Source: Candidatus Zhuqueibacterota bacterium
GTDB taxonomy: Bacteria; Zhuqueibacterota; Zhuqueibacteria; Oceanimicrobiales; Oceanimicrobiaceae
DNA length: 39,381 bases
Assembly (NCBI GenBank): GCA_029262055.1
Contig: JAJDAD010000018.1
Coordinates: 1-39,381 of the forward strand
Direction: 5' to 3'
Shown here piece by piece: positions 1 through 39,381 of the stretch. The notes below the pieces were generated by a model. It was not told where the DNA came from and did not search any database. It was given only the letters and a program-made list of their open reading frames with translations. Numbering within the stretch: position 1 is the first letter of the stretch; each line of letters opens with the position of its first letter. The position numbers and the translations under genes are program-made.

Positions 1-37
1 AACTCATACTGACTCATCTTTAACATCCTTTCAACCC

Positions 38-66
38 CGTATTATTTGCTCAAATCAAATAATACG
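38..66. repeat. AT-rich perfect hairpin (11-bp stem)
   Basis: CGTATTATTTG at 38-48 is the exact reverse complement of CAAATAATACG at 56-66, with a 7-base loop. It lies just left of the IS21-like terminal repeats. It could be a terminator for a gene off the left edge or a structural part of the insertion element. There is no clear T-run on either side, so the terminator reading is weak. Confidence 0.5.
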
Positions 67-84
67 ACAGGCCGTAAGGGTGGG

Positions 85-141
85 TCCCCTTTACTTTATC
101 ACAACCGGCTAAAGTGGGTCCCTTTTAAGTTATCAAAATCA
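85..141. mobile_element. Probable end of an IS21-like element (partial)
   Basis: Two near-identical direct repeats sit here. One reads GTGGGTCCCCTTTACTTTAT near 82-101. The other reads GTGGGTCCCTTTTAAGTTAT near 114-133. Repeated GTGGGTC...TTTTAA units at the termini are typical of IS21-family ends, where they are transposase (IstA) binding sites. The motif TATCAAAATCA at 131-141 would fit a terminal CA. No istA or istB coding sequence is visible, so the element either extends left of the window or is a solo end. The family assignment is from memory of IS21 ends. Confidence 0.4.
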
Positions 142-599
142 CAGAGATCCATCTGGCGACAGACACTGTTTCTGCAGAGTATTCTATTTAAATCTCTCAC
201 TTGCATACCTGCCGTTTAGATCATTGCTTCGACTGCATTCTGCACACACCGTCCTGAATTGTTGTTTCTACCGGAATGCGAAGCTGTGCGAAATGCCCAT
301 TGTATTGTGCAGTTCATAACCGGCGGGGAAAAGATGTAACAAGTGTTACAGCGCAATCGGCTTGACAGGGCTGCGCATTATGGTTTTGCATGGACTGCAT
401 TGACTGTGTCAATGCATGCGGTAACACAGTTCCCGCACTCCACGTCCGCACTTGCTGGAAACCCCCAGTGGTTCGCTGGAGATCTGAAGCCCACCTGCCT
501 GAGCGCTTTGGGGGCGTGAGTGTATTCAGGACGAGCACCAGGAGTTTGATGGGATCCCGGTTTACTGTGATAGTGACAGGAGGCGCCCAACTCTTCGAA
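142..599. other. Gap with no supported gene
   Basis: Short overlapping reading frames occur on both strands between about 314 and 641. None has a ribosome binding site, a recognisable motif or a protein-like composition. The stretch lies downstream of the minus-strand operon that ends at 600 and next to the IS21-like end. Nothing else is seen. Confidence 0.5.
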
Positions 600-956
600 T
601 CAGGAATTCGGGCAAACAGCATAGCAGCACAACTGCAGTGAACCCCAGGCCTTTCCCAATAGCGTTGTCGCGCTTGACCCCAAAAGAGTCAGAAAGAGGG
701 CGACGATAAAGCTCACACCCAGGCAAGCAGGGATCAGCCCACCCCACCCTGATGAAATGTAGAGGAGTTGAACAATCATTATCAGCATAAAAGTACCGAC
801 CGCATAGAAGGTGACGGAACCTAACATGCCGGGAGACATTAATCCCTGAATGCCGCCAATATCACTATCCGTAGTGTGGATAAGAGCTGAAAAGAACCAG
901 GCAATGGCGAAGCCCAAGATGAGGGAGACGGATATTCGAGCAATGAGTTTTGCCAT
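600..956 (-). CDS. Small three-TM membrane protein, last gene of ABC operon
   Basis: This is a 118-residue protein with three hydrophobic segments at about residues 8-28, 46-70 and 73-97. The ATG at 956 is preceded by a purine-rich AAGGGGGA about 7 bases upstream, which supports the start. It starts 22 bases after the stop of the MacB-like gene on the same strand, so it is probably the last gene of that operon. I do not recognise a family. A role as accessory membrane subunit of the exporter is inferred only from position. The C-terminal tail has Cys-Cys and looks unlike the rest, so the end may have been altered. Confidence 0.6.
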   Translation of the reverse strand: MAKLIARISVSLILGFAIAWFFSALIHTTDSDIGGIQGLMSPGMLGSVTFYAVGTFMLIMIVQLLYISSGWGGLIPACLGVSFIVALFLTLLGSSATTLLGKAWGSLQLCCYAVCPNS

Positions 957-978
957 ATCACATCCCCCTTGAATTATC

Positions 979-3033
979 TTAATTTCTAAAGGCCTCGACC
1001 GGGTCCATTCGTGCTGCGCGCAGTGCAGGGTAAGTCCCGGAGACCAGGCCGATTACCCCACCTACAAGCGGGGCGAAAAAAGGTGCTGCCGGATCCAAAA
1101 CGGGCGTCCAAACCTGGTAGGCGGAGACCGCAACAACGACCAAGAGGCCCAGGCTGGCGCCAATGATGCCGCCGATAACTCCGATAGATGAACTTTCGAG
1201 GATGAACTGCGCAACAATGTGCCCGCGGGTTGCGCCGATCGCGCGCCGCAGGCCAATCTCGCCGGTGCGTTCGATGACGGAAACCAGCGTGATATTGCCG
1301 ATTCCGATCGCGCCCACAATCAACGACAAACCACCCAGCAACAGGAACATGATGTTCAGGTCGCTCTTCACGGCATCACGCACCCGGCGCGGCTCTTGCG
1401 GCACCTCGAGCTTCAGACTGAGTGGCTTGTCCGGGCGCAGTGCCAGCGGAGTCTGTCCGGCGATCAGGGCAGTCGCGCCAATTTTGGTTTCAACGATCAC
1501 GGACCCAGGGCCGGCCAGGCCAAAATACTGGCGCGCAGTGCCTTCCGGGAGAATGACGGAATTCAGTAGCTCCGGCTGGCGTTTGACATCGCGCAGGATA
1601 CCAATTACCAGGTAGAGGTGATCGCCGATTGAAATTGCGGGGAGCTGTCCGATGCCGACAATCCCGAGGCGCCGCGCAGCGTCCGGACCCAGGACAACCA
1701 CCTTGTCCGCACGATTGGAATGCCCGAGATCGGGCAGCCGCCCTGCTTTCAAGTCCGCTTTCACGGTCGGGAACAGGCCGGGGGATGCGGCCTGGACAGA
1801 GAGCCGGTGGGCAGTTTGTGCATTAGGGTCGATGATGGGGGCGGCACTCACCAGGATGTCGCCAACGTCGACTTCACTTAAGTTTCCCGCAGAGACAACT
1901 CCGTTTAAGCGGCGCAAACGAGAAGGCGCATCCCACGGGATCGCTCTTGGATCAACTCCGGTGAGCCCGGACTTGGCAGTAACAATGATCTCGGTTGCAG
2001 CGAGTTTGTCGAATTGGCTGATGATGCGGTTGTTGGCCGTGCGGGTCAGGCCCAAGGTCGCAACCAGGGCGGTCAGCCCGATGACAATTCCGAGCACGGT
2101 GAGCACCATGCGTCCGGGCCTGGCAAACATGCCGGCAATGGCCTCATCGAAGAGGTCGCGCAGCATCATGCCCGAGCGCGAAACTGAACCGTTATTGCTT
2201 ACTACAGCAGGAAGATCTTCTTCGGGCGTTGTACGACCGTCCTCCGGTTTGCGCCTTTGCGCTTGCTCTTTTATGTAAGCTTGATAAGCTTTCGCCGTAT
2301 CGCGTGGCGTTGCCAGCCCCTTCCCGCTGCTTTCCGGCTCCAGATCCGACAAAACGCCGTCAATAATGTGCACGCGCCGGCTTGCCCGGTTCGCGACCTG
2401 TTCGTCATGCGTAACGATGACCAGGGTGAGGCCCTGCTGGTTTAGCTGCTCGAAAAGATCGAGGAGTTCAGCGGTTGACTTTGAATCGAGGTTGCCGGTG
2501 GGTTCGTCGCACAACAGCAGCCCGGGGGTGCCCAGCAACGCGCGTGCGATAGCAACCCTCTGGCGCTCCCCCCCTGAAAGTTTTGTGGGCAGGTAATCTG
2601 AGCGGTGACGAAGCCCCACACGTTCAATAGCAGCCAAAGCGCGCCCTTCCCGACCCTGATGTGACTGCTTGCGGTAGACTTCCGCCAACATCACGTTTTC
2701 CAGTACAGAGCGGTGCGCCAGCAAATGAAACGACTGAAAAACAAACCCGATGCGCCGACTGCGTAATCCGGCGCGCTGTTTGTCGTTCAGCTGGTCGGTG
2801 TCTATGCCCTCGAACATAGAAGTGCCACTGGTTGGACGATCCAGGCATCCGATGATATTGAGCAGGGTTGACTTACCGGAGCCGGACGGACCGGTGATCG
2901 TCAGCCATTCCCCGGACTGCAGGCGCAGATTGATGCCGACAAGCGCATGTACCGCAGGCTCAGTGCCGAACTGCCGCCCGACGTCTTTCAGTTCGATGAC
3001 GCTCTTGCTTTTGGGGGATCTGGCTGCGCCCAT
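979..3033 (-). CDS. MacB-like ABC transporter, fused ATPase and FtsX-type permease
   Basis: This 684-residue protein has the usual MacB layout. The N-terminal ATPase carries Walker A GPSGSGKST (48-56), Q-loop FVFQ (about 97-100), signature LSGGE (152-156) and Walker B LLLCDEPTGNLD (172-183). A TM helix follows at about 305-330, then a periplasmic domain (about 340-560), then three C-terminal TM helices with the FtsX/MacB permease signature around ERTGEIGLRRAIGATR. MacB-type proteins use ATP on the cytoplasmic side to drive export from the periplasm with an HlyD-like adaptor. The adaptor gene ends 2 bases upstream, so the two are almost certainly co-translated. The Shine-Dalgarno is weak (GAAGA), consistent with coupling. 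The substrate is unknown. The twin four-Cys proteins encoded first in the operon are candidate partners or cargo. Confidence 0.9.
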   Translation of the reverse strand: MGAARSPKSKSVIELKDVGRQFGTEPAVHALVGINLRLQSGEWLTITGPSGSGKSTLLNIIGCLDRPTSGTSMFEGIDTDQLNDKQRAGLRSRRIGFVFQSFHLLAHRSVLENVMLAEVYRKQSHQGREGRALAAIERVGLRHRSDYLPTKLSGGERQRVAIARALLGTPGLLLCDEPTGNLDSKSTAELLDLFEQLNQQGLTLVIVTHDEQVANRASRRVHIIDGVLSDLEPESSGKGLATPRDTAKAYQAYIKEQAQRRKPEDGRTTPEEDLPAVVSNNGSVSRSGMMLRDLFDEAIAGMFARPGRMVLTVLGIVIGLTALVATLGLTRTANNRIISQFDKLAATEIIVTAKSGLTGVDPRAIPWDAPSRLRRLNGVVSAGNLSEVDVGDILVSAAPIIDPNAQTAHRLSVQAASPGLFPTVKADLKAGRLPDLGHSNRADKVVVLGPDAARRLGIVGIGQLPAISIGDHLYLVIGILRDVKRQPELLNSVILPEGTARQYFGLAGPGSVIVETKIGATALIAGQTPLALRPDKPLSLKLEVPQEPRRVRDAVKSDLNIMFLLLGGLSLIVGAIGIGNITLVSVIERTGEIGLRRAIGATRGHIVAQFILESSSIGVIGGIIGASLGLLVVVAVSAYQVWTPVLDPAAPFFAPLVGGVIGLVSGTYPALRAARMDPVEAFRN

Positions 3034-3035
3034 GA

Positions 3036-4538
3036 TTATTCTTCGTACCCGATTACCACGAATTGTCCAGGTGTCAGCACTCCGTCAACAGGCGTCACCT
3101 GGACGAAGCCGTCCGCCGACAATCCGGGTTCAACTGCGACGTATTTGAGGACACCATTGTCCTGCACCTGTACCCGCGTGGTGCCATCAGGGGTCAGGGA
3201 AAGGGCGCTAACGGGAACCGCTGTCACTGCTCCGCCGGTGGATTCGATCGGTATGGTAAGGCGCAAAGAGAATCCCTCTAATACCATCGAGGTCCTGCGG
3301 ACGTAAACCTCGAGATAAACGTGGTAGCCGTCGACGCCATTGGTTCCCGGTGTGTCTGCAACTCTTTTGACGACGCCGGTCGCTTTGACGCCGAGTGTCG
3401 GTTCATCGATGCCGACGGCCATGCCCGGCTTGACCAGCCGTCCCTCGTCGAACGGCAGGTGCGAGTCGACCACCAACTGATTGTTGGTCACCGTCAGTAC
3501 TGTCCCGACGGCTTCGTCTCCCATCGCCAGCTCGACTTTTTCAATTCGAACGGGTAGCGACGGGACAAACACGATCTCATCAGCCGGGATCTGGATGCCG
3601 GCCCGGCTGCGGGCGTTGTCGAGAGAGGTTTCTATTTGGGTGATCTTTCTTGCAGCCAACTCGACGTCGCGCCGGCCACTGCCTACCGCATCAACTGCAG
3701 CCTGAATGTCTAATTCGCCCGCGAGTCTGGTTGCCGTAGCTGCGGCCTGGGCCAGCTTCAGATCGGCCTCGACTTTTGACTTTTCCACACGCTTGGATTT
3801 CCGGTTCAGCATGACTTCGTTCCAGGCCTGGGTCATTTCAGCGACATTTGCATCCGCCGCTTTGTTCTCCCTGTTTGCGTTGGCGCGTGCGGCTTCAACC
3901 AGCCGTGGGGCGGCATCGAGGGCGTTGCTTGCCGCCACTCTTTCGTTCTGTGCAGAAGCAAGCTCAAGCTCAAGCTCCCGGATCCTTGCAAGGTGTTCTG
4001 CAGTTGGTCCGAATGGCTGCCAACCCGCAGAGGTATACCACCTGGCCACTGCGGCGCTGGTGTGCTCATCATAGACTGCATCCAGGGGCCCGGGATCGAA
4101 TCCCAATCGTTTCAGGCCACCTTCCAACTGCTGTACGTCGTCTCCGGCGATGCCCGGGACAAGGTCACGGTAGGTGGGGAGTGTGCCTCGTAGAACAAGC
4201 ACGGGTCGTCCGGATGTGACGAGCATCATCGCACCTTCCCGGATCTGCTTGTTGCGTCTGGGCAATCTGGTGATTATGCCTGTCTTGGCTTTTAGGAGGG
4301 ACTGTACCAACGAGATTGGTTGCGGCAGCCCAAACCGGGCAGTACCGCGCGTAACGATGTTGGCACTGAGCGTTCTTTCTTCGACCGACACCAGGATCGG
4401 CGAAGGCTCCGGGGGCGCGGTTCGGGCTGCGACCTCTGCAGGAGACTTGATGCTCGATCCGGCAATCCAGCTCACGATTGCTGCCAAAACGACAGATGCC
4501 AGGACAACAGAAACGATGAAGACCCGCTTTCTACTCAT
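3036..4538 (-). CDS. Peptidoglycan-binding HlyD-like efflux adaptor
   Basis: This 500-residue protein starts with an N-terminal TM anchor (about 7-27). A peptidoglycan-binding-type repeat at about 125-172 contains GDDVQQLEGGLKRLGFDPG and then AVARWYTSAGW. A long Ala/Glu/Arg-rich coiled coil spans about 180-300. A C-terminal beta-rich part ends in VTPVDGVLTPGQFVVIGYEE, as in membrane fusion proteins. GAGG sits about 6 bases before the ATG at 4538. It is the adaptor for the MacB-like gene immediately downstream. Adaptors that combine a PG-binding domain with a coiled coil are, in my memory, typical of actinobacterial ABC loci, so finding one in a diderm is notable. The PG-binding domain would let the complex anchor to the wall. 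Confidence 0.85.
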   Translation of the reverse strand: MSRKRVFIVSVVLASVVLAAIVSWIAGSSIKSPAEVAARTAPPEPSPILVSVEERTLSANIVTRGTARFGLPQPISLVQSLLKAKTGIITRLPRRNKQIREGAMMLVTSGRPVLVLRGTLPTYRDLVPGIAGDDVQQLEGGLKRLGFDPGPLDAVYDEHTSAAVARWYTSAGWQPFGPTAEHLARIRELELELASAQNERVAASNALDAAPRLVEAARANANRENKAADANVAEMTQAWNEVMLNRKSKRVEKSKVEADLKLAQAAATATRLAGELDIQAAVDAVGSGRRDVELAARKITQIETSLDNARSRAGIQIPADEIVFVPSLPVRIEKVELAMGDEAVGTVLTVTNNQLVVDSHLPFDEGRLVKPGMAVGIDEPTLGVKATGVVKRVADTPGTNGVDGYHVYLEVYVRRTSMVLEGFSLRLTIPIESTGGAVTAVPVSALSLTPDGTTRVQVQDNGVLKYVAVEPGLSADGFVQVTPVDGVLTPGQFVVIGYEE

Positions 4539-4620
4539 ATTTTCCTCGATTTCAAAGACAGGCAGCTGTGTTGAACCCCTGGAGATAGCCTCGCATAACT
4601 GATTCTATGCCCGATGCCGA

Positions 4621-5595
4621 TCACTTTGGCGGACGACCATACATTTCTTTCTCTATCTGCTGCTCAACCGGCTCTATGATGTCTTCCTCACAGTCGAAGG
4701 CAACATCTGCCACAGCGCGCTCTTCAGCCTGGAGAGCCTCGAGCGCAGCCCGGGCTTCAGGCGATAATTTGTCGATAGGAAGGCCGCCAGTGATCGTGTA
4801 TAGCCGTTCTCGCAAACCATCCTCAACGTCACCCGGACGTTTGTATTTGAACCCCTCCTCGGCCATACAGTCTGAGTACTCCTGGTATGCCTTCAGCATC
4901 CGTGGATCCTGATCAATGTACGCATTCATGGGGTTGACATAGTTGGTCTTGAGCTGTTCGGGCGTAAACACCTGCTCGATGGCTTCACGCGTGCAGCCTC
5001 CGGTCCACGAAAAGTTCTCGATCTCAACTCCAACCGAAAAGGAAGCATCCGGATTTTTACCGAACAGTGTATGAGTGTATGCGACTTGATCGGCCGCTGA
5101 CAAGTTGCTAAAGATTCGGACATTTTGTTCGCCCAGGCCTATCTTGGCCGGCGTTGTGGTACTGGCTAGCTGTGGTGGCTTTCCGGTGTACATCGTTGAA
5201 ATCCCGAAGCCATATCGAGCGATGTACTCTTCCTCACTAAGCCCTGGCAGCGATTTGTCTGCTTTCATGCCACGGTATACGGTCTTGTAGTCGACTGCGA
5301 TGTATTCGAAACCGTGGCCACTCATACATTTAGCAATTAGTGCCTCGACCGCCTCTATTTTTTCCACCAGCTCCCTCTTGGTAAGCCCGAATTCCTCGGT
5401 GCCGGGCAGTTTATCCTGGCTTATGGGCTTGCTTAGCGATGCTGCCGAAGAAGAGTTATTCCACGGATTTGGCAATTTTGAACCGCTGCCATAGGCAGCG
5501 ATGCCGCCAAAGATGAGAACAAAGGCCACGAGCACGAATCGCCGGCTCCGGATGATACTTCCTAACCTTTGTGGAAAGTCTTGAGTCCTTTTCAT
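4621..5595 (-). CDS. Four-Cys secreted/anchored protein, paralogue A
   Basis: The protein has 324 residues from the ATG at 5595, chosen because GGAG lies 9 bases upstream; the longer start at 5634 has no such site. An N-terminal TM or uncleaved signal anchor (about 20-37) is followed by a Ser-rich linker with LPNPW. A conserved globular region runs from about 64 to the end. Four cysteines at about 90, 201, 243 and 302 occur in the contexts KCMSGHGFEY, TGGCTREA, DCMAEEGFKY and FDCEED. All four are kept in the neighbouring paralogue. The pattern suggests two disulfides outside the cytoplasm. I recall similar proteins beside actinobacterial PG-binding/ABC genes, without a named function. It lies 82 bases upstream of the adaptor gene in the same operon. 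It may be a cargo, sensor or partner of the exporter. Confidence 0.8.
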   Translation of the reverse strand: MKRTQDFPQRLGSIIRSRRFVLVAFVLIFGGIAAYGSGSKLPNPWNNSSSAASLSKPISQDKLPGTEEFGLTKRELVEKIEAVEALIAKCMSGHGFEYIAVDYKTVYRGMKADKSLPGLSEEEYIARYGFGISTMYTGKPPQLASTTTPAKIGLGEQNVRIFSNLSAADQVAYTHTLFGKNPDASFSVGVEIENFSWTGGCTREAIEQVFTPEQLKTNYVNPMNAYIDQDPRMLKAYQEYSDCMAEEGFKYKRPGDVEDGLRERLYTITGGLPIDKLSPEARAALEALQAEERAVADVAFDCEEDIIEPVEQQIEKEMYGRPPK

Positions 5596-5785
5596 TGTTT
5601 GTTTCTCCGTAGGTTTACGTTTGACTTCATCCATAGATGATTTTTGTCACAAACCCGCTTTCTACTCATGTTTCCCTTGTTAGCAAGAACCGGCTAAACT
5701 ACTACAGTATGAAATGATTTGCGGACGATTTTCGAATCACAATCCGGCGGTAACTATCTATCGTAATTGGGTGTCAAATTCTAGC

Positions 5786-6736
5786 TCACTTTGGCGGACG
5801 CCCGTACAGTTCCCTCTCAATTCGAGCCTCAACAGGATCCACAATATCTTCCTCACAATCGAAAGCAACAACTGAAACCAAGCGTTCTTCAGCCTGGAGC
5901 GCTTTTAGTGCAGCAAGGGACTCGGGTGATAATTTTTCGATTGGTTGGCCAGCGGTAATGCTAAAGAGCCGTTCACGCAAGTCCAACTCAACCTCATCCG
6001 GATGTTTGTAGTTGAAGCCGGCTTTGCGCATGCAGTCGGCAAATTTTTCGTAAGCCGTCAACATCCTGGGATCGTTGCCAATATAAGCGTCCAGAGGGTT
6101 GGTGTACGTGAATTGGAGCTCTTCCGGGGTGAACATTTGCTCTATCGCCTCGCGCGTGCAACCCCCGGTCCAGGAAAAGTTTTCGATCTCGATCCCAACT
6201 GCGAAAGTAGCATCCGGGTTTTCACCGAGCAGGGTACGAGTATAGGCTGCCTGGTCAGCAGGCGATAGACTATTAAAGATTCGAACGTTTTGTTCGCCCA
6301 GACCAATTTTAGCCGGAGTCGTGGCATCGGCTAACTGTGGAGGTTTGCCGGTAAACATCGTAGATATCCCGAAGCCATGTTTGGCGATGTACTCTTTCTC
6401 ACTGAGGCCTGGCAGGGATTTGTCGGCTTTCATCCCGCGACGTACGGTCTTATAGTCGACAGCGATGTACTCAAACCCATTGGCGCTCATACACTTGGCG
6501 AGCAATGCCTCTACCGCCTCTATCTTCTCTACAAGCTGCCTCTTTGTAAGGCCGAACTCTTCGGTACCCGGAAACTTGTCGTTATTCATTGTTGGGCTGC
6601 CCGTCGATGTGGGCGAGGCAGGACTATTCCAGGGGGTTGGCAACGTTAAGCCAGCATATGCAGCAATGATGCCAAGAATGACAACTAAGACCACAAGCAC
6701 GACTAGGATGCTTCTCAAGTTTTGCGTCTTTTTCAT
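5786..6736 (-). CDS. Four-Cys secreted/anchored protein, paralogue B
   Basis: This 316-residue protein is closely similar to the next gene over most of its length. Shared blocks include PGTEEFGLTKR, LPGLSE, FGISTM, TGKPPQLA, TTPAKIGLGEQNVRIF, IEIENFSWTGGCTREAIEQ and the C-terminal ELYGRPPK. A hydrophobic anchor (about 9-29) precedes a Pro/Ser/Thr linker. Cysteines at about 82, 193, 235 and 294 match the paralogue. The ATG at 6736 has an AAGGAG upstream. It is the first gene of the minus-strand ABC operon, about 190 bases before paralogue A, so a promoter or processing signal could also lie between them. The pair looks like a tandem duplication with divergence in the anchor and linker. Function unknown. 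Confidence 0.8.
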   Translation of the reverse strand: MKKTQNLRSILVVLVVLVVILGIIAAYAGLTLPTPWNSPASPTSTGSPTMNNDKFPGTEEFGLTKRQLVEKIEAVEALLAKCMSANGFEYIAVDYKTVRRGMKADKSLPGLSEKEYIAKHGFGISTMFTGKPPQLADATTPAKIGLGEQNVRIFNSLSPADQAAYTRTLLGENPDATFAVGIEIENFSWTGGCTREAIEQMFTPEELQFTYTNPLDAYIGNDPRMLTAYEKFADCMRKAGFNYKHPDEVELDLRERLFSITAGQPIEKLSPESLAALKALQAEERLVSVVAFDCEEDIVDPVEARIERELYGRPPK

Positions 6737-6869
6737 ATTCCTGCTTCTCCTTGAATTGTTCGTCGTCCAAAGATGCTCCTAAGCCACAAAACCGAAGACT
6801 CAATATTTCAAGATATCAGTCGTGCATGCTCCAATATTCAGTTGTTTGATAGTAGAATATATGGCCGAA

Positions 6870-6882
6870 GTCTGAATCAGAC
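6870..6882. promoter_or_regulatory. Short palindrome upstream of four-Cys/ABC operon
   Basis: GTCTGA-A-TCAGAC is a perfect 6-bp inverted repeat about 134 bases upstream of the first gene of the ABC operon and downstream of the porin stop. It could be an operator. No protein can be assigned to it, and a 13-base palindrome can occur by chance. Confidence 0.25.
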
Positions 6883-6971
6883 CTGAAACCGTAAGCGGAA
6901 GAAGGATGCAAATGAGAACCTTTTTCCAATTACCTCCGTTTTCTCATGCGGCAATTGTCCGAAATTCGAAA

Positions 6972-8114
6972 TCAAAACTTAACCAGGGCATTCAAGCGAA
7001 GACGTGAGACAAAGTCATCATCAGTATCGCCGGTTGGTAAATCTTTCCGTTTGTGGAGATACCAGGTTAGATTAAGTACGGTGTTGTCAAGTGCGACGTA
7101 GTCGACCGTTACCGTGTGTTGTTTGTAATTTGATGCAATCGTCGTGTTATCGTGCGAAAAAGCTGTCAATACAGCATCGGTTTCCTGTTGCGCATAGCCA
7201 TAACGGAATCGCACATCCCGCCGCTTCGATGTTTTACCGAAGAAAACATCAAAGGCAAAACCTGAATCTTCGTCTACCTCGGCGCCCGAATTTTTCACGT
7301 AGTTACCGAGCAGGCGGATGGGATAGCGTTCGTTGAAACCAGGGAAGTCAACTCGCGCGACTATGTCGAATAAGTCAAAATCCGAAACGTAGTCCGGGCT
7401 GCCCGAGGCAATGGTTATATTGTTAGTCCGTGAGTCGCCTGAGCCCGCGTTGCTCAAACTCGCAATCGTATAGTCGTAAAAGCCGCCGGCCAGCATAATC
7501 TTTGTACCTCGTCCGGCATCAATGGACAAGCTTGCCTGTCCACCCCACATGTAACTGTCTCTGGCCAAAGTTTGCTCATCAACAATTGAATAAATGCCCG
7601 TGAGTTTGGGCGTTACTTGTCCGGTATTTTGGAAGGTGTAGCTGCCCGCCACGCCCTGCGGATTGACGTCGCCATCCCAGACCAGATCTGTTCTCAGAAA
7701 GGGGTTGGGGAATTTACCGCCTGTGAGAAAGAGGCCTTCGTTTTCGAACTCAACATACAGACGATCTAAGCTGACTTGCAGATCATCAACAAAGTTACCT
7801 AGTGTAACATCCGTTGAATTAGGATCATCTGCTGAACCGGTGGTCATGCGAGTACCGAGTTTAATCATGTCATTGATTTGCTTCGTGGCGCCAACACGGA
7901 GTCGTATTACTTCACGATTACGTGCGTCCTCATTGCCGGGCAGCGGCTCACCCAGAATCTGATTATTTGTGTTTTCATAGCGCAGGCGGAAATCACCGGA
8001 AAACTTGAAATCTGATGCACTGCTTTGTCCTTGTAGGGTCTGGGCGAAAATCAGTAAAACATACAATAGTACCAACGATGAATATCTTTCAAGTTTGTTT
8101 TTCACGATAAACAT
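6972..8114 (-). CDS. Outer-membrane beta-barrel (putative porin family)
   Basis: The protein has 380 residues from the ATG at 8114, chosen because AAGGAGGG lies just upstream; the in-frame start at 8183 lacks a site and would put a charged tail before the signal. A signal peptide ends near LQGQSSA. The mature part alternates polar and hydrophobic residues as in a beta-barrel, with RLRYENTNN, the strand-like LYVEFENEGLFLTGGKFPNP and a C-terminal Phe (RLRLNALVKF), the usual outer-membrane insertion signal. It resembles the 'putative porin' (PF16930-like) group. It is last on the strand after the RND cluster, 211 bases from the FnIII protein. It may let substrate or metal cross the outer membrane. 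It is not a TolC-type channel, because it lacks the long helical repeats. Confidence 0.75.
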   Translation of the reverse strand: MFIVKNKLERYSSLVLLYVLLIFAQTLQGQSSASDFKFSGDFRLRYENTNNQILGEPLPGNEDARNREVIRLRVGATKQINDMIKLGTRMTTGSADDPNSTDVTLGNFVDDLQVSLDRLYVEFENEGLFLTGGKFPNPFLRTDLVWDGDVNPQGVAGSYTFQNTGQVTPKLTGIYSIVDEQTLARDSYMWGGQASLSIDAGRGTKIMLAGGFYDYTIASLSNAGSGDSRTNNITIASGSPDYVSDFDLFDIVARVDFPGFNERYPIRLLGNYVKNSGAEVDEDSGFAFDVFFGKTSKRRDVRFRYGYAQQETDAVLTAFSHDNTTIASNYKQHTVTVDYVALDNTVLNLTWYLHKRKDLPTGDTDDDFVSRLRLNALVKF

Positions 8115-8325
8115 GCTCTGTCTTCCCTCCTTTGAACGACTCCGTTGTTGGCGGAGTTCGATCTCAATGGTTTCAAGAATCATTTTCTGCTTCTGTCAAC
8201 ATTGGCATCTCCAAAAGAAATGCGCAGAGCGGGAGCGGGTGAACGTGAGAGTTTCAAGTCCATCTCCTTTCCACCTATCGCACGTGATAGCATAAGTATC
8301 GCAATGACCCCGACCGAGGATGGGA

Positions 8326-9051
8326 CTACTCATCGCCAGCAGTCACGAAAGAGGTCTCGACAAAAGAGAGGTTGCCTTCTTCAGTCACGGTGCCGATAGC
8401 CAACTTATACTTCTTACCAGGAAGCAGAAAACCATCTGGTACTGCAAACTTTGCCACTGATCCGGACAGTTTCGCCTCAAGGCTCACGTCCAGCTCCTCC
8501 TGCTCGATTTCGATAAGGTAGGCGGATAGGTCCTTGACCGGAGTCCACGCAATTTCAAGATTCTCGATGTCGACATTTTCAGCGTCTGCTTCCGGCGTCA
8601 GAAATGAGACTGAGGCCGGTAACGTGTGATTCAGTCTGGATTCGCCGTGGAATTCATCGCCAGCGGCAGTAGTTGCGTCAAAAACATAAACGCCTTCCGG
8701 GTAAGCAGCTTTCAGTCCCGCCACGTCGTCCGGCTCCGGAGATTCCATGCGAAATTGCCTGATTCCCATTGTCGAAGGATCCGGCGCCTTGAAATCAATA
8801 ACGAGACGGCCATCAGGCGAAACCACTTTGAGCCTGGCCAGGCCGTCATCACCACCCTTAATCTCAAAAACGACTTCCATGTCGCCATCGGTGGCATTTT
8901 GTTCGAAATGGACTCTGGCAACTTCAAATGGTAAGGGTCCACCGCCCTCAAGTTCATTACTCCTGGCGGGCTCGTAACATCGAATTACTAATGCAACGCA
9001 TAGGAGAACACAAGGCACTTTTACGACTTCAGATATTTTGAAGATACCCAC
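8326..9051 (-). CDS. Secreted protein with FnIII-like C-terminal domain
   Basis: The protein has 241 residues from a GTG at 9051. An in-frame stop lies 9 bases upstream, so the start cannot be much earlier, though no clear Shine-Dalgarno is present and the internal GTG 33 bases further in is possible. The N-terminus is hydrophobic (PCVLLCVALVIRC), consistent with a signal peptide or an imperfect lipobox ending at Cys. The middle (about 40-140) is beta-rich. The C-terminal part (about 147-238) looks like a fibronectin type III fold, with ENLEIAWTPVKDLSAYLIEI and YKLAIGTVTEEGNL. It lies 65 bases after the RND pump gene and before the porin. A periplasmic or surface role tied to the pump cluster is inferred from position only. 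Confidence 0.6.
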   Translation of the reverse strand: MGIFKISEVVKVPCVLLCVALVIRCYEPARSNELEGGGPLPFEVARVHFEQNATDGDMEVVFEIKGGDDGLARLKVVSPDGRLVIDFKAPDPSTMGIRQFRMESPEPDDVAGLKAAYPEGVYVFDATTAAGDEFHGESRLNHTLPASVSFLTPEADAENVDIENLEIAWTPVKDLSAYLIEIEQEELDVSLEAKLSGSVAKFAVPDGFLLPGKKYKLAIGTVTEEGNLSFVETSFVTAGDE

Positions 9052-9066
9052 TGGCGGCTAATAGAT

Positions 9067-9100
9067 GAGGGACGGCGGAATCTAGCCCGCCAGTCCCTTC
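9067..9100. other. Hairpin between RND pump and FnIII gene
   Basis: GAGGGAC-GGCGG (67-78 of this block) pairs with CCGCC-A-GTCCCTTC (87-100) around an 8-base loop. It lies in the 65-base spacer inside the minus-strand cluster. On the minus strand no U-run follows, so it is not a classical terminator. It could be a processing or attenuation site that separates pump from FnIII/porin expression. Confidence 0.4.
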
Positions 9101-9116
9101 ATTTTCTCCCTGTCAA

Positions 9117-12100
9117 TTATGCAAATTTCAACTTCGCCATATCAACATCCGTTGCGGCCTGGGTTTCTTCGCCAAAGCGCAGGTAAAGACTTGGCACAAC
9201 GAACAAGTTGAGCAAGGTTGATGTAATTAGACCACCAAGAATTACAATGGCCATGGGGTGTTCGATCTCATTGCCGGGAATAGCGCCGGCAATTACCAAC
9301 GGCACCAGGGCTAGCCCGGTTGTTGTGGCAGTCATCAAGATTGGCGCCAGACGTTCACGTGCACCGCGCAACACCAGCTGAACACCGAAACTTTCGCCTT
9401 CATGTTCCTGCAAGTGTTTAAAGTGCTTGACCATCAAAATGCCGTTGCGTGCTGAAATGCCAAGCACAGTGAGAAAGCCGACCATGGAGCCGAGCGAAAT
9501 GACGCCATCGCCGAGGAAAGCTGCGATCACACCGCCAACCAGCGCTGATGGCAGCAGCAAAAAGGAAAGCGTTGCCAGACGAACACTATTGAAAGATGTG
9601 TGCAAGAAAAAGAAAATAGCAATGGCGGCGATAACCGCAAAGATAAGCATTTTCCGCTGCACCGCCAGGCGTTCGGTATATTCGCCGAGAAGTTCCGGAT
9701 AGTACTCATGCGGAAAATCGACCGTTGCCATGGCTGCTTTGACATCGGCATACACGGAGCCGAGATCGCGCCCACGCACATTGGCGTCCACATCGATACG
9801 ACGCTTCAAGCCTTCACGCTGTACAACATTCGGCGTTGGCTTGACGGCCACTTCAGCAACATCCTGCAACTGGATATGACCTCCAGCAGGCAAGTCGATC
9901 AGCATCTCACGAATATCGTGCAAGCTGTTGCGGGCAGAGGGGATGCTCCAGACATTGACATCGTAGGTACGGTTGCCAATGTGAACGTCACCAGCTTCTT
10001 CGCCGGCAATCATTGTCGTGGCCATGCGCCGCACCTCACCCGGCTTTAGCCCGTATTGCTGCGCCTTTGCAAGATCCACTTTTACTTCAATCTGTGGGAT
10101 CTTCTCTTGAAAGGACGTATGCAGATCGATGATACCGTCGATATTCGAGAGCGCTTTCTTTACTTCCTTGGCCTTTTGTTCCAGAACGTCCAGATCCCGG
10201 CCGTAAATACGCACGACAATTGCGTCAGACGAACCGGTCAAAACTTCCCTGATTCGTTCTTTCAGATAGGTCTGCACATCACGATAGAGTCCGGGGTAGC
10301 CGTCCACTGTCTCCTGGACCTTAGCGAGGGTCTCGTCGTAATCAACCGATGGATCCACACTTATCCAATTCTCGCCAAAGTACATGCCGACAACTTCATC
10401 CATGATCAGCGCCTGGCCGATGTGCGCGCCAAAGTTACGGACGCCAGGGATCTGTCGTAACTCTTTACTACCTTGAATTGTAATCCGATTCATTTCAGGC
10501 CAGGATGTGCCAGGTTTGGTCAGCCAGTGCATAAGGAAATCCCGTTCCTTGAAATCAGGTAGCAGAGATTGTCCCAGCATTGGCCAAATCAATACACCGG
10601 CCAGCACAATGACACCAACAGTGCCGTAGGCCGCGCGCGGCTTATTCACAATTCTTGCCAGTATGGAATTGTAGCGGGTATGCAGCCATTTGGTAAGCGG
10701 CGATTCCCTATGCTCGAGCGATACGTTACGCAGCAGTAAAAAACTCATCGCAGGCGTAACGGTCAAAGCAACCACTGTTGAAGCCGCAATTGCGATCGAG
10801 TACGAAAGGGCCAAAGGTTTAAAAAAAGCACCGGACAGACCTTCCATAACAAAGACCGGCAACAGTGCGGCTACTTCGATCAAGGTCGAAAAAATGATTG
10901 CATGGCGCACCTCCATCGAAGCCTCCAGGATGGTTCTGCCAAGCGAGATCTTTCTACCCTCTTTGCGATACTGCCGCAAACGCCGCACAATGTTCTCCAC
11001 ATCAACGATGGCATCATCGACCACAGCCCCAAGCGCGATCACCAGCCCGGCCAAGACCATCGTATTGATGATCGTGTCTCGCATATATAAGACCAATATG
11101 GCCGTCATCAACGACAAAGGTATTGCGGTGCAACTGATGAGCGCCGTTCTCCACTCATATAGAAACACAAACAGCACAATAATCACTAAAATACTGGCAA
11201 TCAGCAATGCCTTATTGAGATTACTGATCGACGTTTCAATGAAAGTCGCGGGCCGGAAGATTTCTGCGTCGATTTCCACGTCCGGTAGGCCGGGTCGTAG
11301 AGCATCGAGCGCTTCGTCCACGTCCTTTGATACTTGTAAAGTGTTGCCCCAGGGGAATTTTTCAACAATGAGCAGGAGACCGATATCATCGTTTACAATG
11401 CCGTCTCCAATCATAGGCTGATGACCAACCGTGACTTCGGCGACATCCTGCAGAACCAGTTGCCGGCCATTCCGCACAGCAAGAGGCGTGTTCGCCAGTT
11501 CGTCAGCCTTAACATTCTCAAAATCTTTGACGATTGGCATTATGTGCCGGATTTGGAGTCTTTGGTTGGGCGTTTCAACCCAGCCGCCGGTGCTGAGATG
11601 ATGGCCCTGGGAAAACCTGAATAAGCCGACATCGAGGGCATCATGTGTGGCCGTCATGACTTCATCCAGAGTCACTTTGTGCTTTTTGAGCAACTCAGGC
11701 ACGACGTTAACTTGCAGCATTTCAATGCGCTCACCCCAAATGGCGACATTTGCTACCCCGGGAACCCGCATTAAGCGCTGTCGAATCGTCCAATAGGTGG
11801 TCATGGACAAATCGATTACAGACCGGGTTTCGGACGAAATGCCTATTTTCATCATCCGGCTGGTTGCTGACAATGGTGGCAACATGACCGGCGGGGAGGC
11901 CCAGTTCGGTAAAGTTGGCGTTACTTGCGCAACACTCTCCTTCACAAGTTGTCGTGCCAGCATCACATCCGTGCCGGCCTGAAAATACATTTTGATTGCA
12001 GATAAATCAGGCACAGATTTTGAGCGGATTGCGGTCAGGCCAGGGACGCCGGCCAGAACTTGCTCCAGCGGAACCGTGACCAGGGATTCCACCTCCTCGG

Positions 12101-12272
12101 GCGATAACCCAAGGCTTATGGTCTGAATTTCCACCATAGGTGGTGCGAATTCGGGGAAGACGTCCACCGGCATCTCACGAAGCTGTTGAATGCCGAAGTA
12201 CATCAAGCCCGCTGCCATCGCCACTACCAGGAAGCGAAACTTCAAACTCGAGCCAACTATAAATCGCATCAT
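9117..12272 (-). CDS. CusA/CzcA-like RND efflux pump, copy 1
   Basis: This 1051-residue inner-membrane RND permease is full length for the heavy-metal (HME) group. It has 12 expected TM helices, an N-terminal TM followed by [18 protein letters not shown], and two large periplasmic loops. The TM4 motif [11 protein letters not shown] at 417-427 carries the acidic residues expected for proton relay (D419, D420, D424, E426). This differs from CzcA (DFG..DGA..EN) and CusA (AIGAMVDAA), so the substrate cannot be read from it. GGAGAC precedes the ATG at 12272. The gene starts 21 bases after the mini-adaptor gene. It probably exports a metal cation or a hydrophobic compound from the periplasm or cytoplasm. 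It is a diverged paralogue of the second pump upstream in the same operon. Confidence 0.9.
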
Positions 12273-12293
12273 AGCAGAGTCTCCATTTGAAGT

Positions 12294-12722
12294 TTAATGT
12301 CCAACTGCGAACTCAGTGCCATATATCTCTGCCACTGCGACGGAGGCCACTACGGTCCCCACCGGCGGACCATCGGATAAGTAGACCATGTCACCATCAA
12401 TACCGTCGACCGTGACTTGATGGCGGACAAAGGTGCGTTCTGAGTCGCTGGTGTAAACCCAGGTTTGGCCATGAGTATCATAAATCAAAGAGGAATAAGG
12501 TACTGTTGTCTGTGAACCAGCCTTACCGACCTCGTCCGTTTGAACGTCCAGTCGCTCCATTGCCTTTGTAGTAAACGTAACGCGGCTGAGTTCAGAGCCC
12601 TCGATATGTTCGACCTCGGCCGGATGTTCCGCATGGTGCTCATCATGGTGTTGTTGGCATCCAAACAGTTGCAACCCGACGGAGATTGCTGTCACCACTA
12701 TCCATCTATTTATATGTTGCAT
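12294..12722 (-). CDS. His-rich mini RND adaptor lipoprotein
   Basis: The protein has 142 residues from the ATG at 12722, chosen for the GGAGG 8 bases upstream; the longer frame begins with TTG inside the Shine-Dalgarno. The lipobox LFGC puts lipidation at Cys22. A His/Asp/Glu cluster follows (about 25-39), with HH, EHH, EH and VEH, probably metal-binding. The rest (VPYSSLIYDTHGQTWVY ... VYLSDGPPVGTVVASVAVAE) matches the C-terminal beta-barrel/membrane-proximal part of RND adaptors such as CusB. Lipoyl and coiled-coil parts are absent. Normal adaptors are about 350-500 residues. It sits between two pump genes, in frame and with a good start, so it looks like a real reduced adaptor or metal chaperone rather than a fragment. 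Confidence 0.75.
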   Translation of the reverse strand: MQHINRWIVVTAISVGLQLFGCQQHHDEHHAEHPAEVEHIEGSELSRVTFTTKAMERLDVQTDEVGKAGSQTTVPYSSLIYDTHGQTWVYTSDSERTFVRHQVTVDGIDGDMVYLSDGPPVGTVVASVAVAEIYGTEFAVGH

Positions 12723-12777
12723 TGACGTTTCCTCCAAAATATAAGTTTATGATCAGAGCTGATAAGAACTTCAGGCC

Positions 12778-15700
12778 CTAGCTTTGCATTGCGAGTTCGG
12801 TGTCGGGGGTAGCACCGATCTTATCTAGCTCGAGGTCCGGGTCGCGGCCTTCGCCAAAAATCAAATACATTGCCGGGATGCCGAACAGACTCAGAAAAGT
12901 AGACGTGATAAGTCCGCCGAGAACCACAAAAGCCATCGGCCGTACGATTTCCAGGCCGGCAACTCCGCCCCAAAATGCCATCGGCAGCATAAAAAGCGCC
13001 GTTGCTATCGCACTGATCAGGATTGGCCCGGAGCGCTCACGCGTGACTTCCTGCACTAACGCTGTATCAAAGGTGCCGCCATGGGCGTCTTCCCGACTGC
13101 GGTAGCCGCTGATCAGAATTAAACTATTGCGTACGGCAAAGCCCATCACTGCAATAAATCCGATTGTCGAACCAATGGAAACGAGACCGGAGCCAGTCAA
13201 AAAGACCGCCACGGCACCGCCGAGCAAGCCCATCGGTAACGTCAACAAGGTTACCGTTGCCAGCCGCCAGTTTCCAACGAACGCCTGTAGCAGAAGGAAA
13301 ATCCCAATCAAAGCGGCAATCCCCAGTGCGAAGATACGGTCCCGCGCGGACAGCCGTTCGGCATATTCTCCTAGTAGCTCTGCACGGTATTCCAGTGGGA
13401 AGCTCATCGCGCGAATGGCGCTATTGACATCAGTCGCAACGGCGCCCTGGCCGCGCCCGCCTACGTCGGCCACAACATCAATATAGCGTGCCACTGCATC
13501 TCGGTTAATTCTAGTTGGAGAAGAAACGATGCGGACGTCAGCCACTTGCTTGAGTCGAACATGCCGCCCGGAAGGCGCGTCGATCAACAAATCTTCAATG
13601 CTCGAGACGCTATGGCGAATATCAGGTGAGCCCCAGACCACGACATCGAAGACTTTCTGCTCCTCAAACAGGCTGCCAACTGTTATGCCGCCCACAAGCG
13701 ATGCTGCTGAACGTCGCACGTCTCCCGGTTTCAGGCCATATTCTCTGGCTCTGTCGACGTCGACCTCGATTTCCAATGTCGGCATCTGCGCCGGATATTG
13801 CACTCTGGCGGCAGCGATACCATCTACCCCGGTCAGAGTATTTTTGAGCTCTTCTGCTTTTTCCCCAATCTTCTTCATGTTTTCACCATAAACACGCACG
13901 ACAAGCGCGTCACTCGTTCCGGAAAGCTCTTGCCTGAGTTGGGATTGCAGATTAGTCAAGACTTCGGGAGACATGCCGGGATAACCACCAGCAACTTGCC
14001 GAATGGAGGCAACTGTTGCAGCATAATCAGCCGATGGGTCGATACTAACCCATATCTCGCCTGCATTGATATTGGTTGGCTTATCCGACATGATCGCCCG
14101 TCCAACGTGGGCACTTACATTGCGCACACCCGGAAGCGTGCGAAGCTCACGGCTGGCCCTGGTTATTATCCGACTCATTGCCGGGTGGGAAGCGCCGGAA
14201 TTACCTTCAAGGCGAACGACGACGTCACTTTCTTTGAAGGTTGGAAGCAGAGACTCCTGGCGCAAGAATGGCAATGACAAAAGGCCCAGTAAGGCCATGA
14301 TACTGACGACAACAAATGCGACCCGAGGGGTGCGTGCACCCCAGGCAAATAGAGCGCTATAGATACCGCGTAGCAGACCGCCGATAGGGGTATCCCCTTC
14401 TTTCAGGGCGGCCTTTTGCAGAAACAACAAGCTCAACGCAGGGGTGATGGTTAATGCGGTTATAGTAGAAGCGAGCAGTGCCAGCAAGTAAGACATGGCT
14501 ACAGGTTGCCAAAATGCGCCTGACACACCCCGAAGGAAGAATACCGGTATGACCGCAACTGCCATAACGACCGTTGCGTAGAACGTAGGACTACGCATTT
14601 CGAGCATGGCTTTGAAAATAATCGCTGCAGTCGAACTGCCGCCATTGTCTTTGCGCCCCTGGCGCAAACGCCGCACGACATTTTCTACATCAACGATGGC
14701 GTCGTCGACGACAACGCTCATGGCAATCAACAGTCCCGCAACGACCATCATGTTGAGGGTAACATCGCGCATGTATAGTACGGTTCCGGCCACGATCATA
14801 GAGATAAGAATAGAAATCGCACTGATCAGGGCGGTGCGCCAGTTAAGAAAGAAGGCAAACAGGGCAACGACGGCCAGAACAACGCCTATCATGACGGTTG
14901 AGGTCAAATTGCCGACCGCTTGTTCAAGGTAAGTCGCCGGACGAAACAAAGTCGGGTCTACCTCTATGCCGGAGATCGCAGGTTGCAAAGCGGTCATGGT
15001 TGCTTCAACTTCCCGGGTTACATCTGCGGTATTAGCCCAGGGAAATTTCTCGACCACAAGCATGAGCGAGGGTGAATTGTTGACGATGGCGTCTCCAATG
15101 AGCGGTTGATGGTCTTCAACCACTGTCGTGACATCACCTAATCGTTTCGAGGGCGCACCTTCGACGGGAACTTTGGCCAAATCCTCCGCTGTTTGGATGG
15201 GCAGGATGTGGCGAACGCCAAGCCTTTGATTGGGCGTATCGATCCAACCGCCAGTACCGGGGGTAGATGCCTCCAAAAAGGTTAATGGCGAAGCCCACAA
15301 CGAGTTACCGGCCGTCGTAATGATCTGGTGTAGCGTCAGACCCTCGGAACGTAATTGTTCGGGATCTACCTGGACCTGCAATTGTCGTTGGCGCTCACCC
15401 CAAATGGAAACATTGGCGACACCCTGCAGTCCCATGAGCCGGGGAGCAATCGTCCAACGTGCAAGCACGGACATTTCGATAAGAGACAGCTCGTTCGAGG
15501 TCAGCCCGATCTCCATGCAACGTCCGGACGAAGAAACCGGGTTGATCATCGTAATTTGGTCTGACACACCAGGTAGAGTAAATAACTCGGTCATGCGTTC
15601 CTGCGCAACTTGCCTGGCACGCATAAGATCTGTGCCTTCTTCAAAAATCAGCTTGATCGACGCCATACCGGGCAGTGAGGTGGAGCGAATTTCCTCAGCC

Positions 15701-15936
15701 CAGGGCGTGCCGTTAAGCATATCCGCTTCAAGAGGCGTGGTAATCATTGCCTCCACCTCCTCAGCGGAAAGCCCGAGGGCTTCGATTTGAACCTCCACAT
15801 ACGGCCGCGAAAACTCTGGCAGTGCGTCCACCGGCATCTTGCGAAGTTGCGTGAAGCCGAAAACGATGAGAATCGCAGCAATTGCAGTCATCGCGAATCG
15901 AAGTTGTAAGCTCGACCCGATAATCCATCGCATCAT
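12778..15936 (-). CDS. CusA/CzcA-like RND efflux pump, copy 2
   Basis: This 1052-residue protein has the same HME-RND architecture as the downstream pump and is clearly a paralogue: MPVDALPEFSRPYVEVQ at the start, ANVSIWGER near 175, and [11 protein letters not shown] at 409-419 in TM4. GGAGGAGG lies before the ATG at 15936, one of the strongest ribosome sites in the window. It is the first gene of the pump operon, and the 55-base spacer to the mini-adaptor suggests co-transcription. Two different pumps flanking a single adaptor could form a mixed trimer or act in series. This is inference; RND hetero-trimers such as MdtBC are known. The substrate is not predictable, though the His-rich neighbour suggests a metal. 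Confidence 0.9.
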   Translation of the reverse strand: MMRWIIGSSLQLRFAMTAIAAILIVFGFTQLRKMPVDALPEFSRPYVEVQIEALGLSAEEVEAMITTPLEADMLNGTPWAEEIRSTSLPGMASIKLIFEEGTDLMRARQVAQERMTELFTLPGVSDQITMINPVSSSGRCMEIGLTSNELSLIEMSVLARWTIAPRLMGLQGVANVSIWGERQRQLQVQVDPEQLRSEGLTLHQIITTAGNSLWASPLTFLEASTPGTGGWIDTPNQRLGVRHILPIQTAEDLAKVPVEGAPSKRLGDVTTVVEDHQPLIGDAIVNNSPSLMLVVEKFPWANTADVTREVEATMTALQPAISGIEVDPTLFRPATYLEQAVGNLTSTVMIGVVLAVVALFAFFLNWRTALISAISILISMIVAGTVLYMRDVTLNMMVVAGLLIAMSVVVDDAIVDVENVVRRLRQGRKDNGGSSTAAIIFKAMLEMRSPTFYATVVMAVAVIPVFFLRGVSGAFWQPVAMSYLLALLASTITALTITPALSLLFLQKAALKEGDTPIGGLLRGIYSALFAWGARTPRVAFVVVSIMALLGLLSLPFLRQESLLPTFKESDVVVRLEGNSGASHPAMSRIITRASRELRTLPGVRNVSAHVGRAIMSDKPTNINAGEIWVSIDPSADYAATVASIRQVAGGYPGMSPEVLTNLQSQLRQELSGTSDALVVRVYGENMKKIGEKAEELKNTLTGVDGIAAARVQYPAQMPTLEIEVDVDRAREYGLKPGDVRRSAASLVGGITVGSLFEEQKVFDVVVWGSPDIRHSVSSIEDLLIDAPSGRHVRLKQVADVRIVSSPTRINRDAVARYIDVVADVGGRGQGAVATDVNSAIRAMSFPLEYRAELLGEYAERLSARDRIFALGIAALIGIFLLLQAFVGNWRLATVTLLTLPMGLLGGAVAVFLTGSGLVSIGSTIGFIAVMGFAVRNSLILISGYRSREDAHGGTFDTALVQEVTRERSGPILISAIATALFMLPMAFWGGVAGLEIVRPMAFVVLGGLITSTFLSLFGIPAMYLIFGEGRDPDLELDKIGATPDTELAMQS

Positions 15937-16035
15937 AACAGACCTCCTCCGTTGATAAAATGAATAGCGAGTTCAACACAAGATAGATTCGAAGCTAACG
16001 GACTATGCTCTATAGTTTCATGACAGGTCCCCCTA

Positions 16036-16123
16036 TTCAGTTTTTGGATAACAGAACTCTTCTTAATCAATTTCAGCAAACGAGAAAATTCAGGTCGACT
16101 GAAAATGTTCAGCTATAGTTCAG
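16036..16123. promoter_or_regulatory. Cluster of TTCAG motifs, candidate operator
   Basis: TTCAG occurs at 16036, 16072, 16089, 16108 and 16119. At 16099-16112 it forms an inverted repeat CTGAA-AATG-TTCAG. The cluster is 100-190 bases upstream of the first RND gene. Spaced direct and inverted repeats are typical of OmpR-family regulator sites, and such a regulator is encoded at 20789. The link is inference. Confidence 0.35.
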
Positions 16124-16200
16124 TTTTTCGCCCTATCTTAAATTGGTAGATCAGGTGAACAACTCACGATAAAAATAGAATAAACCTAATGAAGCTTGTT

Positions 16201-16252
16201 ATTAGCATAATTTGCTAATGCAGAGGTCTGGCTAAAATCAGGGCCCGATTTT
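16201..16252. repeat. Two adjacent perfect hairpins
   Basis: ATTAGCA at 16201-16207 pairs with TGCTAAT at 16213-16219 across a 5-base loop. AAAATC at 16234-16239 pairs with GATTTT at 16247-16252 around AGGGCCC. They lie in the pump promoter region. They could be operators or transcript structures. No U-run follows on the minus strand. Confidence 0.35.
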
Positions 16253-16368
16253 AACCAACGAAATTCAGGCGAGGCATAGTCGTTCAGATACAGTCAAGGG
16301 TTATCTTCTATCATTCAATGGTGTAGTATGCAGTTGTGAGTTCAACGCCTCTGCCACCCACGACTCCA

Positions 16369-16392
16369 TAAGCTGGTTTGCAAGCCAGCTTA
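16369..16392. repeat. Perfect 8-bp hairpin after secreted-protein gene
   Basis: TAAGCTGG at 16369-16376 pairs with CCAGCTTA at 16385-16392, and the loop itself contains the palindrome TTGCAA. It is about 220 bases downstream of the stop of the minus-strand gene at 16609. It could stop or protect that transcript, but a T-run is missing. Confidence 0.35.
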
Positions 16393-16608
16393 GTTTCGCG
16401 ACTAGCTAACCGGACGAACTCCTCACGATTCGTTGGCCAGGATCATGACAACGATGCTCGTGAATAGAACCCTACTATTTTCTTTTCAGTGGTTGACCGA
16501 AACGGCCACGATACTCTTCTCGTTTCGACATTTTGCGACTGGCGGAGACGCGTTTTCGGTCAACCACTATTCGTGGACCACTACGCTCTCACAGCTCGCC
16601 AAGATCTA

Positions 16609-17433
16609 TCACTTGATAGCTGTAATCTCGCTCTTACTTTTGTAAGATGGTTTCATCTTGCCAGTACTGTTATCAAAAATATCATAGCCATACGCAGTGA
16701 GTTCAAGAGTGTCTTCCCCAATCAGTCCAATTCCCGGTGCGTGCGTTTTAAACGTTTCCGCACCCTCGGGCTCACTCCAGTTGGTTTCTCGCACTCTTAT
16801 GCAGTCTTTAAAGGTGCCGGCCGGGGTCTTGATTGTCAGCCCCATTTCCCAATTATGTCCACGCTCCATAGACATGTCCTCGTGTAACTGCTGATAATAT
16901 TTTGCACCGAGAAGGAAGGTTCCCGGCATAAAAATTCCAGGCTCAGCTAAGCCGTTTTTATCCGGCGCGCCTGCATGCCAGGTTCCGTCATGGCTCTTTA
17001 TTTTGGTGCCCTCATCATTATATATGTCGACTTCGTCGCCAAAATCATACAAGTCGCCGGTTTCCTTACATAACACGAAAAACCCCCTAGTATTCTCATA
17101 TGGTTTGCCATCGATCCATTCTTTTTCCTCGATGACCCTCGTTGAAACCCAACCGACATCAGGAAGGTGAAATTTCCGGGTTTCGTTCAAAACGGTATGC
17201 ACAAACAGGATCTGTTCTCCATCTTCTTCTCCCTCAAGTACCAACTGATACCCTGGTCTGAGAATGTAGTAAGCGTTTTCCCCATTATCGCTCCAGGAAC
17301 AATTCTGGTTCTGAAAATCTCTAGTGTAGCCGGTTTCCGTATCCTGAGCCTGTGCTAATTCGGTATTGCCGGATAGACCGAGCACTGTGATTGCCAGAAC
17401 AACGACTTTGAGAATCTCTTTGTAAGCAATCAT
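16609..17433 (-). CDS. Secreted protein of unknown function
   Basis: The protein has 274 residues from the ATG at 17433, chosen because AGGAGGA lies just upstream; the longer frame to 17463 has none. A signal peptide ends at about AQAQ. The mature part contains ENAYYILRPGYQLVLEGEEDGEQ, ETRKFHLPDVGWVSTRVIEEKEW, VLCKETGDLYDFGDEVDIY, PGIFMPGT, TPAGTFKDC and HAPGIGLIGEDTLELTAYG. I remember this order of motifs (a 'PG' start, an 'ETGDLYDFGE' middle, a 'PAGTF.dc', an 'APGiGli' end) from a widespread family of uncharacterised secreted proteins. No function is known to me. It lies just downstream of the DUF5916 gene on the same strand and upstream of the pumps. Confidence 0.75.
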   Translation of the reverse strand: MIAYKEILKVVVLAITVLGLSGNTELAQAQDTETGYTRDFQNQNCSWSDNGENAYYILRPGYQLVLEGEEDGEQILFVHTVLNETRKFHLPDVGWVSTRVIEEKEWIDGKPYENTRGFFVLCKETGDLYDFGDEVDIYNDEGTKIKSHDGTWHAGAPDKNGLAEPGIFMPGTFLLGAKYYQQLHEDMSMERGHNWEMGLTIKTPAGTFKDCIRVRETNWSEPEGAETFKTHAPGIGLIGEDTLELTAYGYDIFDNSTGKMKPSYKSKSEITAIK

Positions 17434-17521
17434 TTTACTTCCTCCTGTGTTTGAGTGAAACAAGAACCCACATTTAGGTACTACACATAGTAAACAGACC
17501 TGTTACACACTTCCGTTGACA

Positions 17522-20134
17522 TCAGAACCGCCACGTGTATTGAACCTTGACGGGCAGTTCATTAGAGACAAACTCCCAGCGGTCTTCAGCATTACGCAGC
17601 AGGTTGTGATTATACACGATAAAAAGATCGCCAAGGGGGTCAAAAGTCCATCGTAGCCGGTTGTTTGTACCCAGTTCCTTACTCTCGTTGTCATATTGTG
17701 TAAAACTGCTAAACTGCAGGTCCGGAGAGAAATTTAAAAGCACTCGCACACCGAACACTTCTTCGGTGAAGTTCGTTACAACCAGTTCTGCCGCCTCTTC
17801 CTCATCAACATCTTCTGGCAAGGCCATCAAAGTTCCTGTATTTCGCTCTCCACTGAATTCTATTGTCAGAAAAGTGGATGGTCGAAGACTCACACTGGCC
17901 TCGACCGTGCTGAGATCTCCGTTATAAAAATCACCTAATTCCCATCTAAGCTGAGCGCTGATTCTTCGCTTTTGTGCGGACTGACCTCCCAGGAAGAAAC
18001 GTGTCCACTCATAGGCGCCGGCAAACGAGCCCGATGGGATATCCACATTCGCCGCAACCTCAAAAGCTTCCGGAGGCCTGTCGCCCTCCGGTGTGATGCC
18101 GGCTTCAATCCGATCGCCACTTTCGAACAACCAATCGAGCGGCTTGATGGTGACCTCGTAACTCTCCCATTCGTCATTATCCAGATTGTTATACAGGGTA
18201 CCGGAAAGCTCGAAGAACATCTGTCGCAGCCAAAGCCAGGGCGGGCGAGGGTTTACCTCCACGCTCGGACTCCAAAGATGAATACTGTTTCTTGGGACGA
18301 AGCCCAGAGAGGGTTCGAAGCCGTCACCCAGGCGAATGGTGGTAAAATTCGCATCCACAAAATCGTTTGGGTAGTCCACCCGCAGGCCGAAGGCATATTT
18401 GTCACCGTCCAAATCGTCACGGTCATTTAGCAAACCCCAGGCGCTGGCCACAAAATTCTTTTCATTCAAGAAGTCTGAAGTTCGGTAGGTAAAATCCACG
18501 CCAGCCGACCAGGCGCCTGAACGCCCGAGCTGGTCGCCAAAAGTAGCAAGCATTCCAACCGAGGATTCTTCAAGGATATTTTGATTGACCCGGATGACCC
18601 CCATAGTTTCCTGCGGCACGTGGATCCTGATCTCTTCATCCGCATCGCCAATATCGAGACTGTCCACTTGCCGGGTATTTACTATAAGGGCGCCAATATT
18701 CGTGTTGCCGACCCGTCCGTTTATTTTGCCTCCGACATTGATCGGGATCTCCGGCAGGTCATCCTCGCCACCTCCCAAAAGGCCGATGCGGCGGCTAAAG
18801 AACGGAATCATGCTCTCTTCATCCAAGCCCGCGCCAAACTGAAAAATATCAGCACCCTCAAGGAAAAAGCTGCGTGTCTCAGGAAAGAAGAGGTCGAAGC
18901 GGGTCAAATTGGTTTTGCGGACATCGACCTCAGTCTCGGCAAAGTCGGTGTTGACTGTCAAGGCCGCCAGCAGGTTTGGCCCAAGTTTCTGGGTGATATC
19001 CAGGCTGAGGTCACCATCGTAGTCCATCCCGCTGGCCGGACCCGGATCACCGGCGCTACCGACGGCCGCTGGTCGCACGCTCAGGCCGCGACCAAAGCCA
19101 AACTCAGGCAAGTCTCGCAAGAGGCCGGCGCGACTGGTCTGATATATTTCATAATCCAGGTTTGCACCGGACCAGCGGCTGGTCTCCTGTAGTCTTTGAA
19201 CCCGGCGCTGTACATTGAATCCCCAACTCGTGAGGCCTTTCTTAAAACTCAGGCTTTTGATGGGAATACGGATTTCAGCGTCCCAGCCGTTGCTATGTTG
19301 CGACGTTTTGGCCTGCCAGATGGCGTCCCAGTCCGTATTTACCTCTTCCCCCTGCTCAACCACCAATCCATCCAGCCTGGCGCCAGCCGGGTTGACGGCA
19401 AATACATAGCCGGAACGTCCATCCATGAACGTATCGAACACAAGGACGACGTGATCTTCAGCTGCGAGGTCAGAATCACGGGCCATCGAGAAGGCAACGA
19501 CCGGCTCAGGGTCGTAGCAGCGTATGCCCACAACAATTTCGCTCTCGCTGGCAAGCACCTTGACAACCGTCCGCCCTTGCGGCTGCGCGCCTTCCTCCGG
19601 CTCTACCGTGGTCAGCTCGGCAATCGAGTCGCGAACCGCAGACCATTCCGGTCCCCGAACGGTACCATCAAATAGAAAATCTGGAGATAGTGTGGCGACC
19701 GGAAGAGCCTGCCTGAGGCCGAGAAGGATTTCTTCGTCCGAGTCTTCTGAAGGAGTGAATTGCTGAAGGCCAACCCGCTGCAACTTCTTTGGGACGGTTT
19801 TGCTCCAGCGATACAGGGAGATGGTATAAGTTGCACCTTCCTGCAACGGCAGGGACGATGCTGCTTCGGCGGCACCTTCAGGGTGTACACCATAGCGTAT
19901 TGGAGAGCTTAGCGCATTATTGCCACCAGCATCCGCACGCCATACTTCCTCACTCCCATGTTCAACCACCAGCCGTCCAATGGCCTTGTCCGGTTTCCAC
20001 GAAAAAACAGGCGGCAGGCCGCTGCTTACCGAGATCTTGACTATCTGGGACGCAGTCTGAGCCGACAGTTGGCCGGCCAGAATTACAAACGCTGCTAAGA
20101 GGAAAAACGTTGAAAAGAGACTTCCAAGCCGCAT
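17522..20134 (-). CDS. DUF5916/CBM9-like outer-membrane protein
   Basis: The protein has 870 residues from the ATG at 20134, supported by AGAGGTGG upstream; the earlier frame start at 20170 has no site. A signal peptide ends near LSAQTAS. Residues about 150-350 look like a carbohydrate-binding family 9 (DOMON-like) domain, with DHVVLVFDTFMDGRSGYVFAVNPAG and WDAEIRIPIKSLSF. The rest is a DUF5916-type beta-barrel, with VNTDFAETEVDVRKTNLTRF, FFPETRSFFLEGADIF and FFSRRIGL, ending in an aromatic residue (TWRF) as for BAM substrates. The family's function is unknown. Such proteins are common in Bacteroidota-related and soil bacteria. It is transcribed divergently from the two-component genes, with 650 bases between. 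Confidence 0.85.
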   Translation of the reverse strand: MRLGSLFSTFFLLAAFVILAGQLSAQTASQIVKISVSSGLPPVFSWKPDKAIGRLVVEHGSEEVWRADAGGNNALSSPIRYGVHPEGAAEAASSLPLQEGATYTISLYRWSKTVPKKLQRVGLQQFTPSEDSDEEILLGLRQALPVATLSPDFLFDGTVRGPEWSAVRDSIAELTTVEPEEGAQPQGRTVVKVLASESEIVVGIRCYDPEPVVAFSMARDSDLAAEDHVVLVFDTFMDGRSGYVFAVNPAGARLDGLVVEQGEEVNTDWDAIWQAKTSQHSNGWDAEIRIPIKSLSFKKGLTSWGFNVQRRVQRLQETSRWSGANLDYEIYQTSRAGLLRDLPEFGFGRGLSVRPAAVGSAGDPGPASGMDYDGDLSLDITQKLGPNLLAALTVNTDFAETEVDVRKTNLTRFDLFFPETRSFFLEGADIFQFGAGLDEESMIPFFSRRIGLLGGGEDDLPEIPINVGGKINGRVGNTNIGALIVNTRQVDSLDIGDADEEIRIHVPQETMGVIRVNQNILEESSVGMLATFGDQLGRSGAWSAGVDFTYRTSDFLNEKNFVASAWGLLNDRDDLDGDKYAFGLRVDYPNDFVDANFTTIRLGDGFEPSLGFVPRNSIHLWSPSVEVNPRPPWLWLRQMFFELSGTLYNNLDNDEWESYEVTIKPLDWLFESGDRIEAGITPEGDRPPEAFEVAANVDIPSGSFAGAYEWTRFFLGGQSAQKRRISAQLRWELGDFYNGDLSTVEASVSLRPSTFLTIEFSGERNTGTLMALPEDVDEEEAAELVVTNFTEEVFGVRVLLNFSPDLQFSSFTQYDNESKELGTNNRLRWTFDPLGDLFIVYNHNLLRNAEDRWEFVSNELPVKVQYTWRF

Positions 20135-20788
20135 CGCCACCTCTGCTTGACCAGTGCGATTCCAAAGCACAAAAAACGAACTACGGCAGGCCGGTACAAA
20201 GGCTAAGAGAGAGCACGCCGCATGCCACGTTCATTAGAAGGCTATTGATGCATTTCGTTTCTCGAGAGTCCTTTCACGAGAGAATGTTCTCAAGAGACGA
20301 TCTGGGGCTTGGCTTAAGTGAGGTCATGACACCGGAGAGGAAAGGAGATAGCCCCTGGATAACAACTAACAGATGGCAAATCCCGCGTTGACTAGGAAAA
20401 GTTCCGGGAAGGTACTTCCTGGAAGGCCCCCCTCGAGATACTAGCTCATTTTCAAACAGGAGTCTTGACAAGAAACCGTTCTGTCACCAAAGAAACGGAC
20501 TCCGCGTGCCTAACATGAAAATGAATCCATCTGAGCCGTGCATGTAAAATAAGCAACTTTTTACGACTATGCAACAAGTATTTCTCGCCCCATGCCCCGG
20601 CGTATGGCGGTTGAGGCCTGAACCCAGGATGGCCGGTCCAGGGATTTTTCTGCCCCGCGGACTGCCCGGGCCGGGGTTTGAGATTACCTGCACAAACCTG
20701 CAACGGCCAGCACACGCAATTTGACTTACTAAAAGGTATTCATTATTGTTAGAAAAGGCGGTTCTATCATTTCAACCATCGCTGCAAA
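20135..20788. other. Divergent intergenic region with palindromes
   Basis: No convincing gene is seen. It contains a perfect inverted repeat GAGAATGTTCTC at 20280-20291 and GGAAG-GTA-CTTCC at 20407-20419. A GC-rich patch around 20590-20690 includes CCCGGGCCGGGG. Promoters of both the DUF5916 gene and the response regulator must lie here, so the palindromes are candidate regulator sites. A short frame on the minus strand (20452-20715) lacks any motif and is not called. Confidence 0.45.
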
Positions 20789-21463
20789 ATGCGTATCCTA
20801 ATAATCGAAGACGAAGAAGATGTTGCTGCCCTTGTAAAGAAGGCAGTAATTGAAGAAAAACATGCTGTCGATATTGCTGAGGATGGGGTGGTGGGCCTGG
20901 AGTTGGCGCTGGCGGAGCCTTACGACCTTCTCATTTTGGACATCATGCTGCCGCGCAAGGACGGCCTGGCTGTGCTCAAAGCATTGCGGCACGAGGGAGT
21001 GGAGACCCCCATTCTCATGTTAACTGCTCGCGGTGAGGTGCACGACCGGGTAGTGGGGCTTGATGCCGGCGCCGACGACTATCTTCCAAAGCCATTTGCA
21101 GTGGCGGAATTACGGGCGCGGGTACGCTCGCTTCTGCGCAGAGAATCCTTCACTCGCGCGCCTGTCCTGCGCTCCGGCAACTTAGTCCTGAACCCTGTTG
21201 CCAAGGAAGTAAGGCTCGACAACAAACTCATTGAGCTGACCAACAGGGAATATGCAATCCTGGAATATCTTCTGAGAAACAAAAACCGCCTCCTGAGCAA
21301 AGGTATGATCGCCGAACATGTTTGGGACTTCCACTTCAGCAGTGATTTCAACCTCATCGAGGTCTATATTCGCAGGCTAAGAAGCAAAATCGAGAGCAGC
21401 GGTCAATCTTTAATACACACTGTCCGTAACGGCGGCTACGTTATCCGGGACCCGGAAGATTGA
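20789..21463 (+). CDS. OmpR-family response regulator
   Basis: This 224-residue regulator is full length for the OmpR/PhoB family. The receiver domain at 1-115 has the acidic pair in IIEDEED (D8/E9), phospho-acceptor D51 in LLILDIMLP, and the Thr and Lys positions in LTARGE and LPKPF. The C-terminal winged helix at about 125-222 contains LTNREYAILEYLLRN and VYIRRLRSKIE, and ends GGYVIRDPED. It overlaps the kinase gene by 4 bases. It is likely the DNA-binding output of this sensor, acting on the divergent DUF5916 operon or the RND cluster by analogy with CusR. No good Shine-Dalgarno is seen at the ATG. Confidence 0.95.
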   Translation: MRILIIEDEEDVAALVKKAVIEEKHAVDIAEDGVVGLELALAEPYDLLILDIMLPRKDGLAVLKALRHEGVETPILMLTARGEVHDRVVGLDAGADDYLPKPFAVAELRARVRSLLRRESFTRAPVLRSGNLVLNPVAKEVRLDNKLIELTNREYAILEYLLRNKNRLLSKGMIAEHVWDFHFSSDFNLIEVYIRRLRSKIESSGQSLIHTVRNGGYVIRDPED

Positions 21464-22866
21464 AGTATTCAATTCGCACACGCCTTACATCCTTGATTAC
21501 GCTGGTCTATTTCAGCGTTTTCCTTTTTCTTGTGATAGCCAGTGCTCTGGCGCTGTATTTCGGGTTAACGGAAGAAATTGACAAGAAACTCAAATTAGAG
21601 CGCAATCAGATGGTCACGATTGTCGAGTCGGAGTTTTTGGGGTTGGTGTCTGCAAGTGGCGTCAATCATGACTCACTGCGCAAGGAAGTCCTGGGTGAAC
21701 TTGGCGAGCTGTACGGCTATAAGGATCAATTCGTAATCCTCTCACTCGACACACCTGATGGTCCGCAGGTTTTTAGTAATGGTGGGATAAGAGAGGTGCG
21801 TCCTTTGCCCCCGGAAGGCCTACTTGCCCGGGACGAGGGCTTCTACAATCAGCTTTTTGGCACGAGGTTCTATCGTACCTTTGTCACAAAACATGACTGG
21901 GGGACTCTGGTTGTCGCCATAGAAGGTCAGACCTTTTTTGAGATAGCGGACGAACTTAAGGACATCCTCCTGGTGGGTTTGCCATTGACGCTGATTCTGG
22001 TCTTGTTGGGAGGGCGTTTTCTCGCGGGGCTGGCAATGCGGCCGGTAGTCGAGTCTGCCGAGGCAACTGAAAAAATAACCCTGACAAATTTGAGCGAGCG
22101 GCTCCCTGAGTACGCTGGAGAGGATGAATTTGGCAAGCTCGTCGCAACTCTAAATGGCATGATTGCTCGTCTGGAGCACGGTGTCAATCGTGTGCAGCAG
22201 TTCACCCAGGATGCGGCGCACGAGTTGCGAACGCCACTCACCAGCCTGCGTGGGGAATTGGAGCTGGCATACCAGGAAAAGGATTTGTCGGCCGGCGTAC
22301 AAGCGGCTCTGCAAAAGGCGTTGGATAAGGCCATTCTTATGAGCAGAATCGTGGAGAATCTCATGCTACTCGCACAATCCGATACAGGCAACTACCCAAT
22401 AGAAAAGGGCACTTTTCGGCTGGATGTGCTGGTGAAGGATGCAATTTATGATATGGAGTCTCTCATAGACGAGCGCCCCGTTGCGGTCCGGCTGCTGCAT
22501 TGTGATGAAGTTGAGCTGGCCGCGGACCATCAGCTCATTCAAAGGCTGGTCTTGAACCTTTGCGACAATGCCGTGCGTTTTACCAGGCACGGTACAATCA
22601 GTGTTGCCTTAAAGGCGGATAGGGTTTTTGTTGAGTTCTCGATCGCGGATACAGGTCCCGGAATTCCGCAGGAGAATCTCCCGCATATTTTTGATCGCTT
22701 CTACCGGGCCGACAGAGCGCGGGCGCGCCCAAGCGGAGGCACGGGACTTGGTCTGTCGATTTGTAAATGGATTGTCGATGCGCACGGAGGAGAGATTCAA
22801 CTGAGCAGCGAGTTGTCGAAAGGGACAAGCGTCACGGTTAGGTTGCCGCTGCAGGGTACTCGCTAA
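21460..22866 (+). CDS. Membrane sensor histidine kinase (CusS-like layout)
   Basis: The protein has 468 residues, starting with TTG inside the regulator's stop (TTGA overlap). GGAAGA precedes it. Two TM helices (about 12-35 and 170-192) enclose a periplasmic sensor region of about 130 residues. A HAMP segment follows. The H-box is FTQDAAHELRTPLTSLRGE with phospho-acceptor H254, the N-box LVLNLCDNAVRFT, and the G-boxes DTGPGIP and GGTGLGLSICKWIV. This architecture matches heavy-metal-type kinases (CusS/IrlS class), but the sensor region shows no obvious His/Met cluster. The signal is therefore unknown and the metal link rests on the nearby pumps. Confidence 0.95.
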   Translation: MKYSIRTRLTSLITLVYFSVFLFLVIASALALYFGLTEEIDKKLKLERNQMVTIVESEFLGLVSASGVNHDSLRKEVLGELGELYGYKDQFVILSLDTPDGPQVFSNGGIREVRPLPPEGLLARDEGFYNQLFGTRFYRTFVTKHDWGTLVVAIEGQTFFEIADELKDILLVGLPLTLILVLLGGRFLAGLAMRPVVESAEATEKITLTNLSERLPEYAGEDEFGKLVATLNGMIARLEHGVNRVQQFTQDAAHELRTPLTSLRGELELAYQEKDLSAGVQAALQKALDKAILMSRIVENLMLLAQSDTGNYPIEKGTFRLDVLVKDAIYDMESLIDERPVAVRLLHCDEVELAADHQLIQRLVLNLCDNAVRFTRHGTISVALKADRVFVEFSIADTGPGIPQENLPHIFDRFYRADRARARPSGGTGLGLSICKWIVDAHGGEIQLSSELSKGTSVTVRLPLQGTR

Positions 22867-22985
22867 GACGCCGACAAGGCAGTTTACATGAGAGACAGAA
22901 GTGCCACGGCAGGTCGAGCAGCGCTTACTAACGATCAGCTGGGTTGTGAAATGAAAGCATTAGATCCTTAAGGAATGAACCGGAA

Positions 22986-24041
22986 TCAGTGGTTCTGAGC
23001 TTTCGGGGGCGCGTCACCCCAAACAGTAGCTTTGAGAATGGTCTCCCAACTTACGCCAACTGTCGACTGATCATCATTTATCGCGACAAAAAGTCCCAGG
23101 GGATAATCGGGCAGAGGCCTTTGAGTCGAGGCGATACCGTCGGTATTCGACACTCCCTCAATGTTTAGAGTGCCGAGGTGCTTCCAGCTCTCACGGTCAA
23201 AAAACTCGAAGTCTGTCTGATCTTTTCTCTGATCGGAAATGACGATTAGCCCGGCCCCGCTGTCACCACCGTTGTCACCCGGAAACGCCAACAATAGGAT
23301 GCCTTCCGCGTCCGCTTGAAACACCCCGTCATGTCCGAACCTCGATCGGCCGTGACGTACAAACGGCCTTCCATCAGGCTTTAGTACAAAGACGCCGCTT
23401 CGGTTCTTCTCGTCCGGCACATAGAGCCGTTCGTAATATTCATCGGCCAGAATGGTTTCGACACTGGCCGGGGACCGAAATCGATTTAACTCAAGTCCCG
23501 TGGCACTGTCATAAACGTAGATCATGTCGTCAGCAGTCACATACACCCGGGTGTGTCCCAGGCCGGCCTTAAACAATTCAATGTTCGGTTCAGTGCGCAA
23601 GTTCAGACTGCCCTTGATAAAAGCGCGCACAAACTTTCCGCCAGGGTAGCGAAACACGCTCACTGTTGAAGCCGGGCGTGATATGGCCACAAACAGCAAA
23701 TCAGACGCTTGATCCATGGCGAGCCCATTTACTCTCGCGCCGGCAGTAAAACTGGTGTGTCTCAGAGGTTCCTGTTCATTGTCTAGGAAGGGATACTTCC
23801 ACACTTCAACAAGTTGGTTCTTTTTGGCAGAAACGAACATCAACGTTTCACCGGGATCGGAGGTTTCCCAGAAGGTGATGCTGTCGACGTCCAGGCCGGC
23901 GCCGTCAAGCTCGAATTGCGGCGTGACGGTTACTCTTCCGAAAGTAGACTGAGAAAAACCACTGGCGGCCGGGATGGTGAAAAGACACGCGATCGTAACA
24001 GCGGCTGGCTGGATGCCACAAATGGGTTTCATGAACAGCAT
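22986..24041 (-). CDS. Secreted phytase-like beta-propeller protein
   Basis: This 351-residue protein has a signal peptide (cut near SGFSQ) and a repeated-blade pattern, including LFVAISRPASTVSVFRY, VYVTADDMIYVYDSATG, ERLYVPDEKNRSGVFVLKPDGRPF and a final block DGIASTQRPLPDYPLGLFVAIND. The order, from VTPQFE...D..SITFWETSDP through the closing PLGLFVA, resembles the bacterial beta-propeller phytase (3-phytase) family. The family's DDPAIW is replaced by DSITFW, so Ca-dependent phytate hydrolysis is uncertain. Start choice between the ATG codons at 24041 and 24032 is open, as neither has a clear ribosome site. It faces the kinase gene tail to tail. Confidence 0.7.
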   Translation of the reverse strand: MLFMKPICGIQPAAVTIACLFTIPAASGFSQSTFGRVTVTPQFELDGAGLDVDSITFWETSDPGETLMFVSAKKNQLVEVWKYPFLDNEQEPLRHTSFTAGARVNGLAMDQASDLLFVAISRPASTVSVFRYPGGKFVRAFIKGSLNLRTEPNIELFKAGLGHTRVYVTADDMIYVYDSATGLELNRFRSPASVETILADEYYERLYVPDEKNRSGVFVLKPDGRPFVRHGRSRFGHDGVFQADAEGILLLAFPGDNGGDSGAGLIVISDQRKDQTDFEFFDRESWKHLGTLNIEGVSNTDGIASTQRPLPDYPLGLFVAINDDQSTVGVSWETILKATVWGDAPPKAQNH

Positions 24042-24147
24042 AGTAGCGGGGTCCGCCTGGAGCAGTCGGTCTCTCTGCCCAATCTCCTCTCACGAAGCGT
24101 CTCCGCTCCCTGTATCCGTTGCCAAGACGACGAACTATCCATGCGCC

Positions 24148-24348
24148 TCAATCATACCCACATTTTCTTTTCCATTCGTCGCCTTCAATCAGGGATTTGC
24201 TTTTCACGTGCGCCTTTTGCAGCAACAACCATTTGTCACGAAAGAAATCCCGTTCACGCTTCAGTTTCTTTGCACAAGTGCTGGAATAGAGCCACGCAAG
24301 AAACATAAAGTATGAAAATCCGGCTAAAAGCCCTTCTATTGGTGTCAT
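24148..24348 (-). CDS. Small membrane protein with basic tail
   Basis: This 66-residue reading frame has an AAGG about 9 bases before the ATG at 24348. One hydrophobic segment (about 7-23) is followed by a highly charged Lys/Arg/Glu tail. No family is recognised. It lies upstream of the phytase-like gene on the same strand, with a gap of about 106 bases. The size and composition are protein-like but could be chance. Confidence 0.35.
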   Translation of the reverse strand: MTPIEGLLAGFSYFMFLAWLYSSTCAKKLKRERDFFRDKWLLLQKAHVKSKSLIEGDEWKRKCGYD

Positions 24349-25162
24349 AAGAAATACCTTTCGCCAATATCCTTATCAGCATGCAATTTCTGTGCTCGAT
24401 GGTTCAAAACACCATCAGGCGTCAATTTTTGTGCCATTCGTTACTCGCTCGAATGGTACTGCCAAAGCCGCACACAGCACATGTCCCTCAAAGCGATTCC
24501 TTACGTTTAGTGTTCGTGAGAACAGCCAAATTGCGCTTGATGCTGAAACTCTCTATATAGATCTCGTCGGTTCGGGTTCCCTTCTCCTGAAACCAGATTG
24601 CGAAATTTTCTTGACAATGCTTTCAACAATGCTGTTACTACATAAATTGAACGTTTAGCATAAGTCCGAGGTTTCTGAGCGTCGGCTGCGCCTTTCAGTT
24701 TAGGTTAAGGTTCTTTGAATACTCTTCCGTGTGCCGCCAGCCTGTGTAATTTATGAGCCTGCTTATTGGGTACAAATCAGACCATCACAGTCATTCAGGA
24801 GACATCCTCTTTGGACAGGCCCGGCAACACCCGGCGGACGCGGATTTCACCCATAAAAAAGATCCTTCCTGGTGACAAGAACGGCGGTTATGAACAGTCC
24901 AGCCCGTTGAAATGGACTCCGCATATGGCATGGCGTGAAGATGTCAGCGTATGTTGTCCGCCAAGGCGTGCTACCCTAAATGATTCACGAAGTTCATTCT
25001 TTCCCGAGGCTCTTCGTTTGGGTCGGTTCGTGCCTGCCGGCGATGCCTCGGTCGTTTCTCACCGGTCTGCCACAGTATCAAAATTGTAATTGGTGTGTTA
25101 AAAAGCGTCCGAAGACGTAAAGTGGATTTAGAATAGTCAATTTTTTGGCGTGAGGAGATGAA
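24349..25162. other. Long gap with no supported gene
   Basis: Several frames of 60-110 codons occur on the plus strand but none has a ribosome site together with a protein-like composition. AT-rich around 24330-24760, then GC-richer. The promoter of the PAP2/kinase pair should lie near its right end, where GAGGAG precedes the 25163 start. Nothing else is recognised. Confidence 0.5.
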
Positions 25163-26029
25163 ATGACCACTGCTACAAGAACTCGCTGCGTTGCACTTCT
25201 TCCCGGCTGCATCCTGTTGCTCTTGGTCGTACTGTCACCGGCCCTTTCCCAGGCCCAGGGCTTGAATCATTCACGGAAAAAGGGCCGACTCCAGTCGTTC
25301 GTCTCTTTGGTGGCCGATGACATTGTGCACGTGGTCTCGGCGCCATTGCGGTTTGGCACTGAGGACGGTCTCAGACTTTTTGCCCTTTCCGCTATAACCT
25401 CTGGTTTCGTAGCCTTCCTGGATGAGCCGATCGATGACGAGTTCATCGAAAGAGATGATTTCTACGTGGATGCGGGAGTCGCCCTGGCGGAGATAGGAGA
25501 TGTCTACGACAGAATATCTTCCCCGCTGGTGGTCGTAGGGCTAGCCGCTCCCATGTTGACTGCGGGTCTGCTCTTCGAAGATCCCAAACTTCTGACGACT
25601 ACACGGCTGATGGTGGAGTCCTTTCTCGTCGCAGGGGCGATTACTTTCTTTGGGAAGAGGATTTTGGGCCGGTCCCGGCCATATGTCAACGCCGGTGCGC
25701 ATGACTTTGATCCCTTTCGATCTCCGAGTACCAAGGCGTCTCGCTCGATGCCGTCAGGACACACCACCAGTGCATTCGCGACGATGACAGTGCTGGCGAA
25801 ACAATATAGGCAATGGTGGATCCGGGTCCCGGCGTACACGATTGCAGTTTCGGTAGCGTTGCAGCGGATCGAAAGCCGGAGTCACTGGGGCAGTGATGTA
25901 ATCCTGGGTGGCGCCATCGGCTATTGGGTTGGTCATACATTGGTGAACAAGGGTCGACAGGCACATCGAAAGACATCGTTACAGCCCTTGATTCTTCAAA
26001 ATCAACTTGGGGTGGTCATTGCTTTTTAA
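25163..26029 (+). CDS. PAP2-superfamily lipid phosphatase
   Basis: This 288-residue protein has an N-terminal hydrophobic signal (about 10-32) and several TM helices. The three phosphatase motifs are intact: K165 with R172-P173 (KRILGRSRP), PSGH at 197-200, and R235...H241...D245 (QRIESRSHWGSD). This class removes phosphate from lipid phosphates such as undecaprenyl pyrophosphate or phosphatidate on the outer face of the membrane. GAGGAG lies before the ATG. It is followed 113 bases later by a lipid kinase-like gene on the same strand. Together they could set the balance of polyprenol and its phosphate. Confidence 0.9.
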   Translation: MTTATRTRCVALLPGCILLLLVVLSPALSQAQGLNHSRKKGRLQSFVSLVADDIVHVVSAPLRFGTEDGLRLFALSAITSGFVAFLDEPIDDEFIERDDFYVDAGVALAEIGDVYDRISSPLVVVGLAAPMLTAGLLFEDPKLLTTTRLMVESFLVAGAITFFGKRILGRSRPYVNAGAHDFDPFRSPSTKASRSMPSGHTTSAFATMTVLAKQYRQWWIRVPAYTIAVSVALQRIESRSHWGSDVILGGAIGYWVGHTLVNKGRQAHRKTSLQPLILQNQLGVVIAF

Positions 26030-26142
26030 TGTTCACAGTGAATATTACGTGAGGAGTGAGTCGTTGGACCCTCCGCCCCCAACTCACCACCCGGTAGCAG
26101 CATTGCCCCATGCCGGTTGTGACTCAAGTTGCATAGAATAAC

Positions 26143-26883
26143 ATGGACCAATTCATAAGCTTTTTCGCGGACAGGCTTCCCGGGGCCCGCACGATTCTTG
26201 TGGCGGGACCTGTGGCTCTGTTTTGGGCCTACTTGTGCTTGTATATTGCAGGGAGTCTAAAGGCCAAAAGGGGACTGAAGACAGGTTATACCAGGAAGGT
26301 CTTTCACTTTCTCGTTTTTGCCAGCGTGGGCGCAATTCACCTGGCCTGGGGCCTGCCGCTGGTATTGCTCTTCGGAGCGGCGACCTCCTGTGTCATTTTT
26401 TACGCAGTCTTGCGAGGCCGCGGCCATTTGCTTTATGACGCCATCGGGAGGGAAACGGACCATCCCCACTCTACGCTTTATATCATCATCCCCTACCTCG
26501 CGACATTAATTGGCGGAGTAACCAGCAATTTTTTGTTCGGTCCCCTGGCCCTGACAGGGTATCTCGTCACAGGTATAGGGGACGCCGTTGGCGAGCCGGT
26601 TGGGACACGCTTTGGCAGACATAAATACAAGGTTCCGTCCTTGGTTGGCCCCAGATCGGAAAGGAGCTACGAGGGTTCGGCTGCGGTATTTCTCGCCTCG
26701 GCTTTCGCCATCAGTCTCACGCTCTTGTTTATTTTCGACCTGGCGCTGACACCCCGCAATCTCGTAGCCGTACCCCTGTTGGCGCTTGCCTGCACCGTTG
26801 TAGAAGCTGGTTCTCCCCGCGGGTGGGATAATCTCACCATGCAGATAGTGCCGGCGTTTTTGGCCAAACTCTGGTTGTCATGA
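26143..26883 (+). CDS. Polyprenol/dolichol/phytol kinase-like CTP-dependent kinase
   Basis: This 246-residue membrane protein has about six hydrophobic segments. The signature region TGIGDAVGEPVGTRFGRHKYKVPSL followed by RSERSYEGSAAVFL is typical of the CTP-dependent lipid kinase family (SEC59/VTE5/VTE6, related to phosphatidate cytidylyltransferase). An early basic motif GYTRKVFHFLVF is also family-like. Such enzymes phosphorylate an isoprenoid alcohol using CTP. The gene follows the PAP2 gene. It has no strong Shine-Dalgarno. Substrate not determinable from sequence; dolichol-like, phytol or farnesol are the known options. Confidence 0.85.
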   Translation: MDQFISFFADRLPGARTILVAGPVALFWAYLCLYIAGSLKAKRGLKTGYTRKVFHFLVFASVGAIHLAWGLPLVLLFGAATSCVIFYAVLRGRGHLLYDAIGRETDHPHSTLYIIIPYLATLIGGVTSNFLFGPLALTGYLVTGIGDAVGEPVGTRFGRHKYKVPSLVGPRSERSYEGSAAVFLASAFAISLTLLFIFDLALTPRNLVAVPLLALACTVVEAGSPRGWDNLTMQIVPAFLAKLWLS

Positions 26884-26984
26884 ATCGGTCTTAGCGCGTA
26901 GACTCTGCGGAGGGCGCCGATTGCTTACTGCTTGCCGGCGCGGGCGACAAGTCTGGCTGTACCTGTGCAACAAGCCACTTTGCA

Positions 26985-27158
26985 CTATGTCATCTCTACC
27001 ACCTGAAACGGCCGGAGTTCACTTTGTCCAGCCCAAAGATGACAGACTGGAGTTCTTGACTTTCGGGGCTTTAGAGCTTGTTGAAACTTCCGCAACTTGA
27101 TCTGATTGAGTGCATCCGGATCCAGGGTCTCTATGAACGTGTCTAAGTTAGTTTCCAT
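26985..27158 (-). CDS. Possible small ORF, 57 residues
   Basis: ATG at 27158 to TAG at 26985-26987. The start (METNLDTFIETLDPDALNQI) has protein-like composition and is acidic then basic. There is only a weak GAG upstream. No family recognised. It could be the N-terminus of a decayed gene. Confidence 0.2.
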   Translation of the reverse strand: METNLDTFIETLDPDALNQIKLRKFQQALKPRKSRTPVCHLWAGQSELRPFQVVEMT

Positions 27159-27385
27159 GATGTCGTTCTCGATTGCTGTTTTTAGGGGATCCGCACAGCA
27201 TGGCTGCCTCCGTCAGTGGTGCTTGGGGGCCCTCTCCCGGTGTTTGTAATTTGCTTCTTTCTGTTTGACCCAGTCTGCCGGGAACAACCAGAGAGCAAGC
27301 ATAAGCATGTACCGAATGGCTGTACAACCCACGAAGTAAAACCCTTCTGGCAATGACTTCTGCGCCTTTGCTGACTTCGAGCAAA

Positions 27386-27529
27386 TCATTGATCCGCTGA
27401 CAGAATTTCTGAGCTTTGCTCCAGCAGCTTGATTTCAACCGGTTCCATGGTATGAGCTTCAATAAACTTGGTAACCGCGCCATCGATGTTTCGTCCAAAG
27501 AAGCAACCCCCTTTGCTGAATCGTACCAC
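27386..27529 (-). CDS. Possible small ORF or relic, 47 residues
   Basis: A GTG at 27529 opens a 47-residue frame that contains FFGRNIDGAVTKFIEAHTM and EIKLLEQSSEILSAD, a protein-like pattern. It stops at TGA 27386-27388. In another frame just past the stop, reading continues with a protein-like INDLLEVSKGAEVIARRVLL, so a frameshifted gene is possible. No ribosome site and no known family. Confidence 0.2.
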   Translation of the reverse strand: MVRFSKGGCFFGRNIDGAVTKFIEAHTMEPVEIKLLEQSSEILSADQ

Positions 27530-27595
27530 CGGCGGTCAGACGGTGGTAACGTCAAGGTTCACATCAACCAACTTTACGCGGCTCTTTACGGCCGG

Positions 27596-28933
27596 CTACT
27601 TTTGCGCCATTTCCCGGGCGATGAGCAATGCCATTTCAAGCGACTGTTCGTAATTCAGTCTCGGATCCACGTTGCTCTTGTACGCCCTTTTCAGATCCCG
27701 GGACGATAGACCGCGGGCGCCGCCCAGGCATTCGGTCACATTGTCACCGGTCAGCTCAAAGTGCACACCGCCGAGATAGGCGTTCATCTCTCTGTAGATC
27801 CTGAAAGCATGTTTCAGCTCTTGCAGGATTTTGTCAAAATTGCGAGTCTTGGTACCGTCTTCGGTGACCTCATTGTTGCCGTGCATCGGATCGCAGCACC
27901 ATGTAACGATCTTGTTGTTTTTTTGCATGGCGTCGATGAGCGGCGGCAGGCATTCCTCGACTTTATGGAGTCCAAAGCGATGGATCACCGTCAGTCGTCC
28001 AGGCTCATTTTTCGGATTGAGGATGTCGGTCAGAGCTAACAGTTCTTCTTGCCGGATGTCGGGGCCGACCTTCACTCCGATTGGGTTAACAATTCCGCGA
28101 AAGTACTCGACATGAGCGCCATCGAGGACTCTTGTGCGGTTCCCAATCCACAGGAAATGCGCCGACAGATTATACCAACCGGTTTTATGAGGTACCTGAC
28201 GAGTCTGTGCTTCCTCATAGCTAAGGTGGAGTCCCTCGTGGCTGGTAAAAAAGTCAACGCGTTCCAGATTAGAGATTGGGGTTTCCGTTACCGTCTCCAT
28301 AAAGCGTAGAGACTCGGCAATGGAGGTGACTATTTTTTCATAAGCAGCGCTATCAGAAGAGAGCGGTATGAAATCGAGGTTCCAGTATTCCGGGTGGTGC
28401 AAGTCCGCAAACCCACCGTCGATCAGAGAGCGGATAAAGTTGAGTGTCAGCGCCGCCCGTTCATAGGCCCGGAGCAAGAGATCTGCCTGTGGCCTGCGTT
28501 CTCCCTGGCTAAAACCGATGGCGTTGACCATGTCACCACGATAGCTTGGGTAAACGTGCCCGCTTCTGCTTTCCATATCTGACGATCGCGGCTTTGCATA
28601 TTGTCCGGCCAACCTTCCCACCCGGATCACTTTCTTCTGAGTTGCATGGATCAGAATCAAACTCATCTGCAACAATATCTTGAGTTTGTTGACTATCGTA
28701 GCCGAATTACAATCGGCGAACGTCTCGGCACAGTCGCCACCCTGCAATAGAAATCTCTTGCCTTGCGCAGCTTCCGCCAGTTGGGCTTTCAACTTATCGA
28801 CTTCCCAACTGGTTACCAGCGGCGGCAATTGTGATATTTGCCGAACCACTCGGTCGAGGTCGGCCTGATCTTCATAGACCGGCTGCTGCAATGCCGGTTT
28901 CTTTTTCCACAACTCTGGTGACCACTCTGTCAT
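27596..28933 (-). CDS. 3-deoxy-7-phosphoheptulonate synthase, class II
   Basis: At 445 residues this is the usual length for class II (plant-type) DAHP synthase. Motifs in order are LLQGGDCAETF, VGRLAGQYAKPRS, YRGDMVN, LSYEEAQTR, WIGNRTR, IVNPIGVKVGP, HRFGLHKVEECLPPL, WCCDPMHGNN and HFELTGDNVTECLGG. All the metal (Cys, His, Glu, Asp) and phosphate ligands appear to be present. It condenses phosphoenolpyruvate and erythrose 4-phosphate, the first step of the shikimate pathway, in the cytoplasm. GGAG precedes the ATG at 28933. The stop of the ABC relic is 21 bases upstream, so it may have lost its original neighbour. No other aromatic biosynthesis gene is close. Confidence 0.95.
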   Translation of the reverse strand: MTEWSPELWKKKPALQQPVYEDQADLDRVVRQISQLPPLVTSWEVDKLKAQLAEAAQGKRFLLQGGDCAETFADCNSATIVNKLKILLQMSLILIHATQKKVIRVGRLAGQYAKPRSSDMESRSGHVYPSYRGDMVNAIGFSQGERRPQADLLLRAYERAALTLNFIRSLIDGGFADLHHPEYWNLDFIPLSSDSAAYEKIVTSIAESLRFMETVTETPISNLERVDFFTSHEGLHLSYEEAQTRQVPHKTGWYNLSAHFLWIGNRTRVLDGAHVEYFRGIVNPIGVKVGPDIRQEELLALTDILNPKNEPGRLTVIHRFGLHKVEECLPPLIDAMQKNNKIVTWCCDPMHGNNEVTEDGTKTRNFDKILQELKHAFRIYREMNAYLGGVHFELTGDNVTECLGGARGLSSRDLKRAYKSNVDPRLNYEQSLEMALLIAREMAQK

Positions 28934-28954
28934 AGAAGTCTCCGGGAAAATGCG

Positions 28955-29490
28955 TTAATCATGATCGGCCTCTGCCGGTTGTGCTTCTTTGCTCTGCCGG
29001 CCGGCATGTTCCTGCGGCAGAACAAACTGCAGATCACATAACTTCTTATACTCTGCACTCTTGTGAAGAAGCTCATCATGCGTCCCACTGGCGATCAACT
29101 TGCCCTTGTCCAGCAGGAGGATTTTATCAGCGTGCAAAACAGTAGAGAGCTTATGCGCGATCATGAAAGTCGTTTTCCCGGCAGTTAACTCCCTCACCGC
29201 TTCCCCTACTCTGGCCTCAGTTTCAGCGTCCAGGGCAGCAGCGGATTCATCCAGGATTACGATGTGTGTGTTGCGTACGATCGCCCTTGCGATATTGATT
29301 CTTTGCTTCTGACCGCCTGAAAAACTTTCTCCGCTTTCGGAAACGACGGTATTGTATCCCTGTGGCGTCTGTTTGATAAATTCGTCCGTTTGTGCAAGGT
29401 TGCACGCTGTAATGACTTCATCCTCTGTGGCGTCCGGTTTGCCAAAACGGATATTCTCCAAAATGGTCCGGTTAAACAATTTCGTGTCTT
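28955..29490 (-). pseudogene. ABC exporter ATPase, C-terminal fragment
   Basis: The readable frame (about 174 residues) carries only the second half of an MsbA/lipid-type exporter ATPase: LFNRTILENIRFGKPDATE, the signature SGGQKQRINIARAI, Walker B IVILDES, and the switch FMIAHKLS. The membrane domain and Walker A are missing. The frame can be followed a few codons past the TTG at 29479 (GQDTK), then runs into the end of a glycosyltransferase relic. There is no Shine-Dalgarno. It therefore looks like a deletion remnant, not a working transporter, although the catalytic half is still free of stops. Confidence 0.8.
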
Positions 29491-29499
29491 GCCCTGCAG

Positions 29500-30000
29500 G
29501 CCAGGCATCGTTGCCTCATTTATGGACTTGCCGTTGTCCAGCTTGGATACCATCAAAGTAGCGAGACTGCCCGGACTTAATTTCGGGGGATGTACAACGC
29601 TAAACACTTGGCGCGGACCTGGGGACCACAATGGCTTCTTTCCGAAAACGCAGTATTTCACCTATCGTGTTGTACCCGCCCATCGAGACTACGAGGTCTG
29701 CACGCTTGAGCAGGTGAATAGCGTCCGGCCCGGTTGGCGTTACGACAACCGGCAATCCCGCGACTTTTCGGGTCAGAAGCTGAAACTGAGACTGAGCCAT
29801 AAAAGGCCCTGTGTGTCCTCCGTCTGTTTCTCGGCCATGGTCGGCAGGTGGACATAATCAACACCCCTGGGCAACCGCAACCGTCCCATAACCGGCAAGT
29901 CAGTGAGCAACAAAACTGAACAGTTTTCAACCGATTGGTTGATATGTGAGGCGACTTTTAAGGCGGTCGATCCCTCGACTGTCCTGAGCGTATACAATAA
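29500..30000 (-). pseudogene. Glycosyltransferase relic (GT28/MurG-like), broken
   Basis: Three pieces in different frames match the order of one family of bacterial glycosyltransferases. About 29985-29850 reads SVLLLTDLPVMGRLRLPRG then VDYVHLPTMAEK. About 29800-29600 reads RADLVVSMGGYNTIGEIL and then AIVVPRSAP. About 29598-29500 reads HPPKLSPGSLATLMVSKLDN. The complete protein would be about 380-400 residues, so the middle has been lost and at least two frameshifts exist. At 29500 it joins the ABC relic. Family recognition is from motif memory; a profile search would decide it. Confidence 0.7.
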
Positions 30001-30729
30001 TGCGAAGTCCGGTACCCATGTCCCCCCGATGTTTATCCTACGAAGTAATGCATTCACTGACGAGGCAGAAAGCCGTAGACACTTCTTCATGCCGGTGGCG
30101 CCGTCACAATAACTGGCCGAAATCATTTAGCCAGAATTAGAAAATATACAATTCGCCAAGCCAGGTTACTGGCAAGGCAACAAAGCGTTATATTTCATTT
30201 GGTATACAGTGCCCCAACAATCACGTACAGAATGCTTCCCGGCGGTGAGCCTGCCACCTGAGAAGGCCGTCGTGATTGGGTAAGTTGTTATTGGTTACTT
30301 GGCTGTGGAGACCCCAGAGGCTCCAACAAACCACTATGCCTCATCTATAGGAAAGAAAACCGGAAAAGCGATGGGATAGACATGAAGTCATGCTTATACC
30401 CTGGAGACATAACCCTCATGTCTAAAACCCAGCTTTCTTAAGAAGTCTTAAAGAAAAGAATGGCGATCTCATGGTTGAAAGTCAAGTGGAAAACTGGACA
30501 GCCGTGGCAGGTGTTGGCCAACTCACGGTACCTTGCTATGCCCGTTGATGAAGGCTGAAGGGAGTTTTCTTAGCGCAGATGGCGCTGAGACAATCGTACG
30601 GAAGGGCAAGAACCCAATGCGGAGATAATCCGTTTGGCCATTGCGGTACCTCGTATCTTAGGTCCCGGGCTTTTAGAATGAGGAGGCTCGTTGTCAAGAA
30701 CTCAGGCTTTCGCTTAACCCAATAGAGAG

Positions 30730-30836
30730 TTTGAATCAGGGGTGGGTGCGTGACCAGCGGCAGGCACCCACCCCGGTTCAAAACGCTGAGCGCGATTTGA
30801 ACCTGCCCCTCCGCGCGCGCTGCGCGTTTGGAGGGG
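30730..30836. repeat. Compound hairpin block with alternative pairings
   Basis: GGGGTGGGTGC at 30739-30749 pairs with GCACCCACCCC at 30764-30774 (perfect 11 bp). TTTGAA at 30730-30735 can extend it by pairing with TTCAAA at 30777-30782. GGTTCAAA at 30775-30782 can instead pair with TTTGAACC at 30796-30803. CCCCTCC at 30806-30812 pairs with GGAGGGG at 30830-30836 around a GCGC-rich loop. The block is intergenic and not next to a coding start. It may be a mobile repeat or a structured RNA. Confidence 0.6.
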
Positions 30837-31148
30837 ATTACACCTGGAAACCAGAGGCCTCAGACCAAGGAAACCAAGTGAGAAATATTAGTAAGATAGG
30901 CACTGCCTGTGGCCTGGAGATTTTCCTTGTTTCGCACGCTGTGACCGTTTATCTTTTTTACTTACCAACGATATTTGATGAACAAGACCGGGAGGGCGTG
31001 CTTGATTCCCAATTCAGAATATCCTCATTACGCGATAAAGGAACCCGCGACTGCCAGTTTTGAGGCATTAGCATGGATGGGCAGTGCAATTCCTTGTGCA
31101 TTCGCGCCGCCGAACAGGTGGCTGGGACGTGAGAAAGAAAATCGTGTG

Positions 31149-31168
31149 GCACAGGCTTCAGCCTGTGC
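31149..31168. repeat. REP-like palindrome, copy 1
   Basis: GCACAGGCTTCAGCCTGTGC is a 9-bp inverted repeat around TC. It lies in a longer stretch shared with 33746-33763, both preceded by an A-rich GAAAAT(C/T)GTGTG and followed by CTA. Repeated intergenic palindromes of this size are typical REP elements. Confidence 0.7.
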
Positions 31169-31424
31169 TAACCTGCCAGTGCACCTGGACGCTGCCACTG
31201 GTGCGTGATTTCACAGTCAACGCTAGTCAACGCAGCAATTCAGATGGCTCAGAAGGCAGCATCGGTGACCGCGTTGTCATACACAAAGAACATAAACTTT
31301 TGTCCAGTGGAGTTGTCATATGGTCAAGGCAGTTGAAAGAAACCTTGCTCAGGAGAACTTTTGAAAGAACAAAACGTTCTCAAATGAATGGTAACTTGAA
31401 GAACCTTACGAACGGAGATTACTT

Positions 31425-32822
31425 GTGAGACCAAAACTCTTTCTTTCGCGATCCATTATAGGACTTGTTTTTTTAGCCGCTTTTGGCTGCAATTCAGACC
31501 CTTCTACCCAGACCAGCGCACCAGCCGTTACTTCTCTGCCAGGCGTTGGCAACCAGGCACCCGAGTGGAGCCGTGACGCCACCATCTACGAGGTGAACCT
31601 GCGGCAATACTCTGAGGCCGGGACGTTTGCGGCATTTGCAGAACATTTGCCACGCTTGAAAGAGATGGGCGTCAGAATAGTCTGGTTAATGCCGATTCAC
31701 CCTGTCGGTGAAAAGAACCGCAAAGGCACACTCGGAAGTTACTACTCGGTGAAAGATTATACCGGCGTCAATCCCGAGCATGGCGATCTTGAGGACTTCA
31801 AGCAACTGGTCAGAAAAGTCCATGAACTGGATATGTATCTTATTCTGGATTGGGTCGCCAATCATAGCGCCTGGGATCATCCGTGGGTGGCTCAACATCC
31901 TGACTGGTATACCAAAGATGCCAATGGAAAAATGATGCCACCTGTACCGGACTGGGCTGACGTGGCGGATTTGGATTACGACAACCATGATATGCGCACG
32001 GCCATGATTGCGGCTCTACAGTTCTGGGTCCGGGAAGCGGATATCGATGGTTACCGCTGCGACGTCGCCGGCATGGTGCCGCTGGATTTCTGGCTGACCG
32101 CCCGTGCGGAGCTCGATAAAATCAAGCCGGTGTTTATGCTGGCGGAATGGGATGAACCGAACCTCCATGTGGCATTTGATATGAGCTATTCCTGGAGTTT
32201 CCACCATCTGATGAATGCGGTGGCCAGGGGAGAGAAAGATGCCAATGACATCGAGTCTTTTTTTGAGAGCGAGGCTCAGAAATTTCCCGCTGACGCATTC
32301 CGCATGCAATTTACCAGCAACCACGATGAGAACTCATGGAACGGTACCGTCTTCGAGAGACTCGGCGATGGCGCTGAGGCCTTTGCCGTCCTCTCCGCAA
32401 TGGTGCCCGGCATGCCCCTGGTTTACAGCGGCCAGGAGGCTGGACTCGACAAACGTCTGGCCTTTTTCGAAAAGGATGTTATTGAGTGGCGCGCGCATCC
32501 TTTTTTTGATATTTACAAAACCACGTTCAATCTCAAACAGACAAATAAGGCGCTTTGGAACGGCGTTTTTGGCGGAGATCTGCGGCGGCTTGAATCTACA
32601 AATGACGAAGAAATCTACGCCTTCACCCGTGAAAAAAGTGATGATGTGATTGTTGCCGTTTTCAACCTGTCCGGAAAAGAAGTCCGCACCACCGTGGATG
32701 ATGCCTCCCTGGCAGGAACCTATACGCAAATCCTGCCGGTCAACTCCACGGGTCTCTCTTATTCCACGAGTGTCACCCTGACCTTGAAGGCATGGGAATA
32801 CCGGGTTCTTGTCAAGGAGTAA
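31425..32822 (+). CDS. Lipoprotein GH13 alpha-amylase family hydrolase
   Basis: The protein has 465 residues from a GTG at 31425, with GGAG 7 bases upstream. The lipobox AAFGC gives a lipidated Cys22. The (beta/alpha)8 catalytic domain shows the four GH13 regions: DWVANH (about 142-147), DGYRCDVA with nucleophile D213, LAEWDEP with acid/base E241, and TSNHDENSW with D301. A small C-terminal beta domain follows (about 385-465). It should cleave or transfer alpha-glucosidic bonds on the outer or inner leaflet of the periplasm. The exact substrate is unclear. A terminator follows the stop, so it is probably a single-gene unit. Confidence 0.95.
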   Translation: MRPKLFLSRSIIGLVFLAAFGCNSDPSTQTSAPAVTSLPGVGNQAPEWSRDATIYEVNLRQYSEAGTFAAFAEHLPRLKEMGVRIVWLMPIHPVGEKNRKGTLGSYYSVKDYTGVNPEHGDLEDFKQLVRKVHELDMYLILDWVANHSAWDHPWVAQHPDWYTKDANGKMMPPVPDWADVADLDYDNHDMRTAMIAALQFWVREADIDGYRCDVAGMVPLDFWLTARAELDKIKPVFMLAEWDEPNLHVAFDMSYSWSFHHLMNAVARGEKDANDIESFFESEAQKFPADAFRMQFTSNHDENSWNGTVFERLGDGAEAFAVLSAMVPGMPLVYSGQEAGLDKRLAFFEKDVIEWRAHPFFDIYKTTFNLKQTNKALWNGVFGGDLRRLESTNDEEIYAFTREKSDDVIVAVFNLSGKEVRTTVDDASLAGTYTQILPVNSTGLSYSTSVTLTLKAWEYRVLVKE

Positions 32823-32845
32823 CCTCTTTTCAACTCGGACAAAAC

Positions 32846-32890
32846 CACGCCGGAGGCCGTCCAAGGTTGAGACTCCGGTGTGCCTTTTTT
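32846..32890 (+). terminator. Rho-independent terminator after amylase
   Basis: CACGCCGGAG at 32846-32855 pairs with CTCCGGTGTG at 32873-32882 (one G-U pair) and is followed by CC and six T at 32885-32890. It lies 24 bases after the amylase stop. Confidence 0.8.
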
Positions 32891-32970
32891 CCGGTCAAAT
32901 AACGTTGGCAATGATGAAGTACTTGCTTAAGAGCAAGAATATGTGGGTAGCCAGAAAGTGAAAACTAAAC

Positions 32971-32997
32971 CACGAAATACACGAAGGGCACGAAGTC
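32971..32997. repeat. Three tandem 9-base CACGAA units
   Basis: CACGAAATA, CACGAAGGG and CACGAAGTC follow each other without a gap. Similar degenerate CACGAA 9-mers are familiar from intergenic regions of many environmental bacteria. Function unknown. Confidence 0.5.
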
Positions 32998-33130
32998 GGA
33001 TTTGATGAGTTGTCAAATCGGGTGACTGGTGCGCGATTGCAGTGCATCGGGCTTCAGGGACTTGATTTTGAATTTGGCAGAGCAACCAGCTAGGCGAGAA
33101 ACTTTTGCCTAGATCTAACATGAGCGGCAG

Positions 33131-33655
33131 ATGGACTACTACGATAAGAAGAAATCCTTTCAGAAACTAGCTGAAGAAATACTGGAGGATGGTGGCGAAT
33201 TCACAATTCGCAAAAACAATGGCAAAGTTATTTTCGAGTCAGATTCACAAGAGGTTATGGAAAGGTCCTATAAGACAAGAGCGATACTCAATAAGTATAA
33301 TGAAGGGTACTTGAGGTTTTATGGGCTAATATCCGCACTAGCAGCTCTAATATTACTCCCGATTGTTTTTGAAATACATGCAAGTAAACCTGAGTATGAT
33401 TATTGGGTAGTTTATTTAGGACTGCTTATCCTCTACATTTTAACAATGAATAGAATCAGAAAGACCCTTCATTATGTATATATTAGACTCAATTGGAAGA
33501 AACTAAGATTTGCTTTACAAGAAATTGCAGTTGATGATTATTACCTTCTAAACGAATACGGTGATAATTCAGAGTTCGAGGAGATGATTGTAAATATTGC
33601 GGATCGATTTCATTCCGAGAGGAACCGAAGATCGAATGATAACGATTTTCGATAA
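33131..33655 (+). CDS. AT-rich two-TM membrane protein of unknown function
   Basis: This 174-residue protein has a soluble N-terminal part (about 1-60) and two TM helices (about 63-83 and 91-107). The C-terminal cytoplasmic region is charged and ends RFHSERNRRSNDNDFR. Codon use is clearly more AT-rich than in the genes on either side, which suggests recent transfer. The start has no good ribosome site (GGCAG). No family is recognised. It stands alone between a REP-bearing gap and the amylase terminator. Confidence 0.65.
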   Translation: MDYYDKKKSFQKLAEEILEDGGEFTIRKNNGKVIFESDSQEVMERSYKTRAILNKYNEGYLRFYGLISALAALILLPIVFEIHASKPEYDYWVVYLGLLILYILTMNRIRKTLHYVYIRLNWKKLRFALQEIAVDDYYLLNEYGDNSEFEEMIVNIADRFHSERNRRSNDNDFR

Positions 33656-33745
33656 TTGCAAATCGACTCCAGCCTAACGTCTGTTATAGTGGGGAGAAGG
33701 ATCCGGGCGACAGGTGGTCAGAGCATGAAAAGGAAAATTGTGTGC

Positions 33746-33763
33746 CACAGGCTTCAGCCTGTG
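33746..33763. repeat. REP-like palindrome, copy 2
   Basis: CACAGGCTTCAGCCTGTG repeats the core of the element at 31149, including the flanking A-rich GAAAATTGTGTG and the CTA that follows. It lies between the AT-rich gene and the aldo/keto reductase. Confidence 0.7.
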
Positions 33764-33850
33764 CTAGCTCACGCGGACTCTGCCACAATGGTCTCTGATT
33801 CTCCCGGCTCAATGCCTTGCCCTCAAAAATAAATAACCAGGAGGTTACAC

Positions 33851-34867
33851 ATGGAATATCGAAAACTTGGCAGGAGCGGTTTGCTGGTTTCCGACATTGC
33901 TTTGGGAACCATGATTTTTGGAGAAAAGAGCGAACGCAGTACCCCTGCCGATGAGGCTGAATACATGATTCACCGCTTCCTCGATGCAGGCGGCAATCAT
34001 ATCGATACGGCCGATGTCTATGCCGACGGGCGCTCGGAAGAAATTATCGGTCAGGCGATCAAGGATCGGCGGGATCAGGTTGTTTTGGCCACAAAAGTAC
34101 GTTTCCCAATGGGCGAAGGGCCCAACGACCAGGGGCTTTCGCGCTATCACATCCAACATGGTGTCGAAGACAGCCTGCGCCGCCTGGATACCGAAACCAT
34201 CGACCTGCTCTACATGCACTGTTGGGACCCGCTCACGCCTATTGAGGAATCCTTACATGCCTTTGATGATTTGGTTTCCGCCGGGAAAGTACGCTATATT
34301 GGCGTTTCCAACTTCAAGGCCTGGCAATTGATGAAAGCTCTGGGCGTAAGCGCCGCCAACGGCTGGGCCCACTTTGTAGCTGCGCAGTATCAATACAGTT
34401 TGGTGACGCGCGACCTGGAGCGCGAGTTCAGCGATCTGTGTCTGAGTGAAGGCGTGGGCATCACTCCCTGGGGTCCGCTGGGAGGGGGCTTCCTGACCGG
34501 GAAATATCAGCGCGACAAGCGCCCGAAAGAGGCTTCTGAAGGCCGTATCGCAGTCATGACCGAGGACACTGAAGAGGCCTGGCATCGCCGGGACATCGAA
34601 CGCAACTGGGATATTCTGGACGCGATGAATGAGATCCGGGAAGCACACGCAGGTGCCACCTTTTCCCAGATCGCGGTGGCCTGGCTACTGGCACAACCCG
34701 CGGTCGCTTCGGTTATTGTCGGGGCGCGCACCCGGGAACAACTGGCAGACAACCTGGGCGCTAGTGAGCTACGCTTGAGCGTCGATGAAGTGGCCAGACT
34801 CGACCAGGTTAGCGCTCTGGAACCAGGATATCCCTACCGCTTCATCGCCAGTTACGGCCAGCGCTAA
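33851..34867 (+). CDS. Aldo/keto reductase
   Basis: This 338-residue NAD(P)H-dependent oxidoreductase has the (beta/alpha)8 fold. The catalytic tetrad is visible: D52 and Y57 in HIDTADVYADG, K82 in VVLATKV, and H123 in LLYMHCWDP. Cofactor-binding residues lie in the C-terminal SVIVGARTREQLADN. AGGAGG precedes the ATG. It resembles the YajO/YghZ-type group acting on small aldehydes and sugars, but the substrate is unknown. It is a single gene, flanked by a REP-like palindrome and a decayed gap. Confidence 0.95.
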   Translation: MEYRKLGRSGLLVSDIALGTMIFGEKSERSTPADEAEYMIHRFLDAGGNHIDTADVYADGRSEEIIGQAIKDRRDQVVLATKVRFPMGEGPNDQGLSRYHIQHGVEDSLRRLDTETIDLLYMHCWDPLTPIEESLHAFDDLVSAGKVRYIGVSNFKAWQLMKALGVSAANGWAHFVAAQYQYSLVTRDLEREFSDLCLSEGVGITPWGPLGGGFLTGKYQRDKRPKEASEGRIAVMTEDTEEAWHRRDIERNWDILDAMNEIREAHAGATFSQIAVAWLLAQPAVASVIVGARTREQLADNLGASELRLSVDEVARLDQVSALEPGYPYRFIASYGQR

Positions 34868-34920
34868 CAAGCGACAGTCCAATTGGCGCAAACGGAAAAG
34901 TGGGCGACTTTGCATGGCGA

Positions 34921-35076
34921 ATGGACTATTCAGAAGTCCGGAAAGACATCAATGACCGGGACTTAGCGAAGAATCAAAACTCTCGCGAAAGATTAGCACA
35001 TTGGCTTGATGCAAACATGGCGGGACTAACCTCTGCTCCGCAGGGGATTCCTGGTGAGAAAGGTCGGTGGGCGTAA
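34921..35076 (+). CDS. Possible small ORF or gene relic running into the repeat
   Basis: ATG at 34921 opens a 51-residue frame with a charged, protein-like start (MDYSEVRKDINDRDLAKNQ) and a stop TAA inside the structured repeat. The last codons (GEKGRWA then stop) are also encoded by the second repeat copy. No ribosome site. It may be a relic of an unrelated gene cut by the repeat. Confidence 0.25.
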   Translation: MDYSEVRKDINDRDLAKNQNSRERLAHWLDANMAGLTSAPQGIPGEKGRWA

Positions 35077-35101
35077 ATCCCCTGCGAGCATTGAGCAGAG
35101 G
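35030..35101. repeat. Structured repeat, copy 1 (72 bases)
   Basis: An outer stem CCTCTGCTC (35030-35038) pairs exactly with GAGCAGAGG (35093-35101). An inner stem CGCAGGGGATT (35039-35049) pairs exactly with AATCCCCTGCG (35076-35086). The 26-base loop and a 6-base bulge complete it. Copy 2 lies at 37058-37129. Confidence 0.8.
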
Positions 35102-35211
35102 AGCCTGTTGCCTGGTACGGCCCCATTGTGAGGAACACACAAGAACAACTTCAACAGGCGTTCGAGGAGCTTCGACAAGGAACATTCTTGCAGGACTCCC
35201 ATGGTGGGTAG
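35101..35211 (+). pseudogene. Pirin family protein, C-terminal relic
   Basis: An in-frame stretch of 36 codons plus stop reads EPVAWYGPIVRNTQEQLQQA and then FEELRQGTFLQ. This matches the closing part of pirin proteins (EPVA..GPFVMNT.EE...A..D...G.F). The first 85-90 percent of the gene is absent. The relic begins at the last base of the structured repeat, as if the repeat or a rearrangement cut the gene there. Confidence 0.7.
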
Positions 35212-35435
35212 CCGCTCATGCGAACAGCAAAGTGGGCCAGATACACAGGCGACCAATTCTAGCACTTGCTGCTGCCGGCCGAATCGTCCAGTCTGACAAG
35301 AGAAAGAATGCGACTTTGATCAGTGCCTCCGGGTTAGTTAACGGTAAAGGCTTGGTGGCGCTCTGGCGGGAGTGGTTCTTAGCGCAATAAATGTCGCATG
35401 GACAAGGTGATATTAAAACGGAACAAAGGAGACAT

Positions 35436-36581
35436 ATGCCACACCAATTCTCTCAAGACTTTGGCCCCTTCGATGGAACCATCTGGCTCAACTGTGCCCA
35501 TCAGGGGCCGTTGCCGCGTATAGCTGCTTCTGCAGCGTATGAGGCTATCAGGTGGAAAATTGCGCCACACCATATTGCTACACTCGAACGCTTCGATGAG
35601 GTGCCACAGCGGCTCAAACACCTGCTAGGACAACTGGTTAGTGCTTCTCCCGATAACATCATTTTAGGAAATAGTGCTTCGTACGGTTTGCATTTGCTCG
35701 CAAACGGTATTCCCTGGCAAGCAGGAGATGAAATCGTCCTGATGCAGGGTGATTTTCCCTCAGATATTTTCCCATGGCTTGCCCTAAAACAACAGGGGGT
35801 CAGGATTCGCTTGATCAAGCCACATCATCATGTATTGCAAGTCGACGAACTGGCAGCGAATCTAACGCCATCAACGCGGTTGTTTTGTACTACATGGGTT
35901 CATTCCTTTTCAGGTTACACCGTGGATGTTCGAGCCCTGGGTGAAGTCTGCCGTCGAAATGGTATAACTTTCGTCCTTAATTGCTCTCAAGCTCTGGGCA
36001 CATTGCCGCTTGATGTTTCAACTGCCCCCATCGATGCGTTGGTGTGTGTCGGTTTCAAGTGGTTGTGTGGCCCATATGGAACTGGTTTTTGTTGGATGCG
36101 ACCAGAATTGCTTAAGTCGCTAAACTATAATCAAGCCTATTGGTTAACTATGCAGGCGGAAAATGCCTTGGCCAAACCACAGAATGAGATTGCTCTCCCG
36201 ACGGAGCGTGGAGCAGAGACGTACGATGTTTTTGGAACAGCTAATTTCTTTAATTTCTGCTCATGGATTGCTGCAATTGAATATTTGCTCGGTGTCGGAA
36301 TTGAGCAGATCAATGTTCATAATGACAACCTCGTTTCGCGTTTGATTGACGGATTAGATCAAGACAAATACGATTTGCTTAGCCCATACACGGGAGATAG
36401 CCGTTCGACACTGGTGTTCATTTCTCATAAACAACCAGACCGTAATGGGGCGATCCATGAAACACTACAACGTGAAGGCATCTACACTTCACTCCGGATG
36501 GGTAGCATACGTTTTTCTCCTCATCTATACAATACTCCGGAAGACATAGATCGTGCGTTATCGGTCTTACACGCAACTTAA
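35436..36581 (+). CDS. Class V aminotransferase-like PLP protein
   Basis: The protein has 381 residues from the ATG at 35436, chosen because AAGGAG lies 4 bases upstream; an earlier ATG at 35391 has no site. It has the fold-type I layout of isopenicillin N epimerase/cysteine desulfurase relatives. The PLP lysine is in CVGFKWLCGPYGTGF (K208). A phosphate-pocket segment ILGNSASYGLHLLAN lies near the start. The position that normally holds the Asp contacting the pyridine nitrogen reads VLNCSQALGTLPLDV, with Asn (N182) in place of Asp. This may weaken ordinary PLP chemistry. The substrate is unknown, and no partner gene is next to it. Confidence 0.85.
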   Translation: MPHQFSQDFGPFDGTIWLNCAHQGPLPRIAASAAYEAIRWKIAPHHIATLERFDEVPQRLKHLLGQLVSASPDNIILGNSASYGLHLLANGIPWQAGDEIVLMQGDFPSDIFPWLALKQQGVRIRLIKPHHHVLQVDELAANLTPSTRLFCTTWVHSFSGYTVDVRALGEVCRRNGITFVLNCSQALGTLPLDVSTAPIDALVCVGFKWLCGPYGTGFCWMRPELLKSLNYNQAYWLTMQAENALAKPQNEIALPTERGAETYDVFGTANFFNFCSWIAAIEYLLGVGIEQINVHNDNLVSRLIDGLDQDKYDLLSPYTGDSRSTLVFISHKQPDRNGAIHETLQREGIYTSLRMGSIRFSPHLYNTPEDIDRALSVLHAT

Positions 36582-36720
36582 CTAACTAAACTGATGAAAT
36601 TGTGAAATGAACCGCCGTGTGATGATGCCGCCCGACTATCGGCTGCAACCGAATTGCTACCGCCGCATTTTTCCAGTACTCCTTGCTGGTTGTGTTAGCT
36701 GCAAGGGAGTCACACTTTTG

Positions 36721-36740
36721 CCCGCCCGCAATCGGGCGGG
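36721..36740. repeat. GC-rich hairpin, possible REP
   Basis: CCCGCCCG at 36721-36728 pairs with CGGGCGGG at 36733-36740 across a CAAT loop. It sits just upstream of the RAYT relic, where REP sequences usually lie. Its sequence differs from the palindromes at 31149 and 33746. Confidence 0.5.
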
Positions 36741-36817
36741 TGGCCAGGACGTAAACTGAAAGGGTGTGGCACGTGTCTTTTAGGCCGTGCCTTTTGCCGC
36801 ACAATCCAGCGCTTGTG

Positions 36818-36943
36818 ATGGATTCCAGGAACAAAGGGCAACCCAGGAAGACGGTCAAGCACTATAATACGCCGGGGCATGCACATGAGTTGACCTTTTC
36901 ATGTTACACGCTCGGCGTGCGAATGAGAGGCAAAGAATTCTAA
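36818..36943 (+). pseudogene. REP-associated tyrosine transposase (RAYT), N-terminal relic
   Basis: ATG at 36818 opens a frame containing KHYNTPGHAHELTFSCY, which is the characteristic start of RAYT (TnpA_REP, Y1-transposase) proteins. After this block the frame becomes unrelated (TLGVRMRGKEF) and stops at 36941. The catalytic HUH and Tyr region is absent, so the gene is truncated. RAYTs are single-copy domesticated transposases thought to spread REP palindromes; a relic near REP-like repeats fits that picture. Confidence 0.75.
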
Positions 36944-37057
36944 AGCTGGGTGACGCGTGCCTTTTACTGCCCTGCCGCCGGTGACGCCACATTCATCCCC
37001 CACACCCTAGAGAACATCGGGTAAGACGCCGGGTCTGACTCGTGCATGAGGTGGTAG

Positions 37058-37129
37058 CCTCTGCTCACAGGGGATTTCTTGGTGAGAAAGGTAGGTGGGC
37101 GTAAATCCCCTGCGAGCATTGAGCACGGG
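37058..37129. repeat. Structured repeat, copy 2 (72 bases)
   Basis: The same architecture as copy 1: CAGGGGATTT (37068-37077) pairs exactly with AAATCCCCTG (37103-37112), and the outer CCTCTGCTC (37058-37066) pairs with GAGCACGGG (37121-37129) with two mismatches. A run of 32 bases (37094-37125) is identical to 35066-35097 in copy 1. Confidence 0.8.
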
Positions 37130-37163
37130 GCACAGAGTGGCGTGGCCGGGCCACCCGCCTAGT

Positions 37164-37183
37164 ATTCTGACTTAATTCAGAAT
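37164..37183. other. Hairpin overlapping GntP stop codon
   Basis: ATTCTGA (37164-37170) pairs with TCAGAAT (37177-37183). The TAA stop of the minus-strand permease lies in the loop. On the minus strand a GTGGCC palindrome follows but no U-run, so termination is uncertain. Confidence 0.4.
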
Positions 37184-38494
37184 CCTGGTAAGAAGAAAAA
37201 TAACCATAATGCCAGTTACACCCTGAGCGAGCGTCGCCAGGGTTTGACACCTCAGAGCAGTGGATGTGTCCATGTTGGAGAATTGCGCTACCACCCAGAA
37301 ATAGCTGTCGTTCACGTGTGAAACCGTCATGGCCCCGGCTCCAATTGCGAGCACACAAAGCGCTTTTCCTATCTCAGAGGAAAGACCCAAAGAATCGAGT
37401 AGTGGAGAAACCAGCGCTGCCGTGGTAATAATGGCAACTGTGGAAGAACCTTGCGCCGATTTCAGCACCGCGGCAATTAAGAACGGCAGAAAAATACCGA
37501 CATGCCAGGTTGACATCAATTGTCCGAGGGTATCGCCAAGATCGGTGGCTCTTAAAACATTGCCAAAAGCGCCGCCTGCGCCTGTGATCAAAATGATAGC
37601 ACCGGCATTTTTCAGTCCGAGCGCAACCCAGTCAAAAGCAGCGTCACCGGTGTCTTTCTTTTTTAGAAAGAATGCCGTGAAAACGCCCAGCATCAATGCC
37701 ACGATCGGATGACCAACAACTCCCATTGCTGCTTGCATGAATCCCTTTCCTAAGGGGGCTGTCGGGTATTCGGCTACCGATTTAAGTGTGATTAATAGTA
37801 TCGGGAGAAGAATCGGTGCAAATGACTTCATAACGCCAGGACTGCGGGGATGCTCTTCGTCGGATGGTGGTAAATCGTGGGGCGTGATTTGAAATTTCAC
37901 ACTGTAAAACAACGCCCAGAGCAGTCCTGCCGCCGCCGACGGAATTGCTACGACTAGGCCGAGCAATAAAACCACGCCAATGTCTGCTCCCAACGCGGCG
38001 GCCGCGGCAAGCGGACCCGGCGTGGGTGGCACAAAAACATGTGTTGCATAAAGTCCGGTCGCCAACGCAACAGCGAGGACAGACAAAGAAAGCCCGGTTT
38101 TTTTACTCAGCGCTCTATTCAGAGTTGAAAGGACCACAAAGCCCGAGTCGCAGAAGACCGGGATCGAAACTATGAAGCCGGTAAGACTCATCGCAAACGG
38201 CGCGCGCTTTTCTCCAACTAACTTCAAGATTGCTGTCGCCATGGTGTGCGCGCCGCCACTGCGTTCCAAAAATGTTCCGATAATAGTGCCAAAGGCGATC
38301 ACTATGCCGATGCTTTTTAATGTGCCGCCAAATCCCTCAGACATCTTGCCCACTACCACTTGCGCATCCAATCCGTCGGAAAAACCCATTGCCAGGGCCG
38401 CGAGCAAGAGCGATAGAAACGGGTGCAACCTGAACTTTGTTGTGGAAATGACAATCGCTGCTATAACTATGATCAGCAATATTAGAGTGGACAT
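37172..38494 (-). CDS. GntP-family gluconate/carboxylate permease
   Basis: This 440-residue inner-membrane protein has about 12 hydrophobic segments. GntP signatures include IAFGTIIGTFLERSGGA, SIPVFCDSGFVVL, FVPPTPGPLAAAAALGADIG and TVAIITTAALVSPLL-type blocks in the C-terminal half. The family imports gluconate, D-serine or related hydroxy acids with protons. GGGAG precedes the ATG at 38494. It stands alone; no gluconate kinase or sugar-acid enzyme is adjacent, so the substrate is open. The aldo/keto reductase 2.3 kb away is on the opposite strand and not obviously linked. Confidence 0.95.
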   Translation of the reverse strand: MSTLILLIIVIAAIVISTTKFRLHPFLSLLLAALAMGFSDGLDAQVVVGKMSEGFGGTLKSIGIVIAFGTIIGTFLERSGGAHTMATAILKLVGEKRAPFAMSLTGFIVSIPVFCDSGFVVLSTLNRALSKKTGLSLSVLAVALATGLYATHVFVPPTPGPLAAAAALGADIGVVLLLGLVVAIPSAAAGLLWALFYSVKFQITPHDLPPSDEEHPRSPGVMKSFAPILLPILLITLKSVAEYPTAPLGKGFMQAAMGVVGHPIVALMLGVFTAFFLKKKDTGDAAFDWVALGLKNAGAIILITGAGGAFGNVLRATDLGDTLGQLMSTWHVGIFLPFLIAAVLKSAQGSSTVAIITTAALVSPLLDSLGLSSEIGKALCVLAIGAGAMTVSHVNDSYFWVVAQFSNMDTSTALRCQTLATLAQGVTGIMVIFLLTRILN

Positions 38495-39237
38495 TCAAGG
38501 GCTCCCGGTTTAAGTTGAAGTCTTGTCGGAACTAGATTTCCTTATCAGATTTTGCGATCTTACCCGAGCATGAACGCACCGTTCCTGGCAAAATCTCCTG
38601 GAGGCCACGGTGGATAGCCTTCATGAAACACTCAAAAATCGGTGCAATGCTCAGGTTAATGCCTTCATTGATCCACTTAGTCGATTGTGCAAGCGGGGCA
38701 AAATTTGCCGCTACTTGTATTTTCCGCTGGCGGCTGGCCTTGAATTGGGGCTTCCCCAAGAAAGTGGACACAAGTTAAGCTAGTGTACTATCTTTTTCAA
38801 AAGGAAAAGGACGATACCTCCTATTGCCGAATGTCTTCTTTTTCGATTATAGAATATGTCAATAACTCCCGGGCCACAAAGGCCACGCTCCCGGGACTAA
38901 CCTAAAGAAACAGCGCCAGGCGCATATTATGCCGGACTGACTTTTTCATTGCTTCCCATGCCGGAGCCTTTTATCTTACTTCTTGTTCGTATCGGCGTTG
39001 TGTTGACGAAAGAGGGACCTGCAAATCGAAGCTCTCCTTCACCCACTCTGTGACCAGCCTGCTCCTTCCGGCAGACCATTCTTTAGGATCGGGTTCAACA
39101 GCACTTCTTCACATGCTTGTATATGCGAGTCCGCTTCGGGAGTGTTATGGAGATCTTCATATTATCCCTGTCAGGCGTGTTATACAGTTAGCTATTTGCG
39201 TAATCGTCCGGGCTCAATGATGAAAGGAGTGTGATTT
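38495..39237. other. Gap with no firm gene
   Basis: A minus-strand frame at 38532-38771 (79 codons from GTG) reads somewhat protein-like and starts at a GTGTCCACTTTCTTGGGG-type sequence reminiscent of insertion-sequence ends, but no family is recognised. CTCCCGGG occurs twice (38866-38873 and 38888-38895). The 12-mer CGGGACTAACCT at 38892-38903 is also found at 35021-35032, directly before structured repeat copy 1. Confidence 0.4.
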
Positions 39238-39312
39238 GTGAGTATTATGAAGAAAACTATAGAAATCCTAGTTGAACGAAGCAACGAGTTGCAAGTCTAT
39301 ATAAAGATGTAA
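39238..39312 (+). CDS. Possible 24-residue ORF (leader peptide?)
   Basis: GTG at 39238 is preceded by a strong AAAGGAG (39223-39229) and opens a 24-residue frame rich in Lys, Glu and Ile that ends VYIKM at TAA 39310-39312. It lies 18 bases before another possible start at 39331, so it could be a leader peptide or an independent small protein. Confidence 0.35.
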   Translation: MSIMKKTIEILVERSNELQVYIKM

Positions 39313-39330
39313 CTTAGGGGATTTGAAGAG

Positions 39331-39381
39331 ATGGGTGTTTGCAGGTTACATGATGTGAAATCGATGCGCAGGAAGGGCGGC
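39331..39381 (+). CDS. Possible partial gene at right edge
   Basis: ATG at 39331 opens a frame that stays open for 17 codons to the window end (MGVCRLHDVKSMRRKGG). A weak GAAGAG sits right before it. Too short to identify. Confidence 0.2.
   Translation, partial: MGVCRLHDVKSMRRKGG

Follow-up and report, generated by a model that had tools for sequence, protein, structure and literature searches.

A RAYT remnant close to the end of the contig

The window analysed here is the whole of contig C24 (39,381 nucleotides) of draft genome G000, an assembly of 5.74 Mb in 114 contigs that is 97.13% complete, and our comparisons drew on eight genomes of the same family (G000-G007), all of them draft assemblies; the order-wide search covered the same eight. 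Between an aminotransferase-like gene that ends at 36581 and a transporter-like gene on the opposite strand that ends at 37172 (both named from the look of their translations), a 41-residue open reading frame runs from an ATG at 36818 to a stop at 36943. The first-pass annotation had placed a truncated REP-associated tyrosine transposase (RAYT) at 36721-36943, which has the stop right but sets the start too far upstream, as coding begins only at the ATG. Codons 1-30 (36818-36907, plus strand), which include the peptide KHYNTPGHAHELTFSCY at 36857-36907, aligned with residues 1-31 of an intact G004 RAYT at 77% identity (E-value 1e-10), bearing out the RAYT start that had been proposed, and the match to the host genome's own RAYT on contig C66 was 68% over 28 residues. 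Past codon 30 the frame continues through REP sequence, and its last 11 residues (TLGVRMRGKEF) are not of RAYT origin but are the translation of another, decayed REP at 36909-36964. The HuH motif and the catalytic tyrosine regions are gone, as the annotation had said of the catalytic part, leaving a remnant and no working member of the family.

Searched by itself, the 41-residue fragment had no match in Pfam or NCBIfam even at an E-value of 10, so a profile search with the fragment alone fails where comparison with intact relatives succeeds. The empty profile search is what a chance reading frame with merely a RAYT-like look would give; however, the similarity to the intact G004 protein (1e-10) speaks against such a frame, and start codon, leader and REP all run collinear with their counterparts in the intact gene (87.7% identity at the DNA level), which refutes an explanation that we in any case regard as vanishingly improbable. 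The fragment is the remnant of a dead RAYT near REPs.

The sequence around the fragment showed that this was not a simple truncation, since both ends of a larger unit (36733-37159) are partly kept while its middle is lost or replaced. At the left, a GC-rich hairpin CCCGCCCGCAATCGGGCGGG (~36722-36741; reported earlier, along with the palindromes discussed below, as lying within 6 kb, and indeed present) overlaps the left terminus CGGGCGGGTGGCC (36733-36745, plus strand), an inverted repeat of the right terminus and the same terminus that bounds intact and deleted elements in G004. RAYT similarity ends at ~36907, and from 36909 the second REP, in direct orientation on the plus strand and of the C66/C30 type, supplies the last 11 codons of the reading frame. 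This decayed REP was missed by our covariance model at an E-value of 10 or less and was recognized by local alignment, scoring 37 against a C30 reference (25 or less in 500 mononucleotide shuffles) and 31 against a C66 reference (22 in shuffles); the score against a C103 reference was not significant (18, against 20 in shuffles). Further on lies an unrelated scrap at 37012-37050 (37003-37050 when read on the minus strand), 92% identical over 39 bp to G000:C103:70537-70575 (E-value 1.2e-8), which resembles the end of a gene and reads MHESDPASYPMF. It is followed by the REP of a second RAYT family (repeat D1, 37055-37125, plus strand), which matches the 3' flank of the RAYT on contig C112 (1.2e-9) and of which another copy, with a long hairpin, stands at 35027-35105 (plus strand; fold z -5.8). 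The unit closes with an incomplete inverted right end (~37123-37159, minus strand) that shares 86% identity with the C30 element's right end across 35 nt (1.6e-7) and carries the terminus GGCCACCCGCC at 37149-37159; our REP model matched only its head there (37140-37156), at a non-significant E-value of 0.33. At the two extremities, GGCGGGTGGCC and GGCCACCCGCC are perfect inverted repeats of each other. We found no second copy of the window element's own junction in G000.

The REP at the left end and its hairpin

The repeat at 36738-36793 (plus strand) is this RAYT's own REP, which the first-pass annotation missed. It was matched by R1, a covariance model built without the window (E-value 6.5e-13; fold z -3.2), and consists of the head GGGTGGCC, an A-rich spacer, a GTGT foot and a hairpin (36768-36791) with one bulged base, the window copy folding as the predicted bulged hairpin. 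A like-placed REP is also found 5' of the intact G004 gene and of the C66 RAYT, and from the head through codon 30 the left end in the window is 87.7% identical to the G004 unit over 179 bp. On the 3' side of the G004 gene there is an inverted REP, and that right end reads CACGGCCTAAAAGGCGCGTGGCACACG...GGCCACCCG.

Candidate REPs were collected by regular expression (n=35), and 27 of these were aligned, 23 from G004, three from G000 and one from G007; the eight that were dropped were the window's own copy (by design), three near-duplicates on C26, L013:1947, L062, L041 and L097:1961. Of 268 hairpin cells in these 27 ends, left and right, 97.4% were paired, and three of the ten hairpin pairs vary on both sides. 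None of 500 shuffles reached the covariation score or the number of cells varying on both sides, but the count of pairs varying on both sides was not above chance, as 270 of the 500 reached it. Since the regular expression fixed part of the stem, the pairing of the outer stem depends in part on how the candidates were chosen; the two varying inner pairs (columns 56/64 and 57/63) were free of that constraint. The stem foot does not show the GT[AG]G tetranucleotide, most of the 27 aligned REPs having GTGT there.

R1 scoring took 150 candidates per genome, so the copy numbers are lower bounds: at an E-value of 0.01 or less there were at least 79 matches in G004, 22 in G000, 16 in G005, 11 in G007, 5 each in G001 and G003, and 4 in G006, at least 142 in the eight genomes together, and no REP of G002 was among the matches listed at this threshold.

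An intact relative in G004

A query with the C66 RAYT had matches in seven of the eight genomes, and the only intact RAYT among them was that of G004 contig C60, a gene for 191 residues that stands between inverted REPs in a unit of 726 bp with the termini CGGGCGGGTG and CACCCGYCCG. The protein scored 83.2 bits against NCBIfam NF047646 (REP-associated tyrosine transposase; cut-off 80) and contains HVH at residue 69 and YIENNPV at residue 148, which we take to be the HuH motif and the catalytic tyrosine motif. Pfam gave Y1_Tnp only for the 191-residue protein; no further domain was found by Pfam, NCBIfam or PHROG searches with the fragment or the intact relative, and matches of the latter in the PDB were weak (E-values 0.13 and 0.51). 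In the host genome G000 (97% complete) we found no intact RAYT of the fragment's lineage; the C66 gene is frameshifted near FWQAGGGFDRNY, and the C112 gene lacks its 5' part and has a stop besides. One RAYT copy in G007, which runs to within 12 bases of the end of its contig, was classed neither as intact nor as damaged. A wider scan of genome contigs found a single distant locus, in a Flavobacteriales MAG, which was uninformative.

Several other arrangements of RAYTs in G000 were seen in passing. The 3' end of the C66 RAYT is present a second time, with the right REP, in tandem (C66:4402-4621, L013). At C112:39486-40310 (L032) a RAYT belonging to one family, together with its REP, directly abuts a C66-family RAYT at its broken 5' part, which looks like an insertion of one RAYT into another. 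On C103 (L041) two tandem RAYT genes on the minus strand (~73233 and ~73820) are separated and preceded by GTAG-led palindromes of the GTAGGGTGGAGTCCCACTCCACC type, and together they look like a classical REPtron of the GTAG class of REP, as that class is described in the available portion of PMC3733652. We also considered horizontal transfer between G000 and G004 on the strength of the 87.7% identity of the remnant, which does not establish it; a DNA search of G004 with the window's DAHP-synthase-like gene returned no match, a result that by itself is uninformative on transfer.

A series of internally deleted units

To describe units with two ends, neighbouring R1 repeats whose starts are no more than 900 bp apart were treated as pairs. 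Among the matches listed 26 pairs were oriented heads-outward, 4 heads-inward and 13 direct, the outward count being inflated because many of the training sequences came from heads-outward units. Only two of the 26 are full-length RAYT units (G000 C66, 704 bp, and G004 C60, 726 bp); the other 24 are shorter, and in G004 they form a series from 557 down to 182 and 95 bp, against 726 bp for the intact unit. For 24 of the 26 pairs the content was mapped to the intact reference, with both G005 units and the G000 C71 unit mapped to the C66 unit.

N-terminal codons are kept in 15 of the 24 shorter units. Twelve of these were placed on the intact reference (G001 C134 and, in G004, three on C11, three on C26, two on C61 and one each on C30, C51:93770 and C55) and three on the C66 reference (G000 C71 and G005 C193 and C39). 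C-terminal codons alone are kept in three (G004 C11:4460, C44:21208 and C51:95994), and the remaining six comprise four G004 C18 units that reach just past the start codon, the G000 C30 unit and a 95-bp doublet on C51 (G004:C51:89817-89911), a REP pair without coding sequence. Counted on a reference with its ATG at 91, the left breakpoints fall at ~135, 141, 159, 172, 185-190, 239 and 253. A hot spot for the left junction at codons 28-34, suggested by protein searches, was rejected by this DNA mapping, the spread of breakpoints indicating that the cluster reflects the detection limit of the protein search. We likewise rejected the idea of a conserved small protein of ~63 residues, prompted by several open frames of that length, as these frames arise at different junctions and continue into DNA that is unrelated.

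Two further structures in G000 belong beside these units. The REP doublet at C30:8945-9033 (L022) holds an inserted repeat with the inverted ends AGACTGTGTGAAAAC...GTTTTCACACAGTCT that looks like a MITE of another IS family. At C16:93015-93200 (L021) the first 11 residues of a RAYT (MARYKIIDNNG) are followed directly by 3' flank and REP, which looks like a product of internal deletion in the second (C112-type) RAYT family.

Several of the deleted units recur with one and the same junction at different sites. Three units on G004 C26 share one junction (reference ~159 to 532) and are ~94% identical over 377 bp; their similarity ends at CGGGCGGGTGGC and GCCACCCAGYCG, the flanks differ on both sides, and we saw no target-site duplication in these flanks by eye. 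A second junction is common to units on G004 C55 and C11 (398 bp at 84%), a third to G004 C11:4460 and C44:21208 (269 bp at 91%), a fourth to the four units on G004 C18 (86-93%) and a fifth to two units in G005 (221 bp at 82%). For the C18 units at 36452 and 36821 the 262-bp alignment includes some flank, making local duplication likely for that pair; where copies cluster locally, on C18 and C26, some may have arisen by segmental duplication or gene conversion, and the L066 and L067 copies look like duplicates of a larger segment. A 5' part on G004 C5 is 93% identical to the intact unit over 270 bp from the left terminus, with other DNA upstream, and homology starting at the terminus suggests that full-length units may have moved too. 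Deleted copies that share a junction, occupy different sites and are bounded by the ends, in the manner of MITEs, occur in G004 and G005; the window copy is single in its genome.

The palindromes at 31149 and 33746

The first-pass annotation had drawn attention to two copies of a CACAGGCT palindrome, at 31149 and 33746, and suggested that they might be products of a RAYT now dead at this site. The first is exact (GCACAGGCTTCAGCCTGTGC), but the second reads CCACAGGCTTCAGCCTGTGC, in which the outermost pair is broken, so that the full pattern matches only once. Both lie within a direct repeat of 57 nt that is 82% identical between the copies. When R1, whose training set contained neither window sequence nor the CACAGGCT form, was run on the window there were three significant places, namely the left-end REP at 36738-36793, 31116-31171 (plus strand; E-value 2e-7, hairpin z -4.0) and 33712-33766 (plus strand; 1e-3, hairpin z -1.9), the last being the same repeat in a more decayed state, for which 9 of 200 shuffles folded equally well. 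At genome scale the first palindrome still passed (2.9e-5), and the second was absent among the matches listed at 0.01 or less. As both match R1 in full register, the palindromes sit inside full-length, bulge-less relatives of the RAYT's REP. They are not the REP of this RAYT, its own being the bulged repeat at 36738-36793, yet the suspected kinship with REPs is upheld in that they are distant members of the same superfamily.

Copies do exist elsewhere in the genome, as the earlier reading expected, though they are rare: the exact core CACAGGCTNNAGCCTGTG occurs at four places in the 5.74 Mb, two of them in the window, and the contigs with the exact palindrome are C24, C30 and C64. These contigs are free of Y1_Tnp matches, of which the genome has 16, and hence no RAYT now carries the CACAGGCT palindrome. 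It is conceivable on this ground that the repeats are an independent REP family whose RAYT has been lost and which came to resemble the 36738 REP by convergence, and the CACAGGCT stem, which has no bulge and a different inner half, would fit that origin. We nevertheless think it rather unlikely, given that the head GGTGGC, the A-rich spacer, the GTGTG foot and the hairpin share their register with the RAYT-flanking REPs, and that a G004 REP with the inner half GGCTTCAGCC (L098:1381) bridges the two forms. We read the CACAGGCT repeats as diverged REPs of greater age, within the superfamily to which the 36738-36793 REP belongs.

A model for the unit and its relation to known systems

We consider it very probable that the element at 36733-37159 is a decayed RAYT transposon unit, of a family in which deleted copies that keep their ends can be moved in trans by an intact RAYT and continued deletion would give rise to REP doublets. 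Such a unit would comprise a left REP, a short leader, the RAYT gene and an inverted right REP. The HuH tyrosine transposase would recognize the bulged hairpin REP at each end, presumably on single-stranded DNA, and would move whatever stands between the two ends; we infer both the RAYT's role as mover and this single-stranded DNA chemistry. Copies that have lost the middle and kept both ends could, we propose, thereby be moved in trans by an intact RAYT, and further deletion would leave bare REP doublets. On the sequence evidence, the family apparently includes RAYT-derived miniature elements moved in trans and grading into REP doublets. In the window, decay would have set a REP of a sister subfamily against codon 30, filled the middle with an unrelated scrap and a REP of the second RAYT family, and truncated the right end.

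A more modest account would be that no mobile deletion derivative is involved at this locus and that one complete RAYT gene simply died and decayed where it stood, the REPs being no more than neighbours. The junction of this copy is unique in its genome, the middle of the element is a patchwork, and RAYT pseudogenes are on record in the available portion of PMC3686654, all of which would suit such a history. However, the left REP and the inverted terminus show a unit with two ends, and two-ended units with internal deletions are what this family commonly shows, so we hold the plain dead gene to be possible but somewhat doubtful. Within the preferred reading of a decayed transposon unit, the window element may be a decayed deletion derivative or a full-length copy gutted in place, its unique junction being compatible with either history.

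The element is a variant within the REP/RAYT kind and no new system. It resembles a REPtron in having a HuH/Y1 gene between inverted bulged-hairpin REPs that are also scattered in the genome (REPs at both ends of G004:C60; at least 79 R1 matches in G004 and at least 22 in G000), but differs in lacking a GT[AG]G foot directly at the stem, where GTGT mostly stands, and in having the conserved outer head GGGTGGCC further out. PATEs are reportedly palindrome-associated elements of IS200/IS605 in Haloquadratum, likewise internally deleted and palindrome-ended relatives of a Y1-transposase element, whereas the units here derive from a RAYT-type gene, not an IS200/IS605-type one, and occur in bacteria. 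TIRtrons, or TIRYTs, are RAYT-like genes between long terminal inverted repeats (PMC3733652, available portion). They share with our units a RAYT-like gene in long inverted ends and, according to that portion, moderately abundant repeat families, also as dimers. In contrast to them, the end consensus here is without the GGGGWSAS motif (by eye), a REP-type hairpin lies within the long ends, the HTH-type C-terminal domain of TIRYT subclass 2.1 was not found (Pfam giving Y1_Tnp only), and there are internally deleted copies with coding remnants, which the available portion of PMC3733652 does not describe.

Bertels and Rainey proposed that REPINs descend from REPs flanking an ancestral autonomous element (PMC3116915, available portion). 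Like the REPINs of that text, our shorter units have two inverted REPs and would form miniature mobile units; unlike them, the intermediates here still carry N- or C-terminal RAYT codons, and copy numbers are in the tens. RAYT units that lost their interior but retain pieces of coding sequence were nowhere described in the literature searched, which includes the available portions of PMC3116915, PMC3733652, PMC8266576, PMC2817692, PMC8049555 and PMC3686654 and lies outside most subscription journals and all preprints, leaving absence unproven.

It is an evenly balanced proposition that stepwise internal deletion in RAYT transposons is how REPINs arise, with the series kept within single genomes (726 bp intact, 557-182 bp with first or last codons and moving in trans, and the bare 95-bp doublet), and that the RAYT here would still be a true transposon with defined ends. 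With an intact RAYT, deletion derivatives whose junctions can be traced, and bare doublets all at hand, the origin of REPINs becomes testable by sequence and by in vitro cleavage.
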